DNA of 34,436 nt, taken from IMG/VR virus record IMGVR_UViG_3300045131_000726, positions 1 through 34,436 of that record. One strand, 5' to 3'. Shown one piece after another: positions 1 to 34,436 of the stretch. The position numbers and the translations under genes are program-made. Source of the stretch: a virus. The first letter of the stretch is position 1. Every line of letters starts with the position of its first letter. The notes under the pieces were generated by a model. It was not told the DNA's origin, made no database searches, and worked only from the letters and a program-made list of their open reading frames with translations.

Positions 1-926
1 TCATGGAGGTGCTCCTGCCGCCGGTCATGGACCTCGTGAACACGCTGCTGCCGTTCCTGATGGACATCATCGCGCAGCTCATGCCGTTCATCCAGACGGC
101 GATCACGGCGCTCCTGCCGGTCATCATCCAGCTGATCGACATGTTCCTGCCGCCCTTCATGCAGATCGTGAAGGCGCTGCTCCCGCTCCTGCTCAAGCTC
201 ATCGAGCCGCTCCTGCCTCTGCTCGCTCCGATCCTGCGACTCCTGCAGCCGCTGATCGACCTGCTGATGCTCATCATCGACCCGCTCGTGGAGCTCCTGG
301 ACCTGATCCTGCCGCCTATCGTGGCGCTGATCACGACCATCATCAAGACGATCCTGCCGCCGCTCCAGTGGGCGGTGGAGCAGGTCGCGAAGGCGCTCGG
401 CGGGGCGTTCAAGGGCGCGTTCGAGGGGCTCCGACCCGTCATCGACGCCTTCCGGACCTACCTCGGCGGGCTGATCGACTTCATCTCCGGCGTCTTCTCG
501 GGCAACTGGGGCAAGGCGTGGGAGGGCGTCAAGTCGATGTTCAAGGGCATCATGGACGGCCTGGTCGCGGCGGTCAAGTTCCCGATCAACCTCATCATCG
601 ACGGGCTGAACAAGTTCATCGCAGGCATCAACAAGATCGACATCCCGGACTGGGTCCCGGTCGTGGGCGGGAAGGGATTCAACCTCCCGACCATCCCGCG
701 GCTGAAGGTCGGCATGGACTACGTGCCGGCGGACGACTACCCGGCGCTCCTGCACAAGGGCGAGCGCGTGCTGACGGCCGCCGAGAACAAGCAGTACACC
801 GGCGCCAGCGCGGGGCTCACCATCAACATCGGCACGTTCATCAATTCGCGGGAGCAGGATGTCCAGCAGTTCGCCGAGGAGCTGGAGTTCTACCGGCTCC
901 GCAAGGCATACGCGGGAGGAGGCTGA
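1..926 (+). CDS. Tail tape measure protein, C-terminal part (5'-partial)
   Basis: This frame is open from the first base and ends in TGA at 924-926. It encodes about 307 residues of the C-terminal half of a siphoviral tape measure, the protein that sets tail length and is ejected with the DNA. Residues 1-125 are an almost uninterrupted series of hydrophobic helices with a recurring Leu-Pro-Leu-Leu pattern (LLP, FLP, LLPLL), as in many tape-measure membrane-active regions. An Ala/Gly-rich stretch and a soluble C-terminus rich in Lys and Asp follow. The last base of the window plus bases 1-2 form one codon (ATC), and the frame starting at 33410 runs straight into this one. The intact protein would then be about 650 residues, which by the usual 0.15 nm per residue rule gives a tail near 100 nm (inference). 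Confidence 0.85.
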   Translation, partial: MEVLLPPVMDLVNTLLPFLMDIIAQLMPFIQTAITALLPVIIQLIDMFLPPFMQIVKALLPLLLKLIEPLLPLLAPILRLLQPLIDLLMLIIDPLVELLDLILPPIVALITTIIKTILPPLQWAVEQVAKALGGAFKGAFEGLRPVIDAFRTYLGGLIDFISGVFSGNWGKAWEGVKSMFKGIMDGLVAAVKFPINLIIDGLNKFIAGINKIDIPDWVPVVGGKGFNLPTIPRLKVGMDYVPADDYPALLHKGERVLTAAENKQYTGASAGLTINIGTFINSREQDVQQFAEELEFYRLRKAYAGGG

Positions 927-929
927 CGG

Positions 930-1616
930 ATGGGACTTCCGTGGATCAAGTTCAAGGGCGTCTCGTCGGCGGACTACGACGTCGTCGTCCGGCTACTGCC
1001 GCGCCTCTCCTCGCCGGAGGAGCGCATATCCGAGGTGGTCGTCCCCGGTCGGGACGGCCACTTCACGCTCGTCGATGGCGGGAACGAGGGCCTGGACGTG
1101 AGGGTCGAATGCACCATGCTCGACTACACGAAGCGCGACGCGATCTTCGCGTGGCTGCGCGGTGCGGGCGACCTGATCTCCAGCGAGTGGCAGACCAGGC
1201 GCTACAAGGCGCGGGTCGCGAGCAAGATCGAGCCGGAGCGGGTCGTTCCGGGCGTCAAGGAGTTCCTGGTCACGTTCCGATGCCAGCCGTACCTCTACGA
1301 GGCATCGCCTGACGTCGAGGAGCTCACGAGCACCGGCACGATCGAGAACCTCGGCACGGCGGCTTCTCTGCCGCTGATCAAGGTCTACGGCGAGGGGAGC
1401 GTCACCATCGGAGGCACGACGATCGACGTCGTGGCGACGGTCGGCGAGGACCACGTCGTCATCGACTGCGAGGCGCAGGAGTGCTACTACGGCGCGAGCT
1501 CGCGGAACAGCAAGGTCAGCGGAGGCTTCCCGACGATTCCGGTCGGCACGTCCGCCGTGACCATCGGGACGGGCGTCACGAAGGTCGAGATCACGGGTAA
1601 CTGGAGGTGGTACTGA
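930..1616 (+). CDS. Distal tail protein (Dit-like, siphovirus tail component)
   Basis: A 228-residue protein at the position directly after the tape measure, where Dit hub proteins of Gram-positive siphophages sit. Dit forms the hexameric ring joining tail tube to baseplate or tip. The N-terminal half (about 1-130) has the Sipho_tail pattern: a Gly-rich start, the segment VVPGRDGHFTLVDG, then a beta-rich domain with FLVTFRCQPYLYE near 110. The C-terminal half is a second beta-rich domain ending in Trp-Arg-Trp-Tyr. It starts 3 bp after the tape-measure stop with GGAGGAGG just upstream, and its stop is 1 bp from the next gene, so it is one transcript with its neighbours. The assignment rests on family pattern and synteny. 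Confidence 0.8.
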   Translation: MGLPWIKFKGVSSADYDVVVRLLPRLSSPEERISEVVVPGRDGHFTLVDGGNEGLDVRVECTMLDYTKRDAIFAWLRGAGDLISSEWQTRRYKARVASKIEPERVVPGVKEFLVTFRCQPYLYEASPDVEELTSTGTIENLGTAASLPLIKVYGEGSVTIGGTTIDVVATVGEDHVVIDCEAQECYYGASSRNSKVSGGFPTIPVGTSAVTIGTGVTKVEITGNWRWY

Positions 1617-1617
1617 G

Positions 1618-3117
1618 ATGATCCTGGCATACGGGCCAAGCGAGACGGCATTCACGACGCTCGGCCTCGGTGCCGTCGCGCCCTCTTCGTGCATCGTCAA
1701 GGAAGAGGTGAACGGGATCTTCGAGCTGGAGCTCGTGCATCCGCGAGACGCGGACGGCAAGCACCTCCGGCTCGTCGAGGAGAACATTCTCACCGTGCCG
1801 TGCCACCGTGGGACGCAGCCGTTCCGCATCTACCGGGTCGAGACGGACGCGATGGGCGACCTCAAGGTCTACGCCCGGCATATCTTCTACGACCTGCTCG
1901 ACAACTTCATCCCGGACACCCGTCCGACGAACGCCTCCGCCAACGACGCGGGCGACGCCATCCTGGCGGGGTGTCTGTACGCGACGCCGTTCACCTTCGA
2001 GAGCACGCTGCCGAATACGGAGACGTCCTACTTCATCCGCTGCAACCCGGTGCAGGCCTTCATGGGGAGCATCGACCAGTCGATGGTCAACCGCTGGGGC
2101 GGCGAGATCGAGCGCGACGGCTTCGTCGTCCGGCTCAAGGACCGGCTCGGCGCGGACAACGGCGCCCGGATCGCCTACCGCAAGAACCTGACGGGGCTCA
2201 ACGTCACGGCGGACATCTCCGGCGTGGCGACGCGGCTCTATCCCGTCGGCCTGAAGGCGAATGACACCGTCCTCGAGCTGCCGGAGGTCTACATCGACTC
2301 GCCCTACGTCAACGACTACGCGCACCCGCGGGTCCGTCTGGTCGACTGCAAGGACGTCAAGGCGGGATCCGGCGAGTATCCCACGGAGGCCGACGCGCTG
2401 GCCGAGATGCGGTCCCGGTGCGCGACGCTCTACTCGAATGGCGTCGACACGCCGCTACTGTCGATGGCCGTATCCTTCGTGGACTGGGGGCAGTCGGCGG
2501 AGTACGCCGGGCTCGCGCAGCTGATGGCGCTCGAGCTCGGGGACACGGTGCTCGTGCAGCACGACCCGCTCGGGATCTCGCAGTCAATCCGGATCGTCGG
2601 CATCGCATACGACGCGCTCCTGGGCCGGCACGTTCGGCTCACGACCGGCGCCACGAAGCCGGGCATCGAGAAGCAGATCATCGAGCAGAGCGAGGCGATC
2701 ACGCAGATCGAGGCGGACATCATCAACGCCGACCGCATCACGACGGGCACGCTCGACGCGAACCGGATCGCCGCGGGCTCGATCACGGTCGACAAGCTCG
2801 ACACCTCGGAGATCACGGCGGACATGATCACGGCGGGCACGCTGCGGTCGAAGTCCGACCGGATCTCGTTCGGTCTGGACTCCGAGGTCTTCCGGGTCGG
2901 CGAGCACACGCTCGACATCGCGGACAACACGCTCAAGTTCACCAGCGACCAGAGGGACGAGGTGGACGACTACGAGTTCAAGCGGTCCGGCGGCGACAAG
3001 GTCAACGTCAAGGTCGACGGGACGGCTCGGACGACCGAGGCATTCCAATGGGGCGACGACCTGCGGGCCGAGGTCCGTGACGACGCGGCCAACGAGGGCG
3101 TCGACTTCGTCTTCTAG
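1618..3117 (+). CDS. Tail-associated protein (Tal-like / prophage endopeptidase-type tail tip protein)
   Basis: A 499-residue protein following Dit, the standard place for the Tal/gp44-like tip protein. Residues about 1-360 resemble the phage minor structural (prophage tail endopeptidase) domain: an early segment of the type GIFELELVHP, an ARHIFYDLLDN-like motif near residue 85, and a barrel-rich middle. Residues about 360-420 contain a run of similar short units (INADRITTGTLDANRIAAG, then ITVDKLDTSEITADMITAGTL). Such repeats are typical of the triple-stranded stalk that links a tip protein to fibre domains. No lytic catalytic motif is evident, so enzymatic activity is not claimed. Expected in the virion at the tail tip, contacting Dit and the fibre encoded next. 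Confidence 0.75.
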   Translation: MILAYGPSETAFTTLGLGAVAPSSCIVKEEVNGIFELELVHPRDADGKHLRLVEENILTVPCHRGTQPFRIYRVETDAMGDLKVYARHIFYDLLDNFIPDTRPTNASANDAGDAILAGCLYATPFTFESTLPNTETSYFIRCNPVQAFMGSIDQSMVNRWGGEIERDGFVVRLKDRLGADNGARIAYRKNLTGLNVTADISGVATRLYPVGLKANDTVLELPEVYIDSPYVNDYAHPRVRLVDCKDVKAGSGEYPTEADALAEMRSRCATLYSNGVDTPLLSMAVSFVDWGQSAEYAGLAQLMALELGDTVLVQHDPLGISQSIRIVGIAYDALLGRHVRLTTGATKPGIEKQIIEQSEAITQIEADIINADRITTGTLDANRIAAGSITVDKLDTSEITADMITAGTLRSKSDRISFGLDSEVFRVGEHTLDIADNTLKFTSDQRDEVDDYEFKRSGGDKVNVKVDGTARTTEAFQWGDDLRAEVRDDAANEGVDFVF

Positions 3118-3137
3118 GCAAGGAACGGGGGAGCAAC

Positions 3138-5663
3138 ATGGCGAAGACTCTGATCGGGCAATATCGGTCGAACTCGTCGTCGACGACCAACATGAAGGTC
3201 GAGTGGGAGTCGATCAGCGCAACGCTGATCCGGGTATATTTCACGTATATCCTCGGATCCAGCACGGCGCTCGGAACCGGCAACAGCCGCGACGCCCGCG
3301 TATGGATATACGACAATGACGGCACGCAGATCGGATACGCCTCGGTCGAGGTAAAGGGCCGATACGACACGTGGACCTACAGCACGACATACTACGGGAC
3401 CGTGGACGTCACCATCCCATACCGGAGCAACGTCACGCTCAAGGTGACCGCCAAGACCGTAGTCGGCACATGGACGACCGGGGTCAACTCGTGCCTCTGG
3501 GACGCGACGGCGAATACCAATTATCCGAGCCTGGCGTCGATCTCGTGGCCTACATACAACACGGCGCCCTACTGGCCAGCCGGGTCCAGCGTGACCGTGA
3601 CCCCGAACGGGACCATCCCGGAGAACACGACGAGCCTCGCGGTCAGCTGGCCGGCGGCATCGGACGATCAGAGCGACACGCTCTACTACGACGTCTACCG
3701 GGTGGTCGGCGGCGTCAGCACGAAGATCCAGGACGGCGGCACCGGCCGGTCCCTGACCGACGACGTCTCCGCGCTGGGGCAGGGCACGGCGATCCGCTAC
3801 GACGTCTACGTGCGCGACGCCTCGCTCTACGCGAGCGCGCCCATCCAGTCGTCGACCGTCACGAAGAACACGCTGACACCGGCCACGCTCGCCGGCAGCG
3901 GCGCGGTCGCCTTCGACAGCACGACCATCGCGCTCACGCGGAACAACGCCTCGAACACGAACGGGAACGGCACCTTCACCTACACGCTCGGGCTGACCGG
4001 GCTGACGCTCTACAACACGGACGTGAGCGCGGTCGGCCAGACGATCAACGTCTCCATATGGCGGGCCGGAGGCTATCCGACCGGGCCGTACATCAAGTTC
4101 GACGACCTCAAGACCTACCTCGCCTCGAGCTACGTCGGGAGCCTGGTCTTCACGCTGACGACGACGAACGCCTACGGGTCGAGCGGATCCACGAGCAAGA
4201 CCATCGCGGCCGACATCCGGACGAACCCGACCGGCCTCGGCAGCGTAGTCTACTCGGGCGGATACACCATCGCGTCCGTGCTCCGGTATATTCCGGACCA
4301 GCGGGCGATCACGGTCGGGTGGAGCGCTGCGACGGATCCGCTGGGGACGGCCATCGTCTACGACGTCTACTACAAGCTCGCGGCCGACACGACCTGGACA
4401 CAGGCGCGGACGGGGCTGTCGACGCTCTCGACGACGATCGCGCCGCCGAGTGGCGACGCGCAGCTCAGCTACAACGTCAAGGTGGTCGCCCGCAGCGCCT
4501 ACGGCTACACGCAGGAAGCCTCCGGCGCGGCGCTGGCGATCGACAAGTACCTGCGGCCGATCATCAAGCTCATCAGCAGGAAGCGCACCTCGACGGGCGT
4601 CGACATCTCGCTCGAGGTCGAGTTCCGCAGCTCGTTCGCCGCGGCGCTCGCGCTGACGACCTTCACCTACACGAAGCTCGGCGGGGCGGCGGTCTCGCTC
4701 GGGACCAGCGACCTCACGCCGGACTTCACCTACACGGAGCCCGGGGTGTTCCTGATCAGCTCCAGCTACACGATGGTCGTGACCGTCCAGGACAATGCGG
4801 GGGTGGTCATCGGGTCGGCTGAGGTCACGGCGAACGTCGCCATCTCGGCCTACACGCCGATGCTGTCGGTCCGGCGGAAGGGCGTCGGCGTCAACTGCAT
4901 CCCCGACGGCACCTATGCACTCGACGTCGGGGGGAAACTGAACGCGACGACGATCTACCGCAACGGGACGGAACTCGCAGACGTCTATCAGGCGAAGGGC
5001 AACGAGCTCGCCGCCCTGCAGGCGCTGGCAGACACCGCCGGATTCATCAAGAAGACGGGCGACGGGGCCTACGCCATCGACACGGCCGCCTACCTCACGA
5101 CGGCGGGCAAGGCTGCGGACTCGGACAAGCTCGACGCACGTGACTCGACCGCCTTCGCATTCAGCGAGAACCAGTCGAGCGCCGACCTCAACACCATCGT
5201 GCAGTCGGGTATGTACCGGCTCGGGCCGAGCAACACGAACCTGCCGTCCGGGTGCGCATATGGGCAGCTCCTCGTCGTCCACGGGGCGGAGGACACCATC
5301 CTTCAGATCGCGAGCGACTACACGTCCACGCTTATCTACTGGCGCTCGGGCAACCCGAGCCAGGTCGGCGGTGCGGGATCGTGGGGCGCCTGGCGCAGTC
5401 TCTGGCACAGCGGGAACCTGACCCCGTCCGACTACCACCCGACAAGCAAGATCGCGGTCGGGTCCGGCACAAGCAGCTCGACAGGCGGTGGAGATACGAG
5501 CGTATCGTTCGGCAAGACCTTCGCCAACGCTCCGAAGGTCTGCGCCAATTCGACGGGAGCCAACTCGTACACCTGCCGAATCAAGAGCGTATCCACCACG
5601 GGATTCATACTCGTCATTTCAGGGGCATCCATTGGATTCAACTACATCGCAGTCGAAGGGTGA
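3138..5663 (+). CDS. Large tail fibre / host-recognition protein (DUF859-like, FN3-like and C-terminal lectin-like domains)
   Basis: An 841-residue protein, the largest in the genome. Residues 1-130 are rich in Tyr, Ser and Thr with short beta-strand spacing and match the general look of DUF859 siphophage proteins. Residues about 140-590 hold several fibronectin-III-like beta sandwiches (repeated TxxxYDVY and VxxxSAYG segments). Residues about 640-680 contain the DxLxxxTAYLTTAGKAADSDKLD type of segment seen in fibre shafts. The C-terminus has a knob-like part with paired Trp motifs (GAWRSLWHSGNLTP) and ends in a segment like H-type lectins or carbohydrate-binding tips (FANAPKV...STTGFILVIS...FNYIAVEG). 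It probably binds a cell-surface glycan. RBS GGGGGAG lies just before the ATG. Confidence 0.75.
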   Translation: MAKTLIGQYRSNSSSTTNMKVEWESISATLIRVYFTYILGSSTALGTGNSRDARVWIYDNDGTQIGYASVEVKGRYDTWTYSTTYYGTVDVTIPYRSNVTLKVTAKTVVGTWTTGVNSCLWDATANTNYPSLASISWPTYNTAPYWPAGSSVTVTPNGTIPENTTSLAVSWPAASDDQSDTLYYDVYRVVGGVSTKIQDGGTGRSLTDDVSALGQGTAIRYDVYVRDASLYASAPIQSSTVTKNTLTPATLAGSGAVAFDSTTIALTRNNASNTNGNGTFTYTLGLTGLTLYNTDVSAVGQTINVSIWRAGGYPTGPYIKFDDLKTYLASSYVGSLVFTLTTTNAYGSSGSTSKTIAADIRTNPTGLGSVVYSGGYTIASVLRYIPDQRAITVGWSAATDPLGTAIVYDVYYKLAADTTWTQARTGLSTLSTTIAPPSGDAQLSYNVKVVARSAYGYTQEASGAALAIDKYLRPIIKLISRKRTSTGVDISLEVEFRSSFAAALALTTFTYTKLGGAAVSLGTSDLTPDFTYTEPGVFLISSSYTMVVTVQDNAGVVIGSAEVTANVAISAYTPMLSVRRKGVGVNCIPDGTYALDVGGKLNATTIYRNGTELADVYQAKGNELAALQALADTAGFIKKTGDGAYAIDTAAYLTTAGKAADSDKLDARDSTAFAFSENQSSADLNTIVQSGMYRLGPSNTNLPSGCAYGQLLVVHGAEDTILQIASDYTSTLIYWRSGNPSQVGGAGSWGAWRSLWHSGNLTPSDYHPTSKIAVGSGTSSSTGGGDTSVSFGKTFANAPKVCANSTGANSYTCRIKSVSTTGFILVISGASIGFNYIAVEG

Positions 5664-5707
5664 CGAGGAGCAGAGGCATGAGGGCGCAGCACAAGGGGGG
5701 CGAAGGG

Positions 5708-5971
5708 ATGGCAGAGCATGAGATCCGGGAAGAGTGCAGGACGTGGCGCGAGAACCTAGAGCGCCGGATGGAGGAGGCGGAGGTCGTGGGGAAGAAGGTC
5801 ACGAGTGAGGTGTCGGATCACAAGTCCGACATCACGGGGCTGAAGTCTGACATGAAACACTTGACAGACTCGATAAAGGGGCAGACGAAGGCAATCTGGG
5901 GGATGGTGGCGATGATTATGACCGCCCTTGTCGGCTTCTTCTTCTGGTACGTCGAATCGGGCGCGCATTGA
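5708..5971 (+). CDS. XhlA-like (hemolysin XhlA family) small membrane protein
   Basis: An 87-residue protein with a charged coiled-coil N-terminus (about 1-60, rich in Glu, Arg and Lys with heptad spacing). One C-terminal transmembrane segment (about 65-82, GMVAMIMTALVGFFFWYV) is followed by a short tail. This layout is that of XhlA-type proteins, which in Bacillus prophages work with a holin during lysis or are associated with the tail. I chose ATG 5708 because GGGGGCGAAGGG lies directly in front; an in-frame ATG at 5678 would add ten residues. It sits between fibre and baseplate genes rather than next to the endolysin at 11250, so a tail or envelope role is possible. Confidence 0.7.
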   Translation: MAEHEIREECRTWRENLERRMEEAEVVGKKVTSEVSDHKSDITGLKSDMKHLTDSIKGQTKAIWGMVAMIMTALVGFFFWYVESGAH

Positions 5972-5992
5972 CGACCCGCAAAGGAGGATAGC

Positions 5993-6892
5993 ATGAGCAA
6001 CCTGCTCGCCATCAAGTCGGACCGGACCGCGGTCATGACGCCGGCGCTGATCGCCGTCCAGCACGACGACCTGACGCCGCTGACCGTCACGTTCGACACG
6101 CTCGCGCGGGCGCTGTTCGGCGCCGGAGCGCAGTTCCATATCCACTTCCAGCGCTCCGACGGCACGACGGCCTACGTCGGCCCTTACGCGGTCGCGGCCT
6201 CGGTCGCGATCACTATCCCGGATGCGGTCCTCACGAAGGAGGGGACACTCCGGTACACGGTCCGCGTAGAGGACGACGCCGGGTACACCTGGCACACGCT
6301 CGAGGGATACACCTGCGTCCCGCGCGCCATCGAGTCGGTCACGCCGGCGACGGCGACGGACCGCGTCTACGTCGAGGCGCCTGCGAGCTTCGTGGCCGGG
6401 AACATCCCCAGCTACAACCCGACGACAGGGAAGCTCACGGACACAGGGACGCCGTTCCCTATCTCCACGAAGACCAAGCAGACGGCGGACGGCGGCACGG
6501 CCATCCTGCTCAAGAACCGCACCGGCGCGCCGAGCGTGAAGGGGTACGTCGTGCGGGCATCCCCGACCTACGACAACGCGGTCGCGCTCATCGTCAAGGA
6601 CCAGCCGGATCCGATCGGCGTGTTCCTCGAGGACGGTGTCGCAGACGGCTCGGACGCCTGGATCGTTACCGGCGGCATCGGAGACGTCTACTTCGTCGGG
6701 AACACGGTGCACGGTCAGCTGGCTCGCGGATTCCTCACGCAGGACGGCGCGTCCTACGTCATCGGGCAGGCAATGGCGGAGAACGTACCAAGCTCGCCCT
6801 TCGCCTCGGACAAGCACTTCTTCGAATGCGGACACGTACTCGAATCTCGGACCGGTGCAGGGCTCGCCAAGTGCGTGCTGCACTTCAACTAA
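5993..6892 (+). CDS. BppU-like baseplate upper / receptor-binding scaffold protein
   Basis: A 299-residue protein whose first ~110 residues resemble the BppU N-terminal domain of lactococcal-type baseplates. It starts with a DRTAVMTPALIAVQHDD segment, continues with repeated beta strands and a polar loop around FQRSDGTTAYVGPYAV, and ends near YTWHTLEGYTCVP. The C-terminal part (about 145-299) is a Gly/Thr/Val-rich beta domain with TKTKQTADGGTAI and a final segment rich in Phe, Asp and Cys. BppU proteins anchor receptor-binding proteins on the Dit/Tal hub. AAAGGAGGATAGC precedes the ATG. The N-terminal match is moderate and the C-terminal domain is not recognised. Confidence 0.6.
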   Translation: MSNLLAIKSDRTAVMTPALIAVQHDDLTPLTVTFDTLARALFGAGAQFHIHFQRSDGTTAYVGPYAVAASVAITIPDAVLTKEGTLRYTVRVEDDAGYTWHTLEGYTCVPRAIESVTPATATDRVYVEAPASFVAGNIPSYNPTTGKLTDTGTPFPISTKTKQTADGGTAILLKNRTGAPSVKGYVVRASPTYDNAVALIVKDQPDPIGVFLEDGVADGSDAWIVTGGIGDVYFVGNTVHGQLARGFLTQDGASYVIGQAMAENVPSSPFASDKHFFECGHVLESRTGAGLAKCVLHFN

Positions 6893-6923
6893 CCGATAGC
6901 GCAAAGCGCGAGGAGGTCGAATC

Positions 6924-7649
6924 ATGGGACAGATCGAATTCATGGCCGCAGTAGCTGGAAGAGTCCGCAAAGAAGACGACAGCGTCATCAACGTCGCCGA
7001 CGTGGGCCTGCCCGTCAGCGCCAACCTAATCGCGGGCGCGCCCACGTCCAAGATCGAAATCGTGACCCACTGGGCGAAGAACCGACTCATCAACGTGGAG
7101 CAGACAGCCGTCCAGATCGCCAAGCCCACCAGACCCGTGCTGATGTACGTCCCGGCGATGACCAACAGCTCAATCAACACGGACATCCTCGTCAAGTTCT
7201 TCAACCGGCTCACGTTCACGGTCGGCGGCACGGCGCAAGCCGGAGACGCCACGCACATCACGCTCGCGGCGACCGCCAACCCGACGGACGACCACTACAA
7301 CGGGTTCGTCCTGACCATCGTCTCCGGCAAGGGCGCGGGGCAGGTCAAGACCATCGTCGACTACGTGGGCGCGACCGTCACCGCCGAAGTCTCCGCATGG
7401 ACTGGAGACGTCCCCGATGCCACCTCCGTCTATTCCATCGCGCTCATCCGTGACACACTGGTCGCCTCCCAGACGTTCGCCAAGGCGAGCCTCTCCGCTC
7501 CCATCGTCAAAGCCAACCAGGGGTCCATCATCACCGGGCTGTTCGCGGGCGGGTCCGACGTCTACGTCGTGCTGTCCAACACGGTCGCCATCCCGAACGC
7601 CGACGCTTCGAGGTTTACCTCGGTTCTGCAGCTCATCCCGATCGCGTGA
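6924..7649 (+). CDS. Putative structural protein upstream of the DGR target
   Basis: A 241-residue protein of unknown function, with GAGGAGGTCGAATC before the start. Residues about 95-165 contain a compact beta domain recurring in phage structural proteins: NGFVLTIVSGKGAGQVKTI followed by DYVGATVTAEVSAW and PDATSVYSI. The C-terminal region is hydrophobic and beta-rich. It lies 10 bp before the DGR target gene and after the BppU-like gene, so it may form part of the tail-tip assembly that carries the variable protein, for example as a spacer or a chaperone for it (inference). No catalytic motif, signal peptide or membrane helix is seen. Confidence 0.6.
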   Translation: MGQIEFMAAVAGRVRKEDDSVINVADVGLPVSANLIAGAPTSKIEIVTHWAKNRLINVEQTAVQIAKPTRPVLMYVPAMTNSSINTDILVKFFNRLTFTVGGTAQAGDATHITLAATANPTDDHYNGFVLTIVSGKGAGQVKTIVDYVGATVTAEVSAWTGDVPDATSVYSIALIRDTLVASQTFAKASLSAPIVKANQGSIITGLFAGGSDVYVVLSNTVAIPNADASRFTSVLQLIPIA

Positions 7650-7659
7650 GGAGGTCCGC

Positions 7660-9051
7660 ATGAACAGCGTCATACTCGGCATCGCACAGTCGGACCCCTC
7701 GAGGCAGTACGGCGCGCGGAAGGCATTCGAGCTCACGTCATCTACGCTGACCCGCACCCGCGCCGCATTCGGCAAGCTCTACACGCCCACGGTCGGTGCC
7801 ACGGTCGGCGCGAACGACTTCGAGCTCCTCGAGCCGTGGTCCAAGATGCGTCTCTGCAACCTCTCCGACGCCGGAGCCGTCAACGCCTATCAGGGCGATG
7901 TCGGGTTCATCCTGGACGGCACCAACGGGCAAGTCATGGTCGAGATCCCGAGGTTCTGGTACCGCGTCGAGAAGCAGACCGACGCATGGGAGTGGGTGGT
8001 ATCGCCCATCGCACAGCCCGGATTCGCCGTCCATCCCGCGTTCGTCACCAACGGCATTGAGCGGGCGAAGATTTACGTCTCCGCATATCTCGGTGCGGAG
8101 GTGTCGTCCAAACTCGTGAGCGTAACGGGCGTGCTCCCGCAGTACGACAAGACCCGCGCACAGTTCCGCACGCTCGGTCGGGCGCGGGGAACCGGATGGG
8201 GCATCATGGACTTCACGACCTACTCCGCGCTCCAGTTGCTCCTTCTCGTCGCAACCGCCAACTTCGACGCACAGACGGTCGTAGGACGAGGCATCTGCGA
8301 TATGGTCTACGACGCGACCTGCGTCGCCACGGTCGCGGAGAACGCAGTCAACCGCATAATCGTCGCCAATGCCAAAGCCGCGGGGTTCCTCGCGGGGTAC
8401 ATGATGGGCATCGGCACGGCGTTGGGCGGACATCAGATTGCCAAGTATCGGCAGGTCACGAGCGTCGATGTGTATGATGCGTCCAACAAAGCAATCTCAT
8501 TCGACGGCGCGGCGGTCAACGTCGCGCTGAACAACATCGCCTACGTCATGCCGTCGAAGACCGGTGGCGCGGACGCGCTCGGCATCCACACCGGACGCGC
8601 GGCGGGGACGGATGGAAAGACTGAGGTCAACTTCTTCGGGATGCAGGGACTGTGGGGCAACTTCTGGCAGTTCATCGACGGCTGGAACATGGACACCTCA
8701 TACTACGCATGGCTCAACGACAACCCCGCGACCTACGAGGACGCGAAGTTCGCCGCGCCGTACACCCGCTACGAGTCCGTTATGCCGTCGGCGGCGGACG
8801 GATACGTTCGGAGGTTCGGGTTCGACGCGCTTCGTCCGTGGGCGATGCTGGCGGGCGAGGTCGGCGGCGCGTCGTCCGGTCCCGTGGGCGACTACTACTA
8901 TCGGAGCGCGACCCCGAGCGAGCGCGTCCTACTGGTCGGCGGCTCCTGGGTCAACGGTTCGTTTGTCGGGCCGTGGGCCTGGCTCGTGTGCTACGCCTCG
9001 TCGGCTGCGTCCTGGGACTTTGGGGCGCGCCTCCTTTACAAACCGGGATAG
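7660..9051 (+). CDS. DGR variable protein (C-type lectin / FGE-like fold) - diversified tail-tip adhesin
   Basis: A 463-residue protein, start supported by GAGGAGGTCCGC before ATG 7660. The C-terminal third has sulfatase-modifying (FGE)/C-type lectin features: GMQGLWGNFWQFIDGWN near residues 328-344, then RFGFDALRPWAM, and a terminal GGSW...GPWAW...WDFGAR segment. Mtd-like DGR variable proteins share this layout. The last ~37 residues are written by the variable repeat at 8937-9031. Positions set by adenines in the template are 429, 431, 432, 435, 436, 440, 442, 444, 445, 449, 451, 453 and 454, while Trp and Gly residues between them are fixed. The first ~300 residues are unlike known catalytic FGEs and probably anchor the protein to the tail. 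It likely binds a host receptor, and its context after baseplate genes supports this. Confidence 0.9.
   Translation: MNSVILGIAQSDPSRQYGARKAFELTSSTLTRTRAAFGKLYTPTVGATVGANDFELLEPWSKMRLCNLSDAGAVNAYQGDVGFILDGTNGQVMVEIPRFWYRVEKQTDAWEWVVSPIAQPGFAVHPAFVTNGIERAKIYVSAYLGAEVSSKLVSVTGVLPQYDKTRAQFRTLGRARGTGWGIMDFTTYSALQLLLLVATANFDAQTVVGRGICDMVYDATCVATVAENAVNRIIVANAKAAGFLAGYMMGIGTALGGHQIAKYRQVTSVDVYDASNKAISFDGAAVNVALNNIAYVMPSKTGGADALGIHTGRAAGTDGKTEVNFFGMQGLWGNFWQFIDGWNMDTSYYAWLNDNPATYEDAKFAAPYTRYESVMPSAADGYVRRFGFDALRPWAMLAGEVGGASSGPVGDYYYRSATPSERVLLVGGSWVNGSFVGPWAWLVCYASSAASWDFGARLLYKPG
8937..9031 (+). repeat. DGR variable repeat (VR)
   Basis: A 95-bp segment at the 3' end of the target gene, aligned without gaps to the template repeat at 9136-9230 (offset 199). 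It differs at 20 positions, all of which are A in the template. No C, G or T of the template is changed. It ends in the 10-bp GC-only block GGGGCGCGCC (9022-9031), identical in the template and followed by unrelated sequence. That block sits where the initiation-of-mutagenic-homing (IMH) element lies in known DGRs. Confidence 0.95.
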
Positions 9052-9060
9052 AGCGGGGGA

Positions 9061-9081
9061 CCGGGGGCAGCCAGCCCCCGG
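9061..9081 (+). promoter_or_regulatory. GC-rich hairpin/cruciform downstream of VR (DGR target-recognition element)
   Basis: A perfect inverted repeat, CCGGGGGC - AGCCA - GCCCCCGG, lies 29 bp after the end of VR and 9 bp after the target stop codon. The Bordetella phage DGR needs a short GC-rich hairpin or cruciform just downstream of its IMH for efficient retrohoming, and this element has the matching position and stem length (8 bp). Its loop is 5 nt rather than the usual 4. No T-run follows, which argues against a simple terminator. Confidence 0.7.
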
Positions 9082-9135
9082 AACATCCACCGTACAAGGG
9101 ATTCGCTGCGCACGTCCTGTGGCTTTGGTTTCTGC

Positions 9136-9230
9136 CGGCGGCAACTGGAACAACGGTTCGAATGACGGGCCGTGGAACTGGAACGTGAACAACGCCTCGT
9201 CGAATGCGAACTGGAACTATGGGGCGCGCC
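9136..9230 (+). repeat. DGR template repeat (TR)
   Basis: The non-coding 95-bp donor copy between the target gene and the reverse transcriptase, 91 bp before the RT start. It contains 24 adenines: 22 in eleven AAC/AAT triplets (in the frame that aligns with the target), plus one in GAC and one in TAT. NNC and NNT codons can never be stop codons, so mutation cannot truncate the target protein. Fixed TGG, GGG, CCG, TCG and GCG triplets keep the structural residues. The segment is presumably transcribed with the RT mRNA as the template RNA; no separate promoter was identified. Confidence 0.95.
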
Positions 9231-9321
9231 AAATTATCTGTATACCTAATCATCCATCATCGCGCAGCGTCTTCCTGACCCCACGGTCGAAATAGAGCCG
9301 ACCCGGCAGGGGCTGGTAGCA

Positions 9322-10416
9322 ATGTCGAACGCCCTTGAGGCAGATAAGGACCGCATGAAACGAGTCGGATACGTATACGACACCATCTGCAGCAGAGACA
9401 ACATCCGAGCCGCCATCCTCCACGCAAGCCGCCGCAAGCGCGAACACCGCAACGTCGCGGCCGTCCTCGAGGACATCGACGGAGCCGTCGAGCGCATCCA
9501 CCGGATGCTGACGGACAAGACCTACACGCCATCCCCCTACAAGGTCAAGGAGATCCGCGACGGCGCCACGGGCAAGCTCCGTACCATCTGCTGCCCGAGA
9601 TTCTATCCCGACCAGATCGTCCACTGGGCGGCGATCACGCCGATCGAGGGCGTGCTGTCCCGCGGAGCCTACGCACACTCGCACGGCGGGATCCCCGGCA
9701 AGGGCACACACTCAGCGCTCAAGACCTGCCGCAAGTGGATCGCGAGGGATCGCAAGAACACCAAATATGTCCTCAAGATGGACATCCGCAAGTTCTACCA
9801 GAGCGTCGACAACGAGGTCCTGAAGGCGCAGCTCCGGCGGGTCATCAAGGACCGCGATGCGCTCTGGCTGCTGGATACGATCGTCGACACAGCCAAGGGG
9901 CTCCCGATCGGGAACTACACGTCGGTGTGGCTGTCCGACTTCTACCTGCAGGGGCTCGACCGGCACATCAAGCAGCAGCTCGGCGCGGCCCACTACATCC
10001 GCTACGTCGACGACATGGTCGTGTTCGGTCGCAACAAGCGCAAGCTGCAAAAGCTCCGCAAGGAGATCGAGGACTATTTCGGCACTCGGCTTCGGCTGAC
10101 ACTCAAGGCCAACTGGCAGGTGTCGCCGCTCGCGTCCCGCGACCTGGATTTCCTCGGGTTCCGCATCAACCGCGACCGGGTGATCCTACGCAAGAACGTC
10201 GCGCTCCGGATGCGGAGGCGTGCGAAGCGGATCGGGAAGAAGCGGGTGCTCGGCCCGAGGGACGCCGCCGCCATGGCCAGCTATCGCGGCATGCTGGTCC
10301 ACTGTGACAGCTACAACTTCCGGTGCCTGCACATCGAACCATACATCGACTACCGAGAGGTGAGGAGGGTCATATCATGGCACGCACGGAGAGCACTGTC
10401 CGCCCCGGCGCAGTGA
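9322..10416 (+). CDS. DGR reverse transcriptase
   Basis: A 364-residue retroelement-type reverse transcriptase without an obvious endonuclease or maturase domain, the size usual for DGR RTs. Visible motifs: LRTICCPRFYPDQIVHWA (about 86-103), catalytic Asp154 in LKMDIRKFYQ, the motif-4 region LPIGNYTSV (194-202), catalytic YVDD at 228-231, and LDFLGFRI near 275-282. DGR RTs typically carry SQ after the IGxxx of motif 4, whereas here the residue after Ser is Val (S201-V202). It should copy the TR RNA into cDNA with errors opposite adenine. Start ATG 9322 has CAGGGGCTGG upstream; ATG 9352, at codon 11, is an alternative. The 3' end overlaps the next gene by 40 bp. Confidence 0.95.
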   Translation: MSNALEADKDRMKRVGYVYDTICSRDNIRAAILHASRRKREHRNVAAVLEDIDGAVERIHRMLTDKTYTPSPYKVKEIRDGATGKLRTICCPRFYPDQIVHWAAITPIEGVLSRGAYAHSHGGIPGKGTHSALKTCRKWIARDRKNTKYVLKMDIRKFYQSVDNEVLKAQLRRVIKDRDALWLLDTIVDTAKGLPIGNYTSVWLSDFYLQGLDRHIKQQLGAAHYIRYVDDMVVFGRNKRKLQKLRKEIEDYFGTRLRLTLKANWQVSPLASRDLDFLGFRINRDRVILRKNVALRMRRRAKRIGKKRVLGPRDAAAMASYRGMLVHCDSYNFRCLHIEPYIDYREVRRVISWHARRALSAPAQ

Positions 10417-10709
10417 CGGTGGAGCGGGACGCATCGGGGCATATCCATGTCGTCCTGGCGGAGAATATCGTCCAGCGGGACAACGACGGGACCCCCATCT
10501 ACGAATACGACCAGACGCGCATCGTCACCGACGGGGCCAAATACCGCAACCGAACGCTTACCGCGTGGAAGCCGCTGGCGACTCCGGAGAAGTACGAGGG
10601 CTGCATCATGACCGCCAACGGACTGATGCCCATCGTGGCTGCGGAGAGTACCGAGCGCGTCGAGCCGGAGACCAAACCGGAGGCGTTGGACGGGCTTGCT
10701 GTGAAATGA
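10377..10709 (+). CDS. Small protein after the RT, function unknown
   Basis: A 110-residue soluble protein starting at ATG 10377 with GTGAGGAGGGTCATATC in front, inside the end of the RT gene. It looks beta-rich in the first 85 residues (VTVERDASGHIHVVLAENIV; IYEYDQTRIVTDGAKYRNRT) and has an acidic tail. It does not look like the helical Avd accessory protein of classical DGRs. It belongs to the operon that leads into the lysis genes and may be a small tail or lysis-region protein. Its stop overlaps the next start (ATGA). Confidence 0.65.
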   Translation: MARTESTVRPGAVTVERDASGHIHVVLAENIVQRDNDGTPIYEYDQTRIVTDGAKYRNRTLTAWKPLATPEKYEGCIMTANGLMPIVAAESTERVEPETKPEALDGLAVK

Positions 10710-10900
10710 GCGACCACGACGAGTGGGGCCGACTCATCAAACTGCTCGCGGCCGGAACGATCGCGAAAGACCACTACGACGCGGCCAAGGCCAAGCTCGA
10801 CGCAAAGGCCGCCGCGCGCACGGAATACGCCGCCCGGAAGGGCGGGCTCACGATCGATCAGCGACTCGATATCATCGAGAAGCTGTTGGATCTGCAATAG
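10706..10900 (+). CDS. Small helical protein between DGR and holin, function unknown
   Basis: A 64-residue protein whose start overlaps the preceding stop as ATGA, which suggests translational coupling. It is predicted mostly helical: an SHOCT-like first half (GRLIKLLAAGTIAKDHYDAAKAKL, about 8-31) and a second helix ending IDQRLDIIEKLLDLQ. Short proteins with a LLxxGxIxxxxYxxxKxKL pattern occur in phage lysis and tail regions. It is too short to be the Avd four-helix bundle, but an accessory DGR role cannot be excluded. Confidence 0.65.
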   Translation: MSDHDEWGRLIKLLAAGTIAKDHYDAAKAKLDAKAAARTEYAARKGGLTIDQRLDIIEKLLDLQ

Positions 10901-10938
10901 GCATCGGCGCGAAGCCGAACGAAAAGAAGGAGGAACCC

Positions 10939-11253
10939 ATGAACGAACTGATGTCCTGGACAACTCTCGGAACCCTGGCCGGAGCGACTGCGGCCGTGCT
11001 GCTGATCGTGCAGTACCTCAAGCCACTGCTGCCCAAGCTAGACACACGCCTGCTTGCCCTGATTGTCGCCGTAGTCATCCTCGAGGGGGCAACGGCCATT
11101 ACGGGTGGTGCGGCACAGGACTATGTTGTCGCCGTGCTGAACGCCGTCCTCGTGGCCTCCAGCGCGATGGGCGCGTACCAGGTGACGTTCGCGGCCAGTG
11201 ACGCGGCCAGCAAAGCCAATAGCGATGACGGCGGGGCGGAGGCCGGGGGATGA
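10939..11253 (+). CDS. Putative holin
   Basis: A 104-residue membrane protein with two hydrophobic segments (about 8-29 and 38-58), a third weakly hydrophobic one around 63-85, and a charged, Ser/Asp/Gly-rich C-terminus. AAGGAGGAACCC precedes ATG 10939. It directly precedes, and overlaps by 4 bp, an NlpC/P60-like endolysin gene. That position and topology make it the best holin candidate: a small membrane protein that makes holes to release or trigger the endolysin. The call is based on topology and neighbourhood, because holins lack conserved motifs. Confidence 0.7.
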   Translation: MNELMSWTTLGTLAGATAAVLLIVQYLKPLLPKLDTRLLALIVAVVILEGATAITGGAAQDYVVAVLNAVLVASSAMGAYQVTFAASDAASKANSDDGGAEAGG

Positions 11254-11936
11254 AAGCGGTCGACTTCGTCAAGGCCGTGCAGGCACAGGTGGGGAACGGC
11301 TACTGGTATGGGACATATGTGCCCATGACCGGGACGGAGACCCTACTGGCCAGCAAAGCACTGCAGTACCCGAAGCAGTATACGGCGGCATACATCCTGC
11401 GCTCACGGAAGTGGATGGGCAAGCGCGTGATGGACTGCGTCGGGCTTATCAAGGGCATCGTCTGGCAGGCGGACTTCGCCGGAAAGTACCAGGCGGCGTC
11501 TGACCTGTCGGCCAACGGGATGTACGGCAAGTGCATCGTCAAGGGTCCGATAGGAACCATGCCCGACAACCCGGGGCTCATCGTCTGGAAGGACGGGCAT
11601 GTCGGGGTCTATGTCGGGAACGGCGTGGTCGTGGAGAGCAGGGGCGTCGACTTCGGTGTCGTCCGGACGAACCTCAAGGACCGGCCCTGGACGAACTGGG
11701 GCGTGTGCCACCTGATTGACTATGTCGTGGATCCGATGGAAGTCCGCGCGATCGCGGCAGAGACCAAGGCCGAATCGCTGACGATCGACCTCGCATCCTG
11801 TCATGCGCTCTCGAAGGCGCAGGCGGATGAGCTCGTGAAGCAGCGCATCCTCCTCGAGGAGCTGAGGGCCAAGGAATCCGAGCGGCGTCACGCGCTGCAG
11901 GTTCTCGCGGCTGAGGCAGACGAACCCGTTCTATAG
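11250..11936 (+). CDS. Endolysin, NlpC/P60-like (CHAP/amidase-type) peptidoglycan hydrolase
   Basis: A 228-residue protein with NlpC/P60 active-site spacing: Cys63 in VMDCVGLIKG and His117 in DGHVGVYVG, followed by a beta strand with VVVESRGVDFGVV. The N-terminal ~165 residues are the catalytic domain. The C-terminal ~60 residues are helical and charged (ALSKAQADELVKQRILLEELRAK) and may bind the cell wall or oligomerise. No signal peptide is seen, so export would depend on the holin encoded upstream. It would cut peptide bonds of the peptidoglycan stem. It is the last gene of the late operon and is followed within 40 bp by a strong terminator. Confidence 0.85.
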   Translation: MKAVDFVKAVQAQVGNGYWYGTYVPMTGTETLLASKALQYPKQYTAAYILRSRKWMGKRVMDCVGLIKGIVWQADFAGKYQAASDLSANGMYGKCIVKGPIGTMPDNPGLIVWKDGHVGVYVGNGVVVESRGVDFGVVRTNLKDRPWTNWGVCHLIDYVVDPMEVRAIAAETKAESLTIDLASCHALSKAQADELVKQRILLEELRAKESERRHALQVLAAEADEPVL

Positions 11937-11972
11937 CTGCATGGAGGTCGCTCCTCCGCCGTCCATACAGCA

Positions 11973-12004
11973 GGCCCTCGGCTCTTCGGAGCCGGGGGCC
12001 TTTT
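11973..12004 (+). terminator. Rho-independent terminator of the late operon
   Basis: A near-perfect GC stem (GGCCCTCGGCTC / GAGCCGGGGGCC, one T-G pair) closes a TTCG tetraloop and is followed by TTTT. It lies 37 bp after the endolysin stop, so it ends late transcription before attP. Confidence 0.9.
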
Positions 12005-12009
12005 CCCAT

Positions 12010-12035
12010 GTCTGGAGTGGTTTCTGGAGTGGTTC
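12010..12035 (+). repeat. Direct repeat, left copy (candidate integrase arm-type sites)
   Basis: The 26-bp sequence here is repeated exactly at 12261-12286, on the other side of the attP core. Each copy holds two tandem TCTGGAGTGGTT units (the second begins 12 bp after the first). A related GGAGTGGTTT sits at the left edge of the core (12162-12171). Between left copy and core there are also similar motifs, TGAAAACTGTG (12050-12060) and TGAAAAATGTG (12130-12140). Flanking repeats of this kind are typical arm sites bound by the N-terminal domain of tyrosine integrases. Confidence 0.65.
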
Positions 12036-12168
12036 CCTTCCGAAAACTCTGAAAACTGTGATAACATGGAAAACGCAGGCGAAACATCACGCCCGCGAAC
12101 CCTATCTGTTGAGCCATTTATGGAAACCATGAAAAATGTGAAAAGCCTGAAACCCGCACAGGGAGTGG

Positions 12169-12213
12169 TTTGGGACCAGGATGTCGCAGGTTCGAATCCT
12201 GTCACCTCGACCA
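12169..12213 (+). other. attP core: 3' half of a tRNA-Pro(UGG) gene
   Basis: The segment reads as the 3' part of a tRNA: anticodon loop TTTGGGA (anticodon TGG, proline), 3' anticodon stem CCAGG, variable loop ATGTC, T arm GCAGG-TTCGAAT-CCTGT, acceptor strand CACCTCG, discriminator A and CCA. The 5' half of the tRNA is absent: the sequence to the left does not supply the D arm or the 5' acceptor GAGGTG. It is therefore not a working tRNA gene but the host-matching part of attP, which rebuilds the host tRNA-Pro gene on integration. It lies 24 bp from the end of the integrase gene. Confidence 0.85.
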
Positions 12214-12222
12214 CTACAGCAG

Positions 12223-12256
12223 AGCGGGTTTCCGGGTTATCCGGGAACCCGCTTTT
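12223..12256 (+). terminator. Hairpin terminator beside attP
   Basis: The stem AGCGGGTT-T-CCGG / CCGG-G-AACCCGCT with loop GTTAT is followed by TTTT on the + strand. It starts 10 bp after the tRNA CCA. In the integrated state it would stop transcription coming through the restored tRNA-Pro. The integrase stop codon (12237-12239, minus strand) lies inside the hairpin, which may also protect the 3' end of that mRNA. Confidence 0.7.
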
Positions 12257-13469
12257 CTGCGTCTGGAGTGGTTTCTGGAGTGGTTCTCTGAAAATCCTTC
12301 TCCGGCACGATGCCCAGAGTATAGGCCGTGCTGTCCACGACATTCGCTGCGCGCTCGAGGTCGCCGTCCAGGATGTGGCGGTAGAGGTCCAGCGTCTGGG
12401 TGCTCGATGTGTGGCCAAGAACCGATTGCAGGGACTTGAGGTCCATGCCTCTCCCGCTGATCGACACGAAAGTATGCCGCAGCTCGTGGATGCTGATCCG
12501 GACGTTGGCCTTCTCGGCGAGCTTGCGGATGTTGTAGTAGTAGGTGTTCGGCTGGACGGGATCCCCGGTGTAGGCCGGGAAGACATAGGCCGTCTCGCCT
12601 TTCTTCGGCTTGTCGTCCTTGACGTCGGGGTCGGGAGTCCATGGCCGCAAACCGTCGACGATAAGCATGTCCCGCTGAGCGTCCAGAATCGCCTGCACCG
12701 CTTTGCCTATACGCATGGTCCGCAGACCTGCCCGAGACTTGGGCGGGCCCTCCTCGCCGTCGCGCGAGCGCGTGCGGGATACCTTGACCCATGAGTGGCC
12801 CTTGTCGTCCTTGATGATGTCATCCCAGCGCAGCGCGAGTAGTTCGCCGCGCCGGAGGCCGGTGAGCAGGATGAAGCGGACGGAGTTCTGCCAGCGGGAA
12901 TGCTCCATCGACTCGACGAGCGCAGGGACCTCTGCAGGCGCCAGCGCGCGGCGGGGCGTCGCCACGGTCTCCGGGATCTTGATCTTCGTGCAGGGATTCT
13001 TGTCGACGATCTCCGACTCCATCAGCCACGCGAAGAGCCCGTGCATCGCGATGCGCGCGCCCTTCATCGTCTTCGTCGAGAGGCCCTTCGCCGTCTTCTT
13101 CGTGCTGCCGTGGGTCGCCATGCCCGCGATCACGCTCTGGACATGCTTCGCGCGAACGTCCTCGACCGCCATCGTGCCGATCGCCGGCAGGATGTACCGG
13201 GCGAAGAAGTAGGCGTACTGCTCCCGCGTCGACTGCCGCCAGATACCGTCGGCGTGCATCGCGACCCACTCGTCGTACGCGCGCTGGACGGTGTACTCGG
13301 TCGGGGCCGGGGCGGCCTTCGCGGCCCTGATCCAGGCGAGCGCCTCGGTCTTCGTGCGGAAGGACTTCGTCCTCGGCTTCGGATCCGCGGCGAGCTGCAG
13401 GCGCGCGCGCCATTTCTTTTTGTCGCGGTCGAGCCATACGGTCCCGGCTCCATCTTCACGCTTCGACAT
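12237..13469 (-). CDS. int: Tyrosine recombinase integrase
   Basis: A 410-residue site-specific recombinase that inserts and excises the phage genome. The N-terminus (1-55) is an AP2-like/arm-binding domain (GTVWLDRDKKKWRARL, TKTEALAWI), 60-165 is the SAM-like core-binding domain, and about 175-395 is catalytic. The catalytic residues are visible: Arg206 (LLTGLRRGELLALRW), His328-x-x-Arg331 (IHELRHTF), His353 (LGHTSSTQT) and nucleophile Tyr363 (DLYRH). The start is preceded by GGAGGTGC overlapping the end of the repressor gene, so both are read from the repressor promoter. The stop lies next to attP, the usual int-attP order. The C-terminal tail is encoded by arm-type repeat DNA. Confidence 0.95.
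   Translation of the reverse strand: MSKREDGAGTVWLDRDKKKWRARLQLAADPKPRTKSFRTKTEALAWIRAAKAAPAPTEYTVQRAYDEWVAMHADGIWRQSTREQYAYFFARYILPAIGTMAVEDVRAKHVQSVIAGMATHGSTKKTAKGLSTKTMKGARIAMHGLFAWLMESEIVDKNPCTKIKIPETVATPRRALAPAEVPALVESMEHSRWQNSVRFILLTGLRRGELLALRWDDIIKDDKGHSWVKVSRTRSRDGEEGPPKSRAGLRTMRIGKAVQAILDAQRDMLIVDGLRPWTPDPDVKDDKPKKGETAYVFPAYTGDPVQPNTYYYNIRKLAEKANVRISIHELRHTFVSISGRGMDLKSLQSVLGHTSSTQTLDLYRHILDGDLERAANVVDSTAYTLGIVPEKDFQRTTPETTPDAEKRVPG
12261..12286 (+). repeat. Direct repeat, right copy (candidate integrase arm-type sites)
   Basis: An exact copy of 12010-12035, 251 bp away. It lies within the 3' end of the integrase gene, where it encodes the low-complexity end TTPETTPD on the minus strand. 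Two tandem TCTGGAGTGGTT units are present, as in the left copy. Confidence 0.65.
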
Positions 13470-13470
13470 A

Positions 13471-14133
13471 TCAGTGCACCTCCGCGACGACCAGCATCAC
13501 CTTCCCGATGATGCGGACGATGTTCGCCTCTTCCGGCGTGAAGACCAACGAGGAATACTTCGGATTATCCGGCCGCAGTTCGATGATGCCGTTCGCGTGA
13601 CGGTAGAACCGTTTCACGGTGGCCTCCTCTCCGTCGACGACCACGACGGCTACTTCGCCATTTTCTACGTCGTCCTGCTGCCGGACGAGGACCAGGGAAC
13701 CGTCGGGGATCCCGGCTTCCGACATCGAGTCGCCATTCACGCGCAGCGCGAAGTCGACGTCGTTGACGGAATGAATCGGCATATACCCTTCGATGTTATG
13801 GTCCGCATAGAGAGGCGCGCCGGCCGCGATCGTTCCCAGGATGGGGACCGTCGTATGCTTTATGGCCTCTGTCGGAGACGGCCGCGGATCGTCGCTGATT
13901 CCCGTGAGCCACATCGTGGAGACGCCGAGCGTCCTCGCCAAGTCCTGAATCTGCTGGAATCGGTATCCCTTCGTCGTTCCATCGAGCCATCGCGAGACCG
14001 TGCTGCGCTGAACGTCCATCTCGCTCGCAAGACGCGCAGCATTCCATCCGCACCGCTCAAGGGCCAGCGCAAGGCGCTTCCCTATGATGTTCTGCTTGTC
14101 AGTGATGTCCGGTTTGTCCGGATTCCTGCCCAT
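13471..14133 (-). CDS. Prophage repressor, HTH + S24/LexA-like autoprotease
   Basis: A 220-residue CI-type repressor. Residues about 15-80 are a Cro/CI helix-turn-helix domain (RLASEMDVQRSTVSRWLDG). Residues about 95-215 are an S24 peptidase domain with the Ala104-Gly105 cleavage site (TIAAGAP), nucleophile Ser136 (GDSMSEAGIPDGS) and Lys174 (ATVKRFYR). All parts needed for RecA-stimulated self-cleavage are present, so SOS induction of the prophage is expected. It is transcribed leftward from the intergenic region together with int, and GGAGGTGAATT precedes the start. It presumably binds the TGTTGC-N6-GCAACA sites around the cro-like gene. Confidence 0.95.
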   Translation of the reverse strand: MGRNPDKPDITDKQNIIGKRLALALERCGWNAARLASEMDVQRSTVSRWLDGTTKGYRFQQIQDLARTLGVSTMWLTGISDDPRPSPTEAIKHTTVPILGTIAAGAPLYADHNIEGYMPIHSVNDVDFALRVNGDSMSEAGIPDGSLVLVRQQDDVENGEVAVVVVDGEEATVKRFYRHANGIIELRPDNPKYSSLVFTPEEANIVRIIGKVMLVVAEVH

Positions 14134-14166
14134 AATTCACCTCCGAGACAGTATTTCCCTACATCC

Positions 14167-14195
14167 TGTATACAACAAATGCGCACGTGACGCAA
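14167..14195 (-). promoter_or_regulatory. Leftward lysogeny promoter (repressor-int)
   Basis: On the minus strand, -35 TTGCGT (14190-14195), a 17-bp spacer and -10 TATACA (14167-14172) lie 34 bp before the repressor start. Single half-sites GCAACA (14192-14197) and ACAACA (14172-14177) overlap the -35 and -10, so the repressor or Cro-like protein could control it. Confidence 0.6.
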
Positions 14196-14236
14196 CATGG
14201 AGAGCAAAATTATATCCAAAGTGTTGTTTCTGATGC

Positions 14237-14265
14237 TTGACGCGAGAACGTTTGTTTGCTATCCT
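14237..14265 (+). promoter_or_regulatory. Rightward lytic promoter
   Basis: TTGACG (14237-14242), a 17-bp spacer and TATCCT (14260-14265) fit a sigma-70/SigA promoter and lie 44 bp before the cro-like gene. An 18-bp operator palindrome begins 11 bp after the -10, covering the likely start of transcription, so bound repressor would block it. Confidence 0.75.
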
Positions 14266-14275
14266 CGGTCTAGGA

Positions 14276-14293
14276 TGTTGCATGGAAGCAACA
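14276..14293 (+). promoter_or_regulatory. Operator palindrome, copy 1
   Basis: TGTTGC-ATGGAA-GCAACA, a perfect 6-bp inverted repeat with a 6-bp centre, sits between the rightward -10 and the cro-like gene. The identical half-sites and spacing recur at 14542-14559. It is the best candidate for the binding site of the CI-like and/or Cro-like protein. Confidence 0.75.
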
Positions 14294-14309
14294 CGGAAGG
14301 GGTGAGGCA

Positions 14310-14528
14310 ATGATCGGACACAAGAATTACCTGCTCAAATCGGCAATGGCCGGCAAGGATCTCACGATCTCGAAACTGGCGCAGATGATCGGCACGAATC
14401 GAGTCACGCTGGGGAAGAAGATCTCCGGCAAGATCGCATTCGACACGGAGGACATCGGCAAGATCCGCGAGGTCATGGACTTGAGCCATGAGGATGCGGC
14501 GAGGATATTTCTCGGCTGCGGGCTCTAA
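14310..14528 (+). CDS. Cro-like HTH regulator
   Basis: A 72-residue protein, first gene of the rightward operon and divergent from the repressor. It is almost entirely an HTH domain: LLKSAMAGKDLTISKLAQMIGTNRVTLGKKISGKIAFDTEDI shows helix 2 (ISKLAQMIG) and recognition helix (NRVTLGKKISG), as in Cro/CI-family proteins. GGAAGGGGTGAGG precedes ATG 14310. Operators lie on both sides of it, which suggests that it competes with the repressor and limits its own operon. The role is inferred from fold and position. Confidence 0.8.
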   Translation: MIGHKNYLLKSAMAGKDLTISKLAQMIGTNRVTLGKKISGKIAFDTEDIGKIREVMDLSHEDAARIFLGCGL

Positions 14529-14541
14529 TTTTATGCCCGAG

Positions 14542-14559
14542 TGTTGCGCGTACGCAACA
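14542..14559 (+). promoter_or_regulatory. Operator palindrome, copy 2
   Basis: TGTTGC-GCGTAC-GCAACA, with the same half-sites and N6 spacing as copy 1. It lies in the 43-bp gap between the cro-like gene and the next gene, immediately before the ribosome-binding site AAAGGAGGAAG. It may act as a downstream operator (roadblock or looping partner). Confidence 0.7.
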
Positions 14560-14571
14560 AAGGAGGAAGAG

Positions 14572-14742
14572 ATGCCGGAGGAAAGAGGAAGCGCCGGGAA
14601 AGAGGTCAAGGTCACCATCGGCCTCAATGAGCTCGGAGATCTGCTGACTACCCTAGGCGCGAAAGCGGTTGATATGAAGCCGCGCGAATGGGAAGGGTAC
14701 ATGAAGCTCGAGCGGCAGTTCTCGCAGCTTGTCGGGGAATAA
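14572..14742 (+). CDS. Small early protein, function unknown
   Basis: A 56-residue acidic-to-neutral protein with a strong RBS (AAAGGAGGAAGAG) before ATG 14572. The sequence VKVTIGLNELGDLLTTLGAKAVDMKP suggests one beta strand and a helix; the end is helical (EGYMKLERQFSQLVGE). It has no recognised domain. It lies in the immediate-early position and overlaps no other gene. A small imperfect hairpin (CCGCCCTG / CAGGACGG, 14748-14769) follows before the antirepressor gene. Confidence 0.65.
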   Translation: MPEERGSAGKEVKVTIGLNELGDLLTTLGAKAVDMKPREWEGYMKLERQFSQLVGE

Positions 14743-14797
14743 GAAAACCGCCCTGCGCCAACAGGACGGCTCGGCCGCGAGGCCAGAGAGGAGACTC

Positions 14798-15559
14798 ATG
14801 GACAAGGACAATTCTATCACCATCTTCCAGAACCCACAATTCGGCGAGGTCCATACGGTCCTCATCGACAACGAACCGTGGTTCGTACTGTCAGACCTTT
14901 GCCGAGCGGTCGGGCTGACGAGATCCGCATCGGCCGTGTCTGAGCGCCTCGACGATGGGGTACGCCAGATGTACCCCATCCCTGACGCCCTCGGCCGGAC
15001 CCAGCTCACGACCATCGTCTCCGAGGCCGGCCTGTACGAGGTCGTGATCCGGAGCGACAAGCCGGAGGCCGCAGCCTTCCGCCGATGGATCACCTCCGAG
15101 GTCCTGCCTTCGATCCGCAAGCACGGGGCCTACATGACACCGGCGACCGTCGAGCGTCTGATGGCGGACCCGGACTTCCTGATCGGGATCCTCAACGGGC
15201 TCAAGGCCGAGCAGGCCAAGCGCATACAGGCCGAGACGAAGGTCGCCGAGATGGAGCCGAAGGCCGACTTCTACGACGCCATCGGAAGCTCCGCGGACGG
15301 CATCTCGCTGTCCGACATGGCGAAGCTGCTCGCCTGCAAAGGCCTCGGACCGAAGAACCTCTTCGTCTTCCTGCGCGACAAGCGCGTCCTCATGTCCGAC
15401 AACCGGCCCTACCAGGAATATATCGATCGCGGGCTACTGTCCGTCCGTGAGCGCGTCTGGTACGACCCGGACACGGGCGCGCCGCACGTCAGCGTCCAGC
15501 CGCTGATCCTCGGCAAGGGGCAGGACTGGATCCGGAAGCTAGTGGAGGCCCGGGCATGA
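14798..15559 (+). CDS. Phage antirepressor (BRO-N + KilAC domains)
   Basis: A 253-residue protein. Residues about 1-115 form a BRO-N domain (VHTVLIDNEPWFVLSDLCRAVG; RTQLTTIVSEAGLYEVVIRSDKPEAAAFRRWITSEVLPSIRKHG). Residues about 165-250 form a KilAC DNA-binding domain (DFYDAIGSSADGISLSDMAKLL; LFVFLRDKRVLM; PYQEYIDRGLL). Such antirepressors bind or displace the CI-type repressor and help start lytic growth. I chose ATG 14798 because GAGAGGAGACTC lies directly before it; a longer reading from 14729 would overlap the previous gene. Its stop overlaps the next start (ATGA at 15556). Confidence 0.9.
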   Translation: MDKDNSITIFQNPQFGEVHTVLIDNEPWFVLSDLCRAVGLTRSASAVSERLDDGVRQMYPIPDALGRTQLTTIVSEAGLYEVVIRSDKPEAAAFRRWITSEVLPSIRKHGAYMTPATVERLMADPDFLIGILNGLKAEQAKRIQAETKVAEMEPKADFYDAIGSSADGISLSDMAKLLACKGLGPKNLFVFLRDKRVLMSDNRPYQEYIDRGLLSVRERVWYDPDTGAPHVSVQPLILGKGQDWIRKLVEARA

Positions 15560-15735
15560 CCCCGCAGGAAGCCGTCTACACGACGGACGAGATCGCGGCC
15601 ATGCTGCGCACGACGCGCCAGGTGATCATCCGCGAGATCGACTCCGGCCGCCTCGAGGCCTTCCGCCTCGGCCGCGCCTACCGCATCAAGCAGACCGCGC
15701 TCGACGCATTCACCAACGGAAAGAAGGGGGACTGA
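15556..15735 (+). CDS. Helix-turn-helix (excisionase/MerR-type) DNA-binding protein
   Basis: A 59-residue protein coupled to the antirepressor by an ATGA overlap. It reads YTTDEIAAMLRTTRQVIIREIDSGRLEAFRLGRAYRIKQTALDAF, the usual pattern of the HTH_17 excisionase-like family: helix, turn, recognition helix, then the wing GRLEAFRLGRAYRI. It could be the recombination directionality factor (Xis) for excision by the integrase, but it may equally be a small transcription regulator; position alone does not decide. Confidence 0.75.
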   Translation: MTPQEAVYTTDEIAAMLRTTRQVIIREIDSGRLEAFRLGRAYRIKQTALDAFTNGKKGD

Positions 15736-15736
15736 C

Positions 15737-15859
15737 ATGGTCAGGATCAGCAGACACGCCGAGAAGCACGCGAAGACGAGACACGGGAAGAGGATCCTCC
15801 GCAAGGAGACGAAGCAGATGATCGACGAGGCCCTCGAGGCCAGGGGAGGCAAGAAGTGA
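15737..15859 (+). CDS. Small basic protein, function unknown
   Basis: A 40-residue, strongly basic protein starting 1 bp after the preceding stop. Its sequence resembles short arginine/lysine-rich phage peptides (RISRHAEKHAKTRHGKRILRKETKQMI). The last codons overlap the next gene's GTG start. Basic charge suggests contact with nucleic acid, but no fold is recognised. Confidence 0.5.
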   Translation: MVRISRHAEKHAKTRHGKRILRKETKQMIDEALEARGGKK

Positions 15860-16083
15860 GCGAGATCCGCAACGCACAGAGGAAAGACCGCGCCGGCCGC
15901 GCGCAGCGCCGGGCCGCCCGCAAGCTCGACGGCCTCGAGGCCATCGCCGCCCGCGCGAAGAACCCGCCGAAGTCCACGAAGCTCTCCCGCATCGCCAAGA
16001 AGGCGAACCTCGCCGTCGCGCTGAAGGCCCGCGACGACGCCCGCGGCATCATGACGCCATTCGGAATCGAGGAGTCCAGATGA
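15856..16083 (+). CDS. Small basic Ala/Arg/Lys-rich protein, function unknown
   Basis: A 75-residue protein beginning with GTG 15856, overlapping the preceding stop by 4 bp. It is helical and very basic (KDRAGRAQRRAARKLDGLEAIAARAKN, KKANLAVALKARDDARG). The high Ala/Arg/Lys content of GC-rich DNA makes false ORFs possible, but the tight GTGA/ATGA overlaps on both sides argue that it is real. Confidence 0.55.
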   Translation: MSEIRNAQRKDRAGRAQRRAARKLDGLEAIAARAKNPPKSTKLSRIAKKANLAVALKARDDARGIMTPFGIEESR

Positions 16084-16187
16084 ACGGCCCGACGACGCTC
16101 CAGATCGTCGTGCTCGTGGTCCTGCTCGCCCTGGCCGTCTGGGCCATCGTCGAGTCGATCCCCGAGCTCATGGAGGACCTGCGCTGA
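16080..16187 (+). CDS. Single-pass small membrane protein
   Basis: A 35-residue protein starting as ATGA over the previous stop. Residues 7-24 (LQIVVLVVLLALAVWAIV) form one clear transmembrane helix, followed by an acidic tail (ESIPELMEDLR). Such peptides in early phage regions often act in superinfection exclusion or host membrane modification, but no function can be assigned. Confidence 0.55.
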   Translation: MNGPTTLQIVVLVVLLALAVWAIVESIPELMEDLR

Positions 16188-16534
16188 TGGGTCGGGGACT
16201 GAGCGAGCGGCGGAAGAGCCCGGTCGGGTCGAAGGTCCGGCTCGCGATGGCCGACATGGAGCCGAAGGAGCACGCCTCGCCGAACCTCGCGCACTGCGGG
16301 ATCCCGCAGCCGGTGATGGTCACGATCAAGTGCGAGGGGTGCGGATGCGAGCTGCAGGTGCCGGACGAGCCGAAGCTCTACGCCTGCCCGGAGCCGGACT
16401 GCCGGGGCTACTACTGGTTCCCGTGCGAGATCTGCCCGCAGGACAAGCGCAAGTGCAAGGGCCGGACCTGCACCTATGACGACGGCCACTACATCGAGGC
16501 CGTGAAGATCATGAGAGGGGGAGCGAAACGATGA
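16187..16534 (+). CDS. Cys-rich (zinc-ribbon-like) protein, function unknown
   Basis: A 115-residue protein with many cysteines in pairs: CEGCGC near residues 50-55, CPEPDC near 67-72, and CEICPQDKRKCKGRTC near 80-95. These could form one or two zinc-binding ribbons. The N-terminal ~40 residues are polar and probably flexible. It is coupled to its neighbours at both ends by 1-bp and 4-bp overlaps. It may be a DNA- or protein-binding early factor; I do not recognise the family. Confidence 0.65.
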   Translation: MGRGLSERRKSPVGSKVRLAMADMEPKEHASPNLAHCGIPQPVMVTIKCEGCGCELQVPDEPKLYACPEPDCRGYYWFPCEICPQDKRKCKGRTCTYDDGHYIEAVKIMRGGAKR

Positions 16535-16716
16535 AGCACAACAACCCGACCAAGTTCGAGAGCGTGGGCGCTGGAAGCGTGAGGAGGGCGCAGGACGCCT
16601 CCCGCGCCACCGAGCGGGTGATCACCATCTGGTTCGGCATCGGGATCGGCATCGGGGCCGTCCTGGGCGCCGTGCTCGCCGTCGGCCTGATGGGCCTGGC
16701 GATGGTGATGCCATGA
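16531..16716 (+). CDS. Small membrane protein, function unknown
   Basis: A 61-residue protein with a polar N-terminus (about 1-28) and one long Gly/Ala-rich transmembrane segment (about 32-60, starting ITIWFGIGIGIG), ending in Met-Pro. It overlaps the previous and next genes by 4 bp. It could accompany the membrane-anchored hydrolase encoded next. Function is unknown. Confidence 0.6.
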   Translation: MKHNNPTKFESVGAGSVRRAQDASRATERVITIWFGIGIGIGAVLGAVLAVGLMGLAMVMP

Positions 16717-17426
16717 AGAACTACGCAGACCTCGGCCTGATCGTATTCCTCGCCGCGCTGTTCCTGTCCATCGTCCTGACGTGGGCGGTCTGGGCCATCG
16801 TGCGGTACTACCAGACCGCCGAACTGCTCAGCACCGCGCTCGAAGACGTCGCGGACCTGACGGACGAAGTGGGCCTACTGTCGAGCACCATCGACATCGA
16901 TGCCGCCGTAATTCGCAGCCACGAAGCGGAGAACACCCAGCTCGTGAAGAAGATCACGCAGCTTCGGAAGGACATCTCGGAGATACAGGACGAGCTGACG
17001 ACGTCCCGCTCCGAGCGCAGGCCGTTCGACCCGAAGTCGGCCGGCGCGTCCCGGGTGCTGGCGCAGATAGTCGCCGCCGAGTGCGGACCGACCGCCACCT
17101 ACGACGAGTGCCGCATGGTCGCGCAGGTGATCGTGAACCGTTCGACCAAGTACCACAAGACCATCCTCGAGATCGTCACCGACCCCGAGCAGTTCGCGCC
17201 GGTCACCTCCGGAGCGTGGCTCTGGGCGACTCCGACGCCGGTCGAGACGGCGGCCGCCTACAACGCCGTAAACAGCATCGACACCGTCAACTGCTTCGGA
17301 GACCCGAATACCTACAAGGTCCTCTACTTCTGCGCGGCCGGACACGAGGACGAGTTCTTCCGGACGAAGCTGGTCCTCGACCGCCGCATCGGGGACACCG
17401 CGTTCTATCGCGAGAAGGAGGGCTGA
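16713..17426 (+). CDS. Membrane-anchored SleB-like cell wall hydrolase
   Basis: A 237-residue protein. Residues about 7-30 are a transmembrane anchor (LIVFLAALFLSIVLTWAVWAIV), 35-100 a coiled coil, and about 110-235 a SleB/Hydrolase_2 domain. In this domain the likely catalytic Glu123 lies in IVAAECGPTATYDECRMVAQVIVNRS and the usual FAPV and YFCA segments follow. SleB-type enzymes cut the glycan strand of peptidoglycan. The domain would face outside, held by the N-terminal anchor. The gene lies in the early region, far from the holin/endolysin pair, so it may serve envelope modification or exclusion of other phages rather than lysis (inference). Confidence 0.75.
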   Translation: MKNYADLGLIVFLAALFLSIVLTWAVWAIVRYYQTAELLSTALEDVADLTDEVGLLSSTIDIDAAVIRSHEAENTQLVKKITQLRKDISEIQDELTTSRSERRPFDPKSAGASRVLAQIVAAECGPTATYDECRMVAQVIVNRSTKYHKTILEIVTDPEQFAPVTSGAWLWATPTPVETAAAYNAVNSIDTVNCFGDPNTYKVLYFCAAGHEDEFFRTKLVLDRRIGDTAFYREKEG

Positions 17427-17428
17427 CC

Positions 17429-17803
17429 ATGAAGAAGATCATCGAACTGATCGACAAGGGCATCGCCGAGCTGCAGACGACCGCATCGACCTACAAGTGG
17501 ATGGTCGAGGAGCGCGACAAGGAGATCGCGTCGCTCAAGACGACGCGGAACGAGCTGGAGGAGAAAGTGGCCGACAGGCAGGGCATGATCGCCTCGATGA
17601 AGCAGGAGCTCATCTCCCAGGCCGACCGGATCGACGCGCTCAAGGAGGAACTCAACGACCAGGACCTGCACATCGCGAAGCTCGAGGAGCGGATCCAAGA
17701 ACTCGAACCCGCCACGCCGGCCGCCGCCGCTCCGTCGCCGATCGACCCCGACGAGAAGAAGTACCTCGAGACAATGGAGGAGGTCATCAATGCCGGCGAA
17801 TGA
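17429..17803 (+). CDS. Coiled-coil protein, function unknown
   Basis: A 124-residue protein starting 2 bp after the hydrolase gene. Residues about 20-95 are one long coiled coil (EERDKEIASLKTTRNELEEK, then MKQELISQADRIDALKEELND). A short Ala/Pro linker (ATPAAAAPSPI) and an acidic helix follow. Similar coiled-coil proteins occur beside recombination genes of phages. It overlaps the next gene by 14 bp in another frame. No enzymatic motif is seen. Confidence 0.65.
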   Translation: MKKIIELIDKGIAELQTTASTYKWMVEERDKEIASLKTTRNELEEKVADRQGMIASMKQELISQADRIDALKEELNDQDLHIAKLEERIQELEPATPAAAAPSPIDPDEKKYLETMEEVINAGE

Positions 17804-18488
17804 CAACGAGCTCGTCCTGCGCTCCGGCGCCCTGACCACGCTCGACTCGGCCAGCGCGCTCACCGTCCGCGACGCCTCCGACTACGAGCTCGCCTCAAAC
17901 TACCTGAAGACCATCAAGGACACCGCCCGCCGCATCGTCGACTACTGGAAGCCCATGAAGGAGCAGGCCGCGGCAGCGCACAAGTCGGTCGTCGCGGCCG
18001 AGAAGGAGATGCTCGCGCCGCTCGACAAGGCCGAGGCGATCCTCAAGGGACGGATGCTCGCATGGCATACGGAGAATGAACGGATCCGCGCGGAAGCCGA
18101 GCGCGAGCGCCGGCGCCTCGAGGACATCGCCCGGATGAAGGCAGAGGAAGCCCGACGCCTGGTCGAGGAGGCCAGCCGGAAGGACGAGCTGGACGAGGAC
18201 GACGTCGGGATCCTGATGATGGCCGAGGCCGAGGTCGTCGCGGCCACCGAGGCCGTCGCTCCTGTGGTCGTGCCGGAGGCCGTGAAGATCAGCGGCATCG
18301 TGATCCGGAAGATATGGCACGCCCGCGTCGTCGACGACAAGGCCGTCCCGGTCTCGATCGCCGGCATCGTGCTGCGTCCGGTCGACCTGGCAGCGCTGAA
18401 CAAGCTGGCGGTCGCGTCGAAGGGGAGCATGGAAGTCCCCGGCGTCGAGTTCTACAGCGAGGACAGCATGGCGGCGACGCCTAGATAG
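17790..18488 (+). CDS. Phage helical protein upstream of ERF recombinase (nuclease-inhibitor/DUF1351-like?)
   Basis: A 232-residue protein. Residues about 30-125 are long charged helices (YLKTIKDTARRIVDYWKPMKEQAAAAHKSVVAAEKEMLAPLDKAE, then RIRAEAERERRRLEDIARMKAEEARRLVEEA), while about 150-232 are a beta-rich domain. The mix and its position directly before the recombinase are like DUF1351/Gam-like genes of other phages, whose products may protect DNA ends or aid recombination. This is a weak family call. TAGGAGGAG follows its stop and serves the ERF gene. Confidence 0.55.
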   Translation: MPANDNELVLRSGALTTLDSASALTVRDASDYELASNYLKTIKDTARRIVDYWKPMKEQAAAAHKSVVAAEKEMLAPLDKAEAILKGRMLAWHTENERIRAEAERERRRLEDIARMKAEEARRLVEEASRKDELDEDDVGILMMAEAEVVAATEAVAPVVVPEAVKISGIVIRKIWHARVVDDKAVPVSIAGIVLRPVDLAALNKLAVASKGSMEVPGVEFYSEDSMAATPR

Positions 18489-18497
18489 GAGGAGCGC

Positions 18498-19262
18498 ATG
18501 AACCTATTCCAGAAACTGCTCGAACTGAAGAAGGCCGTCCCGTACCTGAAGAAGGCCGACAAGGCGTACGACTACGACTTCGTCTCGGAGGACGACGTCC
18601 TCGCGGTCGTCAACCCGAAGATGAACGAGCTCGGCCTGCTGCTGATCCCGAGCGTCGTGCCCGGCACGGCGAAGTGGGCGCGGCACGAGTACGTGACCTC
18701 GAAGGGGAAGCCCGTGACCGACATCCTCGCGACGGCGGACATGGTCTACACATGGATCGACGCCGAGACCGGCGAGCGCCTCGACGTGGCCTGGACCATG
18801 TTCGGCCAGCAGGACGACGCCTCGCAGGCGTTCGGATCCGGTGTCACGTACTGCGGCCGCTACTTCGTCCTGAAGGCGCTGCAGATCGCGACCGGCAAGG
18901 ACGACCCGGACAGATGGCGCGCCGATCAGAAACGCCTGCAGGACCAGACCGCGGGGAAGGCCGGCCAGAAAGCCGCAGAGGCTCCGAAAACGACGCCGGC
19001 GCCCGCGAGCGCTCCCGCGACACCTCCGGCCGCCGAAACGCCGGACGTGTCGACGTGGAGCGAGGCCGATGTCCGGGCCTACATCTTCCACGGGATCAAC
19101 GACGGCAAGGGCGGCACGATGGACTACCCGGTGGCGAAGGCGATGAACCTCGGGCCGAAGGGTACCGACTGGCTGCTGAAGATGGCCGGAAACACGAAGC
19201 GCAGCCAGACCGACCGCGACGTCGCCGCGCGCGCTGCCGCTCTCTGCGAGGCGCAGGGCTAG
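18498..19262 (+). CDS. erf: ERF-family single-strand annealing recombinase
   Basis: A 254-residue protein. The N-terminal ~140 residues show the ERF pattern: LKKADKAYDYDFVSEDDVLAVVNPKMNELGLLLIPSVV, VTDILATADMVYTWIDAETGERLDVAW and FGSGVTYCGRYFVLKALQIATGKDDPD. Annealing proteins of this class pair complementary single strands and drive genome circularisation and recombination. A Pro/Ala-rich linker (about 155-190) is followed by a small C-terminal domain (VSTWSEADVRAYIFHGINDGKGG). RBS AGGAGGAGC lies before ATG 18498. SSB is encoded further down the same operon. Confidence 0.9.
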   Translation: MNLFQKLLELKKAVPYLKKADKAYDYDFVSEDDVLAVVNPKMNELGLLLIPSVVPGTAKWARHEYVTSKGKPVTDILATADMVYTWIDAETGERLDVAWTMFGQQDDASQAFGSGVTYCGRYFVLKALQIATGKDDPDRWRADQKRLQDQTAGKAGQKAAEAPKTTPAPASAPATPPAAETPDVSTWSEADVRAYIFHGINDGKGGTMDYPVAKAMNLGPKGTDWLLKMAGNTKRSQTDRDVAARAAALCEAQG

Positions 19263-19265
19263 ATC

Positions 19266-20129
19266 ATGGCCGACGGCGGATACATCAAGCTCCACCGCAA
19301 GATCAAGAAGTGGGAGTGGTACGACGACCCGAACACGTTCCGGGTATTCCTGCACCTGCTGCTCTCGGCCAATCACGAGGACGGACGCTGGCAGGGCGTC
19401 GAGGTCAAGCGAGGCCAGGTCGTCACCTCGCTTGCCCACCTGTCACGCGAAACGAGCCTCTCGCTTCGTTCCGTGAGGACCGCGATAAATCACCTAATTT
19501 CGACATGCGAACTGACTACCGAATCGACACACCGATTCACGCTTGTAACCGTGCTCAAATGGGACGTTTACCAGCTCGGAGGATGCGAAAGCGACACGCC
19601 GAACGACACGCCGAGCGACAAGCGGCCGACACGGTCCCGACACAGTCCCGACACGCTACCGACAACAAACAAGAAGGATAAGAAGGAAGAGAAGGAAGAG
19701 AAGGAGAAGAAAGAAGGGGCGCAGCTCGCTCCGCTCGCCGCTGCCTTTGTCGGATTCAAGGAGATGAGAGAGAAGAGCAGGAAGAAGCTGACAGCGAACG
19801 CGGAGGAGATGATCCACCGGAAACTCGAAGAGCTGGCGCCAGGGAACGAGGACAAGCAGGCCGCCATCCTCAACCAGTCGACGATGAACGGATGGGCCGG
19901 GGTGTTCCCGCTGAGAGAGGACGCGAAGGCGACGGATCCAGCCAGGAAGAGGCCGAGCAACGTGGCGAACTTCACGCAGCGCGAGTACAGCGACGAGTAC
20001 CTCGGCAGCTTGTATGAGGACGTGTCGCAGATGCTGACGCCGGAGCAGCGCGCAGCGGTGAAGGCGGAGATGGAAGAGATCAAGGCAAAGCAGGCGGACG
20101 AAGAGCTGCCGCCACTGGAGGACACATGA
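19266..20129 (+). CDS. Replication initiator (phage replisome organiser, winged-helix, O/DnaD-like)
   Basis: A 287-residue protein. The N-terminal ~110 residues match the replisome organiser type: GGYIKLHRKIKKWEWYDDPNTFRVFLHLLL, then a winged helix with RGQVVTSLAHLSRETSLSLRSVRTAINHL and KWDVYQLGG. Residues about 110-155 are a hydrophilic linker encoded by an iteron array and a purine tract. The C-terminal part (about 155-285) holds helices, including a region like DnaD (MIHRKLEELAPGN, MNGWAGVF). It should bind the origin within its own gene and load helicase. Codon use is less GC-rich around 19480-19720 than in the flanking genes. Confidence 0.75.
   Translation: MADGGYIKLHRKIKKWEWYDDPNTFRVFLHLLLSANHEDGRWQGVEVKRGQVVTSLAHLSRETSLSLRSVRTAINHLISTCELTTESTHRFTLVTVLKWDVYQLGGCESDTPNDTPSDKRPTRSRHSPDTLPTTNKKDKKEEKEEKEKKEGAQLAPLAAAFVGFKEMREKSRKKLTANAEEMIHRKLEELAPGNEDKQAAILNQSTMNGWAGVFPLREDAKATDPARKRPSNVANFTQREYSDEYLGSLYEDVSQMLTPEQRAAVKAEMEEIKAKQADEELPPLEDT
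19592..19718 (+). other. Candidate replication origin: iteron array plus purine-rich tract inside the initiator gene
   Basis: Seven CGACA units begin at 19592, 19604, 19616, 19627, 19638, 19649 and 19660, at steps of 12, 12, 11, 11, 11, 11 bp, so they lie on nearly one face of the helix. The last units are longer matches of the type CCGACACxxTC. A purine-rich tract (A/G only, 19680-19719) follows directly. This is the layout of the lambda origin, where iterons and an easily melted segment lie inside the initiator gene O. Confidence 0.6.
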
Positions 20130-20278
20130 CGCAGGAGTTCACGAAGATCAACCAGGCCGAGGTGCTCGCGATGGCGGCGGTCTATCTCAAGGACGGGAAC
20201 AGGGTCACGCTCGAGCGCAAGGGCGGGAAGTGGCTCGTGACGACCGAGAAGGTCGAGAAGGAGGTCAAGAAGGCATGA
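20126..20278 (+). CDS. Small protein, function unknown
   Basis: A 50-residue protein between initiator and SSB, starting as ATGA over the initiator stop and overlapping the SSB start by 4 bp (ATGA at 20275). A helix (NQAEVLAMAAVYLKDG) is followed by beta strands (NRVTLERKGGKWLVTT) and a basic end. No family is recognised; the overlap on both sides supports expression. Confidence 0.6.
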   Translation: MTQEFTKINQAEVLAMAAVYLKDGNRVTLERKGGKWLVTTEKVEKEVKKA

Positions 20279-20673
20279 ACAAGGCAATTCTGATCGGAAG
20301 ACTCACACGGGACCCGGAGCTCAAGACCACGCAGACGGCGGGCGCCGCCCTCTGCAACTTCACGATCGCCGTCGACCGCCGATTCCAGAAGCAGGGCGAG
20401 GAGAAGCAGGCCGACTTCATCAACTGCGTCGCGTGGAGGACCACGGCGGAGTTCATCACGAAATACTTCCGCAAGGGCTCGAAGATCGTCGTGGTCGGCA
20501 GCATCCAGACCCGGAAGTACGAGGACAAGGACGGCCGCATGGTGTACGTGACCGAGGTGGTCGTGGACGAGGTCGAGTTCGCCGAAAGCAAGCGCCAGGA
20601 CGACGACCGCGGATACGACGCACCGCCCGCGCCCGCGCCCGACGACGACACGTCGCTCCCGTTCGATCTCTGA
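20275..20673 (+). CDS. ssb: Single-stranded DNA-binding protein
   Basis: A 132-residue SSB. The OB fold is clear (MNKAILIGRLTRDPELKTT, CNFTIAVDRRF, INCVAWRTTAEFITKYFRKGSKIVV, TEVVVDEVEF). A short linker rich in Pro and Asp leads to the acidic tip DDDTSLPFDL, the standard protein-interaction tail. I chose ATG 20275, matching the universal MNxxxLxGRL start, rather than a longer reading from 20230 that would overlap the upstream gene. It coats single strands during replication and cooperates with the ERF recombinase. Confidence 0.95.
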   Translation: MNKAILIGRLTRDPELKTTQTAGAALCNFTIAVDRRFQKQGEEKQADFINCVAWRTTAEFITKYFRKGSKIVVVGSIQTRKYEDKDGRMVYVTEVVVDEVEFAESKRQDDDRGYDAPPAPAPDDDTSLPFDL

Positions 20674-21002
20674 TGGTGGCATGGCGGGGCAAGCCCGCGA
20701 AGTACCACAACGTCAAGACCGTGCTCGACGGCATGACATTCGACAGCAAGGCGGAGGCCCGGCGATATGCCGAGCTCGCCCTGCTGAAGAAGGCGGGCGA
20801 GCTGACGACCGTCGGCTGCCAGCCGTCCTTCGTGGTCGCGCAGGGGATCCGGTACATCCCGGACTTCATCTGCGTCGACAAGGCCGGCAAGGTCTGGGTC
20901 GAGGACGTGAAGGGCATGGAGACGCAGGCGTTCAAGCTCAAGAAGAAGCTATTCGAGGCGGCATATCCGGGCATCGAGCTCCGGATCATCGGGAGGAGGT
21001 AG
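20673..21002 (+). CDS. DUF1064-family nuclease-like protein
   Basis: A 109-residue protein that starts one base into the SSB stop (TGATG). The pattern is that of DUF1064: KYHNVKTVLDGMTFDSKAEARRYAELALL, then IRYIPDFICVDKAGKVWVEDVKGMETQAFKLKKKLFEAAYPGIEL. The E...D-F...V-E-D-V-K-G arrangement is like the PD-(D/E)xK endonuclease core, so a Holliday-junction-resolvase-like or other DNA-cutting activity is plausible. The family is annotated only as phage protein of unknown function; the nuclease idea rests on the visible motif. Confidence 0.8.
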   Translation: MVAWRGKPAKYHNVKTVLDGMTFDSKAEARRYAELALLKKAGELTTVGCQPSFVVAQGIRYIPDFICVDKAGKVWVEDVKGMETQAFKLKKKLFEAAYPGIELRIIGRR

Positions 21003-21004
21003 GG

Positions 21005-21517
21005 ATGGGAAAGAACGAAGCCAAGGCCAAGGTCAGCAAGGAGCTGGCCGCGTACCGCGAAGCGACTGCGAAGCTCAGCGGATCCGCCTGCTACCAGCGG
21101 GCGCCGGAGATCATGTTCACGGAAGCGACGGCCGACCGCCTGCAGCACCTCTGCAACGACGAAGAGCTTGCCGCCCTGGTCGAGGCCGGCGGAACGCTCG
21201 AGGGCTGCGTGAAGTCCATCGTCAACTACTGCCACAAGGACATCGGGAAGAGCGGCGACATCTCCGAGGACGACTTCCGGGCGTGCATCAAGGACTACTA
21301 CCGGATGCCGGACAAGGCGACAGAGAGCAAGCCCAAGCAGCCAGCCAAGACGCCGGAGGCCGTCAAGGATAGCACGCATTCCGTGCCCGCCAGCAAGCCT
21401 GTGGTTATCAAGCCGGCGCGAAAGGAACCAACCATCCTGTCCACTCAACTCGACATGTTCGGAATGCTGCTGCAGCCAGCCAAGACGCCGGAGGCCGACG
21501 ATGCCGAACGCGACTGA
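21005..21517 (+). CDS. PcfK-like protein
   Basis: A 170-residue protein with RBS GGGAGGAGGTAGGG. The N-terminal ~105 residues match PcfK-like proteins (FTEATADRLQHLCNDEELAALVEAGGTLEGCVKSIVNYCHKD, SEDDFRACIKDYYRMP). These are known from conjugative plasmids and phages and are usually encoded next to PcfJ, as here. The C-terminal ~65 residues are a low-complexity linker holding the sequence QPAKTPEA twice (from a 26-bp direct repeat), ending in LDMFGMLLQ, a sliding-clamp-like hydrophobic motif, but this is a guess. The stop overlaps the PcfJ-like start by 17 bp. Confidence 0.8.
   Translation: MGKNEAKAKVSKELAAYREATAKLSGSACYQRAPEIMFTEATADRLQHLCNDEELAALVEAGGTLEGCVKSIVNYCHKDIGKSGDISEDDFRACIKDYYRMPDKATESKPKQPAKTPEAVKDSTHSVPASKPVVIKPARKEPTILSTQLDMFGMLLQPAKTPEADDAERD
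21337..21497 (+). repeat. 26-bp direct repeat inside the PcfK-like gene
   Basis: Positions 21337-21362 and 21472-21497 carry the same 26-bp sequence (starting GCAGCCAGCCAAGACGCCGG). The 135-bp step is a multiple of three, so both encode QPAKTPEA. Recombination between them would delete 45 codons in frame. Confidence 0.85.
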
Positions 21518-23150
21518 AACCCGGGCGGCTGAGCAGGCCAGCTGGAGGGCGGAGCTAGCGGCCATGAATGCAAAGCGCGAGGTCGAGAAGGCCATGACCG
21601 CTGAGTGGATGGCCAAGGTGAAGCCGCTTCCAGGCGGACTCAATGAGTGGGCGTACCGGACAGTGTTCGCTGGCCAGCGGCACATGCGCATCGAGATCAG
21701 CGAGACGGCGCGCCGCGGGCGGTGGGGCGTCTGTCTCCACTGCGGGTGGGATGGAGTGACGAAGGAGCGCATTGGAGTCGACGCGACGTGCCCGGCGTGC
21801 AAGACCAAGGTGCATACGTTCAGCGCGAAGTTGGCTACGCACAGCCACGCATGGCCGAAGCGCGACACCGTCTCCGTAGTTCAGTGCATCAAGGGTGGGA
21901 TGGTCGTCCGACAGGTCCAGGTGTTCTTCGACTTCCGCGGCCGGATCCACACAGTGAAGGCCGATGAGATGATACGCACGATATGGCCGGACGGCGCGAA
22001 GAAGCCGCTGCAGTTTGTCAGGTGCTGGGAGTATGCCAAGGGGCAGTACCGTGTGACCGGGAACTGGGAGTACTCGACAGAATACCGAGGCGACATCGCG
22101 ACGAGAATCTACCCTCCCGGCCTGCAGGCGATCAAGACGTCGCGCTTCAAGTGGTCCGGTCTGATCGAGTGGAGCCGGGAGAGAGTCGCAATTCGCGTTG
22201 AGCGCTACCTGAGGGCGTACGTGAAGTGCCCGTGTCTCGAGATGCTGGTCAAGACGGGAAAGGATGATCTGGTCGATGAGGTGCTGAGCGGCTACAACAG
22301 CCCGAATGGGGTTTTCCACGCGAAGACCCAGCCCGAGATGCGAAAGTGGTTCCAGATCATCCGCGATGCGAATCTGAATACCCGCGACGTATGGGTGCTC
22401 GGATACCTCGTCGCAAAGCATTACACCCCTACGGTTTCAGAAATGAGGATCATCAAGGGGGACGGCATCGGGCAATGGCTGTGCGACATCATCCGGAGCA
22501 ACAAGGGCATCGGATATCTGGAGACTCTGGAATACCTCAGAAAGTCCGATGACGGACGGCATGGTCTAGCAGCGCATCAGCGATTTGCCAGCGACTACAA
22601 CGACTACCTGCAGATGGCGCGGGAGCTAGGCGACGACATGACCGATCCGGCCGTGCTGCGGCCCGTGGACATGATGAAGGCGCACGACGATGCGGTCGAG
22701 CGCAAGCGGGCCAAGCGGGATGCGGAGTATGCAGCGCAGCGGGCCAAGTACGCCGCCGTGGAAAAGGCGCGCAACGCGAAGTACGAGGAGGCAATCAAGA
22801 AGGCCGCTGCAAAGAACAAGGCCCTCGAGGTCAGCATGTCCGGGTTCGTGGCGATCCTGCCGAAGAGCGTCGAGGAGCTATCCCGGGAAGGCACCGAGAT
22901 GCACCACTGCGTCGGGACCTATGCGGAGCGAGTCGCTCGCGGCGAGTGTGTGATTGTGTTCGTCAGGGCGGAGCAGGAACCGGACAAGCCGCTCGTCACG
23001 GTCGAGCTGCGGGACGGGAAGGTCGTGCAGGCCAGGGCGAAGTTCAACAAGGAGCCGTCGCCGGAGGTCGAGAAGGCGCTGAAGATGCTGGCTGCCGAAT
23101 GGCAGGGCAAGCCGGCGAAGTCGGCAAGGAGGGCAGGAAGTGTCGCCTGA
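21501..23150 (+). CDS. PcfJ-like protein
   Basis: A 549-residue protein. Residues about 70-105 contain a zinc-finger-like motif (CLHCGWDG...CPACKTK). The middle is a long, mixed region with helical arrays (residues about 390-440, very charged). Residues about 450-530 are the conserved PcfJ C-terminal segment: FVAILPKSVEELSREGTEMHHCVGTYAERVARGECVIVFVR, followed by VTVELRDGKVVQARAKFN. PcfJ-like proteins are common in phages and conjugative elements but their biochemical role is unknown. The pairing with PcfK and the place in the DNA-processing operon suggest a role in DNA metabolism. Confidence 0.85.
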   Translation: MPNATETRAAEQASWRAELAAMNAKREVEKAMTAEWMAKVKPLPGGLNEWAYRTVFAGQRHMRIEISETARRGRWGVCLHCGWDGVTKERIGVDATCPACKTKVHTFSAKLATHSHAWPKRDTVSVVQCIKGGMVVRQVQVFFDFRGRIHTVKADEMIRTIWPDGAKKPLQFVRCWEYAKGQYRVTGNWEYSTEYRGDIATRIYPPGLQAIKTSRFKWSGLIEWSRERVAIRVERYLRAYVKCPCLEMLVKTGKDDLVDEVLSGYNSPNGVFHAKTQPEMRKWFQIIRDANLNTRDVWVLGYLVAKHYTPTVSEMRIIKGDGIGQWLCDIIRSNKGIGYLETLEYLRKSDDGRHGLAAHQRFASDYNDYLQMARELGDDMTDPAVLRPVDMMKAHDDAVERKRAKRDAEYAAQRAKYAAVEKARNAKYEEAIKKAAAKNKALEVSMSGFVAILPKSVEELSREGTEMHHCVGTYAERVARGECVIVFVRAEQEPDKPLVTVELRDGKVVQARAKFNKEPSPEVEKALKMLAAEWQGKPAKSARRAGSVA

Positions 23151-23592
23151 GGAACGAATGACCGAGTCGATCATGGCAGCGACGCAGGCAGCGCACCGAC
23201 GCAGGGGGCTCGGACGCTGGCCGGTCACGCCGGAGATGCTCAACGAGCGGGACGAACGCATGGAGAAGCAGCTCGAGGAAGCCCGCAACCAGCGCAAGGC
23301 GCAGGCCATCGACCGGGAGCGCGAGAAGGCGGCAGCGAAGAAGGAAGGACGGAAGGCGCGGAAGAACGTGAAGACGAAGCCGATCTCGACCGAACTGCTC
23401 GGGGGACGCATCCGGGACGCGCGGATGAAGCTGGGCGTCAGTATGCGGGACTTCGCGGATACGCAAGGCATCCACCTGTCGGAGATCTCGGAATGGGAAC
23501 GGGGCGTGCGGGTGCCGACACCCGCGAAGATGGCGGCGCTGGCGCAGGCGCTAGGGGTGACCGTGACATGGCTGAAGGAGGGCAGACGATGA
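23140..23592 (+). CDS. HTH (XRE-type) transcriptional regulator
   Basis: A 150-residue protein starting with GTG 23140 inside the end of the PcfJ-like gene, with AAGGAGGGCAGGAA upstream. The first ~75 residues are a charged helix region (MEKQLEEARNQRKAQAIDREREKAAAKKEGRKARK). Residues about 87-145 form an XRE helix-turn-helix (GGRIRDARMKLGVSMRDFADTQGIHLSEISEWERGVRVPTPAKMAALAQALGV). It is probably a regulator acting in the later part of the early operon. The target is unknown. Confidence 0.75.
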   Translation: MSPEERMTESIMAATQAAHRRRGLGRWPVTPEMLNERDERMEKQLEEARNQRKAQAIDREREKAAAKKEGRKARKNVKTKPISTELLGGRIRDARMKLGVSMRDFADTQGIHLSEISEWERGVRVPTPAKMAALAQALGVTVTWLKEGRR

Positions 23593-23795
23593 GCAGAAAG
23601 CCGAGAGAGCAGAGATGGGCCGAGGCTCCGGACGAGATCGACGGACTCGGCAAGCTGGACGCATTCGAGAAGTGGCTGGCCACGGAAGTGGACAACGGCC
23701 CGAACGGTATCACCGAGGCGGAGTTCGAGAGCATCGTGAAAGCCTACCGGAAGGAGAGGGCGACGTGGCGGATGAACGCATGGAGGTACGCTTGA
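23589..23795 (+). CDS. Small acidic protein, function unknown
   Basis: A 68-residue protein starting as ATGA over the preceding stop. Its sequence is helical and charged (DGLGKLDAFEKWLATEVDN, TEAEFESIVKAYRKERATWRMNAWRYA). It overlaps the start of the following late-regulator-like gene. No family is recognised. Confidence 0.6.
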   Translation: MSRKPREQRWAEAPDEIDGLGKLDAFEKWLATEVDNGPNGITEAEFESIVKAYRKERATWRMNAWRYA

Positions 23796-24247
23796 GCGGG
23801 AGGATCCGGAGCGTCAACCCGTGGACGGACAGACAGGAGGAGGTGCGCCGGAGGCTGCGGAACTATCGGGCGCTCGTGGCGAAGCACGCGGCATGTCGGG
23901 CGCTCTACGACCAGCTGTTCCCACGCACTACGGCGAGGCTGTCGGACGAGCCGCACGGTGGACAGGTCGAGATGTTCGAGCTCGAGAGCGTCGTGAGCCA
24001 GAGGATCGACCTCTCCATGCAGATGGCCAGGGCGATGCACGACATGCAGGTCGAGATCTCCGCGATCATCGACATGATCAAGGGCCTGCCTGCGGACGAG
24101 TACACGATCCTCATGCGACGGTATCTCATGTCGCAGACATGGGAGGAGATAAGCAGGGAGCTGCGCTACTGCGTGGAGCAAGCGATACGCATCCACAACA
24201 GGGCCATCGTGAGGCTAGGGGAGAAGATGCCAAACAATGTCAATTAG
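23780..24247 (+). CDS. Sigma-70 region-4-like late regulator (DUF1492/ArpU-RinA-type)
   Basis: A 155-residue protein at the end of the early operon. The C-terminal ~55 residues resemble sigma region 4: IDMIKGLPADEYTILMRRYLMSQTWEEISRELRYCVEQAIRIHNRAIVRLGEKM. The pattern fits DUF1492 and ArpU/RinA-type proteins, which activate late (packaging and structural) genes in many Gram-positive phages. The N-terminal ~90 residues are helical (DRQEEVRRRLRNYRALVAKHAACRALYDQLF). ATG 23780 is used here; TTG 23792, which overlaps the preceding stop, is an alternative. It is followed by a short promoter/terminator-like region before the packaging genes. Confidence 0.7.
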   Translation: MEVRLSGRIRSVNPWTDRQEEVRRRLRNYRALVAKHAACRALYDQLFPRTTARLSDEPHGGQVEMFELESVVSQRIDLSMQMARAMHDMQVEISAIIDMIKGLPADEYTILMRRYLMSQTWEEISRELRYCVEQAIRIHNRAIVRLGEKMPNNVN

Positions 24248-24255
24248 CAGGGGCC

Positions 24256-24261
24256 TATAAT
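24256..24261 (+). promoter_or_regulatory. Candidate late promoter -10 (TATAAT)
   Basis: A perfect TATAAT lies 8 bp after the late-regulator-like gene and 131 bp before the HNH gene. There is no matching -35 box (AACAAT at the 17-bp position), which would suit a promoter needing an activator such as the gene product encoded just before. A hairpin with a T-run lies 25 bp downstream. This is tentative. Confidence 0.3.
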
Positions 24262-24285
24262 GTCATTGTCGAAAGGCATACAGGA

Positions 24286-24316
24286 GAGACGCTTCGCAAG
24301 GAGCGCCTCTTTTGTT
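24286..24316 (+). terminator. Hairpin terminator between early and late regions
   Basis: GAGACGCT / AGCGCCTC with one A-C mismatch and loop TCGCAAGG, followed by TTTTGTTT. It lies at the boundary between the early operon and the packaging genes. It could end early transcription, or it could act as an attenuator of a late promoter just upstream. Positions 24262-24392 otherwise hold no gene. Confidence 0.6.
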
Positions 24317-24392
24317 TCGCCCTAGAGGAGGGTGAGCGATCTGGCATGATGCGTCCGGGCGGAGGGATATGGGTCGCTCTAATGGGTGAGGC

Positions 24393-24719
24393 ATGAAGGA
24401 CTGGGCGAAAGCGTTCTATCTCAGCAAGACATGGAGAGAGACGAGGGAGTCGTACATCGCAAGCCAGCACGGGCTATGTGAGAGATGCGGGAAGCCTGGC
24501 TCGATCGTGCATCACAGGAAGCACCTGAGCAGGAGGACCATCGACGACCCTGGCATGACGCTGGCATGGACGAACCTCGAGCTCGTCTGCCGAGAGTGTC
24601 ACGCGGTGGAGCATGAAGGCGCGCCTGCGACGGAAGCGGGGCTGCGATTCGATGCGAACGGGAACCTCGTGAAGGCGCAGACCTCCCCCATGCGCGGGAA
24701 GGCCCTATTGCCGGAATGA
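24393..24719 (+). CDS. HNH endonuclease adjacent to terminase
   Basis: A 108-residue HNH nuclease of the packaging type. Zinc-binding CERCGKPG near residues 29-36, catalytic HH in SIVHHRKHLSRR (about 42-47), then NLELVCRECHAVEH (about 63-76) form the HNH/zinc motif. In phages such as HK97, the small HNH protein next to the terminase is needed for cos cleavage during packaging, so a cos-type phage is suggested. ATG 24393 follows GGGTGAGGC. It lies between the terminator and the small terminase gene. Confidence 0.9.
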   Translation: MKDWAKAFYLSKTWRETRESYIASQHGLCERCGKPGSIVHHRKHLSRRTIDDPGMTLAWTNLELVCRECHAVEHEGAPATEAGLRFDANGNLVKAQTSPMRGKALLPE

Positions 24720-24799
24720 ACCGCCCCATGAGGGAGAGTAAAACTGGACAGTCTCAGCGCGTGGGGGGTGTAGTCTCCCAGCCGGAAGGAGGTGGAGCC

Positions 24800-25216
24800 G
24801 TGGGTGCCAAGTACGACGACGAGAGCGATCTGAGCGGCTTCTACCAGACGTCGCAGAACAGAGAAGCGCGGATCTCGGACGAGAAGAAGCGGCTCTGGAA
24901 GTTCTACCGGAAGCTGACCGGACACCGCAAGGCGCTGGCCGAGAAGCTGGTCGACCGTGCGGCCGCGCAGCTGGTCATGATGGAGGACCTCGAGCTCTAC
25001 ATCCAGGAGAACGGCTACACCGAGGAATACCAGAACGGCGAGAACCAGTCCGGCAAGAAGCAGAGCTCGGAGATGCAGACGTACCTCACGCTGAGCCAGC
25101 GCTACAACCAGACGATCAAGCAGCTCGACGATATGCTGCCGTGTGAGCCTGTAGTGAAGGCCGAAGCCGGGACGCTGCCGTCGTTCCTGACCGCGAAGCC
25201 GGTGATCATCCGGTGA
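24800..25216 (+). CDS. terS: Terminase small subunit
   Basis: A 138-residue protein starting at GTG 24800 with a very good RBS (GGAAGGAGGTGGAGCC). The frame is open further upstream to ATG 24716, but that part overlaps the HNH gene's end and lacks an RBS. Residues about 35-130 are helical and fit P27-type small terminases (KFYRKLTGHRKALAEKLVDRAAAQLVMMEDLELYIQENGYT; TYLTLSQRYNQTIKQLDDMLP). It should bind the packaging site and deliver it to the large subunit. The stop overlaps the large-subunit start. Confidence 0.85.
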   Translation: MGAKYDDESDLSGFYQTSQNREARISDEKKRLWKFYRKLTGHRKALAEKLVDRAAAQLVMMEDLELYIQENGYTEEYQNGENQSGKKQSSEMQTYLTLSQRYNQTIKQLDDMLPCEPVVKAEAGTLPSFLTAKPVIIR

Positions 25217-26898
25217 ATCACATCGTCGAGTACTGGGACCGGATCGAGCGGGGCGAGATCGTCGCGTCCCGCCGGGTGATACAGCAGTATCGGAAGTTCA
25301 TGACCTGGCTGGACAAGCCGCCGGTCTTCCGGATCCCGCAGATGGACGGCACGGTGCAGGAGCGGGAGTTCATCTTCTCGCCGGCGCACGCGAACCGGCC
25401 GATCGAGTTCATCGAGCGCTACTGCCGGCCGAGCAAGACGCAGACTCCGGGCGACGCGCTGCGGCTGGAGCTTTTCCAGAAAGCGAAGTTCGAGGCCATC
25501 TTCGGCTTCGTCGACGCGGAGACCGGCCTCCGGCTCTGCAACGAGACGCAGACCTACGAGGCGCGAAAGAACGGAAAGAGCACGGAGTCCTCCGGCATCG
25601 GGCTGTTCATGCAGATCGCGGACGGAGAAGGCGGGCCGGAGGTCGTCTGCCTCGCGACCAAGAAGGACCAGGCGCGGCTCGTGTTCGACGAGGCGCGGAA
25701 CATGGTCAAGGCGTCGCCGGAGCTGCGGAAGATCATCCGCCGCCGGCAGTCGGACTTGTACTCGGACTTCAACTTCGGAGTCTTCAAGCCTCTCGCCAGC
25801 GACTCGAACACGCTGGACGGACTCAACCCGAACTGCGGAATCATCGACGAGCTCCATGCGATGAAGGACCGGAACCTCTACGACGTGGTCAAGCAGGCCA
25901 TGTATGCGAGGCGCCAGCCGCTGCTCGCCATCCTGACGACGGCGGGCCTGATCCGCGAGGGGATCTACGACGACCTGTATGAGGAGACCTGCTCCATCCT
26001 GGACGGCATCGAGGGCTTCAGCAACCCGAGGCTGTTCGCCTTCGTGTATGAGCTGGACGCCGCGGACGAGTGGGCCGACTATCGGTCCTGGCAGAAAGCG
26101 AACCCGGGCCTCGGCACGATCAAGTCGTTCGCGACGCTGGCGGAGAACGTCGAGAAGGCCAAGCGCGACCCGAGCTTCATGCCGACGCTGCTCTGCAAGG
26201 ACTTCAACCTCAGGCAGACGAACGCCGGGACGTGGCTGTCCTACGACGACGTGAACAACCCGGAGCGATTCAAGGTCGAGGACCTCCGCGGATCCTACGC
26301 GACCGGCGGCGTCGACCTGTCGAGCACGACCGACCTCACCTGCGCGACGCTGCTGGTGCCGAAGGCCGACGGGAAGCTCTACGTGCTGCAGCAGTACTTC
26401 ATTCCGGAGGACCGGCTAGAGTACAAGGTGCGCGAGGACAAGGTGCCGTACGACATCTGGATCAAGCGCGGGCTGGTCACGCCCTGCGAGGGGCCGAAGG
26501 TCAACTACTCGGACGTGACGGCATGGTTCGCGAAGATGCGGGAACGGTACGAGATCTTCCCGCTCTGGGTCGGATACGACTCGTGGGGAAGCCAGTACTG
26601 GCAGGAAGAGATGAAGGCGAACGGCTTCACGCTCGAGGAGGTGCGCCAGGGCGCGCAGACCATGAGCCAGCCGATGAAGGAGATGGCGGCCGACCTCCGC
26701 GTCAAGCGGATCGTCTACGACGACAACCCTGTCCTGAAATGGTGCATGACGAACACGCAGATCAAGCAAGACGAGAACGGGAACATCCGGCCGGTCAAGG
26801 GACGCACCTCACGGATGCGGATCGACGGCACCGTCGCGCTGATCGACGCCTACGTCACCTACCTGCGCCACCGGGACGAGCTGCGGAATCTTTTGTGA
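25213..26898 (+). CDS. terL: Terminase large subunit
   Basis: A 561-residue packaging ATPase/nuclease. Walker A-like ARKNGKST at 117-124 (after ETQTYE), Walker B with catalytic Glu in CGIIDELHAMKD (about 208-219), coupling motif LAILTTAG (about 238-245), and a C-terminal nuclease with Asp368 in GGVDLSSTTDLT. The layout and length fit HK97/P27-type TerL (Terminase_1). It would pump DNA into the prohead and make the genome-end cuts. It starts with GTG 25213 overlapping the small subunit stop, and the last codons precede the portal gene by 9 bp with GAGGTGATC as RBS. Confidence 0.95.
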   Translation: MNHIVEYWDRIERGEIVASRRVIQQYRKFMTWLDKPPVFRIPQMDGTVQEREFIFSPAHANRPIEFIERYCRPSKTQTPGDALRLELFQKAKFEAIFGFVDAETGLRLCNETQTYEARKNGKSTESSGIGLFMQIADGEGGPEVVCLATKKDQARLVFDEARNMVKASPELRKIIRRRQSDLYSDFNFGVFKPLASDSNTLDGLNPNCGIIDELHAMKDRNLYDVVKQAMYARRQPLLAILTTAGLIREGIYDDLYEETCSILDGIEGFSNPRLFAFVYELDAADEWADYRSWQKANPGLGTIKSFATLAENVEKAKRDPSFMPTLLCKDFNLRQTNAGTWLSYDDVNNPERFKVEDLRGSYATGGVDLSSTTDLTCATLLVPKADGKLYVLQQYFIPEDRLEYKVREDKVPYDIWIKRGLVTPCEGPKVNYSDVTAWFAKMRERYEIFPLWVGYDSWGSQYWQEEMKANGFTLEEVRQGAQTMSQPMKEMAADLRVKRIVYDDNPVLKWCMTNTQIKQDENGNIRPVKGRTSRMRIDGTVALIDAYVTYLRHRDELRNLL

Positions 26899-26907
26899 GG
26901 TGATCGT

Positions 26908-28143
26908 ATGGGTATTTTCAGTCGCACGAAGAAGGTCCCGGCGGCGAGGATCGAGGAATACTTCTCCATGCTGACCGGCTACCGTCCGTCGTTCACGACG
27001 TACGAGGGCGGCCTGTACGAGATGGACCTGACGCGCGCGGCGGTGGACGTCATCTCGAAGCACCGCGCGAAGCTGAAGGCGAAGGTCATCGGACCGGCCG
27101 GGAAGAACCTGGAGCAGGTGCTGCAGTACCAGCCGAACCCGATCCAGGACGGATACAACTGGCTCTACCGGCTCTCGGCCATCACCGAAGTCGAGAACAA
27201 CGCATTCATCATCCCGCTCGCCGACGACACGGGCAGGATCACGGGATTCTTCCCGGTCCGGTCCTACCGTTCGGAGATCCGTCGCTCCGCCAGCAAGCTC
27301 TTCCTGATCTACTGGATCGGCGACGCGATGAGCGACAAGAAGGTCATCGAGTACGAGATGGCGGGGCACCTGCGGAAGCACTACTACAAGCAGGAGATCT
27401 TCGGCGACAGCAACTCGGCGCTGAGCTCGACGCTGCAGCTGATGGACACGCAGCGGCAGGCCATCGAGCAGGGCGTGAAGAGCTCCGCGACGATCCGATT
27501 CCTGGCCAAGCTGGCGAACCAGTACAAGGCGTCGGACATCACGGCAGAGCGCAACCGTCTGGTCGCCGAGGCGCTGGGTCCCGAGAACAACTCCGGCGTG
27601 CTCGTGTTCGACACGAAGTACTCGGACATCAAGCAGGTCGACTCGAGGCCGTACATCGTCAACCCGCAGCAGATGCAGATCATCAAGGACAACGTCTTCG
27701 AGTACTTCGGCGTGAACGAGGACATCCTGCAGAGCAAGTTCAACGAGGACACCTGGAACGCATTCTACGAGGCGGTCGTGGAGCCGTGGGCGATCCAGCT
27801 CAGCCTCGTGCTGTCGAACATGGTCTTCACGCAGCGGGAGATCGCGGTGGGGAACGGCATCGTCTTCGAGGCGAACCGGCTCCAGTACGCGAGCAACGCG
27901 ACGAAGATCTCCATCGTGACGCAGCTCTTCGACCGCGGGCTCATGACCACCAACCAGGGCCTCGAGGTCTTCAACATGGGCGGCATCGGGCCGGAGGGCG
28001 ACAAGCGATTCATCCGCAAGGAATACCAGGACATGGCGAAACCCGACGAACCGACCGCAGAACCGGAGACGCCGACACCGGCTGGAGGACCGGTGCCGAC
28101 GCCAGCACAGTCCGAGGAGGTATCAGATGATCAGCAAGGATAG
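26908..28143 (+). CDS. Portal protein, HK97 family
   Basis: A 411-residue portal. The mid part shows the HK97 portal pattern (YNWLYRLSAITEVENNAFIIPL, IEQGVKSSATIRFLAKL, SGVLVFDTKYSDIKQVDSRPYIVN, NVFEYFGVNEDILQSKFNEDTWNAFYEAVVEPWAIQLSLVLSNMVFTQRE), and the C-terminal NQGLEVFNMGGIGPEGDKRFI is also typical. It forms the dodecameric vertex through which DNA enters and leaves. A Pro/Glu-rich tail overlaps the protease gene by 17 bp. Length is near the family norm. Confidence 0.95.
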   Translation: MGIFSRTKKVPAARIEEYFSMLTGYRPSFTTYEGGLYEMDLTRAAVDVISKHRAKLKAKVIGPAGKNLEQVLQYQPNPIQDGYNWLYRLSAITEVENNAFIIPLADDTGRITGFFPVRSYRSEIRRSASKLFLIYWIGDAMSDKKVIEYEMAGHLRKHYYKQEIFGDSNSALSSTLQLMDTQRQAIEQGVKSSATIRFLAKLANQYKASDITAERNRLVAEALGPENNSGVLVFDTKYSDIKQVDSRPYIVNPQQMQIIKDNVFEYFGVNEDILQSKFNEDTWNAFYEAVVEPWAIQLSLVLSNMVFTQREIAVGNGIVFEANRLQYASNATKISIVTQLFDRGLMTTNQGLEVFNMGGIGPEGDKRFIRKEYQDMAKPDEPTAEPETPTPAGGPVPTPAQSEEVSDDQQG

Positions 28144-28720
28144 AGAGTACAGGGCGTTCGAGTTCGAGATGCAGGACGGCATGATCGTGACCGGCCGCGC
28201 TGCCGTCTTCGACACTCCGACCATCATGTACGAATACGACGGCATGAAGTTCTACGAGACGATCTCGCGCGACGCATTCGCCGAGTCGAACCTCAAGGAC
28301 GTCGTGCTGGTGGTCAACCACGACGGCACGCCGGCGGCCCGCACCAGGAACGGCACGCTCAAGCTCGACATCCAGAGCGACGGGCTGTACGTCTGGGCGG
28401 ACATCTCCAAGAGCTCGGTCGGTCCTGCTCTGCACGAGGACGTCAAGAACGGCGTCTTCGACCGGATGTCGTTCGCGTTCACGGTCCGCGAGGCGTCCTA
28501 CGACAGGGCGACCCGGACCCGCAACATCACGAAGATCGACCGCCTGTACGACGTGTCGGTCGTCACTTTCCCGGCATACGAGCAGACGAGCGTTTCGGCC
28601 CGTGGATTCTTCGAGGCGGAGGCTGAGAAGGAGGCGGTGGAGACCGCTGGGCGCGAGCGTCGGAAGCGAGTCATCAGACTGCTGGCGATGGCCAGCGAGG
28701 AGGCACGACATGAAGGGTGA
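28127..28720 (+). CDS. Prohead protease, HK97/S78 family
   Basis: A 197-residue serine protease that matures the prohead by cutting the capsid protein's N-terminal scaffold. Catalytic His65 lies in VVNHDGTPAART and Ser115 in FDRMSFAFTV; LYDVSVVTFPAYEQTSV is the third conserved block. Residues about 165-197 are a charged helix. It starts in the portal end and ends 11 bp inside the capsid gene, the standard portal-protease-capsid order. Confidence 0.95.
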   Translation: MISKDREYRAFEFEMQDGMIVTGRAAVFDTPTIMYEYDGMKFYETISRDAFAESNLKDVVLVVNHDGTPAARTRNGTLKLDIQSDGLYVWADISKSSVGPALHEDVKNGVFDRMSFAFTVREASYDRATRTRNITKIDRLYDVSVVTFPAYEQTSVSARGFFEAEAEKEAVETAGRERRKRVIRLLAMASEEARHEG

Positions 28721-29870
28721 CCAGATCAAGCAGCGGCTCGGCGAGATCGAGCAGCGCATGACCGCAATCTCGACGGAGGTCGAGACCGACGGCGCTGACC
28801 TCGACGCGCTGGAGACGGAGATCCGCAGCCTGCGCGACGAGCGCGCGAAGCTGCACGAAGACCGCAAGAAGTCCGAAGACATCAAGGCCGAGCTCCTGAG
28901 GGGCGGCGGCGAGACGGTTGATGCCGTCAAGGAGACGAGAGCCATGAACGAGATCACCAACGCTTCTCCCGAATACCGCAACGCGTGGCTGAAGAACTTC
29001 CAGGGCAAGGAACTGGACGAAGCCGAGAAGCGCGCGCTGACCGCATCCGCGGCGATGCCCGAGGGCACCGTCAACAAGATCGTCGACATCATGGTCGACA
29101 TGGTCCCGCTGCTCAGCGAGATCGAGCTCTTCCGCCTCGCCGGCAACATCAACGTGCCGGTCGAGACCGTGTCGCCCGCCGCGACGCAGGAAGCCACCGG
29201 CGGCGCCGTGACCGAGTCGACCGCGACCCTGCGCCAGGTGGCGCTCGGCGGCTACAACATGAACGCCTTCATCCGCATCGGCGCGGACCTCGCGCAGATG
29301 GCCGTCCCGGCGTTCGAGGACTGGCTGACCCGCAAGCTGGCCGAGGCCATCGCCTACAAGATCGAGGACATGACCGTCAACGGCAACGGCTCGAGCGCTC
29401 CGAAGGGCATCGACTACTACGTCACCACGTGGGACGTCTCCGACGGGACCGGCGTCGCGTGGACCGGCAGCTCCGGCTCCGCCCTCGCCCTTGCCGACAT
29501 CGACACGGCCATCGGCAACGTGCCCGCCGCGTACGACCGCGAGAGCAAGTTCCTCATGTCCAAGAAGACCTTCTTCAAGAACGTCTCGAGCCTGACCGAC
29601 ACGAACAACTGGCCGGTCATCACGAAGGAAGGCAACACGTTCTTCCTGCGCGGCTACCCGGTCGTGTTCTCGGACAAGGTCGCGGCGAACGTCATCTTCT
29701 TCGGCTCCCTCAAGCGCGGCATGGTCGGCAACCTGTCTTCCGACGTCAAGGTCGAGAAGCAGCGCAACCTGGCCTACAACGCCTGGGACATCCTCGGCTG
29801 GGGCGTCTACGACTGCGAACCCGCCGCCGCTGGCTGCATCGTGAAGATCGCCTCCGGCATCCAGTCCTAA
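28710..29870 (+). CDS. Major capsid protein, HK97 fold
   Basis: A 386-residue capsid precursor. Residues about 1-85 are a coiled-coil delta/scaffold domain (IKQRLGEIEQRMTAIS; LRDERAKLHEDRKKSEDIK), expected to be cut by the neighbouring protease. The rest is the HK97 shell domain with ATQEATGGAVTESTATLRQVALGGYNMNAFIRIGADLAQMA, a helix EDWLTRKLAEAIAYKIEDMTVNGNGSSAPKG, and the C-terminal NLAYNAWDILGWGVYDCEPAA. I chose ATG 28710 because AGCGAGGAGGCACGAC lies before it; the length fits the family. Highly expressed proteins of this type have optimised codons, consistent with the strong bias to C-ending codons here. Confidence 0.95.
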   Translation: MKGDQIKQRLGEIEQRMTAISTEVETDGADLDALETEIRSLRDERAKLHEDRKKSEDIKAELLRGGGETVDAVKETRAMNEITNASPEYRNAWLKNFQGKELDEAEKRALTASAAMPEGTVNKIVDIMVDMVPLLSEIELFRLAGNINVPVETVSPAATQEATGGAVTESTATLRQVALGGYNMNAFIRIGADLAQMAVPAFEDWLTRKLAEAIAYKIEDMTVNGNGSSAPKGIDYYVTTWDVSDGTGVAWTGSSGSALALADIDTAIGNVPAAYDRESKFLMSKKTFFKNVSSLTDTNNWPVITKEGNTFFLRGYPVVFSDKVAANVIFFGSLKRGMVGNLSSDVKVEKQRNLAYNAWDILGWGVYDCEPAAAGCIVKIASGIQS

Positions 29871-29890
29871 GCTGAGTGAGGGGTGACGAC

Positions 29891-30493
29891 ATGGGAAGAT
29901 ATCCCGGTGAATTGACCACCGATGTATACGGGGAGCAGATCGAGGAATACAAGCTCGGTCTGCTTCTCGACCTCTCCGCCGCGCAGGCGGCGGATCTGGA
30001 TGCGAACGGCATCCTCGTGGAGCATGAGACCTCCGCGACGCTGGTGACGACCGCGACGACCTTCCTCGCGCAGCCGCCGCAGGCGCGGCAGCTCACGGCC
30101 ATCGTCAAGGCGGCCGACGCGAGCGAGGTCACGGCGGACGCCACGATCACCTTCTACGGCAAGAACAAGGCCGGCAAGGCCATCTCGGACGTGCTGACGT
30201 TCACCGCGAACCTCGGCACGGCTTTGACGACCGCGAAGGCATTCGCGAGCGTCGACCGGATCGTCTTCTCGGCACAGGCCGACGGGACCCCGGCGTTCGA
30301 CATCGGCTGGAACGAAGTCATCGGGCTCCCGATGATGTTCGCCAGCGTGCCGGTGTTCTTCGAGATCTTCAACGGCGCTTTGCAGACGGCTGGGACCTTC
30401 ACGGCGGACGCGGACGAGCTCGAGAAGAACGTCTACGACCCGACGGGGAACCTTGACGGCGCGAAGACGCTGAAGCTCTTCGCATTCATCTGA
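29891..30493 (+). CDS. Putative head decoration / structural protein, function unknown
   Basis: A 200-residue protein between capsid and connector genes. Residues 1-45 are polar with a helix (EEYKLGLLLDLSAAQAADLDANGILVEHE), and the rest is beta-rich (TAIVKAADASEVTADATITFYGKNKAGKAISDVLTF; KAFASVDRIVFSAQADGTPAFDIGWNEV). Small proteins in this position often decorate the capsid or act as head fibres. ATG 29891 is preceded by GTGAGGGGTG; GTG 29876 would add five residues. The family is not recognised. Confidence 0.65.
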   Translation: MGRYPGELTTDVYGEQIEEYKLGLLLDLSAAQAADLDANGILVEHETSATLVTTATTFLAQPPQARQLTAIVKAADASEVTADATITFYGKNKAGKAISDVLTFTANLGTALTTAKAFASVDRIVFSAQADGTPAFDIGWNEVIGLPMMFASVPVFFEIFNGALQTAGTFTADADELEKNVYDPTGNLDGAKTLKLFAFI

Positions 30494-30504
30494 GGAGGTA
30501 GCAC

Positions 30505-30822
30505 ATGGCGGTCGGACTGGCATACATCGAGACCATGAAGGCGGCCGCCGGTCTGACCGCCAGCCTCTACGACGCGCAGGTCTCCGCTCTGGTGGAAGAA
30601 GCCAGGGCGGAGATGTCGCGCGTGGGAGTCGACGGGACGAAGGCGGCGGACGAGGCGGACGCGCTGGTGCAGCGCGCCGTGCGGACGTACGTCATGGCGA
30701 ACTTCTCCGAGAGTGAGGCAGAGGCGACGCGGCTGGAGGACAGCTTCCGGTCGCAGATCTCCGCGATGTCGCTCAAGGCGTCCCACCAGTCGGCGGACTA
30801 CGTCGAGGAGGTCATCGCATGA
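30505..30822 (+). CDS. Head-tail connector (gp6/gp15-like)
   Basis: A 105-residue helical protein with strong RBS TGAGGAGGTAGC. The pattern AYIETMKAAAGLTASLYDAQVSALVEEARAEMSRVG and a Cys-free helical middle (DALVQRAVRTYVMANF) matches the connector proteins of the HK97 gp6 group, which form the ring under the portal. It lies in the standard order capsid, connector, adaptor, gp10-like and tail terminator. The stop overlaps the next start (ATGA). Confidence 0.8.
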   Translation: MAVGLAYIETMKAAAGLTASLYDAQVSALVEEARAEMSRVGVDGTKAADEADALVQRAVRTYVMANFSESEAEATRLEDSFRSQISAMSLKASHQSADYVEEVIA

Positions 30823-31124
30823 GGTTCCGCGACGTGGTCCAGCTCATCTCCGTGACGGAGACGAAGGACGCGCTCGGCAGGCCTCAGCAGACCGAGACGA
30901 CGGGCGCACAGATTCCGTGCATGGAGGACGCAATCGGCGTAATCGAGAACTACCAGGCGCAGGCGGCGGGCTTCTCGCCGAACGTCAAGCTCAAGGTGCG
31001 CGCGGGGGAATACTCTGGGCAGGCGGCCATGCAATACGACGACCAGCGCTACCGGATCATCCGCACGTCGAAGGCCGAGAAGGGCTTCCTCGTGCTGGTA
31101 GGGGAGGCGGTCGGCCGTGGGTAG
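30819..31124 (+). CDS. Head-tail adaptor / head closure protein
   Basis: A 101-residue beta-rich protein starting ATGA over the connector stop. MRFRDVVQLISVTETKDALGRPQQTETTGAQIPC followed by VKLKVRAGEYSGQAAMQYDDQRYRIIRTSKAEKGFLVLVGE is the usual small barrel of SPP1 gp16/HK97 gp7-like head-closure proteins. It should close the head after packaging and hold the tail. The end overlaps the next gene by 8 bp. Confidence 0.8.
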   Translation: MRFRDVVQLISVTETKDALGRPQQTETTGAQIPCMEDAIGVIENYQAQAAGFSPNVKLKVRAGEYSGQAAMQYDDQRYRIIRTSKAEKGFLVLVGEAVGRG

Positions 31125-31674
31125 ACCCGCGTACATCAAGTTCTACGACACCCACGAGGAAGTCATCAAGGAACTCCGGAACATGACGAAGGCCGCCCTC
31201 CGCAAGGGGGGCAAAGTCGTCATGAAGAAGCTCAAGGCCGGCACGCCGAAGCGCAGCGGCAAGGCGTCCAAGCTGATCGGGCAGAGGACGCGCATCTTCA
31301 AGGGACAGCCGCACCTGGAGATCGGCTACTACTCCAGGACCTACGCAAGGAAGAAGAAGGGCATCAACCTCCCGACCAACTACGTCGCGCTCCTCGAGGA
31401 CGGGACGAAGCCGCACACCATCACGGCGGGCGTCAAGTCCTCCCGTGGCAAGGTGCGGGCGGTGACGGGGCGGAAGGTGCTCTCCGATGGCAGCCGATTC
31501 TACGGCCGGGTCGTCTCCCACCGGGGCGCCAAGCCGTACCACATCCTCCGCGACACCGTGAAGAACGGCATCGGGGAGATCACGATCGTCCTGAAGGAGC
31601 AGCTCAAGGAGCTCAACAAGAAGCTCGACGAGATCCGGGGCTACAGCGGGGAGGAGGAGATCGACGATGCCTGA
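31117..31674 (+). CDS. HK97 gp10-like tail-connector protein
   Basis: A 185-residue basic protein starting with GTG 31117 (AGGGGAGGCGGTCGGCC precedes it). The central segment TKAALRKGGKVVMKKLKAGTPKRSGKASKLIGQRT, then YVALLEDGTKPH and GVKSSRGKVRAVTGRK, and a C-terminal KNGIGEITIVLKEQLKELNK are typical of HK97-gp10-like proteins (Minor_tail_Z-like). These are structural parts of the head-tail joint. It overlaps the previous gene by 8 bp and the next by 8 bp. The length is longer than many members because of an insert near 75-125. Confidence 0.8.
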   Translation: MGRPAYIKFYDTHEEVIKELRNMTKAALRKGGKVVMKKLKAGTPKRSGKASKLIGQRTRIFKGQPHLEIGYYSRTYARKKKGINLPTNYVALLEDGTKPHTITAGVKSSRGKVRAVTGRKVLSDGSRFYGRVVSHRGAKPYHILRDTVKNGIGEITIVLKEQLKELNKKLDEIRGYSGEEEIDDA

Positions 31675-32050
31675 CGCAAAGGCGTTCATCACGGCGCTCA
31701 TGACGAAGGCGCAGACCGTTCTGCCCGCATCGTACTACGAGGAGGGGCCTGCCGACGGCGCGATGCCGTATGCGGTCGTCTCCGTGCGCTTCACGGACAC
31801 CGACGAGTCGACGGTCACGGCCGCGATCGAGGTGGACCATTGGCACAACGACGAAGCGGGGAACGCGGTGGCGCTGGAAGACCAATGCAACACACTGAGG
31901 AGCGGAATGGACAAGCAGATCCTCCATTCCGTCGGAAAGTTCCGGGCGATCCTGTACTTCGAGGCGCAGGCCGCGGTGCCGGTAGAACCGGAGATCGAAC
32001 TGATCCACCGCCAGCAGGTATTCCAGGCGCGGATCTACAACGAGACCTGA
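31667..32050 (+). CDS. Tail terminator / tail completion protein (DUF3168-like)
   Basis: A 127-residue protein with an alpha-beta pattern: FITALMTKAQTVLPASYYEEGPADGAMPYAVVSVRFTDTDE, then EVDHWHNDEAGNAVALEDQCNTLRSGMDKQ and a final beta region. This resembles gpU/DUF3168-like tail completion proteins, which cap the tail tube and stop its growth. It lies between the gp10-like gene and the tail tube gene, exactly where the terminator gene is expected. GGAGGAGGAGATCG precedes ATG 31667. Confidence 0.7.
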   Translation: MPDAKAFITALMTKAQTVLPASYYEEGPADGAMPYAVVSVRFTDTDESTVTAAIEVDHWHNDEAGNAVALEDQCNTLRSGMDKQILHSVGKFRAILYFEAQAAVPVEPEIELIHRQQVFQARIYNET

Positions 32051-32062
32051 GGAGGTATCGAG

Positions 32063-32815
32063 ATGCCTATCACTTCGACCCAGATCGAGAAGATCCAGCT
32101 GGACGCGGGGCTGGTCTACGTCAACTACGGCGTCGCGGGCGAGGAGATCAAGCTCGGCCCGACGCGCGGCGGCGGTGAGTTCACCGTGACGCCGACCATC
32201 CGCGACATCGAGTACGACGGGCGGCGCGGCAAGAGCAAGGGCCTGCAGGTGGTCGACGAGATCGTCGCATCGCTGAAGGTCACGCTCATCAACGTCTCGC
32301 AGGCGTCGCTCAAGCTGGCGCTGCCGGACTGCGTCGTCGACGGCAGCAACCTGAAGAACGGCACGATCGGCCTGATCCCGGCGGCGAAGTACCTCACGAA
32401 CATCACCATGTTCGCGAAGACGGCCGACGGCTACTACAAGAAGATCGTGCTCTTCAGCGCGATGCACGAGGGGCCGTTCACACTGGCCGCCAAGCCGAAG
32501 GCCGACGGCGAGATCGCCCTCGAGGTCTTCGCGCACTTCGACCCGACCGATGACACCGCGAAGCTCTACGAGATCGCGGACGTCACGAGCATCGTCGCCG
32601 CGACGCCGGTCTCGAAGACCGCGCTCAAGAGCGACATGGACAGCACGGACCTGCTCACGCCTGCCGACTACACCTCGGCCAGCTGGGGCGACGTCGCCGT
32701 GGCGCGCTACCTGGCGGGGCTCGTGTACGCGAACGCGCACGCGCTGCAGACCGAAGTCGATGCCGCGGAAGACGCCCTCGAGGCGGCCGTGCTCGCGCTC
32801 GACACGCTGACCTGA
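32063..32815 (+). CDS. Major tail tube protein
   Basis: A 250-residue beta-rich protein with strong RBS GAGGAGGTATCG. STQIEKIQLDAGLVYVNYGVAGEEIKLGPTRGGGEFTVTPTIRDIEYDGRRGKSKGLQVVDEIVASLKVTLINVSQASLKLAL is the pattern of siphophage tube proteins. The first ~165 residues form the tube domain, and a C-terminal part (about 175-250) rich in Ala and Thr is helical at its end. It forms stacked hexamers around the tape measure. The gene order (tube, chaperones, tape measure) is standard. Confidence 0.9.
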   Translation: MPITSTQIEKIQLDAGLVYVNYGVAGEEIKLGPTRGGGEFTVTPTIRDIEYDGRRGKSKGLQVVDEIVASLKVTLINVSQASLKLALPDCVVDGSNLKNGTIGLIPAAKYLTNITMFAKTADGYYKKIVLFSAMHEGPFTLAAKPKADGEIALEVFAHFDPTDDTAKLYEIADVTSIVAATPVSKTALKSDMDSTDLLTPADYTSASWGDVAVARYLAGLVYANAHALQTEVDAAEDALEAAVLALDTLT

Positions 32816-32839
32816 CCGTAACCGGAGGAGGAGGAGCCA

Positions 32840-33118
32840 ATGGAAACGAGAGTACTGATCAAGCTGTCCGCCGCGGTGGACGCGATGGACATCGATCTCC
32901 AGCAGATCGAGAGCAAGACGCAGCGGGAGATGGGCCTCAAGCTCATCTCCCTGCTCGTCCGCCGCCTGCACAAGGCGGAGACGCAGGTGCTGGAACTGAT
33001 CGCGGAATACAAGGGCTGCACGGCCGAGGAAGCCTCCAGGATGGACGTCATCGAGGTCATCAAGGAGCTGCTCTCGGACGGCGGCGTGAATGATTTTTTC
33101 GGCTCAGCCTCGCAATAG
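32840..33118 (+). CDS. Tail assembly chaperone, first frame (gpG-like)
   Basis: A 92-residue helical protein starting at ATG 32840 (GGAGGAGGAGCC just before). It is the first of two chaperone frames before the tape measure, as with gpG/gpGT in lambda. The last residues are VNDFFGSASQ. Near the end the mRNA contains the heptamer T-TTT-TTC (33094-33100) in the right phase for a -1 frameshift. After the slip, reading continues without stop into the following frame to 33438. Confidence 0.8.
   Translation: METRVLIKLSAAVDAMDIDLQQIESKTQREMGLKLISLLVRRLHKAETQVLELIAEYKGCTAEEASRMDVIEVIKELLSDGGVNDFFGSASQ
33094..33100 (+). promoter_or_regulatory. -1 ribosomal frameshift slippery site (T-TTT-TTC)
   Basis: In the frame of the gpG-like gene the codons are GAT TTT TTC, so T TTT TTC fits the X XXY YYZ rule. 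Slipping back one base gives CGG CTC AGC CTC GCA ATA GGC..., open through 33438. The fusion would have 87 residues of gpG plus 112 residues of the second frame, about 199. Frame stop TAG 33116-33118 ends the unshifted protein. Confidence 0.8.
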
Positions 33119-33438
33119 GCACGGCCCGGACCTGGATGCTGCTGAACAAGCACTACGGGTCCCTGGTCATGGAGTTCCCGCCGGCGAGCCTGGCCAAGAT
33201 GCTGCGCAAGGCGATCGAGCAGGATCTGCGCGACGAGCTGAAGCCGATCTGGCTCGCTCGTCTGGTCGCGGACAAGCTCACCGGCGAAAAGACTCCTGAC
33301 TTCGAGGAGGTCTACCGCTCGCTGTTCACGGATGGCGCGGGAAGCCGCCCGAGCGAGGATACGCTGGCCGAGATCGAGGCAATCGTGAAACGGGACAAGG
33401 AGGCACAGGATGGCGTCGATATTCCAGCTGTTCGGTGA
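33100..33438 (+). CDS. Tail assembly chaperone, second frame (gpT-like, made by -1 frameshift)
   Basis: This 112-residue extension is expressed mainly as the C-terminal part of a gpGT-like fusion. An ATG lies at 33136 (giving 100 residues), but no good RBS precedes it, while a -1 slip at 33094-33100 reaches the frame directly. It is largely helical and charged (MEFPPASLAKMLRKAIEQDLRDELKPIWLARLVADKLTGEK; DTLAEIEAIVKRDKEAQ). The fusion would bind tape measure and tube subunits during assembly. The end overlaps the tape-measure start by 29 bp. Confidence 0.7.
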   Translation, partial: RLSLAIGTARTWMLLNKHYGSLVMEFPPASLAKMLRKAIEQDLRDELKPIWLARLVADKLTGEKTPDFEEVYRSLFTDGAGSRPSEDTLAEIEAIVKRDKEAQDGVDIPAVR

Positions 33439-34436
33439 GATCTACGTCGACAACGAGAAGGCGAACGCCGGGATCGACGAGACCACCAACAAGGGCAAGG
33501 AAGCCGAGGGGAAGCTCGGCGGCGCCTTCACCGGCATCGGAAAGGCGGCGGGAGCCGTCGGCAAGGCAATCGGCACCGCCGCCCTCGCGATGGGCGCGGC
33601 GGCCGTGTCGGGTGCGGCCGTGCTGGGGCGCGAGGCGTTCAACGCCGCAGACGAGATCCAGCGGCTCGCAGACGTCACCGGCTTCTCGGCCGAGCAGATC
33701 CAGATCATGCAGTACCAGGGCAAGGCGCTCGGCGTCGACCTGGAGACCATGACGGGGGCGCAGGCCAAGCTGACGAAGGCGATGGACGCCGCGATTACCA
33801 GCTACGAAAAGCAGTTCCAATACTCCGTCGACAGCGCGGCGGCCGTGCAGGACCTAGTCGACAAGCACGCGAGCTATGACGACATCCTGAAGCAGCTCGC
33901 AAAGACCACGGACCTCCCCATCGCCAAGCAGAAGGAGCTCGCGCGTCAGCTCAAGGATGGCAAGATCAAGGCCGAGGACATTCTGGACGCCTTCCAGAAG
34001 GGTCTGCCGGATATCAGCGCACAGGCCAAGGCGTTCGAGGCGCTCGGGATCTCCGTGAGTGACTCCAGCGGCAACCTCAGGGACGCGAAAGAGGTCATGG
34101 CCGAGGCGATGGACAAACTCGCCGGCGTGGCGAACGAGACCGAGCGCGACGCCCTGGCGATGCAGATCTTCGGCAAGAGCGCGATGGAGCTGAATCCGCT
34201 CATCAAGGCGGGATCGGATGGCCTCGCGGATCTCGCGCAGCAGGCGAAGGACACCGGCGCGGTCATGTCCAACGAGGGCGTCGCCGGCATGGACAACTTC
34301 GGGGACCGGGTCGACGGGCTGAAACAGTCGCTCGTGAGCATGGCCGGGTCGGTCCTGTCGACCGCGATGCCGTCGCTCGAGAAGCTGCTGGACCTCTTCG
34401 TGCAGAATCTGCCGATGATCCAGGGGCTCATTGAGA
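33410..34436 (+). CDS. Tail tape measure protein, N-terminal part (3'-partial)
   Basis: The frame opens at ATG 33410 (ACAAGGAGGCACAGG before it) and is still open at the end of the window. The 342 complete residues include FQLFGEIYVDNEKANAGIDET, a Gly/Ala-rich hydrophobic helix around 45-70, and the phage tape-measure core ADEIQRLADVTGFSAEQIQIMQYQGKALGVDLETM, which matches the TMP_2/TP901-type family. A helical segment about 125-205 may be an insert (YEKQFQYSVDSAAAVQDLV; KQKELARQLKDGKIKAEDI). The remaining coding sequence is at 1-926, in frame across the join, giving about 650 residues in total. Confidence 0.9.
   Translation, partial: MASIFQLFGEIYVDNEKANAGIDETTNKGKEAEGKLGGAFTGIGKAAGAVGKAIGTAALAMGAAAVSGAAVLGREAFNAADEIQRLADVTGFSAEQIQIMQYQGKALGVDLETMTGAQAKLTKAMDAAITSYEKQFQYSVDSAAAVQDLVDKHASYDDILKQLAKTTDLPIAKQKELARQLKDGKIKAEDILDAFQKGLPDISAQAKAFEALGISVSDSSGNLRDAKEVMAEAMDKLAGVANETERDALAMQIFGKSAMELNPLIKAGSDGLADLAQQAKDTGAVMSNEGVAGMDNFGDRVDGLKQSLVSMAGSVLSTAMPSLEKLLDLFVQNLPMIQGLIE

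Follow-up and report, generated by a model that had tools for sequence, protein, structure and literature searches.

The 34,436-nucleotide viral record IMGVR_UViG_3300045131_000726 from IMG/VR, here called the window and analysed over its whole length, almost certainly carries a complete diversity-generating retroelement (DGR) in the tail region of a phage, acting by the mechanism proposed below. DGRs are known cassettes that rewrite the tip of a tail protein and can yield vast numbers of variants. In the window, the target gene, variable repeat (VR), hairpin, template repeat (TR) and reverse transcriptase (RT) follow one another on one strand, and VR and TR differ only at adenines of TR, which bears out the complete DGR claimed by an earlier, sequence-only reading. 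The design of the cassette is ordinary, as tail-tip DGRs are familiar from other phages. Two features are worth following up: an exception in the SQ motif of the RT, and a probable role for RT-18, an RNA family whose role has been unexplained.

Anatomy of the cassette

What the window shows directly is its anatomy, the confinement of changes to adenines, the folds assigned to target and RT, and the match to RT-18. The features, with the evidence for each in brackets, are:

7660..9051, + strand: target gene, a tail protein with a C-type-lectin/FGE-like C-terminus (PHROG, AlphaFold, PDB match)
8937..9031, may extend to 9036, + strand: VR (repeat alignment)
9061..9081, + strand: hairpin/cruciform 3' of VR, with an 8-bp GC-rich stem and the 5-nt loop AGCCA (z -2.6)
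9136..9230, may extend to 9235, + strand: TR (repeat alignment, codon analysis)
9277..9351, + strand: RT-18 RNA (RF03021) in the TR-RT spacer, proposed DGR spacer/priming RNA (Rfam model)
9355..10416, + strand: DGR reverse transcriptase, with the start corrected to its probable position (PF00078, PHROG, structure match, tree)
9925..9927, + strand: GTG (Val) codon at the SQ-motif glutamine, IGNYTSV (54 aligned RTs)
10003-10014, + strand: YVDD active site (RT sequence)

The 95-bp direct repeat was confirmed, with 79% identity between its copies. Base-by-base comparison gives 20 mismatches in 95 positions, all on the 24 adenines of TR and zero elsewhere; read from TR to VR these are 10 A>T, 5 A>C and 5 A>G. 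Twenty randomly placed mismatches would all land on 24 of 95 positions with p = 6e-17, and such confinement to TR adenines is a defining trait of DGRs. Allowing A-mismatches to continue extends the repeat to 9036/9235 and brings the count of changed adenines to 23 of 27, and its 3' boundary may therefore lie about 5 nt further on in both copies. VR is the only further copy of TR within the record. The TR adenines fall in 11 AAY codons, one GAC and one TAT, a set of 13 varying codons that permits ~1.4e14 protein variants and from which a stop codon is unreachable.

The target product is 463 residues long and matches a PHROG tail-protein family (1.8e-81). Its AlphaFold model, built from 21 input sequences (mean pLDDT 91.4), finds its best solved match in TaqVP (5vf4), the DGR variable protein of Thermus aquaticus (E 5e-13), followed by weaker matches to Mtd of phage BPP-1 and then to PvdO and EgtB. 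The likeness to TaqVP includes the variable, lectin-like end, although identity is ~15% and the genome context is different. The model and this match support the FGE/C-type-lectin-like C-terminus that had been proposed, and VR lies in frame within the coding region at the 3' end of this lectin-fold target, as is usual in DGRs. The genes upstream encode a tape-measure fragment, Dit and a prophage endopeptidase tail protein, which places the target within the tail-tip region. By analogy with BPP-1, the target may be an adhesin or receptor-binding tip whose variation would retune host range.

The hairpin downstream of VR, another usual component of a DGR, was confirmed with its 8-bp stem. In BPP-1, such a hairpin is needed for efficient homing and has a 4-nt GRNA loop (PMC3240598); the 5-nt loop in the window is unlike that consensus. 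Similar stems occur in 23 of 54 relatives as against 5.6% of shuffled sequences, and 5-nt loops recur within the clade.

The proposed mechanism takes priming, retrohoming and receptor binding from BPP-1. Here, TR and the RT-18 spacer would presumably be transcribed as a single RNA, and the RT would bind the spacer, begin cDNA in the 3' end of TR and misincorporate opposite template adenines. This cDNA, with its errors, would next be swapped in for VR at the target gene's 3' end, a step favoured by the hairpin downstream and by the GC-rich terminus of VR. As a result, the lectin-like end of the tail protein, most likely the receptor-binding tip, would vary at 13 codons.

The reverse transcriptase and its SQ motif

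The RT, with its YVDD active site, was confirmed on the same strand as the other elements. It matches PF00078 (7e-17) and a PHROG RT (3e-106), and its best solved relative by sequence is the DGR RT of BPP-1 (94 bits, where the top group II intron RT scores 63). By fold, the BPP-1 enzyme again ranks first (8ub7, TM 0.83/0.91, rmsd 2.1, with 26% identity in the structural alignment), and group II intron, DRT and retron RTs rank behind it. A tree of 60 RTs puts the window enzyme in a 25-member clade (support 99/100) that includes the RTs of LBR48 (Lactobacillus phage), Arawn (Butyrivibrio phage), Faecalibacterium and other Bacillota or viral RTs. In the same tree the BPP-1 RT joins the intron outgroup, and as the program flags this as a possible long-branch artefact, the tree leaves the deep placement undecided. 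With BPP-1 as best match and clade RTs that have TR/VR pairs beside them, the RT near the repeats is of the DGR type.

The start of the gene had been placed at 9322, which is probably wrong. The ATG at 9355 is likelier to be the true start because it is preceded by AAGGA, because the matches of most relatives begin there, and because residues 1-11 of the longer form are modelled with low confidence. The ATG at 9322 lies inside a conserved RNA stretch, AATGTCGAACG, which is shared with LBR48; the related locus L016 has ATGTCGAACG.

The motif (I/V/L)GxxxSQ in RT domain 4 was described in the DiGReF survey as a DGR hallmark and as the proposed basis of adenine-specific errors (PMC3521204). The same work found it in 90% of DGRs; 15 of 155 elements had motif changes (SP, SH, NQ, PA, AQ, VQ) with adenine exchange still present (PMC3521204). 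The window RT departs from this motif, which is typical of DGRs rather than universal: it reads IGNYTSV, in which the glycine and serine are kept and the glutamine is replaced by valine. Among 54 aligned RTs, this position is Q in 50, P in three and V in the window RT only, and a degenerate search for the SV motif returned no other close RT. An apparent TSGW variant at L078 was dropped, as its RT is frameshifted there.

The three proline enzymes (L023, L025 and L074) have TSPW in place of TSQW, and their TR/VR pairs differ at adenines only. The RTs of L023 and L025 are 98.9% identical over the aligned stretch and their TRs are identical. The two VRs depart from this shared TR at adenines only, each differently, which shows an SP enzyme to be active with specificity for adenines. 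The record left by the SV enzyme consists of past changes in one VR. Natural RTs that are without the SQ glutamine and keep an adenine-only record argue against this residue setting adenine specificity.

The relatives show the same pattern on a larger scale. TR/VR pairs of the same kind lie near the RT in most of 84 loci, which were collected with an RT query, and in 54 distinct relatives 802 of 826 TR/VR mismatches (97%) are at TR adenines. Variation of VR beside a constant TR, which the sequence-only reading had predicted for copies of this phage, was found in near-identical relatives (L010/L011/L069, L023/L025 and L053/L054), while the window phage is represented by one copy. Within some other near-identical sets, the VRs are identical (L015-L017, L036/L075). 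In addition, one TR is accompanied by two or three VRs at L028, L032-L034, L036-L039, L065 and L076, such that one template feeds several targets in some related DGRs. The closest parallels with named phages are LBR48, Arawn and the Faecalibacterium prophage at L071, which share the RT clade and RT-18 before the RT (slightly below the cut-off in Arawn). Arawn and L071 also have the order target-VR-TR-RT. All three are distinct phages whose RTs are ~40-45% identical to that of the window, and the motif at L071 is read as SQ rather than SV.

A second copy of the window phage that carries VR was sought in three ways. An exact search of IMG/VR with the first 60 TR bases returned zero matches, megablast against phages with the first 25 kb as query gave no match, and the target search found one close fragment (L089, 86% amino-acid identity) that stops short of VR.

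These data bear on whether the enzyme is a DGR RT at all. Were it a group II intron, retron or defence RT, the repeats beside it would be coincidental, a reading that draws on sub-threshold matches to models of those classes and on the flagged junction of BPP-1 with the intron outgroup. However, the NCBIfam scores for group II intron, retron and defence classes are far under their cut-offs, and a DGR RT comes first by both sequence and fold. The adenine-only repeats just 5' of the RT, in the window and in most relatives, already contradict coincidence, and this origin is therefore extremely improbable.

It is more plausible, albeit still unlikely, that the DGR was functional until recently and is now disabled, with the Q-to-V change a loss of function and VR a frozen record. 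Valine is unique among the aligned RTs, one survey put SQ variants down to inactivation or to errors of sequencing (PMC4244168), and VR turnover was seen in no second copy; the single copy of the window phage records past changes, and activity today is presumed. Against this, the RT frame is open and the catalytic YVDD is intact, and non-adenine changes between VR and TR have not accumulated. Moreover, where the enzyme is of the SP type in this clade, VR has turned over beside an unchanged TR, and DiGReF reported adenine exchange alongside other motif variants (PMC3521204).

RT-18 as a candidate spacer RNA

The Rfam RT-18 model matches the window at 9277-9351 with 49.5 bits, above its gathering threshold of 41.3, which makes this stretch a member of RF03021. 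Of 30 related loci that were scanned, 20 have RT-18 above the cut-off and two (L021 and L022) have RT-17 in the TR-RT position; in L023, L074 and Arawn, RT-18 is slightly below the cut-off. Where TR was mapped, RT-18 starts 29-73 nt past it. Loci with RT-18 between TR and RT are L003-L006, L008-L010, L013, L014, L016, L019, L020, L029, L070-L073, L077, L083, L087 and L091-L097. The record of BPP-1 has Rfam Phage_DGR (RF03022) at the equivalent position.

To avoid selection by RT, the RNA model alone was run over ~690 Bacillota genomes. Seven RT-18 loci were found, one of which is the known L071 locus and one of which (L097) is below the cut-off. All seven lie between an RT and a TR/VR pair whose changes are all, or mostly, at adenines; at L096, the RT match spans only the later two thirds of the enzyme. 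As every RNA-only locus sits between a TR/VR pair and an RT, RT-18 is best read as the DGR spacer RNA of this clade, and it is probably the equivalent of the BPP-1 spacer. The latter recruits RT-Avd and primes cDNA (PMC12875486), and by analogy RT-18 may prime cDNA as well. Over the stretch from TR to RT as a whole, folding energy does not beat that of shuffled sequences; the case for a spacer RNA therefore comes from the Rfam model and not from energy. The link between RT-18 and DGRs may already have been stated in the paper that defined RT-18. Because it takes this position at every RNA-only locus, RT-18 now has a function that can be tested, and it could serve to find DGRs by RNA alone.

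The comparison with BPP-1 (mtd-VR-avd-TR-brt) shows a common plan with several substitutions. Both cassettes have a VR that ends a lectin-fold tail protein, a hairpin after VR, adenine-only changes, a structured RNA between TR and RT, and homologous RTs. They differ in the spacer RNA (Phage_DGR in BPP-1, RT-18 in the window), the RT motif (SQ versus SV), the hairpin loop (4 versus 5 nt) and the accessory gene, as BPP-1 has avd between VR and TR and the window has none there. BPP-1 requires Avd (PMC12875486), which is encoded by most, but not all, DGRs (PMC10053308). More generally, accessory proteins such as Avd or HRDC are common in DGRs but not universal. With the Avd of BPP-1 as query, phmmer gave no hit in the window or its relatives, and the interval between VR and TR is not long enough to code for Avd. 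PF05635 and HRDC had no match in the window; PF05635 was judged uninformative as a test for Avd, since it misses even the record of BPP-1 itself, and an Avd gene may thus have been missed.

A wider proposal can be made, for which the chances are evenly balanced. Here, RT-18 would be the priming or scaffold RNA of a broad clade of Bacillota-phage DGRs that may work without Avd. Within this clade, the SQ glutamine would have been lost at least twice (to V in the window and to P in L023/L025/L074), with adenine specificity kept.

Phage, neighbouring genes and host

The window encodes an integrase, an antirepressor, Erf, an exonuclease, a terminase, a portal and a head protease. By these genes, this uncultivated phage is a tailed phage and probably temperate. 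The cassette had been placed between baseplate and lysis genes. The downstream part of this placement is only weakly supported: ORF 10939-11253 is holin-like (PHROG holin, E 3e-4), and ORF 11250-11936 is a possible cell-wall hydrolase that resembles a few phage lysins (31-37% identity). A small gene at 10377-10709 (+ strand) overlaps the 3' end of the RT and has no family match; distant relatives of it occupy the same place in L010-L012, L014 and L069. The integrase gene (12237-13469, minus strand) lies just after the possible lysis region and the antirepressor gene is at 14729-15559.

A GC-rich Gram-positive host, as suggested by the sequence-only reading, is not established. The kin of the phage are mostly phages and prophages of Bacillota, and the best terminase matches, with up to 48% identity, are to phages of Bacillota. 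The GC content of the genome is ~64%; it is 56% at 14001-15000, by the antirepressor gene, and 60-67% in the rest of the genome.
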